Assembly: GCF_900100955.1 (NCBI RefSeq)
Contig: NZ_FNCC01000004.1
Location: 248,001 to 312,000 of the forward strand
Direction: 5' to 3'
DNA from: Lentzea fradiae
Lineage (GTDB): Bacteria; Actinomycetota; Actinomycetes; Mycobacteriales; Pseudonocardiaceae
Length of the DNA: 64,000 nt
Numbering within the stretch: position 1 is the stretch's first letter; every line of letters begins with the position of its first letter. Below, in pieces: positions 1-64,000 of this stretch. The translations under genes and the position numbers were made by a program. The notes under the pieces were generated by a model. The model was not told where the DNA came from and did no database searches. It worked only from the letters and a program-made list of their open reading frames with translations.

Positions 1-144
1 GACGACTCGGAGATCGCACAGATGCTCGGTTGTGCCGAGGGAACAGTGCGCAGCCACATCTCACGTGCGCTGGCCACACTCCGCACGGAACATCTGCCGG
101 AACCCGCTGGTGCTGGGTTGCGGTTCGGGGAGGGCCTCTCGTGA
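1..144 (+). CDS. ECF/SigE-family RNA polymerase sigma factor, C-terminal fragment
   Basis: The window opens inside a reading frame that ends at 144. The visible 47 residues hold a sigma region 4 helix-turn-helix: EIAQMLGCAEGTVRSHISRA, followed by LATLRTEHL. This is the part of an ECF-type sigma factor that binds the -35 element. The 5' end lies outside the window, so the subfamily cannot be fixed; the short region 4 and the actinomycete context suit the SigE-like family. The stop overlaps the GTG of the next gene (GTGA), which indicates translational coupling to a probable membrane partner. Confidence 0.8.
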   Translation, partial: DDSEIAQMLGCAEGTVRSHISRALATLRTEHLPEPAGAGLRFGEGLS

Positions 145-1094
145 ACGACACCGAACAGCTGATCAAGGACGCGCTCGGCCAGCTGGCCGAACGCACGCCG
201 CATCCCGGGCCGACGTTGAACGCCCTGCGGCGCAAGCGCAAACAGCAGCGCAGCAACATCTTCCTGATGGCCACGGCCGGGGTCGCCGCCGTCGCCGTCC
301 TGATCTTCGCGGGTGTCGTCGCCAGCGACAGGTACGCGCCGCCCGACGCGAACAGCGCCGCCGCCGCGCTGATGCCGGGGACCGGGCAGACCGTCGACAT
401 CGAGTACACGCCGCACTGGCTGCCGGACGGGTACGTCGAGACGTTCCGCAGCGTCGGTGAGGAGACGACCCGAGTCTGGGTGCCGGCGAGCGCCAAGGAC
501 GTGGACCCGACCCTGCAGACCGGGCACCCGCGGGTCAGCCTGACGAGCCTGCAGGCGTTGCCCGACCTCAGCGGGTGGCTGGAGACCAGCGTGCGCGGGC
601 TGAAGGCGTGGGCGAGGACGGTCCAGGGCCAGTCGGCCGGTCCGACCACCGAGCTCGTGTGGCAGGCGCAGGACGTGCTCCGCGTGTCGGTGCGCGGGCA
701 GGAGGCCGGGCAGCAGACCGCGATGAGCGTCGCGGAGTCCGTGCGGTCCGACACGAAGATCTCCTTCCTCACGCCGTTCTCGCTCGACGGCAAGCCGGCG
801 GGTGACGTGTGGGGCAGCACGCCCAGCCGGTGGACGGCGCGGTGGCACTCGGAGAAGTACGTGGTGACGGTCTCGACGAGCACGCCCGCGCAGACCAGTG
901 GCACTCCGGTGTCGGTGCGCGGCAGGCAGGGCGCGATCGTCGCCGACGGGTCGCTCGTGGTGCGGGACAGCGGGCTGTGGCTCACCGTTTCGGGTGATGG
1001 TCAGAGCACGGACGACTTGGTCGACACGGCCACGCGCGTGTCCCTTCAGCACATGGACCACCCCGACACCGAGTGGATCGGCAAGGGCCTCTGA
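141..1094 (+). CDS. single-pass membrane protein coupled to an ECF sigma factor (possible regulator)
   Basis: The protein has 317 residues. I start it at GTG 141, which overlaps the sigma-factor stop (GTGA). An in-frame ATG at 30 lies inside the sigma gene and would give an implausible N-terminus. Residues 1-38 are cytoplasmic and basic (LNALRRKRKQQR), followed by one membrane segment (about 40-60, MATAGVAAVAVLIFAGVVAS). About 250 extracytoplasmic residues with no recognisable domain follow. This layout (sigma factor, then a one-TM protein with a short cytoplasmic head) is what an anti-sigma factor or sigma-linked sensor looks like, but no zinc-binding anti-sigma motif is visible. Function is inferred from context only. 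Confidence 0.7.
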   Translation: MNDTEQLIKDALGQLAERTPHPGPTLNALRRKRKQQRSNIFLMATAGVAAVAVLIFAGVVASDRYAPPDANSAAAALMPGTGQTVDIEYTPHWLPDGYVETFRSVGEETTRVWVPASAKDVDPTLQTGHPRVSLTSLQALPDLSGWLETSVRGLKAWARTVQGQSAGPTTELVWQAQDVLRVSVRGQEAGQQTAMSVAESVRSDTKISFLTPFSLDGKPAGDVWGSTPSRWTARWHSEKYVVTVSTSTPAQTSGTPVSVRGRQGAIVADGSLVVRDSGLWLTVSGDGQSTDDLVDTATRVSLQHMDHPDTEWIGKGL

Positions 1095-1098
1095 CCTA

Positions 1099-1116
1099 CG
1101 TCTGGGATACCAGACG
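1099..1116. promoter_or_regulatory. inverted repeat upstream of hutH (candidate operator)
   Basis: A perfect 7-bp inverted repeat, CGTCTGG-GATA-CCAGACG, lies between the upstream gene and hutH. Its size and position suit a dimeric repressor site for the hut operon. No adjacent known hut repressor was recognised, so the ligand protein is unknown. Confidence 0.4.
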
Positions 1117-1123
1117 CCATCGC

Positions 1124-1157
1124 GCGCTCCGGGGTCGCTGAGGCGGCCCCGGAGCGC
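1124..1157. terminator. 11-bp perfect hairpin between the sigma-linked gene and hutH
   Basis: GCGCTCCGGGG (1124-1134) pairs perfectly with CCCCGGAGCGC (1147-1157) across a 12-nt loop. It ends only 12 nt before the hutH ATG and has no U-tract. It can terminate the upstream gene, but it also sits in the probable hutH leader, so it could influence hut expression. Confidence 0.55.
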
Positions 1158-1169
1158 TGTGATGTCTGC

Positions 1170-2678
1170 ATGCGACAACCGGTGGAGCTGGGTCCCAAGC
1201 CCCTGACCCTCGACGACGTCCATGCCGTCGCCCGCGACGGTGCCCCGGTGGAGATCACCGCGGCGGCCCGCGAGGCGGTCGGCGCCGCCCGTGGTCACAT
1301 CGAACAGCTCGCCACGGCGGAACGTCCCACCTACGGCGTCTCGACCGGGTTCGGCGCGCTCGCCGTCCGGCACATCCCGCCGGACCGCCGCGCGCAGCTG
1401 CAGCGGTCGCTGATCCGCTCCCACGCCGCCGGATCGGGTCCGGAGGTGGAACGCGAGGTCGTGCGCGCGCTGATGTTGCTGCGGCTGCGCACGTTGTCGA
1501 CCGGTCACACCGGCGTCCGTCTGTCCACTGTGGATGCCATGGCGGGCATGCTGAACGCCGGGATTACCCCGGTGGTGCACGAGTTCGGTTCGCTGGGCTG
1601 CTCCGGTGACCTCGCGCCGTTGTCGGCGAGCGCGCTCGCGCTGATGGGCGAGGGCATGGTCCGCAACGCCCGCGACGAGCTCGTCCCGGCCGCCGAGGCG
1701 CTGGCCGAGGCCGGCATCGAACCGGTGCGGCTCGCCGAGAAGGAGGGCCTCGCGCTGATCAACGGCACCGACGGCATGCTCGGCATGCTGGCGCTGGCCA
1801 TCGCGGACCTGACGAGGCTGCTGGACATCGCCGACCTCACGGCCGCCATGAGCGTCGAGGCGCTGCTCGGCACGGACCGGGTCTTCGAGCCCGAGCTGCA
1901 CGCGCTGCGCCCGCACCCCGGCCAGAACCACAGCGCGGCGCGGATGCTCGCGTTCCTGCGCGACTCCGAGATCGTCGCCTCGCACCGCGGCCCGGACTGC
2001 ACCCGCGTGCAGGACGCGTACTCGTTGCGCTGCTCCCCGCAGGTGCACGGCGCGGCCCGGGACACGGTCGCCTACGCGGCGACGGTGGCGGACCGCGAGC
2101 TGTCGTCGGTGATCGACAACCCGGTCGTGCTGGCCGACGGACGGGTGGAGTCGAACGGCAACTTCCACGGCGCGCCCGTCGCGTACGTGCTGGACTTCCT
2201 GGCCATCCCGGTCGCGGACGTGGCGTCGATCGCCGAGCGCCGCACGGACCGGATGCTCGACGTCTCCCGCTCGCACGGCCTGCCGCCGTTCCTCGCCGAC
2301 GACCCCGGCGTGGACTCCGGCCACATGATCGCCCAGTACACGCAGGCGGCGATCGTGTCCGAGCTCAAGCGCCTGGCCGTGCCCGCGTCGGTCGACTCGA
2401 TCCCGTCGTCGGCGATGCAGGAGGACCACGTGTCGATGGGCTGGTCCGCGGCCCGCAAGCTGCGCAAGGCCGTCGACGGCCTGACGACCGTGCTCGCGAT
2501 CGAGCTGCTCACCGCCGCGCGGGCCCTCGACCTGCGCGCGCCCCTCAAGCCCGCCCCCGCGACGGCCGCCGCCGTGGCGAAGCTGCGCGAGACGGTGCCC
2601 GGGCCCGGCCCCGATCGCCACCTCGCCCCCGAGATCGCCGCCGCCGAGGCCCTCATCCGAAGTGGAGCCCTGTCATGA
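1170..2678 (+). CDS. hutH: histidine ammonia-lyase
   Basis: Deaminates L-histidine to urocanate, the first step of histidine degradation. The protein has 502 residues, normal for the family. The MIO-forming tripeptide is Cys144-Ser145-Gly146 ([15 protein letters not shown]), the CSG form known from Streptomyces HutH rather than the usual ASG. Other hallmarks are [10 protein letters not shown] near residue 55, GTDGMLGML, the QNHSAARM region, [15 protein letters not shown] and [13 protein letters not shown]. No clear ribosome-binding site precedes ATG 1170, and a strong hairpin lies directly upstream. The stop overlaps the hutU start (ATGA), so the genes are coupled. Confidence 0.97.
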
Positions 2679-4318
2679 CCTCTGTTCGTGCCGATCGAGG
2701 AACCGAGCTGACCGCCAAGCAGTGGTCGACCGAGGCCGCCCTGCGGATGTTCCACAACAACCTCGACCCCGACGTGGCCGAGCGCCCCGAGGACCTCGTC
2801 GTCTACGGCGGCACCGGCAAGGCCGCGCGCGACTGGCCGTCGTTCGAGGCGATCTCCCGCGAGCTGCGCAACCTCGAAGCCGACGAGACCCTGCTCGTGC
2901 AGTCCGGCCGCCCGGTCGGCGTCATGCGCACGCACGAGTGGGCGCCACGCGTGCTCATCGCGAACTCGAACCTCGTGCCGGACTGGGCGAACTGGCCCGA
3001 GTTCCGCCGCTTGGAGGCCGAGGGCCTCACGATGTACGGGCAGATGACCGCCGGGTCGTGGATCTACATCGGCACGCAGGGCATCCTCCAGGGCACCTAC
3101 GAGACGTTCGCCGCCGTGGCCCAGAAGCGCTTCGGCGGCACGCTGCGCGGAACGCTGACCGTGACGGCCGGTCTGGGCGGCATGGGTGGCGCGCAGCCGC
3201 TGGCCGTGACGATGAACGAGGGCGTCGCGCTGTGCATCGAGGTCGACCCCGCCCGCGCCCTGCGCCGGGTCGAGACCCGTTACCTCGACGAGGTCGCTGC
3301 TTCGCTGGACGAGGCGGTCGAACGGTGCCTGGCGGCCAAGGCCGCCGGTGAGGCCGTGTCCGTCGGCGTCGTCGGCAACGCGGCCGAGATCCTGCCCGAG
3401 CTGCTGCGCCGCGAGGTCGCCGTCGACATCGTCACGGACCAGACGTCGGCGCACGACCCGTTGGCGTACCTGCCGATCGGCGTCCCGCTGGAGGACTGGG
3501 CCTCGTACGCGGCCGCGAAGCCGGAGGAGTTCACCGAACGCGCCCGCAAGTCGATGGCCACGCACGTCGAGGCGATGGTCGGCTTCCTCGACCGCGGCGC
3601 CGAGGTGTTCGACTACGGCAACTCGATCCGCGGCGAGGCCCAGCTCGGCGGCTACGACCGCGCGTTCGCGTTCCCCGGCTTCGTGCCCGCCTACATCCGT
3701 CCGCTGTTCTGCGAGGGCAAGGGCCCGTTCCGCTGGGCGGCGCTGTCCGGCGACCCGGCCGACATCGCGAAGACCGACGCCGCGATCCTGGAGCTGTTCC
3801 CGGAGAACGAGCAGCTCGCGCGGTGGATCAAGATGGCGGGGGAGCGCGTCGAGTTCCAGGGCCTGCCCGCCCGCATCTGCTGGCTCGGCTACGGCGAACG
3901 GCACCTCGCGGGTCTCAGGTTCAACGAGATGGTGGCCTCCGGCGAGCTGTCCGCGCCGATCGTGATCGGCCGCGACCACCTCGACTGCGGCTCGGTCGCG
4001 TCGCCGTACCGCGAGACCGAGGCGATGGCGGACGGCTCCGACGCCATCGCCGACTGGCCGCTGCTGAACGCCCTGGTCAACACGGCCTCCGGCGCCACGT
4101 GGGTGTCGATCCACCACGGCGGCGGCGTCGGCATCGGCCGGTCGATCCACGCCGGGCAGGTGACCGTGGCGGACGGCACCGAGCTGGCGGCGCGCAAGAT
4201 CGAGCGGGTGCTGACGAACGACCCCGGGATGGGCGTCATCCGGCACGTGGACGCGGGGTACGACGAGGCCAGGGCGGTGGCGGCCGACAAGGGCGTGCAC
4301 ATCCCGATGGAGCGCTGA
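2675..4318 (+). CDS. hutU: urocanate hydratase (urocanase)
   Basis: Converts urocanate to 4-imidazolone-5-propanoate using tightly bound NAD+. The protein has 547 residues, full length for urocanase. Typical segments are visible: [34 protein letters not shown] (NAD-binding glycine-rich loop), [35 protein letters not shown] and [22 protein letters not shown] 2675 overlaps the hutH stop by 4 bp. An 83-bp gap, rich in runs of G and C, separates it from the next gene. Confidence 0.98.
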
Positions 4319-4401
4319 GAAATGTCAGACCTCGCTGGGAGAATGAAAGTCGGGGGACCCCCCGGAGGGGACCCCTGCGTGAGCCTGCCGGGGGTGGCGT
4401 G

Positions 4402-5571
4402 ATGCTCGACCAGATCGCCGACATCGGCCGCGACGCGCAGCGGGGCGGCTACTCCCGCCACGCCTACACGAAGCCGGAGGTCGAGCTCCGCCACTGGTTC
4501 GCCGAGCAGGCCGAACGGCGGGGCCTGGCCGTCGAGACCGACCGGAACGGCAACCTCTGGGCGTGGTGGGGTGAGCCGGGTGCGAACGCGCTCGTCACCG
4601 GCAGCCACCTCGACTCGGTGCCCGGTGGCGGTGCGTTCGACGGGCCGCTCGGGGTGACCAGTTCGCTGCAAGCCGTGGACCTCTTGCAAGCCAAGGGGTT
4701 CACGCCAGGCCGGCCGTTCGCGGTTGCCGTGTTCGCCGAGGAGGAGGGTGGCCGGTTCGGGGTCGCGTGTCTGGGCAGCCGGCTGCTCAGCGGTGCCATC
4801 GACGCCGCGAAGGCGTTGAGCCTCAAGGACCCCGATGGCGTCACGCTGGCCGAGGCGATGAAGGCCGCCGGCCACGATCCGGAGCGGGTCGGGCGGGACG
4901 ACGAGGCGCTGGGGCGCATCGGGCAGTTCGTCGAGCTGCACGTCGAGCAGGGGCGTGGGCTGACGGTGCCGGTGGGGGTGGCGAGCAGCATCCTCGCGCA
5001 CGGGCGGTGGCGGTTCACGTTCGCCGGTGAGGGCAACCACGCCGGAGCGACGTTGATCGAGGACCGGCGTGACCCGATGGTTCCGGCGGCGCAGCTCGTG
5101 ATCGCCGCGCGCCGGGCCGCCAGGGACGGCGGACGGGCCACGGTCGGGCGGATCGTGCCCAACCCCGGCGGGACGAACGTCATCGCGTCCACTGTGGACG
5201 TCTGGCTGGACGCGCGGGACAGTGATGACGCACGTACCCGTGCGATGGTCGCGGAGATCTCCGAGGCGGCGAGGCAAGCCGCGGCGGAGGAGGGATGCGA
5301 GGTGCGGATCGCCGAGGAGTCGTACGGCGACACGGTGCACTTCGACCCGCGGCTCCGGGACGACATCGCGAACGCGCTTGGCGGTGTTCCGGCGTTGCCG
5401 ACCGGGGCGGGGCACGACGCGGGCATTCTCGCTGCTCACGTGCCCACGGCCATGTTGTTCGTGCGCAACCCGACCGGGGTGAGCCACGCGCCGGAGGAGT
5501 TCGCCGAGCAGGCGGACGTGGACGAAGGAGTCAGGGCGTTGGCGGCCACGATCGAACACCTCGGCTCATGA
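4402..5571 (+). CDS. M20-family amidohydrolase (allantoate-amidohydrolase-like) in the hut operon
   Basis: A 389-residue zinc peptidase/amidase of the Zn-dependent N-carbamoyl/allantoate amidohydrolase branch. Metal-ligand motifs are present in order: GSHLDSVPGGGAFDG, EEEGGRFGVACLGS, ELHVEQG, and GVSHAPEE near the C-terminus, with GAGHDAG in between. Start is ATG 4402 after GGGGGTGG; GTG 4399 is directly adjacent and equally possible. The gene lies between hutU and hutF and overlaps hutF by 4 bp. HutF yields N-formylglutamate, and no HutG-type deformylase is present. I therefore infer that this enzyme hydrolyses N-formylglutamate to glutamate and formate. Database-style naming as allantoate amidohydrolase would reflect homology only. 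Confidence 0.85.
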   Translation: MLDQIADIGRDAQRGGYSRHAYTKPEVELRHWFAEQAERRGLAVETDRNGNLWAWWGEPGANALVTGSHLDSVPGGGAFDGPLGVTSSLQAVDLLQAKGFTPGRPFAVAVFAEEEGGRFGVACLGSRLLSGAIDAAKALSLKDPDGVTLAEAMKAAGHDPERVGRDDEALGRIGQFVELHVEQGRGLTVPVGVASSILAHGRWRFTFAGEGNHAGATLIEDRRDPMVPAAQLVIAARRAARDGGRATVGRIVPNPGGTNVIASTVDVWLDARDSDDARTRAMVAEISEAARQAAAEEGCEVRIAEESYGDTVHFDPRLRDDIANALGGVPALPTGAGHDAGILAAHVPTAMLFVRNPTGVSHAPEEFAEQADVDEGVRALAATIEHLGS

Positions 5572-6842
5572 ACTACTGGTGCGAGCGGGCCTGGCTGCCC
5601 GGCGGGCTCGCCGAGCGCGTGCTCGTCAGGGTGGAGAACGGGCGCATCTCCAGCGTGTCCACTGTGGACACGATTCCGTTGGGGGTGCGGCGGCTGTACG
5701 GCGTTGTCGTTCCCGGGTTCGCCAACGTCCACTCGCACGCGTTCCACCGGGCGTTGCGCGGACGGACGCACGACGGTGGCGGCACGTTCTGGACGTGGCG
5801 CGAAGGCATGTACGCGTTGGCGGCCAAGTTGACGCCGCAGTCGTACTACCGGCTGGCCCGCGCGGTTTACGGTGAAATGGCGCTTGCCGGGGTCTCGGCG
5901 GTCGGCGAGTTCCACTACGTGCACGACGGGTCGAACGAGTTCGGCTATGCGTTGAGGGAAGCGGCGAAGGACGCGGGCATCCGCCTGACGTTGCTCGACA
6001 CCTGTTACCTGGCGGGCGGTATCGGCCAGCCGGTGAACGAGGTGCAGCGGCGGTTCTCCGACGGCACGGCGGAGGCGTGGGCGAGCCGGGTCGGTGAGCT
6101 GAAGTCCGACGACGTGATGAAGGTCGGGGCGGCGATCCACTCCGTCCGCGCGGTGCCGCGAGCGGAGCTTCCCGTTGTGGCGCAGGCGTTCCCCGACGCG
6201 CCGCTGCACGTCCACCTGTCGGAGCAGCCCGCGGAGAACGAGGCGTGCCTCGCCGCGTACGGGCTGACGCCGACCGGTCTGCTCGCGGAGGCCGGAGCGT
6301 TGTCGCCGCGCACGACGGCGGTGCACGCCACGCACCTGACGTCCGAGGACATCGAGTTGCTCGGCGGTTCGGGCACGGGGGCGTGCTTCTGCCCGACCAC
6401 CGAGGCAGACCTCGCCGACGGCATCGGCCCTGCCCGTGAGCTGGCGGACGCGGGCAGCCCGTTGTCGCTGGGCAGCGACCAGCACGCGGTGGCCGACCCG
6501 CTGCTGGAGACCAGGGCACTGGAGCACGGCGAACGGCTCCGCACCGGTCAGCGCGGCCGGTTCTCGCCGGAGGAGCTGCTGCAGGTCGCCACCCGGCACT
6601 CCGCGCTCGGCTGGGACGGCGGACGCATCGAGCCCGGCGCTCCCTGCGACCTGGTGGCGATCAGTTGCTCTACCCCGCGCACCGCGGGATCGTTGCCGCA
6701 GCAGGTGTTCCTCTCGGCCACAGCGTCCGATGTGGACACCGTGGTCGTGGGAGGCAGGGTCGTCGCCTCGAACGGCGTGCACGAGACCCTGGGAGACGTC
6801 GGCAAGCTGCTGGCGGACGCGATCGAGGAGCTGTGGGCATGA
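5568..6842 (+). CDS. hutF: formimidoylglutamate deiminase
   Basis: Amidohydrolase-superfamily enzyme of 424 residues that hydrolyses N-formimino-L-glutamate to N-formyl-L-glutamate and ammonia. Visible motifs: [19 protein letters not shown] (metal HxH), [14 protein letters not shown], a metal-ligand histidine in [18 protein letters not shown], and the catalytic aspartate in LGSDQHAV. The ATG overlaps the preceding stop (ATGA) and the gene's own stop overlaps hutI, so the last three genes are tightly coupled. The presence of HutF sets the pathway to the five-step route that releases two ammonia molecules. Confidence 0.95.
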
Positions 6843-7972
6843 GCGTGCTGGTCACCGGCATCGGTGAGCTGACGACGAACAGCGAGTCCGCGGGAAACGC
6901 GCTGGTCATCGACGGCGAGAAGATCGCCTGGGTCGGCAGTGCGACGGAGGCGCCGCCTGCGGACGAACGGGTCGACGTCGAAGGCAGGGCCGTGCTGCCG
7001 GGCTGGGTGGACAGCCACACCCACCTCGTCTTCGCCGGCGACCGCACGGCCGAGTTCGGTGCGCGCATGGCGGGCAAGCCCTACACGGCGGGCGGCATCG
7101 CCGTCACCGTCAACGCGACCCGTGCCGCCACCGACGCCGAACTGTCCGAGGTCGTGCGCAAGCACGTCGCCGAGGCGCTCCGGCAGGGCACGACGTTCGT
7201 CGAGACCAAGACCGGTTACGGCCTGAACGTCGCCGACGAGGTGCGGTCGGCCCGCATCGCCGCCGAGCACGCCGACGAGGTCACGTTCCTGGGGGCGCAC
7301 CTCGTCCCGCCCGGTGAGGACGCCGACATCTACGTCGAGCTGGTCCGCGGCGAGATGCTCGACGCCGTCGCACCTCTCGTGCGGTGGGCGGACGTGTTCT
7401 GCGAGAAGGGCGCTTTCGACTACGACCAGTCCAAGGCCGTGCTGGAGGCAGCTAAAGCGAAGGGGCTGGGGTTGCGCGTGCACGGCAACCAGCTCGGTGA
7501 AGGCCCCGGCGTGGGGCTGGCCGTGGAACTGGGTGCCGCGTCGGTCGACCACTGCACCTACCTGTCGGCCGCGGACGTGGACGCGCTGGCGTCCTCCGAC
7601 ACCGTCGCCACGCTGCTCCCGGCGTGCGACCTGTCGACGCGGCAGTCGCTGCCGCCCGCCCGTGCCCTGCTCGACGCGGGCGCAACGGTCGCGCTGGCCA
7701 GCAACTGCAACCCCGGCTCGTCCTACACCTCGTCGATGGCGTTCTGCGTGACGACAGCGGTCCTGCAGATGCGGATGACCGTCGAGGAGGCGATCTGGGC
7801 GGCGACCGCGGGCGGCGCGAGGGCGTTGCGCCGCGACGACGTCGGTGTCATCAGGCCGGGGGCCCGCGCCGACCTGCACGTGCTGGACGCGCCGTCGGTC
7901 ACGCACCTCGCCTACCGGCCCGGAGTCCCGTTGACCCACGCGGTGTGGCGCCGGGGTGAACGGTCCGTCTGA
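6839..7972 (+). CDS. hutI: imidazolonepropionase
   Basis: Hydrolyses 4-imidazolone-5-propanoate to N-formimino-L-glutamate. The protein has 377 residues and belongs to the amidohydrolase superfamily. Motifs: [17 protein letters not shown] (HxH metal site and substrate arginine), [32 protein letters not shown] and [16 protein letters not shown]. It is slightly shorter than the usual 390-410 residues, mainly at the N-terminus. Translation starts at ATG 6839, overlapping the hutF stop. It is the last gene of the operon; no hut regulator follows that I can recognise with confidence. Confidence 0.97.
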
Positions 7973-8026
7973 GCACCCTTCGTCTGGGCCTACTGGCGCA
8001 ACGGGCCGGGACCGTACGGTGGCGTC

Positions 8027-8905
8027 GTGGACTTCGCCGAAGCCCTGACCAAAGCGATCGACAACAGCGGTCTCAGCCTCGAACGCGTGCGGCACCACCT
8101 GGGCGCACGGGGCATGCGGGTGAGCCAGTCGACGCTCAGCTACTGGCGCCGCGGCCGCAGCCGACCGGAACGGCCGGAGTCGCTGAAGGTCGTCACGGCC
8201 CTGGAAGAGCTGCTCGGCCTCGGCGAGGGCTTCCTCACCGACCGGCTCGGCGACAAGCGCCCGCGCGGGCGCTGGGTGGACCAGGCGATGTCCCTGGAGG
8301 ACATGTGGGACTCGCGTGCCACCGACCTCGGCGAGGTCATGGCGCGGATCGACCGGCTTCAGCCGACGGCGTCGACGTACCTGACCGTCCGCGACCGGCA
8401 GGTGATCGGGCCGGACCGGCGTGAAGTCGAGATGCACTCCACCGGTGTCGTGCAGGCGCTGGAGGACGGCGTCGACAGGTTCCTCGCCATCCAGCTCGCC
8501 GACCCTGACGACCTCGGCGTGCCGTCCATCGAGGCGGGGCCGCCGTGCAGGCTCGGACGGGTGCGCGGGGACGACTCCACGGGGTTCCTCGTCGCGGAGG
8601 TGCTCTTCGACCGGGTGCTGAGGGCGGGGGAGACGGCGCTCGTCGACTACCGGGTGCGGATGCGGCCCGGTGCGCAGAGCGAGGTGTGCGACAGGCGGTT
8701 CCTGCGACCGGTGGGCGACTACGTGCTGCAGGTCGACTTCCACCCGGACGCGGTGCCGGCGCGGTGCTTCGAGTTCACCCGGCCGTCGTTGCAGGAACCG
8801 GAGACCGCGCTGAACGAGCTGTGGATAGGCACGACCGCGTCGACGCACATCCACGTGCGGAACTCGAAGCCGGGAATCAGAGGTGTGCGGTGGGAATGGG
8901 AGTAG
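8027..8905 (+). CDS. HTH (XRE-like) regulator, copy 1 of a tandem pair
   Basis: A 292-residue protein. Residues about 5-50 form an XRE-like helix-turn-helix (VSQSTLSYWRRGRSRPERPE). The remaining ~230 residues are a conserved actinomycete domain that I do not recognise, ending in RWEWE. The start is GTG 8027, and a TACGGT hexamer at 8015-8020 lies 6 nt upstream with no Shine-Dalgarno sequence, so the mRNA is probably leaderless. The gene begins 54 bp after hutI but has its own promoter. The next gene is a clear paralogue. A role in hut control is possible but unsupported. Confidence 0.8.
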   Translation: MDFAEALTKAIDNSGLSLERVRHHLGARGMRVSQSTLSYWRRGRSRPERPESLKVVTALEELLGLGEGFLTDRLGDKRPRGRWVDQAMSLEDMWDSRATDLGEVMARIDRLQPTASTYLTVRDRQVIGPDRREVEMHSTGVVQALEDGVDRFLAIQLADPDDLGVPSIEAGPPCRLGRVRGDDSTGFLVAEVLFDRVLRAGETALVDYRVRMRPGAQSEVCDRRFLRPVGDYVLQVDFHPDAVPARCFEFTRPSLQEPETALNELWIGTTASTHIHVRNSKPGIRGVRWEWE

Positions 8906-8926
8906 GCCGCTACTCCCATTCCCACC
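8889..8926 (+). terminator. 16-bp perfect hairpin overlapping the stop codon of the HTH gene
   Basis: GGTGGGAATGGGAGTA (8889-8904) pairs perfectly with TACTCCCATTCCCACC (8911-8926) around a 6-nt loop. The left arm is coding sequence for the C-terminal RWEWE, and the stop TAG (8903-8905) is at the loop. No U-tract follows, as is usual for actinomycete terminators. Confidence 0.8.
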
Positions 8927-8995
8927 ACGAACGCCCCCGGATGACCGATGCGCGGGCCGGGCCGCGTTGGGCCCGCGCTGCGGGGCGTTGAGGCG

Positions 8996-9026
8996 GCCGT
9001 CGTCGCTGCAGGGGTGCGACGACGGC
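8996..9026. terminator. 11-bp perfect hairpin between the tandem HTH genes
   Basis: GCCGTCGTCGC (8996-9006) and GCGACGACGGC (9016-9026) form a perfect stem with a 9-nt loop. It lies 90 bp downstream of the first hairpin in the 320-bp spacer between the paralogues. A second terminator or a bidirectional barrier is likely. No gene is seen in the rest of this spacer. Confidence 0.5.
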
Positions 9027-9225
9027 AAGACCTGGTCTTACCGTGTTCTGAGAACCGGTGTGCGCGCTATTCCTGATTCGCGTCTCAAGAATGTTTCGGG
9101 CACAGGGAGAAACTAACGCGACAGGTGCGCCGGACAACAGGTTCGAAACTTCAGTCGTCAACTCTGTCAAAACTGTGGCGGCGCGCACGGGCGTGCCGGG
9201 CGATCACCGGCCGTAGCATTCGACC

Positions 9226-10110
9226 GTGTCGGAATTCGCCGAGGAGCTGACGCGGGCGGTCGAGGCGAGCGGCCTCAGCCTGGAGCGGATCCAGCGCCAC
9301 CTGGAGTCGCGCGGCGTGCAGGTGAGCCAGTCGACGCTGAGCTACTGGCGCCGCGGCCGCAGCCGGCCGGAACGCCCCGAGTCGCTCTCGGCCGTCGCCG
9401 CGCTGGAGGAGATCCTGCGGCTGGAGACCGGCGCGCTGACCGGCAGGCTGGGGGACCGGCGCCCGCGCGGCCGGTGGGTCGAGCGCACCACCGCGCTGGA
9501 AGGCATCTGGGCCGCCGCCGCGATCGACCTCGGCCGCGAGATCGCCCGCGTCGACCACCTGCTGCCCGTCCCGGCGCGCTACCTGAACGTGCGCGACCGC
9601 GCGTCGATCGGCAAGGACCGGCGGGAGGTCGAGATCCGGGTCAGCACGGTCATCGAGGCGTTCGAGGACGGCGTCGACCGGGTGCTCCTCGCCAAGACCG
9701 CCGACGGCACCGACCGCTCACCCGGCGACGTCGTCGCGGAGGGGTCGTGCCGGCTGGGCAGGGTCCGCAAGGACGCCGAGCACAAGCTGCTCGTCGCCGA
9801 GATCATCCTCGACCGGGTCCTGCGCGCGGGCGACACGGGCCTCGTCGACCTGCGCCTGCTCTCCGACCCCGGCGCGGACAGCTCCCGCGTGGACCGCACG
9901 TTCCTGCGCCCGCTGCGCAACTACCTCCTGGAGGTCGAGTTCCACCCCGACGCCGTCCCGGTGCGCTGCCACAGCTTCACCAAGCAGGGCCCGGACGCCC
10001 CCGCCGTCGACACGGGCGAGCTGTGGATCGGCACGACCGCCGCCGCCCACCTGCTGGTCCACGAGGCCCAGGCCGGTCACGTGCACGGCATCCGGTGGGA
10101 GTGGGAGTAG
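9226..10110 (+). CDS. HTH (XRE-like) regulator, copy 2 of a tandem pair
   Basis: A 294-residue paralogue of the gene at 8027-8905. The helix-turn-helix segment is identical over 18 residues (VSQSTLSYWRRGRSRPER) and the protein also ends in RWEWE. Divergence is greatest in the middle. The start is GTG 9226, with TAGCAT at 9214-9219 and a 6-nt spacer, so it is probably leaderless like its neighbour. Each copy has its own promoter, so they are independent genes from an old duplication rather than an operon. The ligand and target are unknown. Confidence 0.8.
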   Translation: MSEFAEELTRAVEASGLSLERIQRHLESRGVQVSQSTLSYWRRGRSRPERPESLSAVAALEEILRLETGALTGRLGDRRPRGRWVERTTALEGIWAAAAIDLGREIARVDHLLPVPARYLNVRDRASIGKDRREVEIRVSTVIEAFEDGVDRVLLAKTADGTDRSPGDVVAEGSCRLGRVRKDAEHKLLVAEIILDRVLRAGDTGLVDLRLLSDPGADSSRVDRTFLRPLRNYLLEVEFHPDAVPVRCHSFTKQGPDAPAVDTGELWIGTTAAAHLLVHEAQAGHVHGIRWEWE

Positions 10111-10112
10111 CG

Positions 10113-10129
10113 GGAGCTGGAGCAGCTCC
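10113..10129 (+). terminator. small hairpin after the second HTH gene
   Basis: GGAGCTG and CAGCTCC form a 7-bp stem with a 3-nt loop, 2 nt after the stop codon. It replaces the longer hairpin of the first paralogue. Confidence 0.45.
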
Positions 10130-10168
10130 ACGTGGCACCGGGGGAGCCCAGGGGGCAGGGTGGAGAGC

Positions 10169-11161
10169 ATGGAGTACACCCACCTCGGCCGCAGCGGCCT
10201 GTCCGTCTCCCGCCTGTGCCTCGGCACGATGAACTTCGGTCCCGAGACGTCCGAGGCCGACAGCCACGCGATCATGGACCGCGCCCACGAGCACGGCCTG
10301 AACTTCTTCGACACGGCCAACGTCTACGGCTGGAAGCAAGGCGAGGGCGTCACCGAGAACATCATCGGACGCTGGTTCGCCCAGGGCGGCGGCCGCCGCG
10401 AGAAGACGGTCATCGCCACCAAGCTCTACGGCAGCATGGGCGACTGGCCGAACGAGACCAAGCTGTCGGCGCTGAACATCCGCCGGGCCTGCGACGCCTC
10501 CCTGAAGCGCCTGCAGACCGACTACATCGACCTCTACCAGATGCACCACGTCGACAGGGACACGCCGTGGGACGAGATCTGGGAGGCGTTCTCCGTCCTG
10601 CGCCAGCAGGGCAAGGTCATCTACTTCGGCTCGTCGAACTTCGCGGGCTGGCACATCGCCCAGGCCGCCGAGGCCGCGCGCACCCGCGGTTTCCTCGGGC
10701 TCGTCTCCGAGCAGTCGATCTACAACCTGATGACCCGCTGGGTCGAGCTGGAGGTGCTGCCCGCCGCCAAGCACTACGGCCTCGGCGTCATCCCGTGGTC
10801 GCCGCTGCACGGCGGCCTGCTCGGCGGCGTCCTGCGCAAGCAGCGCGAGAACGGCACCTCCCGCAGCTCGTCCGGCCGCTCGGCGGACGCGCTGGAGAAG
10901 CACCGCGACACCATCGACGCCTACGAGAAGCTGTGCGCGGAGCTGGGCGAGGACCCGGCCAACGTCGGCCTCGCGTGGCTGCTGCACCAGGACGGCGTCA
11001 CCGCGCCCATCATCGGCCCGCGCACCGGCGAGCAGCTCGACAACTCGCTGCGGGCGGCGGAGCTCAAGCTGGACGCGGACGTGCTGGCACGCCTCGACGA
11101 ACTGTTCCCCGCCCCCGCCCCGAACGGCTCCAAGCCGGCCCCGGAGGCGTACGCCTGGTAG
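10169..11161 (+). CDS. aldo/keto reductase
   Basis: NADP(H)-dependent aldo/keto reductase of about 330 residues, (beta/alpha)8 barrel. The catalytic tetrad is visible: Asp and Tyr in FFDTANVYG, Lys in VIATKLYG and His in YQMHHVD. The C-terminal cofactor segment PIIGPRTGEQLDNSL is typical. Family members normally begin MEYTHLGRSGL, so I choose ATG 10169; an in-frame GTG at 10160 adds three residues and cannot be excluded. The substrate is unknown. It is most like the broad AKR group annotated as voltage-gated potassium-channel beta-subunit-like or YajO-like reductases. Confidence 0.9.
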   Translation: MEYTHLGRSGLSVSRLCLGTMNFGPETSEADSHAIMDRAHEHGLNFFDTANVYGWKQGEGVTENIIGRWFAQGGGRREKTVIATKLYGSMGDWPNETKLSALNIRRACDASLKRLQTDYIDLYQMHHVDRDTPWDEIWEAFSVLRQQGKVIYFGSSNFAGWHIAQAAEAARTRGFLGLVSEQSIYNLMTRWVELEVLPAAKHYGLGVIPWSPLHGGLLGGVLRKQRENGTSRSSSGRSADALEKHRDTIDAYEKLCAELGEDPANVGLAWLLHQDGVTAPIIGPRTGEQLDNSLRAAELKLDADVLARLDELFPAPAPNGSKPAPEAYAW

Positions 11162-11182
11162 ACCACTCCCCGCCTGCCTTCC

Positions 11183-11238
11183 AGTACGCGGGGGCCCCAC
11201 GTACTGTCCACGCACACGATGGGGCCCCGCGTGGCGGA
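11183..11238. repeat. dispersed palindromic element, copy 1
   Basis: A near-perfect palindrome (AGTACGCGGGG-G-CCCCACGTACT, 11183-11205, one mismatch) is followed about 13 bp later by GGGGCCCCGCGTGGCGG (11221-11237). The same two-part arrangement occurs at 62847-62900. Both copies lie between genes, so this looks like a dispersed intergenic repeat or a strong bidirectional terminator. Confidence 0.65.
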
Positions 11239-11275
11239 AAAAGGACTAGGGGGAGTGGACCAATGGCGGATTAGG

Positions 11276-11455
11276 TCAGTCCTCGAAGTCGTCGTCGTCG
11301 CGCGCCAGGTAGGTGGCCAGGCGCTCGACGGCGGTCTCGAAGTCCGGGTTGGTGTCGACGAACGCGCGGAGCTTGTCGGCGAGCCACGCGAAGGTGACCT
11401 CCTCGTCGCCGCGCCGCTTCTCCAGCTCCTCGATGCCGCGATCGGTGAAGTACAT
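11276..11455 (-). CDS. small conserved protein next to kgd (DUF6104-like)
   Basis: A 59-residue acidic protein beginning MYFTDRGIEELEKRRGDEEV and ending in a run of Asp (ARDDDDFED). It matches the short actinobacterial family that is regularly found directly downstream of kgd/sucA; the family number is from memory. No membrane segment, cysteine motif or enzyme signature is visible. It is transcribed in the same direction as kgd, but a hairpin lies between the two genes. The role is unknown. Confidence 0.8.
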   Translation of the reverse strand: MYFTDRGIEELEKRRGDEEVTFAWLADKLRAFVDTNPDFETAVERLATYLARDDDDFED

Positions 11456-11485
11456 GGCAGAGACTCCTGTGTGGCGGTAGAAAGC

Positions 11486-11521
11486 GAGCCGCCGGACCCC
11501 CTGGTGAGGGCCCGGCGGCTC
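11486..11521 (-). terminator. hairpin terminator downstream of kgd
   Basis: GAGCCGCCGG (11486-11495) pairs with CCGGCGGCTC (11512-11521), a 10-bp stem just past the kgd stop at 11540 and before the small downstream gene. Some read-through could supply that gene. Confidence 0.7.
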
Positions 11522-11539
11522 GGTCTTGTCAGGCGGTGG

Positions 11540-14500
11540 TCACTCGAACGCGCGGGTGATGATCTCGCGCTGCTCGACCTCGTGCACCTTGCTCGAACCG
11601 GCCGACGGGGCGGCCATCGGGCGGCGCGACACGCGGCGGACGGTGCCCAGGTGCTCGGGCAGCAGCTCCGGCAGGGCCAGGCCGTAGAACGGCCACGCGC
11701 CCTGGTTCGCCGGCTCCTCCTGCACCCAGCGGATGTCCTTCGCGTTCGGGTAGCGCTCCAGGGTCTCGGTCAGCTTGCGGGCCGGGACCGGGTAGAGCTG
11801 CTCGACGCGCACGATCGCCACGTCGCCGCTGCCGCGCTTCTCTCGCTCGGCGTGCAGCTCGTAGGAGATCTTGCCGCTGCACAGCAGGACCTTCGTGACC
11901 GCGTTCGGGTCCTTGACGGTCGGGTCGTCCATCACCGACTGGAAGCGGTCGTTGATGAACTCGTCCGTGCCGCTGACGGCGGCCTTCAGGCGCAGCATCG
12001 ACTTCGGCGTGAACACCACGAGCGGGCGGTCCACACCGTCGAGGGCGTGGCGGCGCAGCAGGTGGAAGTAGTTCGCCGGGGTCGACGGCACCGCGACGGT
12101 CATGGAGCCCTCGGCGCACAGCTGCAGCCAGCGCTCGATGCGGCCCGACGTGTGGTCGGGGCCCTGGCCCTCGTGGCCGTGCGGCAGCAGGATCACGACG
12201 TCGGAACGCTGACCCCACTTCGCCTCACCGGACGAGATGAACTCGTCGATGATCGGCTGCGCGCCGTTGACGAAGTCGCCGAACTGCGCCTCCCACAGCA
12301 CCAGCGCCTGCGGGTTCGCGACCGAGTAGCCGTACTCGAAGCCGAGCGCGGCGAACTCCGACAGCACCGAGTCGTAGACCATGAACTTGCCCTGGTCCGG
12401 CGACAGGTTCTGCAGCGGCGTGTACTCCTCGCCGGACTTGCGGTCGATCAGGGTCGCGTGGCGCTGCACGAACGTGCCGCGGCGCGAGTCCTGGCCAGCC
12501 AGGCGGATCTTGCGACCCTCCAGGGCCAGCGAGCCGAACGCGAGCAGCTCGGCGAACGCCCAGTCGATGCCGCCGTCGCGCGCCATCTTCGCGCGGCGCT
12601 CCAGCACCGGCTTGACGCGGGCGTGCGGGGTGAAGCCCTCCGGCAGGTTCACGTGCGCGTCGGCGATCTGCTCCAGCACCTCACGCGTGATGCCGGTCGG
12701 CAGCTTCGCCGGGACCTGCTGCTCGGCCTCCACCGACGGGCTGACCGTCACCGGGTGCTTCTCGAGCTCGCGGACCTCGTTGAACACGTGCTCCAGCTGG
12801 CTGGAGAAGTCCTGCAGCGCCTTCTCGGCCTCTTCGACCGTGATGTCGCCGCGGCCGATCAGGGCCTCGGTGTAGGTCTTGCGGACCGAGCGCTTCTGGT
12901 CGATCACGTCGTACATCGCCGGCTGCGTCATCGAGGGGTCGTCACCCTCGTTGTGGCCGCGGCGGCGGTAGCAGACCATGTCGATCACGACGTCTTTGTG
13001 GAACGCCTGGCGGTAGTCGACCGCCAGCTTCGCGACCCAGTAGCACGCCTCGGGGTCGTCGCCGTTCACGTGGAAGACCGGCGAGCCGATCATCTTCGCG
13101 ACGTCGGTCGAGTACTTCGAGGACCGCGAGTGCTCCGGCGCGGTGGTGAAGCCGACCTGGTTGTTGACGACGATGTGGACGGTGCCACCGGTGCGGTAGC
13201 CGCGCACGAGCGCCAGGTTCAGCGTCTCGGCGACGACACCCTGGCCCGCGAACGCCGCGTCACCGTGCAGGGCGACCGGCAGGACGGGGAAGAAGTCGCC
13301 GCCCTTGTCGATCAGGTCCTGCTTGGCGCGCACGATGCCCTCGAGCACCGGGTCGACGGCCTCCAGGTGCGACGGGTTCGCCGTCAGCGACACCTTGGTC
13401 TCGCCGTCGCCGAACATCCGGAAGTACTTGCCCTCGGCGCCGAGGTGGTACTTCACGTCGCCGGAGCCGTGGGCCTGGCCGGGGTCGAGGTTGCCCTCGA
13501 ACTCGCGGAAGATCTGCGAGATCGGCTTGCCGACGATGTTCGCGAGCACGTTCAGGCGGCCGCGGTGCGGCATGCCGATGACGACCTCGTCGAGCTCGTG
13601 CTCGGCGGCCTTGTCCAGCACCGCGTCGAGCAGCGGGATGACGGTCTCGCCGCCCTCCAGCGAGAACCGCTTCTGGCCGACGTACTTGGTCTGCAGGAAC
13701 GTCTCGAACGCCTCGGCGGCGTTGAGCTTGCTGAGGATGTACTTCTGCACGGTGGCCGGCGGCTTCTCGTGCGGAACCTCGACGCGCTCCTGGATCCAGC
13801 GGCGCTCCTCCGGCTCCAGGATGTGCATGTACTCGACGCCGACGGTGCGGCAGTACGAGTTGCGCAGCACGCCCAGGATGTCGCGGAGCTTCATCCGCTC
13901 CTTGCCCGCGAAGCCGCCGACGGGGAACTCGCGGTCGAGGTCCCACAGCGTCAGGCCGTGGCTGAGCACGTCCAGGTCGGCGTGGCTGCGCTGGCGGTAG
14001 TTCAACGGGTCCGTGTCGGCCATCAGGTGGCCGCGCGTGCGGAACGCGTCGATCAGCTCTATGACGCGGGCCGTCTTGTCGACAGCGCCCTCGGGGATGT
14101 CCGCGACCCAGCGGATCGGCTCGTAGGGCAGCCGCAGCGACGCGAAGATGTCGTCGTAGAAGTCGTCCTCGCCCAGCAGCAGCTGGTGCACGCGCTTGAG
14201 GAACTCGCCCGACTCCGCGCCCTGGATGATGCGGTGGTCGTACGTGGAGGTCAGCGTGATGATCTTGCTGACGCCCATGTCGGTGAGCGCCTGCTCGCTG
14301 GTGCCCTGGAAGTGCGCGGGGTACTCCATCGCGCCGACGCCGATGATCGCGCCCTGACCGGCGGTGAGGCGCGGAACCGAGTGGTTCGTGCCGATCGTGC
14401 CGGGGTTGGTCAGCGAGATCGTGGTGCCGCCGAAGTCCTCGGCGGTCAGCGAGCCGCTGCGGGCCTTGCGGATCAGGTCCTCGTACGCCTGCCAGAACTG

Positions 14501-15244
14501 CGTGAACGTCATGTTCTCGCAGTTCTTCACCGACGCGACGACCAGCGTGCGCGAGCCGTCCTTGCCGGGCAGGTCGATCGCGAGACCGAAGTTCACGTGC
14601 TCCGGCGTGACGACGAACGGCTTGCCGTCGACCTCGGCGTAGTGCCGGTTCATGTTCGGGAACGCCTGCAGCGCCCTGACCACCGCGTAGCCGATGACGT
14701 GCGTGAAGGAGACCTTCCCGCCGCGCGTCCGCTTCAGGTGGTTGTTGATGACGATGCGGTTGTCGGCCAGCAGCTTGGCGGGCACGGCGCGCACGCTGGT
14801 CGCGGTCGGAACGGTGAGCGACAGCTCCATGTTCTTCGCGATCGCGGCGGCGGCACCGCGCAGCTGCTTCTGCTCGGGCTGCGCGCTCTGCGTGACCGGC
14901 TTGGCCTTGGCGGCCTGCTGCGGCGCGGGCTTGCCGGTGGACGGCAAGGTGGCCGCCGCCTTCGGCTGCGGCTTCGGCTGCGCGGCGGGCTTGGGTGCGG
15001 CGGCGGGCGCGGGCTTGCCGGTGTCGGCGGCCGGCGGCGTCACGGTCGTGGTCGAGGTGGCCGAGGAGCCACCCGCGCTGGACGTGGCGGCGGCACTTCC
15101 GTTGCCGCCCGCACGCTTGTAGTCGGCAAAGAAGTCATGCCACGCCGGGTCTACGGACGACGGATCCGCGAGGAACTGGTCGTACATCTCCTCGACGAGC
15201 CACTCGTTCGGCCCGAACTGTGACGCAGGACTGCTGCTGGACAC
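11540..15244 (-). CDS. kgd: multifunctional 2-oxoglutarate metabolism enzyme (2-oxoglutarate decarboxylase / dehydrogenase E1 with E2-like domain)
   Basis: A 1234-residue enzyme of the actinobacterial SucA/Kgd type. Residues 1-40 ([20 protein letters not shown]) are the E1 N-terminal segment. An Ala/Pro-rich linker (about 45-120) replaces a lipoyl domain. Residues about 125-365 are E2-like succinyltransferase with [14 protein letters not shown]. The ThDP-dependent E1 part follows, with [39 protein letters not shown] and [17 protein letters not shown]. It decarboxylates 2-oxoglutarate and works with the pyruvate dehydrogenase complex in the TCA cycle. The start is GTG 15244. In this group FHA-domain proteins (GarA) inhibit the enzyme; that is family knowledge, not seen here. 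The 288 bp upstream hold no gene and presumably the promoter. Confidence 0.97.
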
Positions 15245-15532
15245 GGCTGGCGCTCGCCTCTATCCATCTCGCTCTTGGTGTTGACTCATGCGGTAGTCAG
15301 GCTAGTCCCCCCGGCCTCGGCCTTCACACGCTGGAGGCACCTGGCAAGGAGTGCTCTGTCACAGGATCGATCAGGACGGCCCCGCAGTCACCTGTTGTTG
15401 AGCAAATCTTGAGGTGTGTCTCACTACGTCACCTCCGTTTTCTCGTGCTTTTGAGAGACATACGCACCACGCACGGTGATCAGTTCACGATAAGTACAAG
15501 ATCCCCGGTCCGCGGGTCGATCTTGCCCCGCG

Positions 15533-16354
15533 TCAGTCCTCACCGAGCGACCCGAGGACGGAACGAGCCATCGCCCGCACGAACTTCTCCCTGGTCTCAC
15601 CGGACGTCCGGTCCAGCGACAGGTACGGGTTCAGGTCCTCCAGCTCGACCAGCAACAGTTCGCCGTCCCGAGTGCGGCACGCGTCAACGCGCTGGATCCC
15701 GTACCCGAGGTCGTTCCACTCGACGAACCGCGCCGCGAATTTCAGATCGGCACCATCAGGTTCGTACATCGCGAGTTCCCAGCGCCGAGCCGGATCTGGC
15801 GCGTTGAGGGCGTAGTGGAACTCACGGTCCACGAAGTAGAACGACACCTCGTACCGAAAATCGATCTTCGGCTGGATGAGCACGTTTTCTTCTTTTCGCG
15901 TCAAATGCTCACGCCGCACGAACTCCAGCCCGTGCGAGTCGGCCCCGGCCTTCGGCTTGACGACGTACTCGGCCACCACCGGAAGACGATCGAGGTCCGC
16001 CAGGTCGTCCACGGTGGGGATGACCGGAAACCCCTGAGCCGTGAGGTCGACGAGGTACTGCTTGCCCGCCATGTCGCCCTTGCCGGTGAGCGGGTTGTAG
16101 ACACGCTGCCCGGTGGCGGCGGCCCGCTCGCGAAACTCCCGGTACGCCTCCGGGTAGTCGATCACCGGCCCACTGTTGCGCACGACCACGGTGTCGAACC
16201 CGTCCATCAGCTCCGCGGCCTGGACGGGGTGGCAGAGAGCCAGGTCGAACGTCTCCCGCAGCCGGGCCGTCAGGTAGATGTCCTCGTCGCAGTAGCGCCG
16301 CCCCCTGGCCGGGTAGGCGAGGTCGGTGACGTAGAGGACTTTCGGGCGGGGCAC
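15533..16354 (-). CDS. ATP-grasp domain protein of unknown substrate
   Basis: A 273-residue protein beginning PRPKVLYVTDLAYPARGRRY. It has the layout of a small ATP-grasp ligase: N-terminal Rossmann-like part, ATP-binding lysine in YVVKPKAGADSHGLEF, ENVLIQPKI, and the Mg-binding C-terminal motif LLLVELEDLNPYLSLD. The GTG start at 16354 follows AGGAGGTTCCGA. It is monocistronic, with no carrier peptide or biosynthetic partner beside it, so the substrate cannot be predicted. A glutathione-synthetase-like or peptide-ligase role is possible. Confidence 0.75.
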   Translation of the reverse strand: MPRPKVLYVTDLAYPARGRRYCDEDIYLTARLRETFDLALCHPVQAAELMDGFDTVVVRNSGPVIDYPEAYREFRERAAATGQRVYNPLTGKGDMAGKQYLVDLTAQGFPVIPTVDDLADLDRLPVVAEYVVKPKAGADSHGLEFVRREHLTRKEENVLIQPKIDFRYEVSFYFVDREFHYALNAPDPARRWELAMYEPDGADLKFAARFVEWNDLGYGIQRVDACRTRDGELLLVELEDLNPYLSLDRTSGETREKFVRAMARSVLGSLGED

Positions 16355-16682
16355 TCGGAACCTCCTGGACGCGCTGACCTGGGGTTGGTTTGTACGTCAC
16401 AGGCAGGGGCCCGGACGAGGGATCGTGGCGCGGGTCTCGGGTCGCGGCCTCAGGGCGGGGCGTCGAGATGGGCGGGCTGCGGGTGAGCGGAGGAAGGCAC
16501 GCCGGAGGAGCCAGAAGACGAGGCGCGGAGGGGTGGAAAGGGCGGGAAGCGCGGGAGACGGGAGGCATGCGGAGCGGGGCGGCACGGCGATCTGGAGGGC
16601 ACCGGCTACAGGAGACGCGCCCTCAGACCCGCCACGGCGTTGAACAATCCCGGCCCCAGCGGGGGAGCCGCGTCAATCCCAG
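16355..16682. other. intergenic stretch without a gene
   Basis: These 328 bp separate the ATP-grasp start from the stop of the ABC exporter, both on the minus strand. The end near 16354 must contain the ATP-grasp promoter. I see no convincing coding frame, RNA or repeat in it. Confidence 0.6.
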
Positions 16683-19600
16683 CTACGAAGCACCGCTCCC
16701 ATGCCGCCACAACCGCGCATAAACCCCGTCCAACGACAGCAACTCCTCATGGCTACCAAGCTCAACAACCCGCCCACCAGCCAAAACGACGATCCGATCA
16801 GCCCGAGCCGCGGTAGCCAGCCGATGAGCGACCACGAAGGTCGTCCGGGCCCCAGCCAAATGATCACTGGCGGCCAGCACCGCGGACTCGGTAGCCGGAT
16901 CCAAAGCGGCAGTGGCCTCGTCCAGCAAGAGCACGTCCGGCTGCACCAGCTCAGCCCGAGCAAGGGCCACCAACTGCCGCTGACCAGCAGAAAGGTTGCC
17001 ACCCCGCTCGCCGACGGCCTGGCGGAACCCGTGAGGCAGGCCGGCGACCATCGGAAGGGCCCCAACAGCCTCCACGGCCTGCTGGACGTCCTTCTCGGTC
17101 GCCGAGGGACGGCCGTAGGCGACGTTGCCGGCCACGTCGCCGCCGAACAGGTGGGCTTCCTGCGGGACCACGCCGAGGCGTTGGCGGTAGGCGGGCAGGT
17201 CGTACTCGCGGACGTCCACGCCGTCGACCTCGACGGTGCCGGTGGTGGCGTCGTAGAAGCGGGCGATCAGCTTGACCAGGGTCGACTTGCCCGCGCCGGT
17301 CTCGCCGACCAGTGCCACCGTCTCGCCCGGCCGGACGTGCAGGGTCACGTCGGAGAGGGCCGGTTCGTCCGCTCCCCGGTAGGTGAACGAGACGCCGGTC
17401 AGGCGCACCTCACCGCGCAGGCGCTCCGGGACCGGGACGGGGGTGGCCGGGGGTTCGACGCTGGTCGGGGTGCGGAGCAGGTCGCCGATGCGGCGCAGGC
17501 CCACACGGGCCTGCTGGTAGCCGTCGAAGACGCCGGAGAGCTGCTGGATCGGGCTGAAGAACAGGCCCAGGTACAGCAGGAACGCCAGCAGGACGCCCGG
17601 TGTGAGGGTGCCGGTGGCGACGCGGTGCGCGCCCACGGCCAGCACGACGGCCTGGGCCACGCCCGACAGCATCGCCACGAACGGGAAGTACGTGGCGATG
17701 TAGCGCTGCGCGCGCAGACGGGAGCGGCGGTAGGCGTCGCTGCGTTCGGCGAAGGCTTCCGCCGAGCGGCGTTCCCTGGTGTACGCCTGGGAGACGCGCA
17801 GGCCGGAGACGTTCTCCTGGAGGTCGGCGTTCACCGCGCTGACCCGCTCGCGGGCCTCCGCGTAGGCGGTGGAGGACAGACGCTGGAACACGACAGTCGC
17901 GGCCACCAGGACCGGCAGCACCGACAGGGCGATCAGCGCCAGCGACGCGTCGGTGACGACCAGGGCCGCGGTGATGCCGACGACCGTGACCAGGCTGATC
18001 ACGGCGGTGACCAGGCCGGTCTGCAGGAACGTCGACAGGGCGTCGACGTCCGTCGTCATCCTCGTCATGATGCGGCCGGCCATCTCGCGCTCGTAGTAAT
18101 CGAGGCCGAGGCGTTGCAGGTGCGAGTAGCTGCGCACGCGCAGCAGGTACAGCAGGCGCTCGCCCAGGCGGGCGGCGTAGACGGTGCTGCTCGCCGTCGT
18201 CAGCCAGCCGATGGCGACCAGGGCCACGCCGAGGCCGACGGCCAGCCACAACGACGACTGGGTGCCCGTCGTGACGCCGCCGTCCACGCCCAGGCGCACC
18301 AGGGCGGGCAGGCCCATGCCGACCAGCGCGTCCAGCACCACGAGGGCCGCCACGCCCGCCAGGGCCCAGCGGACCGGGCGCAGCAGGCGGGCCAGCCGGA
18401 AGCCGGGGTCGGGGGCGCGCGGGTCCTCGCCGTGCAGGACCGGTTCCTCCGTCGCGGGAGGTAGTTTGCGGACCTGGGCCAGCAGTTCCGGGGTCGGCGG
18501 GCCACCGGCCAGCGCCGCCATGCCGCCGCCCGCACCACCGCCCCCACCGGCACCGCGGCGGCCGGACGCGGCGGGCGACGACGTCTTGGCCTCGTCGATC
18601 AGGCGCTGGTCGAGGTCTTCCTGCGACACCTGCGGCCACAGCTCACCGGTCCGCGCGGGCCGGGCCGACTCGATCGCCTCACCGGGACCCGCCAGCAGGT
18701 CGCGGTACAGCGCGCAGCGCTCCGTGAGCTCCTCGTGCGTGCCGACGTCGACCACCCGGCCCGCGTCGAGCACGGCGATCCGGTCGGCCAGCGAGAGCGT
18801 CGAACGCCGGTGGGCGATCAGCAGCGTCGTGCGGTTCGCCGTCACCGAGGCGAGCGTCGCGTGGATCGCGGCCTCGGTCGCGTTGTCCACCGCGGACGTC
18901 GCGTCGTCCAGCACCAGCACGCGCGGGTCGGACAGCAGGGCACGGGCGAGGGCCACGCGCTGGCGCTGACCACCCGACAGCGTCAGCCCGCGTTCGCCGA
19001 CCACCGTGTCGTAGCCGTCTTGCAGCGCCTCGATGAAGTCGTGGGCCTCCGCGGCCTTCGCGGCGCGCTCCACCTCCTCGCGAGACGCGTCAGGACGGCC
19101 GTACGCGATGTTCGCGAACACGGTGTCGGAGAACAGGAACGCCTCCTCGAACACCACGCCCACCGCGCCGCGCAACGACTCCAGCCGCAACGTCCGCACG
19201 TCCGCGCCACCGATCCGCACGGCACCGGAGTGCACGTCGTAGAAGCGGGGCAGCAGCAACGACACCGTCGACTTGCCGGACCCCGCGGTGCCGACCAGCG
19301 CCAGCGTCTCGCCGGGCTCCACCGAGACCGAGAAGTCGCGCAGCACCGGCTCGCTGCGCGCGTAGCCGAACGTCACGCCCGAGAACGACACCGCGAGCGG
19401 CCCGGACGGCACCTCACCCGGCCCGTCCGTCACGTCCGGCTGCGAGTCGATCAGCTCGTACACCCGCTCCACCCCGGCGCGGGCGAGCTGGGCGGACACC
19501 ATCAGGCTCGACAGCAGCCGCGTCGGTCCCACCAGGTTCGCCACGTACGTCGTGAACGCGAGGAACGTGCCGAGCGTGACCTGCCCGTGCAACGCCAGCC

Positions 19601-20417
19601 AGCCGCCCAGGCCCAGCACCGCGACCTGCCCGAGCAGCGGCAGCGCCGTCACGGTCGCGAGGGGCTTCGACGACAGCCGGGCCGTCCGCATCCGTTCCGC
19701 GAAGAGCGAGCGGGCGTGCTTCTCCAGCCGCGCGACCTCCCGCGCCTCCTGCCCGAAGCCCTTCACCACGCGCACGCCGGTGACGGTCTCCTCGACGTGC
19801 TGGGCCAGGTCGGCTGCCCGCTGCTGCGCCGACCAGGTGGCCGGGAACAGCGTGAGCCTGGTGCGCCCGGCGAGCCACGCCACCAGCGGCAGCACGATCA
19901 CCGCGATGATCGTCAACGGCACCGACAGGTAGATCATCGCGGCGAGCGCGGCCAGCGCGAACACGACGGTGCCGACCGCCAGCGGCGCCATCATCAGCAA
20001 CGACTGCACGAGCTGCAGGTCGGTGATCGACCGCGACACGATCTGGCCGGTGCGCATCTCGTCCTGCTTGGCGCCGTCGAGCCGCTGCACCGCCGAGAAC
20101 ACGCCCAGCCGCAGGTCGTGCTGCACGCCCAGCGCCAGCCGCCCGCCCAGGTAGCGGCGCAGGAACGCCGACCCGAACGTGAGCAGCTCCAGCACGATCA
20201 GCGCGACCATCAGCGGCCACAGCCGGTCGGTGCGGCCCTCGGTGGAGTCGTCGACGGCGGTCTTGAGCAGCAACGGCCCCGCCGCCTGGAGACCCACGCC
20301 GACGACCGCGGCGAGGACCGACAGCACCACCAGTCGGGGGTGCTGCCAGCACGCTGCGGTCAGTCGGCGGATCCAGCCCTTCGTCACGGGACCCACAGTA
20401 CGGTCGGGGTCCGACAT
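16683..20417 (-). CDS. fused double ABC exporter (TMD-NBD-TMD-NBD)
   Basis: A 1244-residue type IV ABC exporter in which both halves are on one chain; bacterial members are usually two proteins. Half 1: six-TM domain (about 25-310), Walker A GTAGSGKST, signature LSGGQRQ, Walker B VLVLDDATSAVD, H-loop IAHR. A Gly-rich linker (GAGGGGGAGGG) sits near residue 645. Half 2: TM domain (about 690-960), Walker A GETGAGKST, signature LSAGQRQ, Walker B VLLLDEATAALD, H-loop VAHR. NBD1 has Asp in place of the catalytic Glu, and NBD2 has a slightly altered signature, so one ATP site is degenerate, as in heterodimeric exporters. The cargo is unknown (drug or lipid). Confidence 0.93.
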   Translation of the reverse strand: MSDPDRTVGPVTKGWIRRLTAACWQHPRLVVLSVLAAVVGVGLQAAGPLLLKTAVDDSTEGRTDRLWPLMVALIVLELLTFGSAFLRRYLGGRLALGVQHDLRLGVFSAVQRLDGAKQDEMRTGQIVSRSITDLQLVQSLLMMAPLAVGTVVFALAALAAMIYLSVPLTIIAVIVLPLVAWLAGRTRLTLFPATWSAQQRAADLAQHVEETVTGVRVVKGFGQEAREVARLEKHARSLFAERMRTARLSSKPLATVTALPLLGQVAVLGLGGWLALHGQVTLGTFLAFTTYVANLVGPTRLLSSLMVSAQLARAGVERVYELIDSQPDVTDGPGEVPSGPLAVSFSGVTFGYARSEPVLRDFSVSVEPGETLALVGTAGSGKSTVSLLLPRFYDVHSGAVRIGGADVRTLRLESLRGAVGVVFEEAFLFSDTVFANIAYGRPDASREEVERAAKAAEAHDFIEALQDGYDTVVGERGLTLSGGQRQRVALARALLSDPRVLVLDDATSAVDNATEAAIHATLASVTANRTTLLIAHRRSTLSLADRIAVLDAGRVVDVGTHEELTERCALYRDLLAGPGEAIESARPARTGELWPQVSQEDLDQRLIDEAKTSSPAASGRRGAGGGGGAGGGMAALAGGPPTPELLAQVRKLPPATEEPVLHGEDPRAPDPGFRLARLLRPVRWALAGVAALVVLDALVGMGLPALVRLGVDGGVTTGTQSSLWLAVGLGVALVAIGWLTTASSTVYAARLGERLLYLLRVRSYSHLQRLGLDYYEREMAGRIMTRMTTDVDALSTFLQTGLVTAVISLVTVVGITAALVVTDASLALIALSVLPVLVAATVVFQRLSSTAYAEARERVSAVNADLQENVSGLRVSQAYTRERRSAEAFAERSDAYRRSRLRAQRYIATYFPFVAMLSGVAQAVVLAVGAHRVATGTLTPGVLLAFLLYLGLFFSPIQQLSGVFDGYQQARVGLRRIGDLLRTPTSVEPPATPVPVPERLRGEVRLTGVSFTYRGADEPALSDVTLHVRPGETVALVGETGAGKSTLVKLIARFYDATTGTVEVDGVDVREYDLPAYRQRLGVVPQEAHLFGGDVAGNVAYGRPSATEKDVQQAVEAVGALPMVAGLPHGFRQAVGERGGNLSAGQRQLVALARAELVQPDVLLLDEATAALDPATESAVLAASDHLAGARTTFVVAHRLATAARADRIVVLAGGRVVELGSHEELLSLDGVYARLWRHGSGAS

Positions 20418-20443
20418 AAAATCGTGACGTCAGTCGTCGCAGG

Positions 20444-21316
20444 TCAGGTGATGTCCTTCGCCTGCGTGACGGCCCAGCCGCCCGCGAAGACGACCCCGGA
20501 CCAGAGCAGGAACACGATCCCGGACAGCCACCAGTCCTGCGCCCCGGAAGCACCGGCGATGGCCCGCAGCACGTCCTCGATCTCCGGCGGCACGACACCG
20601 GCCGCCGACAGGAACAGGTCGACCGAGACCGACCCGGTGAGCCCGTTGATCGACCCGTTGGGCAGGAACCCGATGACCGCGGGCACCTCCAGGTACGCGA
20701 GCACGCCGTGCAGCACGTTCTCGATCACCAGGAAGTACAGCAGCAGGAGCACGACCGCCCCCGCCACGTTCGGGATCAGCGCGCCGACGCCGACGCCGAA
20801 CATCGTCATGAGGATCGACGACAGCACGCAGACCAGCGTGAGCATCGCCCAGCCACCGGCGTCCGGCAGCTGCCCCGGCGAGCTGGTGAGCGCCACGCCG
20901 ACGCCGAGGAACAGCATGATCGCGAGGCCGTAGATCGCGCCCCACAGCACGTAGACCAGCATCTTCGCCAGCAGGGCGTGCATCCGCGACGGCGCCGTCA
21001 GGAACGTCGTCGTGATCGTCCGCCTGCTGATCTCGCTCGAGATCGCCATCGCGCCGAAGACCATCGGGAAGATCGTCGAGACGTTGATCGCCCGCGCCAT
21101 GCCGAACAGCGACACCTTCCACTGGTCCGGCGTGACGCCCAGGAAGTCCGACACCTCGTCGACGTCGCCGGACGACGCGAAGTCCACGAAGAACTGCCCC
21201 AGCATCCCGGTCGCGAGGCCCCAGCCGAGCGCCAGCACCGCGGTCGGGATCAGCAGACCCCACCACAGGCCGGTCGTCGTGGTCTTGCGGAGCTCCGCCC
21301 CTACGAGGTTGCCCAT
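20444..21316 (-). CDS. ABC-2 type transporter permease
   Basis: A 290-residue membrane protein starting MGNLVGAELRKTTTTGLWWGL. It has six hydrophobic segments and the ABC-2 family look: an N-terminal amphipathic AELRK..T start and a large loop after TM1 (GQFFVDFASSGDVDEVSDF). The segment FGAMAISSEISRRTITTTFL is typical of exporters of lipids or drugs. Its ATG overlaps the stop of the ATPase gene upstream (21316-21318), so the two form a coupled operon. The substrate is not predictable. Confidence 0.88.
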   Translation of the reverse strand: MGNLVGAELRKTTTTGLWWGLLIPTAVLALGWGLATGMLGQFFVDFASSGDVDEVSDFLGVTPDQWKVSLFGMARAINVSTIFPMVFGAMAISSEISRRTITTTFLTAPSRMHALLAKMLVYVLWGAIYGLAIMLFLGVGVALTSSPGQLPDAGGWAMLTLVCVLSSILMTMFGVGVGALIPNVAGAVVLLLLYFLVIENVLHGVLAYLEVPAVIGFLPNGSINGLTGSVSVDLFLSAAGVVPPEIEDVLRAIAGASGAQDWWLSGIVFLLWSGVVFAGGWAVTQAKDIT

Positions 21317-22275
21317 CAGTGCCAACCACCCTGCTGTTGCTGCTGCTGATACGGCGCCGGTGCGTAGCCGGCGTACTGGCCACTGGTGAGCTGGAAGAAC
21401 AACCGTTCGAGGTCGACCTGCTCCTCCTGGATGCCGTAGATCGACACACCCGCCTTCAACGCGGTGTCCGCGACCTGCTTGGACTCCACACCGGACACGG
21501 CGAGCCTGCCGTCGGGCAGCTGTTCGATCGCCTGCACTCCCTCGGCGCGCAGCGCGGTCGCGAGCGCGTTGAGGTCCGACGGCTGCACGAGGACGCGCTT
21601 CTGCTGCGACTGCCGCAGCTGCTGCAACGGCCCGTAGAACATCGTCTGCCCGCGCGAGATGATCACGACCTGGTCGACGGTCTGCTCCACCTCGGCCAGC
21701 AGGTGGCTGGAGATCAGCACCGTGCGCCCCATACGCGCGTACGACTGCAGGAACGTGCGCAGCCACGCGATGCCCTCGGGGTCGAGGCCGTTCGCCGGCT
21801 CGTCGAGCACGAGCACCTGCGGGTCGCCGAGCAGCGCCGTGGCGAGCGCCAGCCGCTGCTTCATGCCCAGGGAGAAACCGCCCACCTTGCGGTCGGCGGC
21901 GCTGCCGAGGCCGACCAGGCCGATGACCTGGTCGGCCTGCGCATCGGGCACGCCGATGGCCGACGCGTACACGCGCAGGTGGTTGCGGGCCGTGCGGGCG
22001 GGGTGGAACCCCTGCGCCTCCAGCACCGCCCCCACCACGCGGCCGGGCTGGCCGAGCTGGTGGAACGGTCGCCCGTTGATCGTCGCCGTGCCGCTCGTGG
22101 GTTTCACCAGACCCAGCAGCATCCGCAGGGTCGTCGTCTTGCCGGCGCCGTTCGGGCCGAGGAAGCCCGTCACGCTGCCGGGTGACACGGTGAAGCTCAG
22201 GTTCTGCACCGCGGTCACCGGACCGAACTGCTTGGTCAGGTTCTGGACCGCGATGAGGCCGCTGCCGTCATGCAT
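21316..22275 (-). CDS. ABC transporter ATP-binding protein
   Basis: About 319 residues, a single ABC-2-type ATPase. Motifs: Walker A GFLGPNGAGKTTTLRML, Q-loop region LEAQGFHP, signature FSLGMKQRLALATALLG, Walker B VLVLDEPANGLDPEG and H-loop ISSHLLAEVEQT. The C-terminal 80 residues form the usual DrrA-like tail and end in a Gln-rich stretch (YQQQQQQGGWH). I prefer ATG 22275, which follows AGGATGGG at suitable spacing; the in-frame ATG at 22284 has no room for a ribosome site. It drives the permease encoded just downstream. Confidence 0.92.
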   Translation of the reverse strand: MHDGSGLIAVQNLTKQFGPVTAVQNLSFTVSPGSVTGFLGPNGAGKTTTLRMLLGLVKPTSGTATINGRPFHQLGQPGRVVGAVLEAQGFHPARTARNHLRVYASAIGVPDAQADQVIGLVGLGSAADRKVGGFSLGMKQRLALATALLGDPQVLVLDEPANGLDPEGIAWLRTFLQSYARMGRTVLISSHLLAEVEQTVDQVVIISRGQTMFYGPLQQLRQSQQKRVLVQPSDLNALATALRAEGVQAIEQLPDGRLAVSGVESKQVADTALKAGVSIYGIQEEQVDLERLFFQLTSGQYAGYAPAPYQQQQQQGGWH

Positions 22276-22297
22276 GCGGCCCATCCTGCCTGAAAGG

Positions 22298-22747
22298 TCA
22301 GTCCGGCAAGGCGTGCTTCGGCCGGGACACGACCGGCGCCCGGTGCACCCCTGGTGGTGCGCCGCGCAGGACCGGCAGTTCGGTGGTCATCTCCGAGACC
22401 GCCTCGCGCGGCGGTTCCACCGGGAGGTCGACGATGCCCGACCGGGTGAACGGGTTGCGCAACGGCCGCCGCCGTTCGCGGTGCGTCATCCCTTCGCCGA
22501 TCAGGTGCTGGTGCGCCATGTTCCACACCTGGCACGGCCACCTGCGCCGCCGCAACCAGCCGGGACACACCTTGCAACGGCTGTCCTCGTCGGGCTGGTG
22601 CACGGTCAGCAGCAGCCGCCAGCCGTCCGCGAGCCGGTGGATCTCCGCGCGGGCGAGCGGGACCAGCGCCTCCGCCTCGCCCTGTTCGGCCGCCTCGTCC
22701 AGCAGTGCCAGGCGGTGCAGCACCGCGTCACGCAGGGTCTCGTCCAT
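22298..22747 (-). CDS. conserved hypothetical protein with one CxxC-like pair
   Basis: A 149-residue protein with no recognised domain. The N-terminal half is helical and acidic (ETLRDAVLHRLALLDEAAEQ); the middle has CKVCPGWLRRRRWPCQVWN with three cysteines. The C-terminal third is Pro/Arg-rich and probably disordered. The ATG at 22747 overlaps the stop of the gene upstream (TGATG), so the two small genes are co-translated. It lies next to the ABC-2 genes but is separated from them by about 20 bp of leader. Function is unknown. Confidence 0.7.
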   Translation of the reverse strand: MDETLRDAVLHRLALLDEAAEQGEAEALVPLARAEIHRLADGWRLLLTVHQPDEDSRCKVCPGWLRRRRWPCQVWNMAHQHLIGEGMTHRERRRPLRNPFTRSGIVDLPVEPPREAVSEMTTELPVLRGAPPGVHRAPVVSRPKHALPD

Positions 22748-22929
22748 CACATCTTCGCCGTGGCCTGGTCGAGCAGCGAGCCCAGCCGGCGGGTCTGGGT
22801 GGCCGACATCACAGCCGTCTCGCCCGGTGGCGTGACCAGCAGCACCCGGTCGTTCTCCACCAGCACGGTCATGGATCTGTCCCGACCGAACGGGTCGTGG
22901 CAGTGGATCCATCCCTGTGGTTCAGCCAT
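22747..22929 (-). CDS. small conserved hypothetical protein
   Basis: A 60-residue protein beginning MAEPQGWIHCHDPFGRDRSM. The start at 22929 is set by AGGAGATTCC directly upstream; an in-frame ATG at 22944 would add five residues. It has a compact beta-rich look (TVLVENDRVLLVTPPG) and no cysteine cluster or membrane segment. It is the first gene of a two-gene unit with 22298-22747. No function can be assigned. Confidence 0.7.
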   Translation of the reverse strand: MAEPQGWIHCHDPFGRDRSMTVLVENDRVLLVTPPGETAVMSATQTRRLGSLLDQATAKM

Positions 22930-23275
22930 GGAATCTCCTATCAAGGGACGCCCGACTCCTCTTCATCGGCCGTCGCCCCTGCTCGCCGCACCGGAAGGCC
23001 GGGATTTCACTCGTTTGCTGGACGAGTCCCGCACGGGCAGTGGTCCAGTCGGGGAAACTTTTCCGTCGCGTTTGGGCGGGGCGGCTGGGCGCGCCCCGGG
23101 CAAGCCCGCTATATTTGGTCTCGGCGGCCCCGCTCCCAGTGACCCCCAGGCTGGTTGAGCGCGGCCGCCCTTTAAGTTCCTGGCCCTTTTCGGCCGCGTC
23201 TCGTGATCCATCCTCCGGCCGTCTCCGGCTGTCAACGCGCCTGCCCCTGCGTCAAAACCTGTTGCGCCCGCGCCT
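22930..23275. other. intergenic stretch without a gene
   Basis: About 350 bp between a minus-strand operon and the MFS gene. The only AT-rich patch is around 23109-23117 (TATATTT), which could be a promoter core for either direction. No convincing coding frame or RNA was seen. Confidence 0.5.
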
Positions 23276-23308
23276 CTCGTACGCTGTAAGTTGCTCGTAC
23301 ACCGTAAG
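23276..23308 (+). promoter_or_regulatory. direct repeat upstream of the MFS exporter gene (candidate TetR operator)
   Basis: CTCGTACGCTGTAAG (23276-23290) and CTCGTACACCGTAAG (23294-23308) match at 13 of 15 positions with an 18-bp period. The pair ends 9 bp before the MFS ATG and overlaps its ribosome site (AAGGGGGA). The regulator is likely the TetR protein encoded after the exporter. Confidence 0.55.
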
Positions 23309-23317
23309 GGGGACGAC

Positions 23318-24769
23318 ATGACTTCGACGACCGAGGAGGTCGGGGTGCGCCCGCACCCGCAGCGCTGGGCCGTGCTCGGCGTGCTGTGCCTGTCCGTGAT
23401 GGTCGTGGTGCTGGACAACACCGTCCTGAACGTGGCGATCCCGTCGATCTCCACCGGTCTGGGCGCCGGCACCGCCGACATCCAGTGGATGATCAACGCC
23501 TACTCGCTCGCGCTGGCGGGCCTGCTGCTCACGACCGGTGCGCTGAGCGACAGGTTCGGTCGCAAGAAGGCGCTGCTGGCCGGGCTGGTCCTGTTCGGCG
23601 CGGGCAGTGCCGCGGCCGCCTACGCGACCTCGTCGGAGGCGCTGATCGCGGCACGCGGGTTCATGGGCGTCGGCGCCGCCGTGCTGATGCCGGGCACGCT
23701 CGCCGTGCTGATGCAGCTGTTCGACGACCGGGAACGCCCCAAGGCCATCGGCATCTGGGCCGCCGTGACGAGCCTCGGTTTCGCGGCCGGGCCGGTGATC
23801 GGCGGTGCGCTGATCAAGCACTTCTGGTGGGGCTCGGTGTTCCTGATCAACGTGCCGGTGGCGGTCCTCGCCGTCGCGGCCGTCGCGACGCTCGTGCCGG
23901 AGTCCAAGGACCCGGCCGTGCGCAGGCCCGACGTGGTCGGCTCGATCCTGTCGATCATCGGCATGGTGTCGCTCGTGTACGCCGTGATCGAGGTGCCGGA
24001 GCACGGGTTCGGCTCGGCCGAGTTCGGCGTGCCGGTCGCGCTCGGTCTCGTGGCGATGACCGGGTTCGCGTTGTGGGAGCGGCACACCGCCGAGCCGATG
24101 CTCGACCTCGGGTTCTTCCGCAACCGCCGGTTCACCGGCGCGGTCGCCTCCGGCGTGCTCGCCGCGTTCGGCATGGCGGGCTCGCTCTTCCTGCTGACGC
24201 AGCACCTCCAGGGCGTGCTCGGCTACAGCCCGCTGGAGGCCGGTGTGCGCGTGGCGCCGATGGCGGTCGCGTTGCTCATCACCAGCAACACCTTGGGACA
24301 GCTCGTGGTCAGGCTCGGCACGGGCAGGGCGATGCTGCTCGGCATGACGATCGTCGCGGCCGGTGTGGCGCTGCTGTCGATCGGCACGACCTACCCGCCG
24401 ACGCTCGCCGGGCTGGTCCTCATCGGCGTCGGAGTCGGTGTGTCCCAACCGGTCGCGGTCAACGCGTTGATGGGCTCGATCCCGCCGGAACGCGCCGGCA
24501 TCGCCTCCGGGCTGTCGGGGACGCTGACGGAGCTGGGCTCGTCGTTCGGCATCGCCGTGCTCGGGGCACTGCTGTCGGCGCGGTTCGTGGCGTCACTGCC
24601 GGACGGCGTGCCGGGACGGTCGTTGAGCGAGGCGCTGCACAGCGGCGCGGACGTCACCGCGGTGCGCGACGCGTTCTCCGACGGCATGAGCGCCAGCCTG
24701 ATGATCGGTGCGGTCGCCGTGTTCCTGGGAGGTGTCGTGGCCAGCGTCTTGCTCCGGCGTGACGCCTAG
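23318..24769 (+). CDS. MFS drug:H+ antiporter, DHA2-like (14 TM)
   Basis: A 483-residue major facilitator protein. It opens with the DHA2-like segment VVVLDNTVLNVAIPSI in TM1, then QWMINAYSLALAGLLLTTGALSD with the loop 2-3 motif DRFGRKKALL, and RGFMGVGAAVLMPGTLAVL. Hydrophobic segments fit 14 TM helices. ATG 23318 follows AAGGGGGA. Such proteins export drugs or dyes using the proton gradient. Its stop TAG forms part of the TAGGAT promoter hexamer of the downstream TetR gene, and both are probably part of one drug-responsive unit. Confidence 0.92.
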   Translation: MTSTTEEVGVRPHPQRWAVLGVLCLSVMVVVLDNTVLNVAIPSISTGLGAGTADIQWMINAYSLALAGLLLTTGALSDRFGRKKALLAGLVLFGAGSAAAAYATSSEALIAARGFMGVGAAVLMPGTLAVLMQLFDDRERPKAIGIWAAVTSLGFAAGPVIGGALIKHFWWGSVFLINVPVAVLAVAAVATLVPESKDPAVRRPDVVGSILSIIGMVSLVYAVIEVPEHGFGSAEFGVPVALGLVAMTGFALWERHTAEPMLDLGFFRNRRFTGAVASGVLAAFGMAGSLFLLTQHLQGVLGYSPLEAGVRVAPMAVALLITSNTLGQLVVRLGTGRAMLLGMTIVAAGVALLSIGTTYPPTLAGLVLIGVGVGVSQPVAVNALMGSIPPERAGIASGLSGTLTELGSSFGIAVLGALLSARFVASLPDGVPGRSLSEALHSGADVTAVRDAFSDGMSASLMIGAVAVFLGGVVASVLLRRDA

Positions 24770-24779
24770 GATCGCTGAT

Positions 24780-25460
24780 GTGGAGAGCGTGTGGTTCAGC
24801 AAACCCAGGCCCGGTGGCGGTCAGCCCCTCGGCCTGAGCCGGGCGGCGATCGTCCGCAAGGCGCTGGAGGTGCTGGACCAGCACGGCCTGCAGAAGCTGT
24901 CCATGCGCAAGCTCGCCGCGGAGCTGGGCGCGGCGCCCATGTCGCTCTACTGGCACGTCCCGACGAAGGACGCGCTGATCGAGCTCTGCCTCGACGAGGT
25001 CTTCGGCGAGTTCGAGCTGCCGGACCCAGAGACGGACTGGGAGACGGCGGTGCGCGGCACCATGCACGCGTTCCGCGCCATCGCCCACCGGCACCCGTGG
25101 TGGGTCAAGACCATCGGTGAGTACAACACCATCGGCCCGAACGCGGTGGCGTACGCCGACTCGATGTTCGAGCCGATGCTGCGGGCGGGCCTGGAGATGT
25201 CCGTGGCGGCGCAGTCCATCTCCACGGTGGCCAGCTACGTCACCGGGTACGTGATGGCCGAGGTGAACTTCATCGGCAGCGGCGGCATGGACGGCCCGCC
25301 GCCGGACCTCGGCAAGCTCGCCGACCTGTACCGGGAGAAGCACCCGAACTACGTCAAGATGCTGGACGAGCAGGAGATCTGGTCGCTGGAGAGCCAGTTC
25401 GACTTCGGACTCGACTGCGTGATCGAGGGCGTCAAGGCGCGGGTCGCGACCCTCAGGTAG
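24780..25460 (+). CDS. TetR-family transcriptional regulator
   Basis: About 226 residues. The N-terminal helix-turn-helix is SMRKLAAELGAAPMSLYWHV followed by PTKDALIEL, and the larger C-terminal ligand domain resembles TetR_C_1 (tetracycline-repressor type). I take GTG 24780 as start because a TAGGAT hexamer lies 7 nt upstream, making a leaderless transcript; GTG 24789 is an alternative. It follows the MFS exporter by 10 bp and is the likely repressor of it, with the direct repeat at 23276-23308 as candidate site. Confidence 0.88.
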   Translation: MESVWFSKPRPGGGQPLGLSRAAIVRKALEVLDQHGLQKLSMRKLAAELGAAPMSLYWHVPTKDALIELCLDEVFGEFELPDPETDWETAVRGTMHAFRAIAHRHPWWVKTIGEYNTIGPNAVAYADSMFEPMLRAGLEMSVAAQSISTVASYVTGYVMAEVNFIGSGGMDGPPPDLGKLADLYREKHPNYVKMLDEQEIWSLESQFDFGLDCVIEGVKARVATLR

Positions 25461-25466
25461 CCGAAA

Positions 25467-25494
25467 CCCCCGCAGCGTTGCTCGCGTGCGGGGG
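25467..25494. terminator. bidirectional terminator between tetR and ald
   Basis: CCCCCGCA (25467-25474) pairs with TGCGGGGG (25487-25494) over a 12-nt loop, followed by CCTCATTCATTC. It lies between two convergent genes. Confidence 0.75.
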
Positions 25495-25515
25495 CCTCAT
25501 TCATTCAGGTGGCTT

Positions 25516-26628
25516 CTAGATCACGGACTCCAGCGGTGTGTGCGCGAGGCCGGTCGCCTCGGCCACCGGGCCGTTGGTCAGCTGTCCGGCGTGGACGTTC
25601 AGGCCGAGGGCCAACGAACGGTCGTCCTTCAGCGCCTGCTCCCAGCCCTTGTCGGCCAGCGCCACGGCGTAGGGCAGCGTCACGTTGGTCAGCGCGTAGG
25701 TCGAGGTGCGCGGGACGGCGCCCGGCATGTTCGCCACGCAGTAGAACACCGTGTCGTGCACCTCGTAGGTCGGCTCGGCGTGCGTGGTGGGACGCGAGTC
25801 CTCGAAGCAGCCGCCCTGGTCGATCGCGATGTCGACGAGCACCGAACCCGGCTTCATCTGGGCGACGAGCGCGTTCGAGACGAGCTTCGGGGCCGCGGCG
25901 CCCGGCACCAGCACGGCGCCGATGACCAGGTCAGCCTCGCGGACGGCCTGCTCGACGGAGAACGCGGTGGAGGCGAGCGTGCGCAGGCGGCCCTGGAACT
26001 GGGCGTCGATCTGGCGCAGGCGGTCGACGTTGGTGTCGAGGATCTGCACGTCCGCGCCCATGCCCACGGCGATCGTCGCGGCGTTGAGGCCCGCCACGCC
26101 ACCGCCGATGACGACCACGCGGGCCGGGGCGACACCGGGGACGCCGCCGGGCAGCACGCCGCGGCCGCCGGAGGGCTTCATCAGCGAGAACGCGCCGACC
26201 TGCGGGGCCAGCCTGCCCGCGACCTCGGACATCGGGGCGAGCAGCGGCAGCGCGCGGTTCGGCAGCTGGACCGTCTCGTAGGCGATGGCGGTGGTGCCGG
26301 ACGCGAGCAGCGCCTCGGTCAGCGGCTTGTCGGCGGCGAGGTGCAGGTAGGTGAAGAGGGTCTGGCCGGAGCGCAGCCGCGGGTACTCCTCGGCGATCGG
26401 CTCCTTGACCTTGAGGACCAGGTCGCCCTCCGCCCACACGTCGTCGGCGGTCGCGAGGACCTTCGCACCGGCGGCGAGGTACTCCTCGTCGGTGATCGCG
26501 GAGCCCAGACCGGCGCCCTGCTCGACGAACACGTCGTGCCCGCGGCTGGTCAGCTCGTGCGCACCGGCAGGGGTGAGCGCGACGCGGTACTCGTGGTTCT
26601 TGATCTCGCGAGGAACTGCGATCCGCAC
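25516..26628 (-). CDS. ald: alanine dehydrogenase
   Basis: Reversible NAD-dependent oxidative deamination of L-alanine to pyruvate and ammonia. The protein has 370 residues, the family's normal length, and starts [20 protein letters not shown]. Visible are the substrate arginine in that segment, KVKEP, the Rossmann loop [14 protein letters not shown] and the DTNVDRL cofactor aspartate. The GTG at 26628 is fixed by GGAGGA seven bases upstream; longer frames would add a nonconserved tail. In actinomycetes ald is often controlled by Lrp/AsnC-type regulators, but none is beside it here. Confidence 0.96.
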
Positions 26629-26782
26629 GATGACTCCTCCGTTCGGTGGCCGACATCTCACAATGTGGGGCAGGGGGAAGGTCATGTCACTGTGCTGGTC
26701 GCACTATCCGGCACCCTCGGGGTTGTTCAGTCAGGACGAAGCCACTCGCGTCCCGGCCGCGTGTGACTCGACCTCGCCCGCG

Positions 26783-26812
26783 TTGACACCCGGCCGTGGC
26801 CCCACATAGCGT
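26783..26812 (+). promoter_or_regulatory. sigma-A-type promoter for gcvH-sdaA
   Basis: TTGACA (26783-26788), an 18-bp spacer and TAGCGT (26807-26812) make a good housekeeping promoter. The start point would fall near 26819, giving a leader of about 190 nt that contains the glycine aptamer. Confidence 0.65.
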
Positions 26813-26857
26813 GCGCCCGAGAACTGAACAACGGCCGCGGCGCGCACAGCGCCACAA

Positions 26858-26944
26858 CCCGGGTGGGAGAGACCTCGACGCACAGCGGTCGGGGCGCCGA
26901 AGGGGCAAGCTCCCGCACACTCTCAGGCAGCAAGACCGCCCGGG
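26858..26944 (+). promoter_or_regulatory. glycine riboswitch (single aptamer)
   Basis: The leader of gcvH carries the conserved glycine-aptamer core: GGGAGAGACC (26865-26874), GCGCCGAAGGGGCAAGC (26894-26910) and ACTCTCAGGC (26919-26928). Outer stem P1 is formed by CCCGGG at 26858-26863 and 26939-26944. A complete second aptamer is not visible, so it is of the singlet type, perhaps with a downstream ghost stem. The sequence AGGGG (26966-26970) with CCCCT (26981-26985) could be part of the expression platform. Glycine binding is expected to turn the glycine-consuming operon on. Confidence 0.9.
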
Positions 26945-27011
26945 GTAGGCAACTCTGCACGGCGGAGGGGGCGCAAGTGTCCCCTGACCGTCACCGCACA
27001 GAGGAGTCGCC

Positions 27012-27395
27012 GTGCAGTTCCCCGAGAACCTTCTCTACACCGCCGAACACGAGTGGGTCGACTGGACTCCGGGTACCCAGGACCCGTTGACCTGCGGGAT
27101 CACCGAGTACGCCGCCGACGCGCTCGGGGACATCGTCTTCGTCCAGCTGCCGGAGGTCGGGGCGAAGGTCGTCACGAACGCGGTGTGCGGTGAGCTCGAG
27201 TCCACCAAGTCCGTCAGCGACCTGTACTCGCCCGTCACCGGCGAGGTGATCGAGGTCAACACCGCCGCCGCCGACGACCCGTCGCTCATCAACGACGACC
27301 CGTACGGCGACGGCTGGCTGTTCAGGGTCCGCGTCGAGTCGGCGGAGAACCTGCTCACCGCGGCCAAGTACGCCGAGCTCACCAAGTCCGACTGA
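27012..27395 (+). CDS. gcvH: glycine cleavage system H protein
   Basis: A 127-residue lipoyl carrier protein that shuttles the aminomethyl group between the P and T proteins of glycine cleavage. The lipoylated residue is Lys66 in [15 protein letters not shown]. Translation starts at GTG 27012 after GAGGAG. The gcvT and gcvP genes are not adjacent; instead sdaA follows after 40 bp. The glycine riboswitch upstream links both genes to glycine level. An H protein can also serve lipoate transfer, so a housekeeping role in lipoylation is possible too. Confidence 0.96.
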
Positions 27396-27435
27396 GATGC
27401 TCCCGCCCCACCGCCGCACCACGAAGGACTGATCA

Positions 27436-28800
<1,365 letters not shown>

Positions 28801-28803
28801 GCC

Positions 28804-29157
28804 TCAGCGGGCGTCGTACGCCCGCTGCGCCGCCTCCACCTCGGGCATCCGCTCCATCAGGAGGTGGATCAACGCGAGCAGCCGCTCGGCCGTCTCCCGG
28901 CCGAGCGGTGTGAGGCTGTAGTCGACCCGCGGCGGGGTGGTGGGTTGCGCGTCGCGGTGCACCAGCCCGTCGCGTTCCAACGCCTGCAACGTCTGGGACA
29001 GCATCTTCTCGCTGATCCCGTCGACGCGCCTGCGCAGCTCGTTGAACCGCAGCGGGCCGTCCACGAGCGCGCCCAGCGTCAGGCCGCCCCACCGGCCGGT
29101 GACGTGCTCCAGCAAGGGACGTGACGGGCACGCCCTCGCGAACACGTTGTACTCCAC
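28804..29157 (-). CDS. HxlR-family transcriptional regulator
   Basis: A 117-residue winged-helix protein of the HxlR (MarR-like) family. It has the hallmark opening YNVFARACPSRPLLEHVTGR, with the cysteine often used as a redox sensor, then GPLRFNELRRRVDGISEKML and ALERDGLVHRDAQPTTPPRV. I start it at GTG 29157: a TATCGT hexamer lies 6 nt upstream and there is no ribosome site, so the message is likely leaderless. Longer in-frame starts would add an unconserved tail. The target is unknown; these proteins usually control a divergent neighbour, but here both neighbours point elsewhere. Confidence 0.85.
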   Translation of the reverse strand: MEYNVFARACPSRPLLEHVTGRWGGLTLGALVDGPLRFNELRRRVDGISEKMLSQTLQALERDGLVHRDAQPTTPPRVDYSLTPLGRETAERLLALIHLLMERMPEVEAAQRAYDAR

Positions 29158-29185
29158 ACCGGCACGATAGCTGGTCACAGCACGA

Positions 29186-29220
29186 GTGTGAGGGCCCTCC
29201 ACGTCGGAGAGCCCTCACAC
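29186..29220 (-). terminator. terminator downstream of rsr
   Basis: GTGTGAGGGC (29186-29195) pairs perfectly with GCCCTCACAC (29211-29220), a 10-bp stem 3 bp past the rsr stop. Confidence 0.75.
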
Positions 29221-29222
29221 AG

Positions 29223-30812
29223 TCAGAACGGCCAGTCGGCGTCGCGGCCGGCTTCGAGCAGCGGGATCGCCCGGAACGTCGCGTCGGTCAGGCCACCGAA
29301 CTCGTGCCGGTTCGCCTTCCCGGTCGCGTACGCGCCCATCCGGTAGCCGCCCAGGTTGAACCCGTAGATCGGCACGTGCCGCGGCACGACGTCGGAGACG
29401 CCCTGCCCGTACGCGCCCGACATCGTCTGCATGTCCGAGATGACGAACACGCGGTCGTGACGCCCGTAGGAGCGCTTGAGCGACCCGATGATGTCGGTGC
29501 CGTGCCCGACCTCGCCGATCCGCTTCAGGAACCGGTCGACCTCGCGGACGACCGACGCCCCGCGCGGCACCTCGTGCCGGAACGTGCGGTCCGCGAACCC
29601 GACGAGGTCGACCTGCTCGCCCTTCGCCGCCAGCGCCACGCCGAAGACCGCCGCGGCCTTCGCCGGGGTGACCTTCGACCGCGCCGACACCGGCGTGCCC
29701 GTCATCGACGCCGAGGTGTCGACGAGCACGAGCGACCGGCCCGGCAGCGTGGGCAGGTTGCCGAGCGACGCCCGCAGCGCCTGGTCCAGGGCGTGGCCCC
29801 AGCGCAGGCTCGGCGCCGCCTCGTAGGCGGACAGGAACCGGAACGGCAGCTGCCGCGAGCGCGCCACCTGGCCGGGGTCGGCCAGCCGTGCCGCGACGGT
29901 GGCCGCGACCTCGTCGGACATGCCCGCCTCGTCGAAGTTCCTGAGGTTGCGCAGCAGCGCCATGTAGCCCATCGACGGCGCCAGCGCCTCCCACACGTCC
30001 TTGGTGAGCGGGCCCTGCAGCCACCCGGCCACCGACTCCCACGTCATCCCGGCCCGCCGCAGCACGTCGGCCGCGTCGGGACGCGAGAAGAGCGCACGGC
30101 GCTGCTCGACCGGCCACGCCATGAGCTCGCGGCGGGCCGCGATCACGGACAGGCCGTCCGGCACCGGTGCGTCGGCGGAACGGCGCCGGTCCAGCACGTG
30201 CTGGAACAGCGCGCCCTGCCACGGGGCGGCCGGCGAGGGGTGGGTGAGGTTCAGCACGTCGGCCATCCGGAAGCCACGGGCGTCGCTGTCCCACTTGAGG
30301 ACGGCGCGCTCGTCGTACAGGCGCCGGACGGCGTCGGCGATGCCGCGCTTGACCGGCTTCGGCACGCGCCGGCCGTTCTGGCTCGTCCAGTAGGCGAGCA
30401 GCTCACCGGGCTCGTCCGCGCGCTGGAGCACCGAGGCGATGACCGCGCGGTTGGTGACGCCCGCGTCCGCGGACTCCACGAGGCGGGCGAGCACGAACTC
30501 GGCCGCGCCGACGAGCGACGCGGTGCGCATGTTCGCCTCGGTGCGCAGCCACTGGAGCAGGCGCGCGGTCCACTCGGGGTCCGCGAGCGCTGCGGCGTGC
30601 ACGAGCTGGGCGAAGCGGTTGTCGCGGCTGGTCCCGGACTCGTAGAAGGTGTCCTCGCCGCCCATGTTCGACACGGCGAGCAGGAACAGCTCGGACTTCG
30701 TGTCGCGGGCGTACCCGTCGCCGCCCTCGTGGGTGCGGCCGGCCGGACGCGCCGCCGTGGCGACCGGGCTGGTGCCCGCCGGGCGTGCGCGGAAGACGTT
30801 GAACTTCGCCAT
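29223..30812 (-). CDS. rsr: bacterial Ro60 orthologue (TROVE + vWA domain RNA-binding protein)
   Basis: A 529-residue ring protein of the Ro60/Rsr family, which binds Y RNAs and helps RNA decay and quality control. The TROVE HEAT-repeat domain covers about residues 20-355 (for example GYARDTKSELFLLAVSNMGG, FAQLVHAAALADPEWTARLL). The vWA domain follows, with an intact MIDAS DTSASM near residue 365 and later TDIIGSL and VISDMQTMSG. The ATG at 30812 follows GAGGGGGAAGAG. Three Y-RNA-like units lie directly upstream on the same strand, which supports function as a Y-RNA partner. No rtcA/rtcB genes are nearby, unlike in Salmonella. Confidence 0.93.
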   Translation of the reverse strand: MAKFNVFRARPAGTSPVATAARPAGRTHEGGDGYARDTKSELFLLAVSNMGGEDTFYESGTSRDNRFAQLVHAAALADPEWTARLLQWLRTEANMRTASLVGAAEFVLARLVESADAGVTNRAVIASVLQRADEPGELLAYWTSQNGRRVPKPVKRGIADAVRRLYDERAVLKWDSDARGFRMADVLNLTHPSPAAPWQGALFQHVLDRRRSADAPVPDGLSVIAARRELMAWPVEQRRALFSRPDAADVLRRAGMTWESVAGWLQGPLTKDVWEALAPSMGYMALLRNLRNFDEAGMSDEVAATVAARLADPGQVARSRQLPFRFLSAYEAAPSLRWGHALDQALRASLGNLPTLPGRSLVLVDTSASMTGTPVSARSKVTPAKAAAVFGVALAAKGEQVDLVGFADRTFRHEVPRGASVVREVDRFLKRIGEVGHGTDIIGSLKRSYGRHDRVFVISDMQTMSGAYGQGVSDVVPRHVPIYGFNLGGYRMGAYATGKANRHEFGGLTDATFRAIPLLEAGRDADWPF

Positions 30813-30835
30813 CGGCTCTTCCCCCTCGAAGCAAA

Positions 30836-30999
30836 AGAAAGGGGAGCCCACGAACTCCACACGTGTCCGAGATCAGAGCGCGGAAGGTACGTTGCTGCTC
30901 TGCCTGACTGAGCTACGACCGGATGGCCGGTGGGATTCGAACCCACGTCCCGCCCATTAAAAGTGGAAGTAACCCTCTGCTTCGCACCGGACACGTGTG
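30836..30999 (-). ncRNA. Y RNA-like unit C with tRNA-like module (YrlA type)
   Basis: Read on the minus strand, CACACGTGTCCG (30988-30999) pairs perfectly with CGGACACGTGTG (30858-30869), and CAGAG pairs with CTCTG inside it, leaving GTGCGAAG opposite ATCT as an internal loop. This is the shape of the Ro-binding helix. Inside lies a tRNA-like module in permuted order: T-arm GTGGGTTCGAATCCCAC (30930-30946), short acceptor hairpin ACCGG/CCGGT (30918-30931), D-arm GCTCAGTCAGGCAGAGC (about 30896-30914). A T-rich tail (CCCCTTTCTTTT) follows the stem. It lies 24 bp upstream of rsr. The 5' end is inferred from pairing and could extend further. Confidence 0.85.
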
Positions 31000-31093
31000 A
31001 AGTTGTGCGCTCCCGAGATCGGTTCGCCGGCGGTGTTCTGATTACGGATCGAAGTAACCGCCGGCTTCGCACCGGGTGCGATTTCCATACAAC
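31000..31093 (-). ncRNA. Y RNA-like unit B, minimal form without tRNA-like module
   Basis: On the minus strand it has the same Ro-stem motif (GGTGCGAAGC...GGTTACTTC, 31051-31073). The inner stem is GCCGGCGG (31058-31065) with CCGCCGGC (31026-31033). The outer stem is CGC-A-CCCG with CGGG-A-GCG, closed by GTTGT/ACAAC. The loop is only about 24 nt and can fold as GTTAC/GTAAT. There is no T-arm or D-arm sequence, so this is a stem-only Y RNA. Its 3' end abuts unit C, so B and C may be cut from one precursor. Confidence 0.75.
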
Positions 31094-31129
31094 CACGCCG
31101 CGCCAGCGGTTTTATCTCCGGCGGAGGTG

Positions 31130-31275
31130 GAGTTGTGGGGCGCCCGAGTTCAAGTCGCGGAAGGTGACTGCTCACCGGAGTGAGCACGACCGGCCTGAGC
31201 CGGTCCCAGGAGTTGAACCTGAGTGGACACCGAAGTAACCCTCCGCTGCGCACCGGGCGCACATTCATACAACCA
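31130..31275 (-). ncRNA. Y RNA-like unit A with tRNA-like module (YrlA type)
   Basis: On the minus strand the Ro-stem motif GGTGCGCAGC...GGTTACTTC lies at 31230-31254. Inner stem: GCGGAGGG with CCTTCCGC (one G-U pair). Outer stem: CGCCCG with CGGGCG. The tRNA-like module is again permuted: T-arm CAGGTTCAACTCCTG (31207-31221), acceptor hairpin GACCGG/CCGGTC (31188-31205), D-arm-like GCTCACTCCGGTGAGC (31169-31185). Its 5' flank shares a 23-bp block with unit B (22 of 23 identical, 31266-31288 and 31086-31108), which is either promoter or 5' RNA. Confidence 0.8.
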
Positions 31276-31290
31276 CACCGCGCCAGCGAA

Positions 31291-31938
31291 TTACGCCGTC
31301 TTCACCAGGCGCCGCAAGAGGTAGAAGAGCCCGACGGTGAGGAGAAAACCGATTGCGCTGATCATCACGATCTGTTCCACGGTGTCGGCCTTCGATCCCG
31401 CGAACACGTAGGCGGCGCAGATCGGGATGGTGCCGAGGAGCGTGAACGACATGAAACTCCGGAACGGCACCCGCGAAACCCCCGCGGACACCGACACCGT
31501 TTCCGCCATCATCGGGATTCCGCGCGCCACGCCGAAGAACCACGGCCCGAACTGACGGCCCCACCGCCGCATCTCGGCCATCTCCTCCATGGTGACGACC
31601 CGGCGCACCAGGGCGGGACCCGCGAACCTGCCCAGGGCGTAGCCCGCGGCGGAGGAACCCAGGGACCCGACGACCGCCAGCGCCAGCCCGAGGGGAAGGC
31701 CCAGCGCCGTTCCCGCCAGCACGATGAGCGGCGTCGACGGCACCGGCAGGAAGATGTCGACGACCAGCAGGGCGAAGATCGCCACCGCCGCCCACGCGGG
31801 GTCGATCCCGCGCACCCAGGTCACGACGCCTTCGAAGTCGATCAGGTCGAGCGCCTCGAACACGATCCAGCTCAGCAGCACGAAGCCGAGCACGACGGCC
31901 GGGATCCACTTCCACCGGACGCCCGTCTCATAACTCAT
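31291..31938 (-). CDS. DedA/VTT-family membrane protein
   Basis: A 215-residue protein with about five membrane segments, of the SNARE-associated/VTT (DedA) family. Family features visible: the re-entrant region FLPVPSTPLIVLAGTALG, GSSAAGYALGRFAGPALVRR, and FGPWFFGVARGIPMMAETVSVSAGVSRVPFRSF, which carries the conserved arginine and glycines. Members act in lipid (undecaprenyl phosphate or phospholipid) translocation. I start at ATG 31938 (MSYETGVRWKW). The upstream sequence has no clear ribosome site, and the 179 bp before the next gene hold nothing recognisable. Confidence 0.88.
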   Translation of the reverse strand: MSYETGVRWKWIPAVVLGFVLLSWIVFEALDLIDFEGVVTWVRGIDPAWAAVAIFALLVVDIFLPVPSTPLIVLAGTALGLPLGLALAVVGSLGSSAAGYALGRFAGPALVRRVVTMEEMAEMRRWGRQFGPWFFGVARGIPMMAETVSVSAGVSRVPFRSFMSFTLLGTIPICAAYVFAGSKADTVEQIVMISAIGFLLTVGLFYLLRRLVKTA

Positions 31939-32117
31939 CGGGTGATGGTCGCCCACGTCGATGCGACGGACAATCCGCCAGTGGCGCAGGTTCCGTCGAG
32001 AAGGCGCGGACGGGTGACGATCCAGTGCCGTTCCTCGGCCACCGGATGCTGGTCCGTGTGCACCGGCGGCAGCCCGCCGCGCAGCGGATTCTCGGCAGGC
32101 CGGACCTCGTCGGCGTC

Positions 32118-33995
32118 TCAGGCGCGTGGCCGGAAGACCGCGACGACCACCCGCAGGCCGAGCAGGACGCTGACGATCAGCAGGTTGTAGCCGAACACCT
32201 GGTAGAGGCCGATGTCCGGCACCACCTGCGGCCCGCCGGAGGAGCCGAGCAGCAGCACCGCCATCAGGCCCGCGGTCGCACCGAGGACGGTCAGCATCAC
32301 CTGGTGCAGCAGGCCGGTGACGAACGACCTGTCGCGTTCGTCCGCGAACAGCCTCATCGACAGGCTCAGCCTGCCCTGCTCCACGGCTCCGGTGATGCGG
32401 TCGATCCGGCGCGGCAGCCTGCGCAGCATCGGCAGCGCGGCCTGGAGCTCCTCGGCCATCGTGCGCTGCACGGACTCGGGCGACAGGCGCTCGGTGATCT
32501 GTTCGGCCGCGAAGGCGCGCGCCTCCACCACGATGTTGAAGCCCGGTGACAGCACGGCGAGGGTGCCCTCCAGCGTCGCCAGCGCCCGGAACACCGCCGC
32601 GACCTCCGGCGGGACGTTCAGCCCGAACCGCGACACCAGTGCGAACAGGTCGCCGAACATCTCGACGTCCGGCCGCATCCCCGCGCCGAGGTGCCGGGCC
32701 ATGAACTGGCCGAGCGCGCGTTCCAGCCGCTGCTCGTCGATCTCCTCCGGCCGCGCGGTCAGCTCCAGCAGCGCGTCGGTGAGCCCGGCGGGGTCGCCGC
32801 GGTCGATGGCGAGCAGCAGCCGCCGCAACGCCGAGCGCAGGCCGGCGTCGATCCGCCCGACCGAGCCGAAGTCGAGCAGCCCGAGGCGTCCGTCGGCCAT
32901 CAGCAGGACGTTGCCGGGGTGCGGGTCGGCGTGGAAGACGCCGTCGAGCATCACCTGGCGGAGCACGAACCGCAGCAACGTCCGCGCGAGCCCCTCGTCC
33001 TCGGCGGTGCCGCGCACGGGCACGCCGTCGAGCCGGTCCATGACGAGCACGCGCGACGTCGACAGGTGGACCCGCGGCAGTGCGACCGAGTCGTCCGCGA
33101 CCGCCGCCACGGCGGCGATGTTGCGTGCCTCGACCCGGAAGTCCAGCTCCTCGCGCAACGCCGCCGCGAACCCGGCGGCCAGGTCCCGCACGCCCAGCGC
33201 CGAACCCCACCGGGTGCGCTGCAACGTCTCCGCGAGCCGCGACACGATGTCCAGGTCGCCCTCGGCCACCGCCCGCACGTCCGGCCGTTGCACCTTCACG
33301 ACGACCTCGGCGCCCGACGCCAGCACCGCCCGGTGCACCTGCGCGATCGAGGCCGCGGCCAGCGGTTCGGGGTCGACCTCGCGGAACGCGTCCGGCCCCA
33401 CCTCGGCGTCGAGCACCGCGCGGACCTCGTCCCACCGCGCGGGCGGAACCTTGTCCTGCAACAGGCTCAGCTCGTCGACGAAGTCCTCCGGCAGCAGGTC
33501 GGCGCGGGTGGACAGCACCTGGCCGAGCTTCACGAACGTGACGCCCGCGTCCTGCAACGCGAGACGCAGAGACCGCGCCAGGTCCGTGCCCGACCGCTCC
33601 CGGCCGCGCAGATAGGGGCCGAGGCCGTGACGGAACGCGATCGCGGTGATCCGCGAGTACCGGCGGGTGCGGGCGACCCGGCGCCGCAGCAGGCCCCACC
33701 ACTCGGTGGGCGGCGGGATCGAGCCGGTCGGCACGATGATCTCGGCGAACGCCAGCAGCCCGATGACGACGAGCAGCGACAGTCCCAGTTGGATGGTCGC
33801 GAGCGATGTCGTCGGCGACGCGTTCGTCTCGCCGAAGATGCCCGACGCGATGGACATCGCGAGCAGGCACGCCAGCGCGGTGCGGACGAGACCGACGCGC
33901 AGGCCGAGGATGCGGCGTGCCGCCAGGGCCATGCCCAGCACGAGCAGCACGAACGTGACCGGGAAGCCGATCGTGTAGACGAAGAAGTCCCCCAT
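32118..33995 (-). CDS. UbiB/ABC1/AarF-family atypical kinase
   Basis: A 625-residue member of the UbiB protein-kinase-like family. It has two or three N-terminal membrane segments (residues about 1-95), the KxGQ motif in FVKLGQVLSTRADLLP, the Ala-rich nucleotide loop AAASIAQVHRAVL, VVVKVQRP, HADPHPGNVLLM and LLDFGSVG, and a C-terminal membrane hairpin. Such proteins support isoprenoid-quinone synthesis or lipid homeostasis. The ATG at 33995 is preceded by TAGGCT and a 7-nt spacer, so it is probably leaderless. No quinone gene is adjacent. Confidence 0.93.
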   Translation of the reverse strand: MGDFFVYTIGFPVTFVLLVLGMALAARRILGLRVGLVRTALACLLAMSIASGIFGETNASPTTSLATIQLGLSLLVVIGLLAFAEIIVPTGSIPPPTEWWGLLRRRVARTRRYSRITAIAFRHGLGPYLRGRERSGTDLARSLRLALQDAGVTFVKLGQVLSTRADLLPEDFVDELSLLQDKVPPARWDEVRAVLDAEVGPDAFREVDPEPLAAASIAQVHRAVLASGAEVVVKVQRPDVRAVAEGDLDIVSRLAETLQRTRWGSALGVRDLAAGFAAALREELDFRVEARNIAAVAAVADDSVALPRVHLSTSRVLVMDRLDGVPVRGTAEDEGLARTLLRFVLRQVMLDGVFHADPHPGNVLLMADGRLGLLDFGSVGRIDAGLRSALRRLLLAIDRGDPAGLTDALLELTARPEEIDEQRLERALGQFMARHLGAGMRPDVEMFGDLFALVSRFGLNVPPEVAAVFRALATLEGTLAVLSPGFNIVVEARAFAAEQITERLSPESVQRTMAEELQAALPMLRRLPRRIDRITGAVEQGRLSLSMRLFADERDRSFVTGLLHQVMLTVLGATAGLMAVLLLGSSGGPQVVPDIGLYQVFGYNLLIVSVLLGLRVVVAVFRPRA

Positions 33996-34085
33996 GGACC
34001 GCAGCCTAGGCAGGTCCGGCTGAGAACGCGGCCGTGTTCCGGCACGACGGCGGTGCGCCGGAACACCTGACGCGCGGTCGCGGGG

Positions 34086-34484
34086 TCAGAAGTCGAAGAC
34101 CTTGCCGGTGGACGCGCGCACGACGCACGGGTTCGAGTACACCTGCTGGAAGTCGATCCGCTTGTCGCGCCACTTGCCGCGCAACGTCGCCTTCGTCGGG
34201 TTCAGCTCCATCGTGCACATCGCGTCGGCCGTCGGCTCCAGCTCGCGGAAGTCGCCCTCGACGGGCGTGAGCGCGTCGCACGCCTGCCGCGCGTGCTTGT
34301 GCGGGCCGCCGGTGGGGTGGCAGTTGAGCTGGGTGGTGCGGGCGCCGCCCATCTCCGGTTCCAGCGACAGCACCAGGCCGGTGGCCGGGAGGAGTGGTAC
34401 GAGCGGGCCCGCCTGGGCCGTCGCCGCGGTGAGGAGCGGCGCGACGAGTGCGAGAGAGGCAAAAAGAAGCCGGGTCCTTGCCAT
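34086..34484 (-). CDS. secreted subtilisin inhibitor-like (SSI) protease inhibitor
   Basis: A 132-residue exported protein. Signal peptide: MARTRLLFASLALVAPLLTA, cleaved after AQA (about residue 25). The mature part is an SSI-family inhibitor. Four cysteines (55, 69, 90, 120) match the two SSI disulfides. The reactive loop AMCTMELNP puts Met92 at P1 with Glu at P1'; classic SSI has Met-Val, so the primed side is unusual. The ending SNPCVVRASTGKVFDF resembles the SSI C-terminus. It probably controls secreted serine proteases and is transcribed alone. Confidence 0.9.
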   Translation of the reverse strand: MARTRLLFASLALVAPLLTAATAQAGPLVPLLPATGLVLSLEPEMGGARTTQLNCHPTGGPHKHARQACDALTPVEGDFRELEPTADAMCTMELNPTKATLRGKWRDKRIDFQQVYSNPCVVRASTGKVFDF

Positions 34485-34570
34485 GCCACCACTGTGGCGC
34501 GGCGAGGACCCGCGACTCCAACCAACTCGGCGGTAACACCGGATCGTGTACACCGCGATCGTTCGTGCAA

Positions 34571-35440
34571 CTAGACCTTCGCGGACGCCGTCCCGGCGAG
34601 CGCCGCGGCGACCTGGTTGCCCACCGCCGCCATGCCCTTCGCGTTCGGGTGCACCGGGAACGCGAGGCTCGTCGGGATGATGCCCTCGACCCACTTGTCC
34701 CACGGCGCCGCGCACGTGTCACGGCCCAGGCTGATGTCGTACGGGTTCACGAACGTGGCACCGGCCGCCTGCGCCTGCGCGGCCAGCATCGCGTTGAGCT
34801 GCCGTTCCACCCCGTCGAGGTACGGCACGTCGCCGCGGGAGATCGGCACGACCGGCCAGCAGCCGCCCGACGGCGGCAGGATGCGGAGGTAGCCGACCAC
34901 GACGATCTTGGCGTTGGGCGACCGCTGCTTGATGCCCGCGAGCACGGCGGCGACCTTCGGCGCGGTGGCCGCGACGCGCTGCGCGAGCGAGTCGCCGTAG
35001 TTCGCCTTGCAGGGAGCGCCGAGCGGGTCGAGCACGCTCTTGCCCGCGCACGTCAGGATGATGTCGGAGAAGCCGATGTCGTTGCCACCGATGGAGATCG
35101 TGACGAGGTCGGTGTCGGCCTTCAGCGCGGAGAACTGCGCCACGGACTGGCCGGGGACGCCGCTCTGCACACCCGCCATGTCCTTGGTCTGGGCGCCACC
35201 GCAGGAGATGTCGGTGAAGTTCGCGATGCCCAGCTTCCCCGCCAGGACGGACGGGTAGTTCTGGGTGGACTTGAAGCAGCTCAGCGGGTCCAGCCGCTGG
35301 TGGGGGATGAACGGTCCGGAGACGAACGAGTCGCCCAGCGAGACGTAGTTGCGGTAGTTCGGGGCGGCGCTGGCATGGGGAGCCAGGAGGGTGGCGATCA
35401 TGGCCGTCAGCAGGGACACCACAGTCACTCGGCGCGTCAT
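34571..35440 (-). CDS. secreted SGNH/GDSL-family hydrolase
   Basis: A 289-residue exported esterase/lipase. Signal peptide residues 1-25 (MTRRVTVVSLLTAMIATLLA, then PHASA). The catalytic serine is in YVSLGDSFVSG (block I), block III is SIGGNDIGF, and the Asp/His pair is in FPVHPNAKG. Six or more cysteines suggest disulfides, as in the Streptomyces extracellular lipase/phospholipase group. Start ATG 35440 follows CGAGGTAGCA. A distant relative lies at 53343-54125. Substrate not defined (lipid esters likely). Confidence 0.92.
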   Translation of the reverse strand: MTRRVTVVSLLTAMIATLLAPHASAAPNYRNYVSLGDSFVSGPFIPHQRLDPLSCFKSTQNYPSVLAGKLGIANFTDISCGGAQTKDMAGVQSGVPGQSVAQFSALKADTDLVTISIGGNDIGFSDIILTCAGKSVLDPLGAPCKANYGDSLAQRVAATAPKVAAVLAGIKQRSPNAKIVVVGYLRILPPSGGCWPVVPISRGDVPYLDGVERQLNAMLAAQAQAAGATFVNPYDISLGRDTCAAPWDKWVEGIIPTSLAFPVHPNAKGMAAVGNQVAAALAGTASAKV

Positions 35441-35538
35441 TGCTACCTCGTTACTGGAAAGTAGGGCCGTCGGACGTAGGGTGACCGGGCCATTGCGCAG
35501 TGTCAATCCCTCCACCAGGCGGAAACGGGCGGGCCGGC

Positions 35539-36390
35539 TCAGCGCACGAGGCGCAGCCGGCGGGCGGCGAGCCCCACGCTCAGCCGCTGGCCCCAGCCCA
35601 GGCGCAGCGCGTCGCTCTCGATGCCGTCGCCGAACGCCACCAGGCCGTCGGACTCGACGTCGAGGTGGAGGTCCTCGGTGGTGATCTCGCCCTCGGTGTG
35701 CTCGACGCCGGTGCCGGGGGAGGGCCACGCCTCCCGGACGAACCAGACGAGCCTGCGTTCGGCCGGGCCGGGCAGCGTCAGCGCGCTTCCCCGTTCCCGG
35801 TGGATCGACCCGCACCAGCCCGTCGCGCCCGTGCCGGTGCCGATGAGGACTCCCGAGGACGCCTGCCGTTCGCCGCGGACGCGGTAGCGGCTGGTCTGGT
35901 GGCTCGGGTGGCCGACGTAGACCTCGTTGAGCGCCAGGAGGGTCTGGCCGTCGTCCGACCTGGCCTCGACCATCGTGCGGTCCTCGGTGTCACCGGTGGC
36001 GCGCAGCAGCTCGGCCGCGTCGGACGGCGCGTGCGTCGCGAGCACGCCCCGGTCCGGGTTGATGCCGATCACGGGCTGGCCGTCCAGGTACTTGGCCACG
36101 TTCGCGACCAGCCCGTCCTGGCCGACGACGACCACGACGTCCTCCGGCGCGAACAGGAACCGCGACAGGTCCTCCCGCTCCACCACGCCGCGGCGCCAGT
36201 CCAGCGGGATCGCGGCGCTGACGTCGGCGAGCGCGCGGCGGGCCCGTTCGTCGCGGTCCACCACCTCGTCCAGGGTCCGGTCGCGGGAGCGGAGGAAGAA
36301 CTCGACCTGCCCGCGGGTCCCGTGCCTGGCCAGCAGGTCGGTCAGCTCGGTGCGCCGGTGCACCAGGACGATCCTCGGCGCGAGGCTCAT
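35539..36390 (-). CDS. NAD-kinase-like protein
   Basis: A 283-residue protein of the NAD/diacylglycerol-kinase fold. The central motif is [17 protein letters not shown] followed by [10 protein letters not shown]; the canonical GGDG of NAD kinases is GQDG here, so activity may differ. [12 protein letters not shown] matches the TGSTGW nucleotide-binding segment. It overlaps the SPFH gene stop by 4 bp (ATGA) and so forms an operon with it. The divergent NUDIX-HTH regulator of NrtR type fits a link to NAD(P) metabolism. It is more divergent than housekeeping NAD kinase, which should be elsewhere in the genome. Confidence 0.75.
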
Positions 36391-37334
36391 CCGGCCAGTC
36401 TCCGCAACGCGGCCTGGAGGAGGTCCGGCGTCAGCGTGATGCTGCCGATCTCCGGGAGGTTGCCGGCCAGCTCCTTCAGCGCGAGCGCGTGGAGGGTCGC
36501 CTCCGGCGTGTCCCGGTACGCGTCGAGCCGCGCCTTCTCACCGGCCGCCTCCGCCTCGGCCAGCTTGCGGATGCCGTCGGCCTTCGCCTCGGTGGCGACC
36601 TTCGCCGCCCTGGCGTTGTCCTCCGCCTGCCGCAGCGCGTTCGCGCCGCGCTGCACCACCAGCTGCTCCTCGCGCTTCGCGAGCTCGATCTGGTTCTGCA
36701 GCTCGTTCTCGCCGATCGCCCGCTCGCGTTCGACGGCCATCGCCCTGCGCTCGTAGGTGGCCCTGTCGGCCTCCTGCTGGACCCGTTCGCGGATGGTGGT
36801 CTGGAGCGCCTTCTCCAGGTCTGCGTCCGGGCGGATGGCGACGACGCGGACGTCGATGACCTCCATGCCGAGGTGGGCCGCCGTGAGACCGGCCGCCACC
36901 GCCGTCTTGACCTGTTCCACGCCGGTCCTGATCGCCGTCTCCAGGTCCAGGGTGGCGAGGATCTTCAGCGCGTGCTGCTGGGTGCTCTCGGTCAGGGTGG
37001 TGCCGATCTGGCTCAGCGGGTCCTGGCGCCACACGCCGGTGTCGGGGTCGATCGAGAAGTCGATCCTGCTGGTCGCCGTCTCCGGGTCGGTGCAGCGGTA
37101 GGTGACGGTCAGCTGGACCGTCACGTCCTGGTGGTCGCCGGTCCTCGCGTGGAAGAGCATGGGCAGCTCGCGGTCGTCGACCGGGACCTCGCTCAGCACC
37201 GCGGTCGCGGGACGGAACCAGAAGCTCTGGCCGGTGCCCTCGTGCACGAGCACGCCCTTGCTGACGTGTCTGATGTGGACGGTGGGGGCTCCTCTGAAGT
37301 GCCGGAGGCCCGGGTACCTGCGGATGTCGGCCAT
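36387..37334 (-). CDS. SPFH (band 7/prohibitin-like) domain protein
   Basis: A 315-residue cytoplasmic or membrane-associated scaffold. The SPFH domain occupies about residues 15-190 ([21 protein letters not shown]), followed by a long coiled-coil rich in Ala, Glu and Arg ([20 protein letters not shown]). Unlike stomatins or flotillins it has no N-terminal membrane segment. ATG 37334 lies 14 bp from a palindromic operator shared with the divergent NrtR-like gene. It is first in an operon with the NAD-kinase-like gene. This pairing suggests a local NAD(P)-related complex, which is inference. Confidence 0.88.
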
Positions 37335-37347
37335 GACGTCTCCTCAA

Positions 37348-37368
37348 TTATCGTCGATCTGACGATAA
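37348..37368. promoter_or_regulatory. palindromic operator between the SPFH operon and the NUDIX-HTH gene
   Basis: TTATCGTC (37348-37355) and GACGATAA (37361-37368) form a perfect 8-bp inverted repeat with a GATCT centre. It overlaps the space where the -35 element of the leaderless NUDIX-HTH promoter (TATACT at 37372-37377) would lie, and is 14 bp from the SPFH start. It is the likely site of the NrtR-like regulator. Confidence 0.75.
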
Positions 37369-37383
37369 CCCTATACTGCGGTC

Positions 37384-38061
37384 GTGTACTCGCCAAGCGA
37401 CTTCCCTCCCTTCGCGGTCACGGTCGACCTGGTGGTGCTGACCGTGCGGGACGACGCGCTGTGCGCGTTGCTGGTGCGCAGGGGGGAGGCGCCGTACCGA
37501 GGGCGGTGGGCGCTGCCCGGCGGGTTCGTCCGTGCCACCGAGTCAGTCGCCGACGCCGCCGTCCGGGAGCTCGCGGAGGAGACCGGGGTGTCGGGGCTGT
37601 TCCTGGAGCAGCTCGCCACGTACGGGGAACCGCGCCGCGACCCGCGGATGAGAGTGGTGTCCGTCGCCCACCTGGCGCTGGCGGCCGGGTTGCCGGTGCC
37701 GGTGGCGGGGACCGACGCCGCCGCGGCGCGGTGGGTGCCGGTGGACCAGGCGCCCGCGCTGGCCTTCGACCACTCGCGGATCCTGCGGGACGGGGTCGAG
37801 CGGGCCAGGGCCAAGCTCGAGTACACGCCGCTGGCGGCGGAGTTCTGCGGACCCGAGTTCACCGTGGCCGAGCTGAGGCGGGTCTACGAGATCGTCTGGG
37901 GCGTCCCGCTCGACCCCAGGAACTTCCACCGCAAGGTCACCGGCGTGGAAGGGCTGCTGGTGCCCACCGGCGAGACGACCGGCAGGGACGGCGGGCGGCC
38001 CGCGGCGGTGTTCCGCCGGGGGCCCGCTCAGGCGCTGTACCCGCCGCTGGTCCGTCCGTGA
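37384..38061 (+). CDS. NUDIX domain + winged-helix regulator (NrtR-like)
   Basis: A 225-residue protein. Residues about 10-145 are a NUDIX domain: GGFVRATESVADAAVRELAEETGV is close to the NUDIX box GX5EX7REUXEEXGU, but Glu is replaced at one place (RATES). Residues about 150-225 are the winged-helix domain of the NrtR family (VAELRRVYEIVWGVPLDPRNFHRKV). NrtR proteins sense ADP-ribose and repress NAD genes. The GTG at 37384 has TATACT 6 nt upstream and no ribosome site: a leaderless transcript. It is divergent from the NAD-kinase-like/SPFH operon across a palindrome, so control of that operon and of itself is likely. Confidence 0.87.
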   Translation: MYSPSDFPPFAVTVDLVVLTVRDDALCALLVRRGEAPYRGRWALPGGFVRATESVADAAVRELAEETGVSGLFLEQLATYGEPRRDPRMRVVSVAHLALAAGLPVPVAGTDAAAARWVPVDQAPALAFDHSRILRDGVERARAKLEYTPLAAEFCGPEFTVAELRRVYEIVWGVPLDPRNFHRKVTGVEGLLVPTGETTGRDGGRPAAVFRRGPAQALYPPLVRP

Positions 38062-38073
38062 GGACCTCCGCGG

Positions 38074-39081
38074 TCAGAGGGCGACCGTGTCCCCCGACGC
38101 CGCGGACTGCCTGGCCGCTTCGATGACCTCCAGGCCGGTCACGGCGTCCTGCGGCTGCACCGGGGCCGTCCCCGCGGCCACCGCCGCGTAGAAGTCCTGG
38201 TAGGCGCCTGGTTCCGTCCTGTGCGGCCGGCCGCCCAGCGTGCCCCACGCCTCCTGCGGCTCCTCGCCCCAGCCGGGGGTCGCGGGGGTGTCGCCCGCCC
38301 TGAGGCGTTCCTCCTGGGGGTCCATGCCGTACTTCACGTAGGCGGCGTCGTGGCCCAGCACCCGGAAGCGGGGGCCGAGGTCCGCCGCGATGGCGCTCAT
38401 CCAGAGGTGGGAGCGGACGCCGTTGTCGTGGGTGAGGGCGAGGAAGACGTCGTCGTCGGCCTTGGCGGCGGGGCGGACCGCGGCGATCTCGGCGTGGACC
38501 GACTTCGGGCGGCCGAAGAGGGTGATCGCCTGGTCGATCAGGTGGGTGCCCAGGTCGAAGAGGATGCTGCCGAGGTCCTTCGGGTCGCCGGACTCCTTCC
38601 AGGACGCCTTGATCTCCGGGCGGTAGCGCTCGAACCGTGACTCGAACCGGTGAACTTTGCCGAGTGCGTTCGTGTCCAGGAGGGAGCGCACGGTCAGGAA
38701 GTCGCCGTCCCAGCGGCGGTTGTGGAAGGGGACCAGGAGCAGGCCCCGCGACGAGGCGATGGAGGCCAGTGCCCTCGCCTCCGCCGCCGAGCCCGCGAAG
38801 GGCTTGTCGACCACGACGTTCAGGCCGTGTTCGAGGACCTGGCGGGCGTGGGTCGCGTGGAAGCGGTTCGGGGTGGTGATGACGACCAGGTCGTAGGAGC
38901 CGGTCCAGATCTCGTCCAGTGTGGACAGCAGGCGGGTCTGCGGGTAGCGGGCCGCCACCTCTGCCTGGCGCTTCGGGTTCGCGGTCACCACTGCCGAGAG
39001 CTCCAGGCCCGGTGTCGACGCGATGAACGGGGCGTGGAAGGCCGCCCCTCCGAGGCCGTAGCCGACCAGTGCTGTGCGCAT
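38074..39081 (-). CDS. Gfo/Idh/MocA-family oxidoreductase
   Basis: A 335-residue NAD(P)-dependent dehydrogenase of the glucose-fructose oxidoreductase family. The Rossmann motif is LVGYGLGGAAFHAPFI, the catalytic-region lysine is in VVDKPFAG, and LGTHLIDQAITLFG is typical of the C-terminal domain. It resembles the YdgJ/YhhX-like group. ATG 39081 is preceded by TAGGCT and a 6-nt spacer, so it is probably leaderless. It converges with the NUDIX-HTH gene. The sugar-like substrate is unknown. Confidence 0.9.
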   Translation of the reverse strand: MRTALVGYGLGGAAFHAPFIASTPGLELSAVVTANPKRQAEVAARYPQTRLLSTLDEIWTGSYDLVVITTPNRFHATHARQVLEHGLNVVVDKPFAGSAAEARALASIASSRGLLLVPFHNRRWDGDFLTVRSLLDTNALGKVHRFESRFERYRPEIKASWKESGDPKDLGSILFDLGTHLIDQAITLFGRPKSVHAEIAAVRPAAKADDDVFLALTHDNGVRSHLWMSAIAADLGPRFRVLGHDAAYVKYGMDPQEERLRAGDTPATPGWGEEPQEAWGTLGGRPHRTEPGAYQDFYAAVAAGTAPVQPQDAVTGLEVIEAARQSAASGDTVAL

Positions 39082-39155
39082 GCGATCAGCCTAAGCGTTC
39101 TCATCTGGTGGACGGGGTGTCCATCAGGCCGGATGGCGTACTAGCGTGTGTGACC

Positions 39156-39233
39156 ATGACCATGCTGCTCACCAGCCGCCGCCACGTGGACTACGTGCGC
39201 GTCACCAGCATGGCCTGTCGTCGCTCCCGTTGA
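39156..39233 (+). CDS. cysteine-containing leader peptide of the methionine operon
   Basis: A 25-residue open frame starting MTMLLTSRRHVDYVRV and ending SMACRRSR. It fits the actinobacterial 'putative leader peptide' pattern (RRHVD...C-R-R) found before sulfur genes. A TAGCGT hexamer at 39142-39147 is 8 nt before ATG 39156, so translation probably starts at the mRNA 5' end. Cysteine-containing leaderless uORFs of this sort act as cysteine-responsive attenuators in Mycobacterium. The metY gene starts 40 bp after its stop. In-frame GTG 39150 and ATG 39162 are alternative starts. Confidence 0.85.
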   Translation: MTMLLTSRRHVDYVRVTSMACRRSR

Positions 39234-39273
39234 TTCGAGCCCACCCTCACCGCACTGAACCTGGAGCACAGCC

Positions 39274-40560
39274 ATGTCCTGGTCCTTCGAGACTGCTCAG
39301 ATCCACGCGGGCGCCGCGCCCGACCCCGCCACCGGTGCTCGTGCCACGCCGATCTACCAGACCACGTCGTACGTGTTCCGCGACACGCAGCACGGTGCCG
39401 ACCTGTTCTCGCTCGCCGAGCCCGGCAACATCTACACGCGCATCAACAACCCGACGCAGGACGTGCTGGAGCAGCGGGTCGCCGCACTCGAGGGTGGTGT
39501 GGCCGCCGTCGCGTTCGCGTCCGGTTCGGCGGCGGTGACGGCGGCGATCCTGAACCTCGCGCAGTCCGGTGACCACCTGGTGTCGAGCGCCTCGCTCTAC
39601 GGCGGCACGTACAACCTGTTCCGCTACACGCTGCCGAAGCTCGGCATCGAGGTGTCGTTCGTGGAGGACCCGGACGACCTCGACGCGTGGCAGGCGGCGG
39701 TGCGGCCGAACACCAAGCTGTTCTTCGGCGAGTCGCTCGCGAACCCGCGCAGCCACGTGCTCGACGTGGAGGGTGTCTCCGGTGTCGCGCACTCCAACGA
39801 CATCCCGCTGATCGTCGACAACACGGTGCCGACGCCGTACCTGCTGCGGCCGCTGGAGTACGGCGCGGACATCGTCGTGCACTCGGCCACGAAGTACCTC
39901 GGCGGGCACGGGACGGCCATCGCCGGTGTCGTCGTGGACGGCGGCAAGTTCGAGTACGGCGCGGAGAAGTTCCCCGGCTTCCACGAGCCCGACCCCAGCT
40001 ACAACGGGCTCCAGTACTGGCCGGTGCTCGGGCACGGGGCGTTCGCGGCCAAGCTGCGGGTGCAGGGCCTGCGGGACACCGGTGCCGCCATCGCGCCGCT
40101 GACCAGCTTCCTGGTCATCCAGGGCATCGAGACGCTGTCGCTGCGGATCGAGCGGCACGTGCAGAACGCGCAGGCGCTCGCCGAGTGGCTGGAGGGGCGG
40201 GACGAGGTCGAGAAGGTCCACTACGCGGGCCTGCCGTCGTCGCCGTTCCACGCCAACGCGCAGAAGTACCTGCCCAAGGGCGCGGGCGCGATCGTGAGCT
40301 TCGAGCTGCGCGGCGGTGTGACCGCCGGGCGGGCGTTCGTCGACGGGACGAGCCTGTTCAGCCAGCTGGTCAACATCGGCGACGTGCGGTCGCTGATCGT
40401 GCACCCGGCGTCGACCACGCACAGCCAGCTCACGCCGGAGGAGCAGCTCGTCGCGGGCGTCGCGCCCGGCCTGGTGCGGCTGTCGGTCGGGCTGGAGGGG
40501 CTCGAGGACCTCAAGGCCGACCTGGAGGCGGGCTTCACCGCGGCCAAGTCGGAGCTGTAG
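39274..40560 (+). CDS. metY: O-acetylhomoserine sulfhydrylase
   Basis: A 428-residue PLP enzyme of the Cys/Met metabolism family. It makes homocysteine from O-acetylhomoserine and sulfide. The PLP lysine is Lys207 in [31 protein letters not shown] and [13 protein letters not shown] are typical of the acetylhomoserine aminocarboxypropyltransferase branch. The length (428) also suits that branch, being longer than MetB/MetC. ATG 39274 follows CTGGAG. It is followed directly by metX (the stop TAG shares its G with the metX GTG), giving a two-step homocysteine module under the leader peptide. Confidence 0.95.
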
Positions 40561-41573
40561 TGGCAGGCTGGCGGTTCGGCGACCCCGAGGGACGGCGCGA
40601 GTGGTTCACCCACACCGCGCCGTTCGCGGGGCTGCCCGGCTTCCAGCTCGCGTACGAGACGTGGGGGACCCTCAACGCGGGGGCCTCCAACGCGGTGCTC
40701 GTGCTCCACGCCCTCACCGGTGACAGCCACGTCGCCGGGGGTGTGGAGCCGGGCCACCCGACGCCGGGCTGGTGGGACTCGCTGATCGGGCCCGGCCGGC
40801 CCCTCGACGGGTTCTTCGTGGTGGCGCCGAACGTGCTGGGCGGCTGCCAGGGCAGCACCGGGCCGTGGCAGCACCCGGACTTCCCCGCGCTCACCATCCG
40901 CGACCAGGTCGCGGCCGAGGTGCTGCTCGCCGACGCGCTGGGCGTCGAGCGGTGGGCCGCGGTGCTCGGCGGCTCGATGGGCGGGATGCGGGCCGTGGAG
41001 TGGGCGGTCGCCGAACCCGACCGGGTGGAGTCGCTGCTGCTGCTCGCGACGTCGGCCGCCGCGTCGGCCGAGCAGATCGCGCTCGCGTCGGCGCAGGTGC
41101 ACGCGATCCGGCTCGACCCCGTGGGAGGGCTCGGGGTCGCGCGCCGCATCGCGCACATCAGCTACCGCAGCGAGCAGGAGCTGCAGGAGCGGTTCGGCAG
41201 GAAGGTCCAGGCGGACGGGCGCTTCGAGGTGGAGTCCTATTTGGACCACCACGCGGCGAAGCTCGCCGCCAGGTTCGACCCGGAGAGCTACGTGGTGCTG
41301 ACCGAGGCGATGAACGCCCACGACGTCGGGCACGGACGCGGCGGTGTCCGTGCGGCACTGCGCCGGGTGCGGGCGCGGACGATCGTCGCCGGTGTCGACT
41401 CGGACCGGCTGTACCCGTTGGGGCAGCAGCGAGAGCTCGCGGCGGGCATTCCGGGAGCGGACGATGTGCGGGTGATCGAGTCGCCGTACGGGCACGACGC
41501 GTTCCTGATCGAGAGCGACCAGGTGGGCGCGCTCGTCAGGGAGCTGGTGCCCGCGCACTCAGGTAGTCGTTGA
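40560..41573 (+). CDS. metX: homoserine O-acetyltransferase
   Basis: A 337-residue alpha/beta-hydrolase-fold enzyme that acetylates L-homoserine with acetyl-CoA. The nucleophile is Ser139 in VLGGSMGGMRAVEW; the Asp is in VAGVDSDRLYP and the His in YGHDAFLIE. NVLGGCQGSTGP is the conserved oxyanion-region segment. The start GTG 40560 overlaps the metY stop (TAGTG). The product feeds MetY. The last 38 bp overlap the 3' end of the convergent MerR-type gene. Confidence 0.95.
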   Translation: MAGWRFGDPEGRREWFTHTAPFAGLPGFQLAYETWGTLNAGASNAVLVLHALTGDSHVAGGVEPGHPTPGWWDSLIGPGRPLDGFFVVAPNVLGGCQGSTGPWQHPDFPALTIRDQVAAEVLLADALGVERWAAVLGGSMGGMRAVEWAVAEPDRVESLLLLATSAAASAEQIALASAQVHAIRLDPVGGLGVARRIAHISYRSEQELQERFGRKVQADGRFEVESYLDHHAAKLAARFDPESYVVLTEAMNAHDVGHGRGGVRAALRRVRARTIVAGVDSDRLYPLGQQRELAAGIPGADDVRVIESPYGHDAFLIESDQVGALVRELVPAHSGSR

Positions 41574-42222
41574 GCCGCGCGGAGGCGGTGAGCATCGCGA
41601 GGCCCCGCGCGGTGAGGCGGCGGCGCCAGTCCGCCAGCGCGGCGGCCAGCGTGCCGGTGCCGCCCGCCGTGCGGACCTGCTCGACCACCAAGGCGATGCG
41701 CGCCAACGGATAGCCGCCGCGGCGCAGCAGGTGCGCCAGTTCGGCGTCGCGCACGTCCTCCGCCGTGAAGACGCGGTAGCCGGTGCTTTCCCTGGCGGGC
41801 CGCAGGATTCCGGCTCCCTCCCACGCGCGCAACGTCGCCGGGGTGACGTCGAGGCGCCGTGCCAGCTCGCCGATCGAGCGCGGTTCCAAGGTCGGCTCGA
41901 AGCCGGTCAGGTCCTCCACGGCCCTGCTGACGGACGCCAGGGTCTCCCGGTCGCGCAGCAGCTGCTCGTGGCCGCGGTCGATGGTCAGCAGCACCTCGTC
42001 GAGATCACCGGCGTGCACCGCGTTCATGACCTGCCCCGCCCGCGCGTGCCCGAACGCCGGGACCAGCGCCAGGAACGCGCGCAACGCGGCGGCGTGGACC
42101 TCGGTGTAGACGCGGTACCCCGACGGGGTGCGCGCCGCGGGCGGCAGGAACCCGGACTGCTCGTAGTTGCGCACCGCCTGGGCCGAGAGGCCGTGTTCCG
42201 CGGCGAGGTCGGATGGACGCAC
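41536..42222 (-). CDS. MerR-family regulator with two MerR DNA-binding domains
   Basis: A 228-residue protein with two MerR-type winged helices. The first is at residues 1-70 (PSDLAAEHGLSAQAVRNYEQ, SGYRVYTEVHAAAL), and the second at about 117-185 (IGELARRLDVTPATLRAWEG, STGYRVFTAEDVRDAEL). This double architecture fits the TioE-like group. GTG 42222 has TAAAGT 7 nt upstream, so it is probably leaderless. It is divergent from the erythromycin-esterase-family gene, which is its likely target. Its 3' end overlaps metX. Confidence 0.85.
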   Translation of the reverse strand: MRPSDLAAEHGLSAQAVRNYEQSGFLPPAARTPSGYRVYTEVHAAALRAFLALVPAFGHARAGQVMNAVHAGDLDEVLLTIDRGHEQLLRDRETLASVSRAVEDLTGFEPTLEPRSIGELARRLDVTPATLRAWEGAGILRPARESTGYRVFTAEDVRDAELAHLLRRGGYPLARIALVVEQVRTAGGTGTLAAALADWRRRLTARGLAMLTASARLNDYLSARAPAP

Positions 42223-42265
42223 GGTTGAGACTTTAGCCGCAGGTAGCAGGGCATTTCACGGTCAA

Positions 42266-42297
42266 GTTTCAACGGGCGTTTCAATGTTACGGTTGAA
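42266..42297. promoter_or_regulatory. repeat-containing divergent promoter region (candidate MerR site)
   Basis: GTTTCAA occurs twice, 13 bp apart (42266-42272, 42279-42285), and TTCAAC (42268-42273) faces GTTGAA (42292-42297). The region lies between the MerR-type gene and the esterase gene. TACGGT at 42288-42293, 8 nt before the esterase ATG, is the likely -10. Confidence 0.5.
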
Positions 42298-42301
42298 CCA
42301 C

Positions 42302-43414
42302 ATGAGCCAGGACATCCGTGAGTTCACCACCCCCTTCACCGAGCTGCTGGCGTTCGGGGAGCCGACGCACCGCGAGCACGCCCACACCTGGGTCCGCAAC
42401 GAGCTGTTCGAGCAGCTCGCCGCCCACGGCTACCGGTCGATCGCGCTGGAGACGTGCCGGATCAGGGCACTGCTGGTCGACGACTACGTCCAGGGCGGGC
42501 CCGGCGACCTCGACACCGTGATGGAGGAGGGTTTCTCCCACTCGTTCGGGCAGTGGCCCGCCAACCGCGAGCTGGTCGAGTGGATGCGCGAGCACAACAG
42601 CGGCAGGCCGGCGGAGGAACGGCTCGCGTTCCACGGCTTCGACTTCCAGACCGAGACCACCAGCGCGCCCAGCCCGCGCCCGTACCTCGAACACGCCCGC
42701 GACCACCTCGGCGAGGACGTGGACCTGTCGACGGACGACGAGATGTGGAGCCGCGACGAGGCCGTCCTGGACCTCACGAAGTCGCCGGGGCTGTCCGAGG
42801 AGGCACTGCGGCTGCGCGAGATCGGCGTGGGCATGCTCAGGCGGTTGCACGGGCGCAGGACGCTCGACGAGGCGTGGCACCGCGCGGAGCTGCACCTCAC
42901 GGCCGGTCTGGAGCTGCTGCGCTACCACCGGGAGTGCGCGGAGCCGAACCCGCTGGGCGTGCGCATCACCCGGTTGTGCCAGATCCGCGACGGCGTGATG
43001 GCCCGCAACCTGCTGGAGATCCGGCGCGCCGAGGCGTCACGCGGACCGACGTTCGTGTTCGCGCACAACGCCCACCTGCAACGCACGACGAGCTCGATGG
43101 AGATGGGCGGCGAACGGGTCGAGTGGTTCTCGGCCGGTGCGCTCGTGGCGCCGGTCCTCGGCGACCGCTACACGGTCGTCGCGGGCACGCTCGGCCGCAA
43201 CGACTCGTTCGGGCTGGGCGAACCGGACAGGGCCACCCCGGAGGGGCAGCTGCAGGGCAGGTTCACGACCTGGGGCATCACGAACGAGATGCCGGTCGGT
43301 GAGCCGCGCGCGGACACCAGCCCCGAGATGGGCTACTTCCCGCTCGACCGGCACCTCATGGCCGGTGTGGACGCACTGCTGCACGTCAGGGTTGGTCGTC
43401 CAGTGACGCGGTGA
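42302..43414 (+). CDS. erythromycin esterase-family protein
   Basis: A 370-residue member of the Ere/EreA-like family, which hydrolyses macrolide lactones in resistant strains; many environmental members have unknown substrates. The catalytic glutamate-histidine pair is visible in AFGEPTHREHAH (Glu20, His23); IALETCRI and FVFAHNAHLQRT match other active-site blocks. I start at ATG 42302; an upstream ATG at 42284 falls in the promoter region. Divergence from a double-MerR regulator suggests drug- or stress-inducible expression. Macrolide activity is unproven. Confidence 0.88.
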   Translation: MSQDIREFTTPFTELLAFGEPTHREHAHTWVRNELFEQLAAHGYRSIALETCRIRALLVDDYVQGGPGDLDTVMEEGFSHSFGQWPANRELVEWMREHNSGRPAEERLAFHGFDFQTETTSAPSPRPYLEHARDHLGEDVDLSTDDEMWSRDEAVLDLTKSPGLSEEALRLREIGVGMLRRLHGRRTLDEAWHRAELHLTAGLELLRYHRECAEPNPLGVRITRLCQIRDGVMARNLLEIRRAEASRGPTFVFAHNAHLQRTTSSMEMGGERVEWFSAGALVAPVLGDRYTVVAGTLGRNDSFGLGEPDRATPEGQLQGRFTTWGITNEMPVGEPRADTSPEMGYFPLDRHLMAGVDALLHVRVGRPVTR

Positions 43415-43892
43415 TCCACGACGCGACGGGCAGGTCGCGCGTCTCGCACTCGACGGCCAGCTTGAGGGTCCACCGCAGGGCTTGCAGGACCACGGTCGCG
43501 AGCTCCTGCGGTGCCCCGTTGGCCAGGGCGATCTCGATCTGCTCCGAGGCCGCGTCCTGGTCGCCGTGCACCTCCGCCAGCAACGCGCGGATCGCCGTGC
43601 GCACGGGCGGGTCCGCGTCGTCGATCTGGACCTCGTTGCCCTCCTCGTCGAAGACCTGCATCTTGACCGGCGTGGCACCACCGGAGCCGAGCGCGCCGAC
43701 CATGCTGCTGCACTCGGCGAACAGCAGCAGGACCAGCTCGCGGATCTCCTCGTTGCCCTCGGGCGACCCGCTGAGGTAGCCGGTCACGAGGTCCACCGCC
43801 ACAGCGTCCTCACCGGCCCTGGCCGCGGCCAGCGCCTCACCGGCCACGGCCGTCAGCCGTGACCAGCGATCAGGGTCCTGTGGTGGTCTCAC
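43386..43892 (-). CDS. conserved hypothetical protein
   Basis: A 168-residue acidic, mostly helical protein that I do not recognise. It has ELVLLLFAECSSMVGALG in the middle, an acidic beta stretch (VFDEEGNEVQIDDADPP), then AIRALLAEVHGDQDAASEQI. No membrane segment or motif is visible. The GTG at 43892 is the only good start. Its 3' end overlaps the esterase gene by 29 bp on the other strand. Function unknown. Confidence 0.65.
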   Translation of the reverse strand: MRPPQDPDRWSRLTAVAGEALAAARAGEDAVAVDLVTGYLSGSPEGNEEIRELVLLLFAECSSMVGALGSGGATPVKMQVFDEEGNEVQIDDADPPVRTAIRALLAEVHGDQDAASEQIEIALANGAPQELATVVLQALRWTLKLAVECETRDLPVASWITASLDDQP

Positions 43893-44012
43893 AGGTACTG
43901 CCTACCGCGCGGTGTGAGCAGACCGCAATGCCCCATCTTGATCAGAGTGCTACCGGGGTAGGTCACTCCGCAGGTCAATGTGCGAATCCGCGATCCCACC
44001 TAGCATCGGGTG

Positions 44013-45131
44013 GTGTTCCGCACGTTGTACCGGACTGTCCTCGGTCCCGATCGCACGCGGGTTCTCCCCCAGGCGCTCGGCCGGCTGTGGCTGCCCGTCT
44101 TCGCCGCACTGGTCGTCTACGCGGTCGTGTGGGGGATCGTGGCCAGCGCGAACTACGTGCGCCAGGACGACTCGGACGGCTGGTGGGTCCTCGTCTTCGT
44201 GTCGACGGTCGTCCCGTACGTGCTGTTGTTCTGGTCGCCGCTGTACGCCTGGCGGTTCGCCGCCGCGGCCTTCCACCCGGTCAGCCTGCTGTTCGCGGGA
44301 GAAAGCGCCGCCGCCTGCCAGTACTGGACGGTGACACCGCTCTTCGTCGCGGTCGCCGCGTTCTACTCGCGATCGGTCGTCGTCGCCGCGACGCTGGTCA
44401 GCGCGGCGCTGATCGTGTGGTCCGAACCGCAGAACGCGGACCTGGCCTTCTTCGTCCCGATAGTGGCCGCCGCGGTCTTCCTGTTCGGCGCCCGAGGCCG
44501 GGCGGAACGCGAGCTGGAGGAAGAACGCGACGCCAAGGCCGCTTTGGAGGAACGCGCCCGCATCGCGCGCGAGATGCACGACGTCGTGGCCCACCACATG
44601 TCGATGGTCGCCGTGCGGTGTGAAACGGCGCCGTACCGCCTCAAAGGACTGAACGAGGACGCGGAGAAGGAGTTCGCCGAGCTGGGTGAGGCGGCCAGGG
44701 AGGCCATCACCGACATGCAACGGCTCCTCGGCGTGCTCAGGACGAACGGCCAGGAGGCGGAACGGCAGCCGCAGCCGGGCATCAGCCGCATCCCGGAGCT
44801 GGTGCGGCCCGGCGACGAGGCCGAGGTGGGCGTGGACGACGTGCCGGAGGCGGTCGGGCTGACCGCCTACCGGGTCGTGCAGGAGGCGCTCACGAACGCC
44901 ACCAGGCACGCGCCCGGCTCCAAGGCGTCCGTCCACGTGCACCGCGAGGGCGACGCGCTCGACGTCCTGGTGGTCAACACGGCGGGTGGGCCGTCGCGGG
45001 GCGGTGGCAGCGGGCAGGGTCTGGTGGGGATGCGGGAACGCGTCGCGGTGCACGGCGGCACGCTGACCGTGAAGTCGACCGAGGACGGCGGGTTCCTGGT
45101 GAGAGCGAGAATTCCGTTGGGGGACAAGTGA
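44013..45131 (+). CDS. sensor histidine kinase (NarL/DesK type)
   Basis: About 372 residues. Four or five N-terminal membrane helices (residues about 25-160) act as the sensor, with no large extracytoplasmic domain. A coiled-coil (AERELEEERDAKAALEERAR) leads into the HisKA_3 domain with the phosphorylated histidine at 189 (ARIAREMHDVVAHHMSM). The ATPase domain has VVQEALTNATRHAPGS and GQGLVGMRER. GTG 44013 lies 6 nt after TAGCAT (44001-44006), a leaderless start; GTG 44010 is the alternative. Its stop overlaps the response-regulator start (GTGA). The signal is unknown. Confidence 0.92.
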   Translation: MFRTLYRTVLGPDRTRVLPQALGRLWLPVFAALVVYAVVWGIVASANYVRQDDSDGWWVLVFVSTVVPYVLLFWSPLYAWRFAAAAFHPVSLLFAGESAAACQYWTVTPLFVAVAAFYSRSVVVAATLVSAALIVWSEPQNADLAFFVPIVAAAVFLFGARGRAERELEEERDAKAALEERARIAREMHDVVAHHMSMVAVRCETAPYRLKGLNEDAEKEFAELGEAAREAITDMQRLLGVLRTNGQEAERQPQPGISRIPELVRPGDEAEVGVDDVPEAVGLTAYRVVQEALTNATRHAPGSKASVHVHREGDALDVLVVNTAGGPSRGGGSGQGLVGMRERVAVHGGTLTVKSTEDGGFLVRARIPLGDK

Positions 45132-45781
45132 TCAGGGTGGTCGTGGTGGACGACCAGGAGATGGTGCGCGAGGGGTTCTCGGCGCTGCTCGCCGCGCAGG
45201 ACGACATCGAGGTGGTCGGGTCGGCGGGCAACGGGGTGCAGGGCGTCGCGTTGGCGCGTACGGTCAGACCGGACGTCGTGCTGATGGACATCCGCATGCC
45301 GGAGATGGACGGGCTCACCGCCACCCGGCTGCTGCTGGACGGCTCCGGCGACGTCAAGGTCCTCGTGCTGACCACGTTCGACCTCGACGACTACGTCTAC
45401 GAGGCGTTGCAGGCCGGCGCGAGCGGGTTCCTGCTCAAGCACGCGCCCGCCCGCGAGCTGGTGCACGCCGTGCGCGTCGTGGCGGCGGGGGAGGCGTTGC
45501 TGGCGCCGTCGATCACCAAGAGGCTGATCGAGGACTTCGTGCGGGCGCGCCGCGGCGAGAAGGTCCGGCCCGCCCGGCTCGGCGTGCTGACCGAACGCGA
45601 GACGGAGATCCTCTCGCTGGTCGCGCAGGGCATGTCGAACCAGGAGATCGCCGCGCACCTCGTGCTGGCCGAGCAGACCGTCAAGACGCACGTGAGCCGC
45701 GTGCTCACCAAGCTCGGTCTGCGCGACCGGGCCCAGGCCGTGATCGCGGCGTACGAGAGCGGGCTCGTCGTACCGGGGTAG
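45128..45781 (+). CDS. NarL-family response regulator
   Basis: A 217-residue regulator paired with the histidine kinase upstream. The receiver domain opens IRVVVVDDQEMVREGF, has the phosphoacceptor Asp54 in DVVLMDIRMPEMDG and the conserved Lys in FLLKHAPA. The LuxR-type helix-turn-helix is at about 150-215 (LTERETEILSLVAQGMSNQE, LVLAEQTVKTHVSRVLTKLG). Overlap with the kinase gene makes this a cognate pair. The target may include the following alpha/beta hydrolase and acyltransferase genes, which is inference from proximity. Confidence 0.96.
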   Translation: MIRVVVVDDQEMVREGFSALLAAQDDIEVVGSAGNGVQGVALARTVRPDVVLMDIRMPEMDGLTATRLLLDGSGDVKVLVLTTFDLDDYVYEALQAGASGFLLKHAPARELVHAVRVVAAGEALLAPSITKRLIEDFVRARRGEKVRPARLGVLTERETEILSLVAQGMSNQEIAAHLVLAEQTVKTHVSRVLTKLGLRDRAQAVIAAYESGLVVPG

Positions 45782-45843
45782 CGGCGCGGAGATGGCTCCG
45801 CGGCGGGACGCGCCGGGGTTCGTCGTCTTCCTAGCTTCGGCTC

Positions 45844-46548
45844 ATGCGCCGAGCCGTCCTGTTCCTCCTGCTGATCGCCGTTCCCGCGGTCACGCCGTCC
45901 ATCGCGCAGTGGCGTGGTGACGCCGCCCGCCGGGTCGCGGTCGTCGGCGACCTCGCGACCGCGCGGGACGTCGTCGTGGTCGTGCCGGGGTCCGACGTGG
46001 ACGCCGACAGGTTCGGCCGCACCGTCGGTCGGATGGCGGTGAACCTGTACGAGCAGGCCCACCGCGACGACCTCGCGGTGATCGCCTGGCTCGGGTACCG
46101 GACGCCGCAGGGCCTCGGCGTCGACGCCGTCACGGGCGGGCTGGCCCGTCAGGGTGCCGTCGCGCTGGCGGACTTCGTGCGGGCCCTGGACACCCGCGCC
46201 CGCGTCCACGTCTTCGGCCACAGCTACGGCTCGGTGGTCGTGTCGCTGGCCGCGCCCGAGTTGGACGTCGACACCATCGTGTTCACCGGGAGCCCCGGCG
46301 TGCGGGCGGACTCCGTCGCGGACCTGCGCACACCGGCGGAGGTCGTGGCGATCAGGACGAGCGGCGACTGGATGCGGTTCGTGCCCAGCCTGCGGCTGTT
46401 CGACCTCGGCCACGGCACCGATCCCGCGTCCCCCGGCTTCGGCGCCACCGTGCTGCGCTTCGAGGGCGGCAAGCACGACACCTACTACGAGCCGGGCACC
46501 GCGACGCTGGCCGCGCTCGTCCGCATCGCTTCGGGGGAGAAGCCGTGA
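45844..46548 (+). CDS. alpha/beta hydrolase (DUF1023-like)
   Basis: A 234-residue hydrolase with an N-terminal hydrophobic stretch (residues 3-20, AVLFLLLIAVPAVTPSIA) that may be a signal peptide or anchor. The nucleophile serine is in VHVFGHSYGSVVVSLA; the acid is probably in AIRTSGDWMRFV and the histidine in EGGKHDTYYEP. This order fits the actinobacterial DUF1023 alpha/beta hydrolases. ATG 45844 has TAGCTT 6 nt upstream, so it is probably leaderless. Its stop overlaps the acyltransferase start (GTGA), pointing to a joint role in acyl-group handling. Confidence 0.82.
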   Translation: MRRAVLFLLLIAVPAVTPSIAQWRGDAARRVAVVGDLATARDVVVVVPGSDVDADRFGRTVGRMAVNLYEQAHRDDLAVIAWLGYRTPQGLGVDAVTGGLARQGAVALADFVRALDTRARVHVFGHSYGSVVVSLAAPELDVDTIVFTGSPGVRADSVADLRTPAEVVAIRTSGDWMRFVPSLRLFDLGHGTDPASPGFGATVLRFEGGKHDTYYEPGTATLAALVRIASGEKP

Positions 46549-47567
46549 GGAACCCGTTCATCGACGCAGTGCGGGCCGTCGCCGTCGTCACCGTCGTGCT
46601 CGGACATTGGCTCGTGACGGCGTTGGTCGACACGCCCACTGGCATGTACATCGACAGCCCGTTGCGGCATTTCGCCGCACTGGCACCGGTTTCGTGGGTG
46701 TTGCAGACGCTCGGGCTGTTCTTCTTCGCCGGTGGGTTCGCCGCGGCGCACTCGGCGACTCCGTTCTTCGTCCGGCTGAAGCAACTGGTAGTGCCGACGT
46801 CGTTGGTGCTCGGGGCATGGGCGATCGTCCTTTTCGGACTGGTCCTGCGCGGTGTCGACCAGGGAACGGCGTCCGCCATCGGGTTCCTCGTCGTGTCGCC
46901 GCTGTGGTTCTTCGGCGTGTACCTGGTGCTGCTCGCGCTGACACCGCTGGTGCGCGGGCTGGACGAGCACTCGTGGGGTGTGCTCGTCCCGGTCCTGCTG
47001 GTGCCGGTGCTGCCGTACGCGGTGTGGTGGGCGGTCTGGCAGCTCGGCTACTCGCTGGCGCGCAGGAAGGTGCCCGGTCCGCCGCTGCTGCTGGCCGGTG
47101 CGGCCGGGTACGCGGTGCTGACGACGTTCGGCGGCTACCCGGTGTCTGCGGTCGGCATCCCGGGAGAAGCGGTGTCGAACCTCAACCCGCCCAACTACGC
47201 GACGCTCGCGCTGGCGTTCGCGCAGATCGGCCTGGTGCTCACGATCGCGCCCGTGCTGACCAGGGCCGGGACGGCGAAACCCGTGGTGTGGCTGAACAAG
47301 CGCGCACTGGGGATCTTCCTGTCGCACCAGAGCGCGCTGGTCACCGTGACGCTGGCGCTCAGCGCGTGGGGACCACTGCCGGGACTCCAGCAGCCACCAG
47401 ACCATCCGGGCTGGGTGTGGCAGCGGGTGCTGTGGCTGCCGGTGTGCGCGGCAGTGACCTGGGGATGGCTGCGAGCACTGCGAGCCCGATCGCCACGGCG
47501 TGCAGCGCCACCACCGCCGGAGCCGGGTTCAGCGCCAGCATCGGAGGCACGCACGCCAGCGCCGTGA
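46545..47567 (+). CDS. membrane acyltransferase (acyltransferase 3 family)
   Basis: A 340-residue integral membrane protein with about ten helices. The hallmark histidine of the family is present near the N-terminus (VRAVAVVTVVLGHWLV, with Arg ten residues before His) and LGLFFFAGGFAAAHS follows. These enzymes O-acylate lipids, sugars or antibiotics. It is coupled to the preceding alpha/beta hydrolase. Its last 209 bp overlap the 3' end of the opposite-strand fusion gene at 47359-49374; both reading frames look genuine. The C-terminal tail is Pro/Ala-rich and probably dispensable. Confidence 0.85.
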   Translation: MRNPFIDAVRAVAVVTVVLGHWLVTALVDTPTGMYIDSPLRHFAALAPVSWVLQTLGLFFFAGGFAAAHSATPFFVRLKQLVVPTSLVLGAWAIVLFGLVLRGVDQGTASAIGFLVVSPLWFFGVYLVLLALTPLVRGLDEHSWGVLVPVLLVPVLPYAVWWAVWQLGYSLARRKVPGPPLLLAGAAGYAVLTTFGGYPVSAVGIPGEAVSNLNPPNYATLALAFAQIGLVLTIAPVLTRAGTAKPVVWLNKRALGIFLSHQSALVTVTLALSAWGPLPGLQQPPDHPGWVWQRVLWLPVCAAVTWGWLRALRARSPRRAAPPPPEPGSAPASEARTPAP

Positions 47568-49374
47568 GCAGCCACGGCAACCGCGTGTCGCAGCTGCCGG
47601 TGCGTGCCGTGTGCACCAGGTACCAGCCGAGCAGGAGGTGGATGACGTTCTGCAGCGGGTCGACCGGCAGCAGCACCAGCACGCCGTCGCCGAGGAACCC
47701 GCTCACCACGAACCCGAGCACGCCGAGCACGCCGAACGCCACGCCCGCCGCCGTCGCGAGCCGGGTCCGGTGCGACTCGTGCGCGAGCAGCGGGAACCGG
47801 ACCAGCCGCCGTTCGAACCGGTGGAAGACGAGGGTGAGCGGCACGAGGGCGAGCACCAGCCAGAACGGCGCGTCGGTGAGCCCGAGCACCCCGACCAGCG
47901 CGCCCACGCCCGCGAGGTACGCCAGGTACACCGTCATCGGCGCCCGCCGGGCGAAGTCGACGACGTGCCACGACCGGCCGCTCAGCCACGCCGTCACCCG
48001 CTCCCGCGCCAGCAGAGCGAGGCAGACCTGGGCGACGCCGAGCACCATCATTGAGCGCGGGTAGTCGCTGAAGAACACCAGCGCCGGCACCGTGATCGCG
48101 CCCAGCGCCGCCAGCACCCGCCGCGACACCTGCCGCACCGTGCCGTCCGCGTAGAAGAACCCGAGCTGCTGCATCAGCAGCGCCCCGACCACCAGGTTCG
48201 CGTACCCGCCGGTCTTCCAGTCCGTCGACGTGCGCGCGACCTCGACCATCAGCGTCAGCAGCATCAGCACGAACGGCGTGGTGCGGCGGAAGTTGCGGTG
48301 CAGCCACGCGGCGGCGGGCGTGGCGGCCACCGCGAGCAGGTAGAGGGCGAGGAACCACAGCGGGTGCGTGATCAACCGGCTGTACGCCTCGACCTTGACG
48401 TCGAGCAGGTTCAGCCCCGCGAACAGCACCACCCACAGCAGCACGAACGCGAGCACCGGCCGCATCAGCCACGACGTCCGGCTCGACACCCAGCACCCGA
48501 AACCGCCCTGGTGAGCCTGCCAGCTGCGCAGGTTCGCGTGCCCGCCCGCGAAGAAGAACAACGGCACCGCTTGCAGCGCCCACAGCCACGGCGTGCCGAC
48601 GTCCTTGAGGTGCGCGAGCGTCGCCACCGTCTCACCCAGGACCAGCAGGGCGAGGCTGAACAGCCGCAGGAACGTCGCGTACCGGTCCTGCTCGACGGGG
48701 GCGGTCGCCGCCGGAAGCTCGCCGCGCTTGCGGCCGTGTAGGCGGGCCAGCAGGAGGAACACCACGACCGCGCTGCCGAACGCCCAGGCGACGACCGGCT
48801 CGTGACCGGGCGGCCCCCAGCGCTGGCGCCACGAGTTGAACTTCAGCCCCATCGCGTAGGTCGCGGCCACCGCGTGACAGCTCTGCTCGGCACCCCGCGG
48901 GTTGGTCCGGCACTGCGCGTGCAGGTCGGTCGTCAGGCGGTCGTCCAGCGCCTTGCGGGCCGCCGGTCCGAGCGGTTCGCCCTTGTGGTCGGCGTAGCGC
49001 AGCAGGTCGTAGCCCAGGTCGTGGGCCCGGCAGGCCGTGCTGAAGTCCCACTCCGTGTCACCGGCCGGGCCGGAGCAGCCGCCGGAGAGGTCCACCACCC
49101 GCAGGGTGCCGTCCGGGGCCGTGACCGTCTTCGGGTCTCGGCCCATCTCCTCGGCGAAGTCAGGGGGGAGGTTCACGTACGGGTCGTGGGTGGCCGAGGG
49201 CGCGGCGAACGCCTCCACCGCGTTGGCTGCCGCGATCACGTCCGGGCTGGGAGGTGTGCCCGTGTCGCCCGTGGCCGGGCGGGAGGCGACCACCCCGCAG
49301 ACGAACACGGCGAGCGTGATCACCGTGAACCTGAACCAGGCGGGGAGCCGGAGGAGGAGTTTGCGCGCGCCCAT
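47359..49374 (-). CDS. phospholipase A2 domain fused to a membrane acyltransferase-like domain
   Basis: A 671-residue protein. TM1 (about 13-31) is followed by an extracytoplasmic prokaryotic PLA2-type domain, residues 90-190: the active-site motif CRAHDLGYDLL (His118, Asp119) and cysteines 100, 115, 155 and 166. A second TM (about 195-212) leads into a ten-helix domain similar to the adjacent acyltransferase 3 protein (VPLFFFAGGHANL). The family's conserved histidine is Glu here (LLVLGETVATL against VVLGHWLV in the neighbour), so transfer activity is doubtful. The end has a LLPVDPLQNVIHLLLGW segment similar to DUF4383 proteins. A role in membrane-lipid cleavage or remodelling is inferred. 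Confidence 0.82.
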   Translation of the reverse strand: MGARKLLLRLPAWFRFTVITLAVFVCGVVASRPATGDTGTPPSPDVIAAANAVEAFAAPSATHDPYVNLPPDFAEEMGRDPKTVTAPDGTLRVVDLSGGCSGPAGDTEWDFSTACRAHDLGYDLLRYADHKGEPLGPAARKALDDRLTTDLHAQCRTNPRGAEQSCHAVAATYAMGLKFNSWRQRWGPPGHEPVVAWAFGSAVVVFLLLARLHGRKRGELPAATAPVEQDRYATFLRLFSLALLVLGETVATLAHLKDVGTPWLWALQAVPLFFFAGGHANLRSWQAHQGGFGCWVSSRTSWLMRPVLAFVLLWVVLFAGLNLLDVKVEAYSRLITHPLWFLALYLLAVAATPAAAWLHRNFRRTTPFVLMLLTLMVEVARTSTDWKTGGYANLVVGALLMQQLGFFYADGTVRQVSRRVLAALGAITVPALVFFSDYPRSMMVLGVAQVCLALLARERVTAWLSGRSWHVVDFARRAPMTVYLAYLAGVGALVGVLGLTDAPFWLVLALVPLTLVFHRFERRLVRFPLLAHESHRTRLATAAGVAFGVLGVLGFVVSGFLGDGVLVLLPVDPLQNVIHLLLGWYLVHTARTGSCDTRLPWLLTALACVPPMLALNPAPAVVALHAVAIGLAVLAAIPRSLPRTPAATAPAATPSPDGLVAAGVPAVVPTR

Positions 49375-49488
49375 TGGTCGGGGAGGTTACGGAAGGGTCT
49401 CGGGCGGCCGCCAGTTCGCCAGGTCAGGGGCGTGCCATCAGTCGATCGGCGGATGCCGTGACACGGTCTGCCACGGCGGCGGCTCGCG

Positions 49489-50478
49489 TCACGGAGGCGA
49501 CACCAGCTCGATCGAGAACTCCTGGTCGGCTGCTCCGGAACAGCGCCCTTGCACCACTTCGGCACCGGCCTCGGTGTCCTGGTCACGCAGACTCAGGCAC
49601 TGGTCGGTGACCACGGGACGGATCCGGAAACGTCCCGCCGCCGAAGGACCGTGCGGCTCGACCCTGAACTGCTGGGCGGTGTTGTCGCCGGCGCAGTCGT
49701 CGCGAGGTTCGAGCAGGTCACGGCCCGGTCCGTCGAGCAGGACGGTGAGGCAGCCGATGCCGTACTCGGGGTGGTGCCACTGGATCTGCACCACGTCGTC
49801 GCCCAGCGGCTCGACGAACACCCGCGGCAGGACGGCGTCCGCGCAGACCTGTTGGGCCGCGACCGCGGTGGCGTAACGCCCGGTCCGGTCCCTGCCCTCG
49901 GTCAGGCACAGCTCAGGTGTCCTGCCGGGGTGGATGCGAGCCCAGCTGCCGACGGCCCGGACGGCCAGACCCGTCACCGGCTGCGCCGACGGCGGCGGCG
50001 GAGGCGCGGACGTGCCGACCACGCTGGTGACACCCAAGGTGCCCGCGACGCCGATGCCCGTCGCGGCGAGCAGGCTCGCCGCCCGGCGCCAGCGCGGGGA
50101 GCGCGGCGGGAGACCCTCGTCGGCGGCCTCGTCTCGATCGTCGCCGTCCTGGTCGCCGGTCTGCACGGGGTTCTCGGTCGCGATGCGGCGGCGGACGTCG
50201 AGCCACTGGCGCACCTCCTCGTCGCCGAGCCCGCACGCGCGGGTGAACACCTCGACGAACCACTCCTTCGGCAGCGTGGCCCGGCCGAGGGTGGTCGCGA
50301 TCGTGCTGGCGGGGAACCTGGTCGCGTGCGCTGACGCCTTTCCCTCGATCTGCCGATAGGTCAGCCCGGACCACGTCCGCAGGGCCCGCAGCTCCGCCGT
50401 GAACTCCGAAGGGGTGCGGGCCTGGGGCCGCGGTGCGTCCACCGGCGGCCCGGCCGAGCCTCCGCCTCCATGATCCAT
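49489..50478 (-). CDS. membrane-anchored HTH protein with extracytoplasmic lectin-like domain
   Basis: A 329-residue protein. Residues about 20-95 are a helix-turn-helix of the actinomycete XRE type (ELRALRTWSGLTYRQIEGKA, STIATTLGRATLPKEWFVEV). An acidic linker and one membrane helix (about 131-153, AASLLAATGIGVAGTLGVTS) follow. The outer part of about 175 residues has paired cysteines and a ricin-B-like ending (DQCLSLRDQDTEAGAEVVQG, then ADQEFSIEL). This suits a one-component transmembrane regulator or a sugar-sensing protein. A GTTCGGAAC motif in its upstream region recurs before the secreted-protein gene at 51931-52308. Confidence 0.78.
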   Translation of the reverse strand: MDHGGGGSAGPPVDAPRPQARTPSEFTAELRALRTWSGLTYRQIEGKASAHATRFPASTIATTLGRATLPKEWFVEVFTRACGLGDEEVRQWLDVRRRIATENPVQTGDQDGDDRDEAADEGLPPRSPRWRRAASLLAATGIGVAGTLGVTSVVGTSAPPPPPSAQPVTGLAVRAVGSWARIHPGRTPELCLTEGRDRTGRYATAVAAQQVCADAVLPRVFVEPLGDDVVQIQWHHPEYGIGCLTVLLDGPGRDLLEPRDDCAGDNTAQQFRVEPHGPSAAGRFRIRPVVTDQCLSLRDQDTEAGAEVVQGRCSGAADQEFSIELVSPP

Positions 50479-50551
50479 CAGCTCAGGATGGTGGATCGGC
50501 GGCCGGCCGTGCGACCGCTGATCAGGAGACCGGCACTGCGCCGTTCAGGTC

Positions 50552-50584
50552 TGTTCGGCCCTGTCCGAGCAGCGTTCGGAACAC
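50552..50584. promoter_or_regulatory. TTCGG-containing motifs upstream of the membrane HTH gene
   Basis: TGTTCGG (50552-50558) and GTTCGGAACAC (50574-50584) lie 75-105 bp before the HTH gene start, in the short gap behind the zincin gene. The same core (TGTTCGGAACA) occurs at 52409-52419. Confidence 0.45.
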
Positions 50585-50635
50585 GTCCCGCCCACCGGGG
50601 AGCCGCCCACCGGTTCCCCGGCGGGCGGCTCCCGG

Positions 50636-51772
50636 CTACCACCAGGTGGCGGTGCAGCCGGACTTCGCCGCGGCGTTGCCCTCGCAGAGCTTGAACTCGA
50701 TCGAGTCGTTGTGCTCCACGGTGATGTGGGCGGCCGAACCGCGCTGCACGCCGGATGGTGGCACGTACCGGACGCCGTTCGGAGTGCGCACCGCGAGCAC
50801 GGCCGAGAAGAACGGGCTGCTCGTGTTCGTCACGATCTTCGCCTTCGCCGTCCACTCGCCGGTGGGCAGCTGGTACTTGGTCACGTAGGCGGTCGCCCCG
50901 GCCCTGGCGGTGGTGATGGTCTTGCTCCCCGTGTACACCGGTGCCATCGCACTGGAGGACAGGAACGGACTCCTGGCGACGTTCGCGTTCGGGTTGTTCG
51001 CCAGCCAGGTGCCGGCCGGGGGATCGGTGTTGAAGTAGTCGTCGTTGTTGCAGTCGACGAGGTCCTGCTCGCTCGACTTGGGACACAGCTCTTGCAGCGG
51101 GTACGTGCCGGGCTTGTCGTCATCGTCGTAGCACATGATGTCGGCGTCGTCCCAGCAGTGACCACCGGGAGTGCCGTGCGGCGCGTTCGGGCTCACCGCG
51201 CCCAGCGCGTGCAGCAGTTCGTGTCCGGCGGCGTTCCACTCCCAGCAGCCCGCGCCGACCATGGACCACGACGGACCGGCCGTGAGGGTTCCGCCGGACG
51301 CCAGGCCGCAGAAGGCGGTCGTCTGCAAGAAGATCAGGTACTTGCGGTCGGCGCTGTTGTACCCGCGCGACGAGAGGTCCTTCCGCACGGAGTCGTAGTC
51401 CATGATGTTCGTGGTGGACGACAGGACGACGTTGTCGATCCTGGGCGAGCAGTCGGTGTTGCCGACGTAGCGGATCTTCCGCGAGCCTCCCGTCCGCAAC
51501 GCCGAGCGCTGGACGGCGGAGTTGATCTCGGCGGACATGGTCTCGATCTTGGGCGCCATCTCGGCGTAGCGGTCGGCGCCTGCGGGCGAGCGCACGTAGA
51601 GGAGCTGGACCTGCTTGGTGCCGTCCTCACAGGCGGCGGCTACCGGGACGGCCGCCTGGCTGGTGACTCCGCCGGTGTCAGCAGAGACGGGAGCACCTAC
51701 ACCCGTCAGGCCGGTCGCCACCACGAAGCCGGCCATCACCGCCGCCGTCCTGCGGAGCAAAGTCGATCTCAT
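50636..51772 (-). CDS. secreted zincin-like metalloprotease (predicted)
   Basis: A 378-residue exported protein with a signal peptide (MRSTLLRRTAAVMAGFVVAT, cleaved near residue 31). The zinc motif is HELLHALG (His184, Glu185, His188) with a likely third ligand His199 and a Met-turn-like DIMCYD at 211-216. The spacing is longer than the metzincin HExxHxxGxxH. Several cysteine pairs are present. The C-terminal 130 residues form a beta-rich domain ending in CTATWW. ATG 51772 follows GGGGGAAAACG. I do not recognise a named family; protease activity is predicted from the motif only. Confidence 0.75.
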   Translation of the reverse strand: MRSTLLRRTAAVMAGFVVATGLTGVGAPVSADTGGVTSQAAVPVAAACEDGTKQVQLLYVRSPAGADRYAEMAPKIETMSAEINSAVQRSALRTGGSRKIRYVGNTDCSPRIDNVVLSSTTNIMDYDSVRKDLSSRGYNSADRKYLIFLQTTAFCGLASGGTLTAGPSWSMVGAGCWEWNAAGHELLHALGAVSPNAPHGTPGGHCWDDADIMCYDDDDKPGTYPLQELCPKSSEQDLVDCNNDDYFNTDPPAGTWLANNPNANVARSPFLSSSAMAPVYTGSKTITTARAGATAYVTKYQLPTGEWTAKAKIVTNTSSPFFSAVLAVRTPNGVRYVPPSGVQRGSAAHITVEHNDSIEFKLCEGNAAAKSGCTATWW

Positions 51773-51930
51773 CGTTTTCCCCCAATGTGACTTCCTGGTC
51801 GCGGGCGATCGTTTTCCGCGGTCAGCCGGGCGGCCTTCCTCTCTCGCCCGCGACGTCGATTTCCGTTCGGTCGCGATTCGTGTTCGCCGCTCGTGGTGGC
51901 GCACCGGACGGTGCGCCACCACGTCGCGGA

Positions 51931-52308
51931 TCACCACCAGCTCGTGCAACCGCCCAACAGGTCGTTGCACACCCGGAACAGGACCTCGTCCCGGTCGTAG
52001 TACCGGCCGGACCACGCCGAGGGATCGATCTTGCGTCCGTCCTCACGCCGCTGGAGGTAGGTGCCGCCCGGCAGGTCGGAGGGGCCTTCGGGGCCCCAGC
52101 TGCCGTCGTAGTCGTTGCCGTCCCAGTTCCAGGTCTTGCAGAAGTACACCTCCCCACTGCCCATGTAGAAGGTCGTGCACGCCCGCGCCAGCACCCCCAC
52201 CTCGCCGTCAGGCTTCGCTGACGCGGTGGCGCCCGTGCCCGCCACAGCCGTCATCGCGACAAGACTCGCAGTGAACACCGCTGATTTGCGGAGCAGCGAT
52301 TTCGTCAC
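51931..52308 (-). CDS. small secreted cysteine-containing protein
   Basis: A 125-residue protein with signal peptide (residues 1-32, ending ATASA) and a mature part of about 93 residues. It has four cysteines (ACTTFYMGSGEVYFCKTWNW, VCNDLLGGCTSWW) and is rich in Trp, Gly and Asp. GTG 52308 follows GGGGAGAACT, which sets the start over longer frames. It ends in GCTSWW; the neighbouring zincin protein ends in GCTATWW. No family is recognised. It may be an antimicrobial, inhibitor or cell-wall protein. Confidence 0.75.
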   Translation of the reverse strand: MTKSLLRKSAVFTASLVAMTAVAGTGATASAKPDGEVGVLARACTTFYMGSGEVYFCKTWNWDGNDYDGSWGPEGPSDLPGGTYLQRREDGRKIDPSAWSGRYYDRDEVLFRVCNDLLGGCTSWW

Positions 52309-52387
52309 AGTTCTCCCCCTGGTGAACTTGCCGAGAATTGGCGATTTCGAACGTAGCAGCAACTCGGAAGCATTGCGGAAAAAATCG

Positions 52388-52440
52388 ACGTTCGAATGCG
52401 TTCGAGCGTGTTCGGAACAGACTCGAACGTGCTCCGAACG
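52388..52440. promoter_or_regulatory. cluster of TTCGA/TTCGG half-sites upstream of the small secreted protein gene
   Basis: Within 53 bp there are ACGTTCGAA (52388-52396), CGTTCGAG (52399-52406), the palindrome TGTTCGGAACA (52409-52419), CTCGAACG (52422-52429) and CCGAACG (52434-52440). CGTTCGAG and CTCGAACG form a perfect inverted repeat around the palindrome. The cluster is 80-130 bp upstream of the GTG at 52308. Confidence 0.55.
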
Positions 52441-52555
52441 CCTCGATTCGCTTGTTTCGCCTGCGGGGGAGAGGTGGTGCCGAACAGAGCGGGAAGCCGG
52501 CCGCCGTTCTCGGTCAGGCGTCCGATCGTCCGCGCCTCGACGGCTTCCCGGCCGG

Positions 52556-53128
52556 TCAGGAAGGCACTGCGGCTGGTGCCAGCGAGGCGAGCGCCATGCG
52601 GGTCAGCAGCGCCGCCATCTGGTCGCGGTCGAGGTGGGCGCTGTGCGGGGTGGAGTTGATCAGGCCGAACACCGCGTGTGCTGCCGCTCGCGCGGTGGGC
52701 TCGTCGAAGTCCGTGACGGTCCGGCGGATGGTGTCCACCCAGACCTCCACGTAGCGGCGTTGGAGGGCTCGCACCCGGCGGCGGTCCGGGTCGGTGAGGT
52801 TGGCCAGGTTGCGGGCCTGGACCGTGATCAGGGCCGGGTCGTCCAAGGCGAAGTCGACGTGCCAGCCGACCAGTTCGCGCAGCGCCTCGTCGGGGGAGGC
52901 GGCCGCGTCCACCCTGCGCTGGCCGCCGTCCAGGAGGCGCTCGGAGATCGACGTCAGCATCTCGCCGAGCATCGCGTCCTTGCTGCGGAAGTGGCGGTAC
53001 AGGGCCGGGCCGGAGATGCCCACGGCCGCGCCGATGTCGTCGATGCCCACCCCGTGGAAGCCGTGCCGGGCGAAGAGCTCGGCCGCGGCGTTGAGGATCT
53101 GGTCCCGGCGTGAGGGTTTCTCGGCCAC
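52556..53128 (-). CDS. TetR-family regulator (acyl-CoA carboxylase-linked type)
   Basis: A 190-residue TetR protein: RRDQILNAAAELFARHGFHG, then GIDDIGAAVGISGPALYRHF is the helix-turn-helix. The C-terminal domain resembles the TetR group found beside acyl-CoA carboxylase operons in actinomycetes. GTG 53128 has TAACCT 6 nt upstream, so it is probably leaderless. It is divergent from a GDSL hydrolase gene and 1.1 kb from the accD-like operon, whose promoter carries a strong palindrome. I infer that it controls branched-chain or fatty acyl-CoA breakdown. Confidence 0.88.
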   Translation of the reverse strand: MAEKPSRRDQILNAAAELFARHGFHGVGIDDIGAAVGISGPALYRHFRSKDAMLGEMLTSISERLLDGGQRRVDAAASPDEALRELVGWHVDFALDDPALITVQARNLANLTDPDRRRVRALQRRYVEVWVDTIRRTVTDFDEPTARAAAHAVFGLINSTPHSAHLDRDQMAALLTRMALASLAPAAVPS

Positions 53129-53342
53129 GGGAGGAGGTTAGCAGCCGTTCACATGGGGCCGGGGGGTGGAAAGCGGCGGGCGCTCGAGGTGCGGGAGGTC
53201 GATCGTCGTCCACCGATGGGAGGAATTCCCCGGGGTGCGGCCGCGGATCGTTGACTCTTGACCAATACTTCACACAGGTCTTACTGCTGGGCAACGATGT
53301 GCTCGCACTGCATCACCCCTGCGGCCCCCTCGGGAGTCTTCG

Positions 53343-54125
53343 ATGCGTCCTGCTCATTTCCTCGGCTCGGTGGTCGCTGCCGCCGCGGCCGTCATCGCGC
53401 TCGCCAACCCCGCCAGCGCGGCAGCCGTCAACTACGTGGCTCTCGGCGACTCGTACGCCTCGGGTCTCGGCACCGGCAGTTACGACAACAGCAGCTGCAA
53501 GCGCGGTCCGCTCGCCTACCCGGCCCTGTACGCGGCGGCGACAGCTCCCGCGAGCTTCAAGTCCGCCGCCTGCTCGGGTGCTCGGACCAGTGACGTCATC
53601 TCGCAGGCGAACAACAACCTGACGTCGTCCACCAACCTGGTCACGGTGCAGGTCGGCGGCAACGACGCCGGGTTCACCGACGTCATCACCACCTGCACGC
53701 TCGGGTCCGAGCAGGACTGCGTCAACCGGGTGAACACGGCCAAGAACTACGCCGCGAACACGCTTCCCGGCCTGCTCAACAACGTCTACGGCACGATCAA
53801 GGCCAAGTCGCCGTCGGCTCGGGTGGTCGTGCTCGGCTACCCGCGCATCTACAAGGTGCCCGGCTCGTGCGCCGTCGGGCTGAGCGACACGAAGCGGGCC
53901 GCGATCAACTCCGGCAGCGACGCGCTGCACGCCACCATCAGTGCGCGGGCGGCTGCCGCCGGCTTCACCTACGTCGACGTGCGCGGCGTGTTCACCGGGC
54001 ACGAGATCTGCTCGTCGAGCTGGTGGCTGAACAGTCTGAGCTGGCCGGTCGACGAGTCGTACCACCCGAACCGCGCCGGTCACAGCAGCGGGTACCTGCC
54101 CGCGCTGCGGGGCGTGCTGGGCTGA
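53343..54125 (+). CDS. secreted SGNH/GDSL-family hydrolase
   Basis: A 260-residue exported esterase. The signal peptide covers about residues 1-27 (ending PASAAA). Block I is YVALGDSYASG with the catalytic Ser, block III VGGNDAGF, and block V SYHPNRAG with the His. Six cysteines are placed as in the Streptomyces extracellular phospholipase/lipase group. Its neighbours are a divergent TetR gene and the acyl-CoA operon, so release of fatty acids for breakdown is a reasonable guess. Distantly related to 34571-35440. Confidence 0.93.
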   Translation: MRPAHFLGSVVAAAAAVIALANPASAAAVNYVALGDSYASGLGTGSYDNSSCKRGPLAYPALYAAATAPASFKSAACSGARTSDVISQANNNLTSSTNLVTVQVGGNDAGFTDVITTCTLGSEQDCVNRVNTAKNYAANTLPGLLNNVYGTIKAKSPSARVVVLGYPRIYKVPGSCAVGLSDTKRAAINSGSDALHATISARAAAAGFTYVDVRGVFTGHEICSSSWWLNSLSWPVDESYHPNRAGHSSGYLPALRGVLG

Positions 54126-54211
54126 GTCATTCCGGAACGTGGGAGTGCCTGAAAGGTAGGGTGACCTGCGTTCGGGCCGCTCTCCACCGGAGCTGGTGGA
54201 CCTTCAGGTGA

Positions 54212-54250
54212 GCGGGCGTTAACATCAAGACGTTAACGCCCGCTAACCTG
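54212..54250 (+). promoter_or_regulatory. 12-bp perfect inverted repeat upstream of the acyl-CoA carboxylase operon
   Basis: GCGGGCGTTAAC (54212-54223) and GTTAACGCCCGC (54232-54243) form a perfect inverted repeat with 8 bp between. CGCTAACC (54241-54248) overlaps the right arm and adds a third TAAC half-site. It ends about 15 bp before ATG 54264, so binding would block the operon. The TetR protein at 52556-53128 is the best candidate ligand. Confidence 0.8.
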
Positions 54251-54263
54251 AGGTCTGGGGAGC

Positions 54264-55856
54264 ATGGACGCACCTGTCCTGCGCAGCGCAGCCGAGCCGT
54301 CGGACCGCTACGCCAAGGAGCACGCCGCGCTCGTCGACGAGCTGCGCGGCAAGCTCGCCACCGCCGCACTCGGCGGACCCGAGAAGGCGCGACAGCGTCA
54401 CGTCGACCGCGGCAAGCTGCTGCCGCGCGAGCGCGTGGACACGCTGGTCGACCCCGGTTCGCCGTTCCTCGAACTGTCGCCGCTGGCCGCCAACGGCATG
54501 TACGGCGACGACGCGCCCGCCGCGGGCATCATCACCGGCGTCGGGCGGGTGTCCGGCCGGGAGTGCGTGATCGTCGCGAACGACGCCACGGTCAAGGGCG
54601 GCACCTACTACCCCATCACGGTCAAGAAGCACCTGCGCGCGCAGGAAGTGGCGCTGCAGAACAACTTGCCGTGCATCTACCTGGTCGACAGCGGCGGCGC
54701 GTTCCTGCCCAAGCAGGACGACGTGTTCCCGGACCGCGAGCACTTCGGCCGGATCTTCTACAACCAGGCCACGATGTCGGCCAAGGGCATCCCGCAGGTC
54801 GCCGCGGTCCTGGGCTCCTGCACCGCGGGTGGCGCGTACGTGCCCGCCATGAGCGACGAGGCGGTCATCGTCCGCAACCAGGGCACGATCTTCCTGGGCG
54901 GCCCGCCGCTGGTGAAGGCCGCGACCGGGGAGGTCGTCTCGGCGGAGGACCTGGGCGGCGGCGACCTGCACTCGCGCACGTCCGGCGTCACCGACCACCT
55001 GGCGGAGAACGACGCGCACGCGTTGAAGATGGTCCGCTCGATCATCTCGACGCTCGGCCCGCGCGTGCCGCGGCCGTGGGACGTCGCGCCGGTCGAGGCG
55101 CCGGTCGTGAACCCCGATGATCTTTACGGTGTCGTGCCGACGGACTCCCGGACGCCCTACGACGTGCGCGAGGTCATCGCGCGGGTCGTCGACGGCTCGA
55201 AGTTCCAGGAGTTCAAGAAGGAGTACGGGCAGACGCTCGTCACCGGCTTCGCGCGCATCCACGGGCACCCGGTCGGGATCGTCGCGAACAACGGCATCCT
55301 GTTCGGCGAGTCCGCGGTCAAGGGCGCGCACTTCATCCAGCTGTGCGACAAGCGGTCCATCCCGCTGGTGTTCCTGCAGAACATCACCGGCTTCATGGTC
55401 GGCCGCGAGTACGAGGCGGGCGGCATCGCCAAGCACGGCGCCAAGATGGTGACGGCGGTGGCGTGCGCGCGCGTCCCGAAGTTCACGGTGATCATCGGCG
55501 GCTCGTTCGGCGCGGGCAACTACTCGATGTGCGGCCGGGCGTACTCGCCGCGGTTCCTGTGGATGTGGCCCAACGCGCGGATCTCCGTGATGGGCGGGGA
55601 ACAGGCCGCGTCGGTGCTCGCGACCGTGCGCCGCGACCAGCTCGGTGACGAGTGGTCCGCGGAGGACGAGGAGGCGTTCAAGGCGCCGATCCGCCAGCAG
55701 TACGAGGACCAGGGCAACCCGTACTACTCGACCGCGCGGCTGTGGGACGACGGCGTGATCGACCCGCGGGACACCCGCACGGTGCTCGGGCTCGCGTTGT
55801 CCACCGCGGCGAACGCCCCCATCGACGATGTTTCCTACGGCGTCTTCCGGATGTGA
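54264..55856 (+). CDS. acyl-CoA carboxylase, carboxyltransferase beta subunit (methylcrotonyl-CoA carboxylase-like)
   Basis: A 530-residue carboxyltransferase. It carries both crotonase-like halves: [20 protein letters not shown] and [20 protein letters not shown] in the first, and [20 protein letters not shown], then [16 protein letters not shown] in the second. These segments are closest to the methylcrotonyl/geranyl-CoA carboxylase beta group rather than propionyl-CoA carboxylase. It transfers carboxyl from biotin to the acyl-CoA. It is the first gene of the operon with the biotin-carrying subunit and an acyl-CoA dehydrogenase. ATG 54264 follows TCTGGGGAG. Confidence 0.92.
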
Positions 55857-55858
55857 TC

Positions 55859-57775
55859 ATGTTCGACAGCGTTCTGGTGGCGAACCGCGGGGAGATCGCG
55901 GTCAGGGTGATCCGCGCGCTGCGGTCGCTCGGGATTCGTTCCGTCGCCGTGTACTCCGATGCGGACGCCGACGCGTTGCACGTCCGGATGGCCGACGAGG
56001 CCGTGCGGATCGGGCCGGCGGCGGCCCGTGAGAGCTACCTGTCCGTCGAGAAGATCGTCGCGGCGGCCGTGTCGGCGGGGGCGCAGGCGATCCACCCCGG
56101 CTACGGCTTCCTGGCCGAGAACACGGCGTTCGCGGCGGCCTGCGCCGAGGCGGGGATCGTGTTCGTCGGGCCGCCCGCGTCCGCGATCGACGCGATGGGC
56201 GACAAGATCCGCGCGAAGCTGACGGTGTCGGCGGCCGGCGTTCCGGTCGTCCCCGGCCGCACCCGTGAGGGCATGTCCGACGACGAGATCGTGGACGCCG
56301 CGCTGGAGATCGGTTTTCCGGTGCTGCTCAAGCCTTCCGCCGGTGGTGGCGGCAAAGGCATGCGGCTCGTGCACGAGGAAAGCGCGCTGCGCGAGGCGAT
56401 CGAGTCGGCACGGCGTGAGGCGCGCGGGTCGTTCGGTGACGACACGCTGCTGATCGAGCGGTTCATCACGAACCCGCGGCACATCGAGATCCAGGTGCTC
56501 GCCGACGCGCACGGCAACGTGATCCACCTCGGCGAACGAGAGTGCAGCCTCCAGCGGCGGCACCAGAAGATCATCGAGGAGGCGCCGTCGCCGTTCCTCA
56601 CGCCCGAGGTGCGTGAGGCGATGGGCTCGGCCGCGGTCGACGCCGCCAAGTCGGTCGGCTACGTCGGCGCGGGCACGGTCGAGTTCATTGTGGACGGTGC
56701 TTCCGGCGACTACTTCTTCATGGAGATGAACACCCGGTTGCAGGTCGAGCACCCCGTGACCGAGATGGTCACGGGCGTCGACCTCGTCGAGTGGCAGCTC
56801 CGGGTGGCCGCCGGTGAGGTGCTGGACCTGACCGTCGAGCTGTCCGGGCACTCGGTCGAGGCCCGCGTCTACGCCGAGGACCCCGCGCGGGGCTTCCTGC
56901 CGACCGGTGGCCGGGTGCTGGCGCTGCGCGAACCGACGTCCGTGCGGGTGGATTCCGGGCTGTACGAAGGACTTGTCGTCGGATCGGACTACGACCCGAT
57001 GCTGGCCAAGGTGATCGCTCACGGCCGCACCCGCGAGGAGGCGTTGCGGCGCCTCGACCACGCGCTCGGCCAGATGGTGCTGCTCGGCGTCACGACGAAC
57101 ATCCCGTTCCTGCGCGCGTTGCTGCGCGATGAGGACGTGCGTTCCGGCGCGCTCGACACCGGTCTGGTCGAACGGAAGCTCGACTCGCTCACGTCGGCCG
57201 AGGTGCCGGACGACGTGTACGTGGCGGCCGGGCTCGAGCGGTCGCTGGAACCGCGCGGCGACGACCCCTGGGACAGGCTGGACGGCTGGCGGGTCGGCGA
57301 GCACGCGTGGACAACGTGGCGGATCAACGACGTCGACGTGCGCGTGCGCGGCGACGAAGTCGTTGTGGGAGGCGGCGAACCGGTGCGGGCGCGGGCCCGC
57401 CGGGAAGGGTCCGACCTGCTCGTCGGCTCACGCCGGTACGCGACCGCGCGCGACGGCGACGTGCTGTGGCTGGGCCACGACGGGGCCTCGTGGGCGTTGG
57501 TCGAGGCGGAGTTCCTGGTGGGCGCCGCCGGCGGTGGTGCCGCCGCCTCCGGTGGCCCGGTCAAGTCGCCGATGCCCGGCACCGTGCTGGTGGTCCGCGC
57601 CCGGCAGGGCGAGGAGGTGACCGCCGGTCAAGCGTTGTTCGTGGTCGAGGCCATGAAGATGGAGCACACCGTGACCGCACCGGTCGACGGCGTGCTCGCC
57701 GAAGTGAACGTTCAGGCAGGCCAGCAGGTCGCACTCGACCAGGTGCTGGCTCTCGTCGTCTCTCACGAGGAGTGA
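55859..57775 (+). CDS. acyl-CoA carboxylase, biotin carboxylase/BCCP alpha subunit
   Basis: A 638-residue protein. The biotin carboxylase occupies residues 1-445: [23 protein letters not shown]-grasp loop [34 protein letters not shown] and [16 protein letters not shown] linker of about 100 residues precedes the C-terminal biotinyl domain with EAMKMEH (biotinylated Lys). ATG 55859 is 2 bp from the beta-subunit stop; GTG 55853 is an alternative. It carboxylates its own biotin and serves the beta subunit just upstream. The set is probably for leucine/isovalerate breakdown. Confidence 0.95.
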
Positions 57776-57780
57776 CACCG

Positions 57781-58932
57781 ATGTTGGACTTCAGGCTCCC
57801 GAGCGAGTACGAGGACCTGCGCAAGACCGTCGAGGAGTTCGCCCGCGACGAGGTCGCCCCGGTCATCGGCGACTACTACGAGCGCGGCGAGTTCCCGTAC
57901 CCGATCGTCGCGAAGATGGGGCAGATGGGCCTGCTCGGCCTGCCGTTCCCCGAGGAGCACGGCGGCATGGGCGGCGACTACTTCGCCCTGTGCCTCACGC
58001 TGGAGGAGCTCGCGCGCGTCGACTCGTCGGTCTCGATCACCGTCGAGGCCGCCACCTCGCTGGGTGCCATGCCGATCTACCGCTACGGCACCGACGAGCA
58101 GAAGGCGAAGTGGCTGCCGGAGCTGACGTCCGGGCGGATGCTCGGCGCGTTCGGCCTGACCGAACCGGGTTCGGGCTCCGACGCGGGCGCCCTCGCGACC
58201 ACCGCGCGCCTCGACGGTGACGAGTGGGTCATCAACGGCACCAAGGCGTTCATCACGAACTCCGGCACGGACATCACCGGTCTGGTGACGGTCGCCGCCG
58301 TGACGGGCACGCTCCCGGACGGCCGCAAGGAGATCTCGTCGATCATCGTCCCGTCCGGCACGCCGGGCTTCACGGTGTCGAAGAAGTACTCCAAGGTCGG
58401 CTGGTGCGCGTCGGACACGCGCGAACTGTCCTTCCAGGACTGCCGCGTGCCCGCCGAGAACCTGCTGGGCACCCGCGGCCGCGGCTTCGCGCAGTTCCTG
58501 CGCACGCTGGACGAGGGCCGCGTCGCCATCGCCGCGCTGTCGGTCGGCCTGGCCCAGGGCTGTGTCGACGAGTCGGTCCGCTACGCGCACGAGCGCGAGA
58601 CGTTCGGCGCGAAGATCGGGACGTACCAGGCGATCCAGTTCAAGATCGCCGAGATGGAAGCCCGCGTCCACACCGCCAGGCTCGCCTACTACGAGGCGGC
58701 GTCGCGGATGCTGCGCGGCGAGCCGTTCAAGAAGCAGGCGGCCATCGCGAAGCTCGTGTCGTCCGAGGCGGCGATGGACAACGCTCGCGACGCCACGCAG
58801 ATCTTCGGCGGCTACGGCTTCATGAACGAGTACCCGGTCGGCCGCTTCTACCGCGACGCCAAGATCCTGGAGATCGGCGAGGGCACGTCCGAGGTGCAGA
58901 AGATGCTGATCGCGCGAGAGCTGGGCTTCTAG
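57781..58932 (+). CDS. acyl-CoA dehydrogenase
   Basis: A 383-residue flavoprotein of the acyl-CoA dehydrogenase family. FAD-binding signatures are FGLTEPGSGSDAGALATTA and QIFGGYGFMNEYPVGRFYRD; the end YRDAKILEIGEGTSEVQKML is typical. The catalytic base should be the Glu in that last segment (EIGEGTSE), the position used in short/branched-chain enzymes. ATG 57781 follows GAGGAG, 5 bp after the carboxylase stop. Together with the carboxylase pair it fits isovaleryl- or other branched-chain acyl-CoA oxidation. Confidence 0.94.
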   Translation: MLDFRLPSEYEDLRKTVEEFARDEVAPVIGDYYERGEFPYPIVAKMGQMGLLGLPFPEEHGGMGGDYFALCLTLEELARVDSSVSITVEAATSLGAMPIYRYGTDEQKAKWLPELTSGRMLGAFGLTEPGSGSDAGALATTARLDGDEWVINGTKAFITNSGTDITGLVTVAAVTGTLPDGRKEISSIIVPSGTPGFTVSKKYSKVGWCASDTRELSFQDCRVPAENLLGTRGRGFAQFLRTLDEGRVAIAALSVGLAQGCVDESVRYAHERETFGAKIGTYQAIQFKIAEMEARVHTARLAYYEAASRMLRGEPFKKQAAIAKLVSSEAAMDNARDATQIFGGYGFMNEYPVGRFYRDAKILEIGEGTSEVQKMLIARELGF

Positions 58933-59810
58933 CCCAGGATCGCGCCCGCGATGGCCGCGGTGAGCACGAACGCGCCGAGGAGCCCCAGGAACACGAGGTA
59001 GGCGACGAACCCGGCGGAGAGCCCGGGTCGCGTCCACGGGACGCCGTGGTGGGCGAACACCGGACGGAGGGTGAAGACCGTCATCTTCCGGTAGACGTTC
59101 ACCACGCCCCGGCGCGTGACGGGACCGGACAGCGGCAGGAACTCCGGTTTCCAGTCCGGTGAGAACCGGAAGAACCCGCCGCGCCGGGGCCGCTTCGCCG
59201 GCAGCTCGTAGCCGCAGCGCGCCATCGACTCCGCCGCCTCGCGGTACTCGCGGGCGGAGAGCCCGCGCACCTCGACGAGCAGCCGGTCGGCGGGGACGAT
59301 CTCACGCGCCCTGGTCAGCTCCCACAGCACGCCGGGGTTGGCGGCCGGGCGGATGACCACGAGCTTGGCCGTCAGCATCATCTCCTGGACGACCTGCTTC
59401 CAGGCGTCGTCGCCCGTGTAGACGGTCTTCCCGCCGGGACGCGGAAGTCCTTCCTCCGGACGTCCGATCACGTGCAGCCGGCCGAACGGGCTCAGCGCCC
59501 GCGCCAGGCATTCCACGTCGGTGCTCATGGTCGCGAGCCCTACCCAGAAGATGCTGCGGAACGTCCTCCCGAGCGCTGTCGGGTCGGTGCTGAACGCCCG
59601 CAGGTAGAGGACGGAGTCCCCGCCGTCGTACGGCTGCCGGGACAGCGCGCGGGCCGCGTGCTGACCGCCGCGGAAGTACAGGAAGCCGCCCAGCAGGATC
59701 AACGGCAGGGGGATGAAGTCCAGGACTGACAACGGTTCCAGGCTGAACCTGGACACCAGTCCGCCGATCACACCTGTCACCAGCAGCAACACGCCGAAAC
59801 CGCGCACCAT
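58929..59810 (-). CDS. membrane protein with TIR-like cytoplasmic domain (unrecognised family)
   Basis: A 293-residue protein. Two N-terminal membrane helices (about 5-20, 31-47), a cytoplasmic domain of about 200 residues, and one C-terminal helix (about 268-291). The domain has a beta-strand start SVLYLRAFSTD, then CLARALSPFGRLHVIGRPEE, KQVVQEMMLTAKLVVIRPAA and GVLWELTRAREIVPADRLL. The order strand, helix, strand and the WEL glutamate resemble TIR-like folds, but that is inference from pattern. ATG 59810 follows GAGGAG. It is divergent from the receptor-like gene at 59953 (142 bp apart) and overlaps acd by 4 bp. Confidence 0.7.
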   Translation of the reverse strand: MVRGFGVLLLVTGVIGGLVSRFSLEPLSVLDFIPLPLILLGGFLYFRGGQHAARALSRQPYDGGDSVLYLRAFSTDPTALGRTFRSIFWVGLATMSTDVECLARALSPFGRLHVIGRPEEGLPRPGGKTVYTGDDAWKQVVQEMMLTAKLVVIRPAANPGVLWELTRAREIVPADRLLVEVRGLSAREYREAAESMARCGYELPAKRPRRGGFFRFSPDWKPEFLPLSGPVTRRGVVNVYRKMTVFTLRPVFAHHGVPWTRPGLSAGFVAYLVFLGLLGAFVLTAAIAGAILG

Positions 59811-59952
59811 GTCTCCTCGTCGAAGTCGGCGGGGTATCGGAGGGCGCGCGGAGCCCGTTACGCCATTCCACCTAACCGAGCCGGAAACGGCCGGTTCCCC
59901 TCACCGCACACGGCTAGCGTCGGCTTCCCGCCGCACGACTGTGAGGGTGCAG

Positions 59953-62730
59953 ATGACAGGTAGCCGGACGGAACCGGTCTTCCCGGGCGTGCGCGTCCTC
60001 CTCGAGGTCATCCAGGGTCTTTGCCACCGGCCGGGGTTCTTCTACCGGAGCAAGACCGAGGAGGTCGTGGGCGACCAGCCGCTCCCGTTGATCTACCTGG
60101 AGAGCGAGGCCAGCCCGACGCCGTTCCTGCGGGCCTTGGAGCACAAGCTCGACGAGGGCCGTCCGGGAATCCCGCACGCCTACGTCGACGTGTCCTCGGT
60201 GCGCGCGGAGGTGGCCAAGCGCTGGCCGCCCGAAGCACGGGAGACGCCGCCGCTGTTGCCGTTGCTGGACGTGCTCAGCCACCGGCTGGCGGAGGTCCAC
60301 GTCGGCAGCGAGCGGCTCACCCGGTTCGACCACTACCGGCTCGTCGACTGGCTCACCAGCAAACGCCTGCCGCGCAAGCCGGGCAGGGACGACCGGGCGA
60401 GCGTCGTCGAGCTGCTGCGGCAGTGGACCGGCCGCACCACCGGCAGCGGCGAGGAGCTGAACAGGGCCGTCGACGCGTTCATCCCCAACCTCGTGACGCG
60501 GCTGGGGCTCGGGCTCGTCGCGTGGGTCGGCAGCAAGGCGGGGTTCCGCTGGCTCGGCAGGAGGGTGCCGGGGCTCGCGCGCGAGTCGAAGTGGTTCATG
60601 CGCGGCCAGAACTTCGCGCTGCCCCACCACTCCATCGAGTTCCTCGGGTTCGCCGAACGGCTCACGCTCGGCCGGCGGGAGTCGGAGAACGAGGAGCAGG
60701 TCAAGCTGCTGCTCGTGCACGCGTTCCTGGAGGACCTGCGGATCGCGTACCGGCGGCGCAGGAGGTTCCTGCCGCGCAGGGCCGGGTGGCGGCGCACGGC
60801 CTACATCCCCGTGCTGCTCGACGGCGTCACGAAGGACAACGGCGGCTGGGAGCTGCTGGAGCTGATCAACGACGTCCGCAACGAGACCGGCGAGCTGGAC
60901 CCGTTGCTCGTCATCGCGGCCAGCTCGGTGCAACCGGCGCTGTCGCAACGGCTCGGGACCACGCCGGTGGCGCCGGACGAGACCGCAGAGGCGCTGGCGA
61001 CCTGGCGGGAGGAGCTGCCGCGCAAACGGCAGATGCTCGCACCGGACGCCCGCTACCTGATGGTCGGGCTGCCGTTCCCCAGCGAGGGCAAGAAGAGGTG
61101 GAAGGGCGCGCCGGAGTTCCGCGCGGCGCCGGTGCGGTGGCTCGCGCGGCCGCGGCGCCTGGAGGCGATCGTCGCCGCGGTGGTCGTGGTGTTGCTGCTG
61201 CCCGCGTTCGTCACCGTGCAGAACCACATCGAGGCGAGCTGCTCGATCATCGGCTCCGCCACGTCGGCGGGGGTGGCGACCAGGCTGATGGACGTCGACG
61301 GCAACACCGAGTGCGTCGGCTACAGCGACAACAGCAGCCAGGTGTTCGGCTCGAACGAACGGCTGCGGTGGACGCAGCAGGCGGTCTTCGCGCAGAACGA
61401 GGAGGCGAAGCGCCTGCACGAGGCCGACCCGGGCCGCCCGTACGTCTCGCTGGTCTACTTCTCCAGCCTCACCCACAAGGACACCAACCCCGACGCCGAC
61501 CACTCCAGGGCCGAGGAGCTGGAGGGCATGCTGCTCAAGCAACGGCAGCAGAACGACAGGTCGCGCTCGGAACCGTTGCTGCGCGTCGTGGTCGCGAACG
61601 GCGGCGCGATGATGAAGCGCGCGCCGGAGGTCCTGCGTGACATGCTGACCCCGCTGCTGGACGAGGACCGGAGCATCATCGGCGTGGTCGGGCTCGACCG
61701 CAGCGTCCAGGAGACCAAGGACGTCATCACCGAGCTGGGCGCGCTCGGCGTGCCGACCATCGGCACCACGCTCACCGAGGCGTCGCTGCCGACCAGGTCG
61801 TCGATGTACTTCCAGCTGATCCCCGGCAACGTCCGGCAGGCCGACCTCGTCCGCCGGTACGCGCAGCACGTCGGCGTCACCAAGGTGACGATCCACCACC
61901 CGCCGCTCGGCAAGGGGGACGTCTACCTCGACGACCTGGTCTCCGTGCTGGGCACCGAGCTCGCCGGGACGGGAGTGCGCTTCCAGGCCGTCCCGTGGTC
62001 GAGGAGCCCGCAGGAGGTGCCGTCGCAGTGCGTCGAGGACCACTCCCGCGAGATGGTGTTCTTCGCGGGCCGTGAGGAGTACTTCGGCGAGTTCCTGCGC
62101 GCCGTCGGCAGGGACTGCTACGACAAGAACCGCCTGCCGCGCATCGTCGCCGACGACGCGATCATGCGGTTCATCGCGCAGAAGGCCAGCCGCGTGCACG
62201 ACTCGCTGGCGGGCATGCGCGTGTCGTACGTGAGCATGGCCGGTCTCGTCGTGCTCGCCGGAAAGCCTTGCGTGGAGGGAAAACCGGACCCGAAAGCCCG
62301 TGGCGGGCTGCCGCTGGACGCGTTCTGCGCCGGGTACAGCAGGCTGAACCAGGAGATCCAGGCGTCCTCGCTGCCTGCGGAGGACAAGCCGGCCAAACCG
62401 TGGCCCGGCGAGCACATCGGCGTCGCCTACGACGCGGCGGGACTGTTCCTCGACGCGGTCCGCAACGCGCAGGCGCGGCTCACCGGACTGCCGGTGCACA
62501 CCCCGCACCGCGGTGCCATCGGCGGCGAGCTGCGCGAGCTGGAGTTCTTCGGTGCCACCGGACGCACCGACTTCAGCGCGTCGCGGATCGGCGAGCAGCG
62601 CAACTTCACGATCCTGGAGCTGACGGACATCCACGACTTCGGCCAGCAGCCGGCGTGCGTCTTCCTGACCGGCGACCTGTACGGCCCGGACTCGCCCCGC
62701 GGACCGAACGGCTGCCCGACCGGCCAGTGA
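59953..62730 (+). CDS. receptor-like protein: degenerate P-loop-type N-terminal part, one TM, periplasmic binding domain
   Basis: A 925-residue protein. The cytoplasmic part (1-400) begins like an NTPase with a strand where Walker A is expected, but the loop is LESEASPTPFLRALE with no GKS/T, followed by IPHAYVDVSS. One membrane helix lies at about 402-422 (AIVAAVVVVLLLPAFVTV). The outer part (about 440-925) resembles a type I periplasmic binding protein of the branched-chain amino-acid sensor kind (IIGVVGLDRSVQETKDVITE, GVPTIGTTLTEASLP, GVAYDAAGLFLDAV). ATG 59953 follows GAGGGTGCAG. No kinase domain is seen. It may sense an extracellular ligand together with the divergent membrane protein. 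Confidence 0.75.
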   Translation: MTGSRTEPVFPGVRVLLEVIQGLCHRPGFFYRSKTEEVVGDQPLPLIYLESEASPTPFLRALEHKLDEGRPGIPHAYVDVSSVRAEVAKRWPPEARETPPLLPLLDVLSHRLAEVHVGSERLTRFDHYRLVDWLTSKRLPRKPGRDDRASVVELLRQWTGRTTGSGEELNRAVDAFIPNLVTRLGLGLVAWVGSKAGFRWLGRRVPGLARESKWFMRGQNFALPHHSIEFLGFAERLTLGRRESENEEQVKLLLVHAFLEDLRIAYRRRRRFLPRRAGWRRTAYIPVLLDGVTKDNGGWELLELINDVRNETGELDPLLVIAASSVQPALSQRLGTTPVAPDETAEALATWREELPRKRQMLAPDARYLMVGLPFPSEGKKRWKGAPEFRAAPVRWLARPRRLEAIVAAVVVVLLLPAFVTVQNHIEASCSIIGSATSAGVATRLMDVDGNTECVGYSDNSSQVFGSNERLRWTQQAVFAQNEEAKRLHEADPGRPYVSLVYFSSLTHKDTNPDADHSRAEELEGMLLKQRQQNDRSRSEPLLRVVVANGGAMMKRAPEVLRDMLTPLLDEDRSIIGVVGLDRSVQETKDVITELGALGVPTIGTTLTEASLPTRSSMYFQLIPGNVRQADLVRRYAQHVGVTKVTIHHPPLGKGDVYLDDLVSVLGTELAGTGVRFQAVPWSRSPQEVPSQCVEDHSREMVFFAGREEYFGEFLRAVGRDCYDKNRLPRIVADDAIMRFIAQKASRVHDSLAGMRVSYVSMAGLVVLAGKPCVEGKPDPKARGGLPLDAFCAGYSRLNQEIQASSLPAEDKPAKPWPGEHIGVAYDAAGLFLDAVRNAQARLTGLPVHTPHRGAIGGELRELEFFGATGRTDFSASRIGEQRNFTILELTDIHDFGQQPACVFLTGDLYGPDSPRGPNGCPTGQ

Positions 62731-62846
62731 CGCGGCCGGAACTCCGGGACGGCTACGCGCCGCCGAAGGTCCTGCCCGCCTTCGCCCGTCACACCCGTGT
62801 GTCATCCGTCCAGCGGTCCCCGCCTCCTCCGCGTGACGTGGCTTTA

Positions 62847-62900
62847 GTACGCGGGGGCCCCGCGTACGCCCTGACAGGACGAAAGGGCCCCGCGTGCGGG
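62847..62900. repeat. dispersed palindromic element, copy 2
   Basis: A perfect 21-bp palindrome (GTACGCGGGG-G-CCCCGCGTAC, 62847-62867) is followed 17 bp later by GGGCCCCGCGTGCGGG (62885-62900). The same two-part order occurs at 11183-11238. It sits in the 253-bp gap between the receptor-like gene and the acyl-CoA dehydrogenase gene; the rest of that gap shows no gene. Confidence 0.65.
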
Positions 62901-62983
62901 AGGGGAAACGCGAAGGAGAGTCGCGAGTGGGAGGGGGCGTTACGGACAGTAATTGTGGGGGCGTGTGTGGAGCTACGGTGTGG

Positions 62984-64000
62984 CTAGACCTTTGGGATGG
63001 CGCGGTCGATGATCGCGGCGAAGTCCGTGGTCCTGGGCAGGGTGCCGAACGCGACGCCCCAGTCGCCGCCGAGCCGGGAGGAGAGGAAGGCGTCCGCGAC
63101 GGCGGGGTGCCCGTGCTTCACGAGCAGGGCGCCCTGCAGGACCAGCGCCATCCGCTCGACGACCCGGCGCGCCTGCGTCTCGTCCACATCGGACAGTGAC
63201 GCGGTGAGCGCGTTCACGGCTCGGTCGACGCGCGGGTCGGCCCCGGAGACGGTCTCCAGGAACTCCTGCACGGACGCGGGTTCCTTCTTCATCGCGCGCA
63301 GGACGTCGAGCGCGGCGACGTTGCCGGAGCCCTCCCAGATCGACATCAGCGGCGACTCGCGGAACAGCCGCGGCATGCCGCTGTCCTCGATGTACCCGTT
63401 GCCGCCCAGGCACTCCATCGCCTCGGCGGCGTGCACCGGCCCGCGCTTGCAGACCCAGTACTTGGTGACGGCGAGCGCGAGCCGCTGCTTGTGCTGTGCC
63501 AGCCACATCGCGGTGGTCGTGGCCGCCTCGGACTCGACGGCGAGGTCCGCCAGGACGTTGCGCATCGCGGGCTGGTCGACGAGGTAGCTGCCGAACGCCT
63601 TGCGGTGCGCGGCGTGGTGGGCGGCCTGCCGCAGCCCGGCGCGCATGCCCGCCGCCGTGCCGAGCACGCAGTCGAGGCGGGTCGCGTTGACCATCTCGAT
63701 GATCGTCCGCACGCCGCGGCCCTCGTCGCCGACCCTGAGGGCGAACGCCTCGTCGTACTCGATCTCGGCGGAGGCGTTGGACTTGTTGCCCAGCTTGTCC
63801 TTGAGCCGCTGCAGGAAGAACCGGTTGCGCGTGCCGTCCGGCAGCACCCGCGGCACGAGGAAGCACGTCAGTCCGCCGGGGGCCTGCGCGAGCGTCAGGA
63901 AGACGTCGGACATCGGGGCGGAGGTGAACCACTTGTGCCCGGTCAGCACGTACCCGTCGGAGACGGGCTTCGCCACCGTCGTGTTCGTCCGGACGTCCGA
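62984..64000 (-). CDS. AidB-type acyl-CoA dehydrogenase, 5' end outside the window
   Basis: The visible 338 residues are the C-terminal two thirds of an acyl-CoA dehydrogenase of the AidB branch. The stretch KWFTSAPMSDVFLTLAQAPG, then LTCFLVPRVLPDG is characteristic, as are KLGNKSNASAEIEYDEAFAL and ECLGGNGYIEDSGMPRLFRE and MSIWEGSGNV. AidB proteins bind FAD and DNA and are linked to alkylation stress in E. coli; in actinomycetes the role is less clear. The reading frame stays open to the window edge, so start and promoter are not seen. Confidence 0.92.
   Translation of the reverse strand, partial: SDVRTNTTVAKPVSDGYVLTGHKWFTSAPMSDVFLTLAQAPGGLTCFLVPRVLPDGTRNRFFLQRLKDKLGNKSNASAEIEYDEAFALRVGDEGRGVRTIIEMVNATRLDCVLGTAAGMRAGLRQAAHHAAHRKAFGSYLVDQPAMRNVLADLAVESEAATTTAMWLAQHKQRLALAVTKYWVCKRGPVHAAEAMECLGGNGYIEDSGMPRLFRESPLMSIWEGSGNVAALDVLRAMKKEPASVQEFLETVSGADPRVDRAVNALTASLSDVDETQARRVVERMALVLQGALLVKHGHPAVADAFLSSRLGGDWGVAFGTLPRTTDFAAIIDRAIPKV

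Follow-up and report, generated by a model that had tools for sequence, protein, structure and literature searches.

What is the tRNA mimicry of bacterial Y RNAs for? That Y RNAs lie beside rsr genes and that YrlA imitates a tRNA are already known, and the purpose of the imitation is a question that a mimic with a switching anticodon can address. The locus of Lentzea fradiae described here, in which a tandem array of three Y RNA modules immediately precedes a TROVE/Rsr gene on the minus strand, includes such a mimic. It was analyzed within a stretch of 64,000 nucleotides, the whole of which is called the window.

Anatomy and recurrence of the array

The array spans positions ~31288-30858 (-) and is flanked by a VTT-domain (DedA-like) gene and rsr. 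Its features, together with those of rsr, are the following:

31263..31288, minus strand: conserved element CGCTGGCGCGGTGTGGTTGTATGAAT, 5' of RNA1, a promoter candidate (by eye, repeated 5' of RNA2)
31140..31260, minus strand: RNA1, with a Ro-binding stem, a T-arm-like hairpin, a middle hairpin and a D-arm-like hairpin with a shrunken loop, without an anticodon arm (fold z, pair counts, found by R1)
31081..31108, minus strand: second copy of the conserved element, 5' of RNA2 (by eye)
31008..31080, minus strand: RNA2, a short Y RNA with a Ro-binding stem and a 22-nt loop, without a tRNA core (fold z, pair counts, loop comparison)
30858..30999, minus strand: RNA3, a YrlA-type Y RNA containing a complete circularly permuted tRNA (Rfam YrlA match, A3 and A6 pair counts)
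30952..30968, minus strand: RNA3 anticodon arm UUCCA-CUUUUAA-UGGGC, with a Lys-type UUU anticodon at 30961-30959
30947..30951, minus strand: RNA3 five-nt variable loop GGGAC, with C48 at 30947
30930..30946, minus strand: RNA3 T arm GTGGG-TTCGAAT-CCCAC (Rfam match, pair counts)
30916..30929, minus strand: RNA3 acceptor-like stem with a small closing loop, without a free 3' CCA end (Rfam match, pair counts)
30896..30915, minus strand: RNA3 U8-A9, D arm (A14 G15 ... G18 G19) and A26
30813..30849, minus strand: predicted hairpin over the rsr ribosome-binding site (folding of 19 Lentzea leaders)
29223..30812, minus strand: rsr, a Ro60/TROVE protein with a vWA domain, 529 aa, ATG at 30812 (PF05731)

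A preliminary description of this DNA had reported three copies of a 5' motif on the minus strand, each followed by a matching 3' strand that closes a long stem. The copies were located as described and their coordinates were reconfirmed in the sequence: GGTGCGCAGC...GGTTACTTC at 31254-31232 (-), GGTGCGAAGC...GGTTACTTC at 31073-31051 (-) and GGTGCGAAGC...GGTTACTTC at 30988-30966 (-). Each of them forms with its 3' strand a two-helix stem around an internal loop. The stems were upheld as well, as the single-sequence folds were better than those of dinucleotide shuffles (z of -4.0 for RNA1, -3.4 for RNA2 and -2.3 for RNA3) and compensatory change was observed in relatives. The interval proposed at that time, 31288-30836, cuts into the rsr leader at its 30836 end. 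The claim that no protein frame explains the region was judged fair: the overlapping ORFs are mechanical, and the region is accounted for by the RNA evidence.

Two covariance models were used for the searches, R1, made from RNA2 and its relatives only, and R2, made from RNA3. In the 8.5-Mb genome of this strain, and with 150 of 5710 first-look candidates scored, R1 reported only the places of RNA2, RNA1 and RNA3 (E 6.6e-20, 7.5e-10 and 7.5e-5); R2 found RNA1 at 62.8 bits. Rfam at gathering scores detected no YrlA in the whole window, and only a glycine riboswitch outside the array. The search with the YrlA covariance model that had been proposed in the preliminary description succeeded in part, since RNA3 matched YrlA (RF02553) at a relaxed threshold with 35.1 bits (E 5.8e-6) and did not reach the gathering score of 69; this score, which is the curators' threshold and not a biological feature, was reached at 0 of 18 related loci. 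The glycine riboswitch, at 26854-26948 of the plus strand (60.2 bits), precedes an ORF called gcvH-like by eye and a gene for serine dehydratase, and is ordinary.

Compensatory changes, which had also been suggested as a check, were counted in 19 Lentzea-type loci (the window, L002-L013, L015-L018, L022 and L037), L039 and L046, both of genome G002, being set aside. The tandem triplet was found to be general in this set, with RNA1, RNA2 and RNA3 in the same order in 19 of the 19 loci selected. In RNA1 (alignment A1) 98.1% of the cells are paired and 5 of 31 pairs are changed on both sides; the values are 96.5% and 5 of 15 pairs (19 cells) for RNA2 (A2), and 95.1% and 4 of 33 pairs (12 cells) for RNA3 (A3). 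Paired cells, both-changed cells and the covariation score were above all 500 shuffles for each of the three RNAs. The number of both-changed pairs was matched by 0, 3 and 1 of the 500 shuffles for RNA1, RNA2 and RNA3, respectively, and that of 'further pair types' by 140, 42 and 484. Over 51 R1 matches from 25 sources, in an alignment fitted to the R1 model, the Ro stem is 92.1% paired, with 14 of 16 pairs changed on both sides (9.8 in shuffles) and 141 both-side-changed cells (43.9 in shuffles).

The loop lengths of the R1 matches fall into two groups, 22-39 and 63-104 nt, which correspond to a short class and a tRNA-like class. Compared with the YrlA module, RNA1 keeps the T arm and has a D-like hairpin with a shrunken loop. 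RNA2 was filed as a short Y RNA and not as YrlA, with no tRNA core seen by eye in the 19 sequences. The identification as Y RNAs made in the preliminary description was supported by covariation, by the model searches and by co-occurrence with rsr, and at the level of sequence chance is excluded as the source of the modules by conservation together with covariation. The RNA family is bacterial Y RNA/YrlA, apparently in an unreported variant that falls below the Rfam YrlA threshold, and the proposed identity and anatomy of the locus are very probably correct. The tRNA parts of RNA1 and RNA3, the permuted tRNA with its anticodon arm and the wide recurrence of the arrays were absent from the preliminary description.

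Among the sequences retrieved with Rsr, identity was 84-89% for Lentzea species, 81% for 'Nocardia sp. NRRL S-836' and 54-62% for Acrocarpospora, Actinomadura and Actinoplanes. Modules were found by R1/R2 in the last three genera and in genus g39, which we infer to be Streptomyces. An intact rsr is not universal in the genus sample, in which G021 and G023 have none and G019 and G022 have fragments only. Genome G002 has two rsr loci, one (L039) with four modules on the opposite strand beyond the rsr end, the other (L046) with two modules upstream. Additionally, R1/R2 matched all nine of the actinobacterial plasmid and actinophage Ro loci first fetched, and in genome G395 modules of 62.5 and 49.6 bits lie beside a distant Rsr (33% identity). 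In a sample of 396 genomes from the whole phylum, Rsr at E<1e-40 and R2 at 49 bits or more were found in the same nine genomes, with cut-offs chosen after the tables had been seen and few candidates per genome scored in both searches. The next R2 match, in G408 (48.4 bits), covers model positions 39-118 only, without the Ro stem, and no Rsr was found in that genome. Weak R2 matches of ~23-48 bits were not counted as Y RNAs; many of them cover only ~39-118 and lack the Ro stem, and these were taken for adjacent tRNA genes without being checked singly.

In g39, 169 of the 392 sampled genomes match R2 at E<=1e-8. When 97 loci of this genus were scanned with strict patterns similar to those given below for RNA3, which yield lower bounds, 75 showed at least two modules and 30 showed three, all in the order A-M-B; class A was present in 84 (these classes are also defined below). 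Therefore, three-module arrays recur and are not special to the Lentzea fradiae genome. The variant looks common. The Rfam YrlA threshold missed it at all 18 related loci, and it has been labelled tRNA-Arg in two phages: in Gordonia phage VanLee (L105:2204-2275) and Streptomyces phage GiJojo (L106:2269-2343) an annotated tRNA-Arg overlaps an R2 Y RNA module, that of VanLee, with a UCU loop, resembling a permuted mimic. Within this family, some phage Ro genes are located among tRNA genes. In genome G218 (L090:1208-1281) ARAGORN called a tRNA-Arg(ccg) between two YrlA modules, the site of the short module in relatives. In L013 a fragment comprising the 3' half of an additional Y module, left over from gain or loss within the array, lies between RNA1 and RNA2, and similar fragments are apparently present in L014, L019 and L020 (by eye).

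The gene next to the array proved to be the Rsr gene that had been described there (PF05731 TROVE, E 1.8e-16). The VWA_2 match of its product, 24.2 bits, is just under the cut-off of 27, and its sequence relatives in the PDB are 9kop and 9l5y (TROVE proteins) and 2nvo (Rsr, E 0.0037). A stretch of ~390 aa, which begins with Cys and ends with VTGN before Cys, is inserted in frame in the Rsr of two species, Lentzea aerocolonigenes NBRC 13195 and L. jiangxiensis (loci L017 and L018, with rsr from position 2501). The insert has LAGLIDADG and intein-splicing matches, with the intein model at or below its cut-off, and probably represents an intein within Ro60.

The end of RNA3 lies 45 nt upstream of the rsr start, and a leader hairpin involving the G-rich stretch before the ATG was predicted in 19 of the 19 Lentzea leaders folded, which makes translational control possible. 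Both observations would suit a cis-acting leader, in which binding of Rsr to the 5' leader of its own gene would, together with the hairpin at the ribosome-binding site, repress translation of rsr. Such an explanation of the modules is improbable, given that the four-module array of L039 is encoded past the rsr end on the other strand, that a short module of Actinomadura lies ~2.2 kb upstream, and that separate conserved elements precede RNA1 and RNA2 (by eye). A cis-acting role could nevertheless hold in addition to the Y RNA role. The conserved element, 26-28 nt long, is common to the upstream sides of RNA1 and RNA2, varies in relatives (by eye) and may be a promoter of an unusual type; comparison by eye with sigma-70, sigma-54 and ECF consensus sequences gave no fit. 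An extended terminal stem of GUGGUUGU with ACAACUCCAC around RNA1 and RNA2 was considered and rejected, as by eye the upstream letters vary (GTTGTAT, GTTACAT, GTTGCAT) and no compensating change is seen downstream. The upstream element was therefore treated as a promoter candidate.

The permuted tRNA of RNA3

The order of the parts in RNA3 is Ro stem, anticodon arm, five-nt variable loop, T arm, acceptor 3' strand, small loop, acceptor 5' strand, U8 A9, D arm, A26 and Ro stem. Read from its predicted arms, RNA3 is a whole tRNA opened between the D arm and the anticodon arm and set into the Ro-binding stem. The tRNA features of an anticodon arm, a variable loop, T, D and acceptor parts and a 15-48 pair are all present, the last of these agreeing in 19 of the 19 Lentzea loci (G-C in five, A-U in fourteen). 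No open CCA acceptor end and no linear order of arms were found in RNA3. The permuted order and the closed acceptor therefore make it a tRNA mimic, not a tRNA.

Little weight was given to a cluster of tRNA genes or pseudogenes. The T- and D-arm sequences are canonical, and ARAGORN and the phage annotators call tRNA-Arg at the Y RNA modules of VanLee and GiJojo; however, ARAGORN found no tRNA anywhere in the window, the arms are permuted, the acceptor is a closed hairpin and the Ro stem covaries, all of which makes such a cluster barely credible as an explanation.

The mimic was traced further by a scan of 132 sources with strict patterns (T arm, D arm, 5' motif and 3' motif), which gave 154 hits and 130 distinct cores from 105 sources. 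These cores were divided into class A, whose anticodon stem has 3 bp or more (n=87 distinct cores), and class B, without it (n=43). Modules that fail the strict patterns are lost in such a scan; similar patterns passed 2 of 9 plasmid and phage loci, all nine of which were matched by R1/R2. In class A, U33 was present in 87 cores, a purine at 37 in 86, A38 in 86 and a five-nt variable loop in 85, and the 15-48 pair was G-C or A-U in 86 of the 87, with a mean of 53.6 and a highest value of 66 over 10,000 shuffles. In class B, U33 was present in 21 cores, A38 in 7 and the 15-48 pair in 41.

An alignment of 53 cores (A6) was assembled from 47 of 85 distinct class A cores, with a maximum of five per loop, and six phage or plasmid cores; the two whose variable loop has four nt were excluded. 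In A6, 97% of the cells are paired, and 160 cells are changed on both sides versus 49 in shuffles. Both-side changes occur in 13 of 22 pairs (9.8 in shuffles, the value being reached by 1 of 500); the anticodon stem contributes three of these 13 pairs. The 15-48 position is a standard pair in 53 of 53 cores (52 G-C or A-U, one G-U), with 20 both-side changes. RNAalifold predicted the anticodon arm unaided from the aligned cores. The minimum-energy fold of the window's RNA3 was obtained without the anticodon arm, and forcing the arm costs 3.3 kcal/mol. Comparison of the sequences shows the Ro stem, the permuted tRNA fold with its 15-48 pair and the anticodon arm with its constant U33. As a separate observation, CCGGUG in the 5' Ro-stem strand of RNA3 (30999-30858, -) could pair with CACCGG after the T arm, giving a non-permuted tRNA-like fold and a possible switch.

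Outside the actinomycetes, a GUU-type arm was observed beside Ro genes in three of five loci, those of a Xanthomonas phage, a Caulobacter phage and a Deinococcus plasmid, and was not clearly seen in the other two, a Rhizobium plasmid and a Brevundimonas phage. The anticodon arm in Y RNAs may be old.

Anticodon switching and likeness to tRNA loops

Seven anticodons were found in the RNA3 of the 19 Lentzea loci: GUU in nine, UUU in three, CCU in three, and GCA, GUA, UGG and CGG. On the rsr tree of these loci the anticodon label requires 10 changes. Positions 34, 35 and 36 change 8, 6 and 4 times, 32 and 37 twice each, and 33 and 38 not at all, the mean being 1.0 over 143 gap-free columns, on a tree in which 10 of 16 inner branches are weakly supported and with some flank, D-loop and acceptor columns equally fast. 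L. albidocapillata and its subspecies violacea (L006, L015) have GUU versus CCU. The sisters L007 and L011 differ at 32, 34, 35, 36 and 37, one having the exact Pro loop UUUGGGA and the other the exact Asn loop CUGUUAA.

All of the loops were compared with the tRNAs of the window's genome (59 Rfam matches; 55 distinct tRNAs with 44 anticodons by ARAGORN) and not with those of each host, and the related species are not independent; on this basis, six of the seven Lentzea loops equal the tRNA of the same anticodon over all seven letters, and the seventh is one letter off. Class A shows 19 distinct loops with 17 anticodons, all 17 of them among the 44. Eleven of the 19 loops, covering 74 of the 87 cores, are exact tRNA loops, and eight are unequal to the loop of the window's genome for that anticodon. 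U36 is present in 73 of the 87 class A loops, and part of the match follows from the conserved CUNNUAA frame, because most U36 tRNAs share the CU..AA flanks. The Pro loops, in which 32, 36 and 37 change together, fall outside this explanation.

The short class was studied as class M in the g39 loci, where 73 short modules reduced to 70 distinct ones; the 60 with a 7-nt hairpin beside the UACUUC motif, its 5' strand holding UUC, were kept. U33 is present in 58 of these 60. There are 37 distinct loops, 11 of them identical to a real tRNA loop and 26 not, the real ones including some with unusual flanks, namely UUGUGAU (His), UUCUGGU (Gln), UUCAGGU (Leu) and UUUGCAA (Ala). There are 21 anticodons, one of which (AUG) is absent from the set of the window's genome, and position 36 is C in 31, G in 14, A in 10 and U in 5, unlike class A. 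In Lentzea RNA2 the hairpin is at a fixed place in 13 of the 19 copies, all with U33, and no anticodon-like loop was found at that place in the other six, the window's RNA2 included. Therefore, the short class shows an anticodon-like loop often, not always.

When classes A and M and the Lentzea RNA2 were pooled, 21 of 57 distinct loops equalled a real tRNA loop, the null means being 0.38 with letters shuffled, 1.13 with U33 kept and 14.35 with flanks redealt among anticodons (13 of 5000 reach 21). The association of flanks with anticodons alone was weak in class A (reached by 697 of 5000 shuffles) and modest in class M (90 of 5000). These comparisons show that the fast-switching anticodons are drawn largely from real tRNA loops.

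It is here that the main alternative has to be weighed. The Y RNAs could come from tandem tRNA genes and follow ordinary YrlA biology, the anticodon arm being a leftover or a spacer and only the T/D/acceptor part, which tethers an effector such as PNPase, being of importance. The Rfam YrlA consensus indeed has no anticodon-arm columns, and the arm is missing from 43 of the 130 distinct permuted cores, although the 15-48 pair is kept in 41 of these 43. A relic, however, would be expected to decay, and the constant U33 (87/87) and A38 (86/87) of class A stand beside positions 34-36 that switch, largely between real isoacceptor forms. Moreover, in the sister pair L007/L011 five loop positions differ together, Pro-type versus Asn-type, and the short class, which has no tRNA core, also often shows such loops. 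A relic arm was thus considered rather unlikely, albeit the strongest of the alternatives. Switching between sister species at a constant U33 and fold suggests that the anticodon loop is the working part of the molecule, and loop swaps would be a direct test of its role.

Proposed function and comparison with known systems

The best explanation overall, which we consider fairly probable, joins an Rsr, three Y RNAs, a permuted tRNA in RNA3 and anticodon loops as bait. By analogy with Deinococcus and Salmonella, Rsr would bind the three Y RNAs through their shared bulged stem, and the Y RNA would tether it to an effector such as PNPase. The termini of the permuted tRNA, between the D arm and the anticodon arm, are fused to the Ro-binding stem, and RNA3 should not be chargeable because its acceptor end is a closed hairpin. 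RNA1 contains T- and D-like parts, and the short RNA2-type module presents a bare anticodon-like loop in many relatives. Fast switching among largely real isoacceptor forms, a fixed U33 and fold and an unchargeable molecule are the reasons for which recognition by an anticodon reader was inferred; they suggest that Ro60 displays fake tRNA anticodons to something that recognizes real ones.

The anticodon loops would then act as bait or decoys for factors that read tRNA anticodons, the likeliest targets being anticodon-cleaving RNases of toxins, host immunity or phages, and the switching would reflect conflict with such RNases. This bait mechanism is put forward tentatively; synthetases, t6A or other modifying enzymes as readers, or PNPase tethering alone, are also possible. 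A decoy for the VapC toxins of the strain itself was discarded, as a single PIN-domain match in its own genome gave no support. On a wider and somewhat more doubtful view, the Ro60 loci of actinomycetes and phages would be an anticodon display, in which mimics without an amino acid are held by Rsr to decoy or sense RNases that cleave anticodons and an arms race drives the anticodon changes, the long class being mostly U36 (Asn, Met, Ile, Lys, Arg) and the short class mostly C36, G36 or A36 (Glu, Gly, Ala, His, Gln, Leu).

An anticodon arm in a Y RNA, a complete permuted tRNA with a switching anticodon and a short class with anticodon-like loops were all absent from the available portions of the literature searched (including PMC8628891, PMC9569102, PMC7824862 and PMC11472068); the primary reports on Y RNAs (RNA 2014, Structure 2018, Microbiol Spectr 2018, Annu Rev Microbiol 2020) were outside the scope of this search, and hence these features are not claimed to be unpublished. 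Like YrlA (RF02553), whose Salmonella tRNA-like module is PDB 6CU1, RNA3 has a Ro-binding stem, a permuted T/acceptor/D module and rsr as its neighbor. YrlA is described with D, T and acceptor arms only in the accessible part of a review (PMC8394870), whereas RNA3 adds a complete anticodon arm and a five-nt variable loop, reaching all four tRNA arms. In the Salmonella rsr-yrlBA-rtcBA operon, as outlined in an excerpt of PMC7790460, more than one Y RNA lies beside rsr, as in the Lentzea locus. Unlike that operon, the Lentzea locus has three Y RNAs and no rtcB, the one RtcB match of the genome being on another contig, and its short class is without a tRNA core, the structure of YrlB being outside this comparison.

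The Deinococcus radiodurans Y RNA/Rsr/PNPase complex (RYPER) likewise combines Rsr with a Y RNA. According to the portions of PMC8394870 and PMC4726728 at hand, Rsr binds the stem of the Y RNA, which gates Rsr and tethers an effector, and by analogy such a tether and gate would be the default model for the Lentzea locus. In this genus, the plasmid Y RNA of Deinococcus taeanensis (L261) carries a GUU-type anticodon arm. The GGUNCGAAG and CUUGA-type strands around a bulged Ro-binding helix also resemble those of vertebrate Y RNAs. Vertebrate Y RNAs are not known to show tRNA mimicry.

Finally, phage tRNAs can counter defences that attack tRNAs, such as PrrC and retron-Eco7, and PARIS is cited in the same source (PMC11555353, in the part available). 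The proposed target would be the same, tRNAs attacked at the anticodon, and some actinophage Ro genes lie in tRNA clusters. Unlike those phage tRNAs, the RNA3-type mimics are permuted and end-closed, and would be tied to Ro60.
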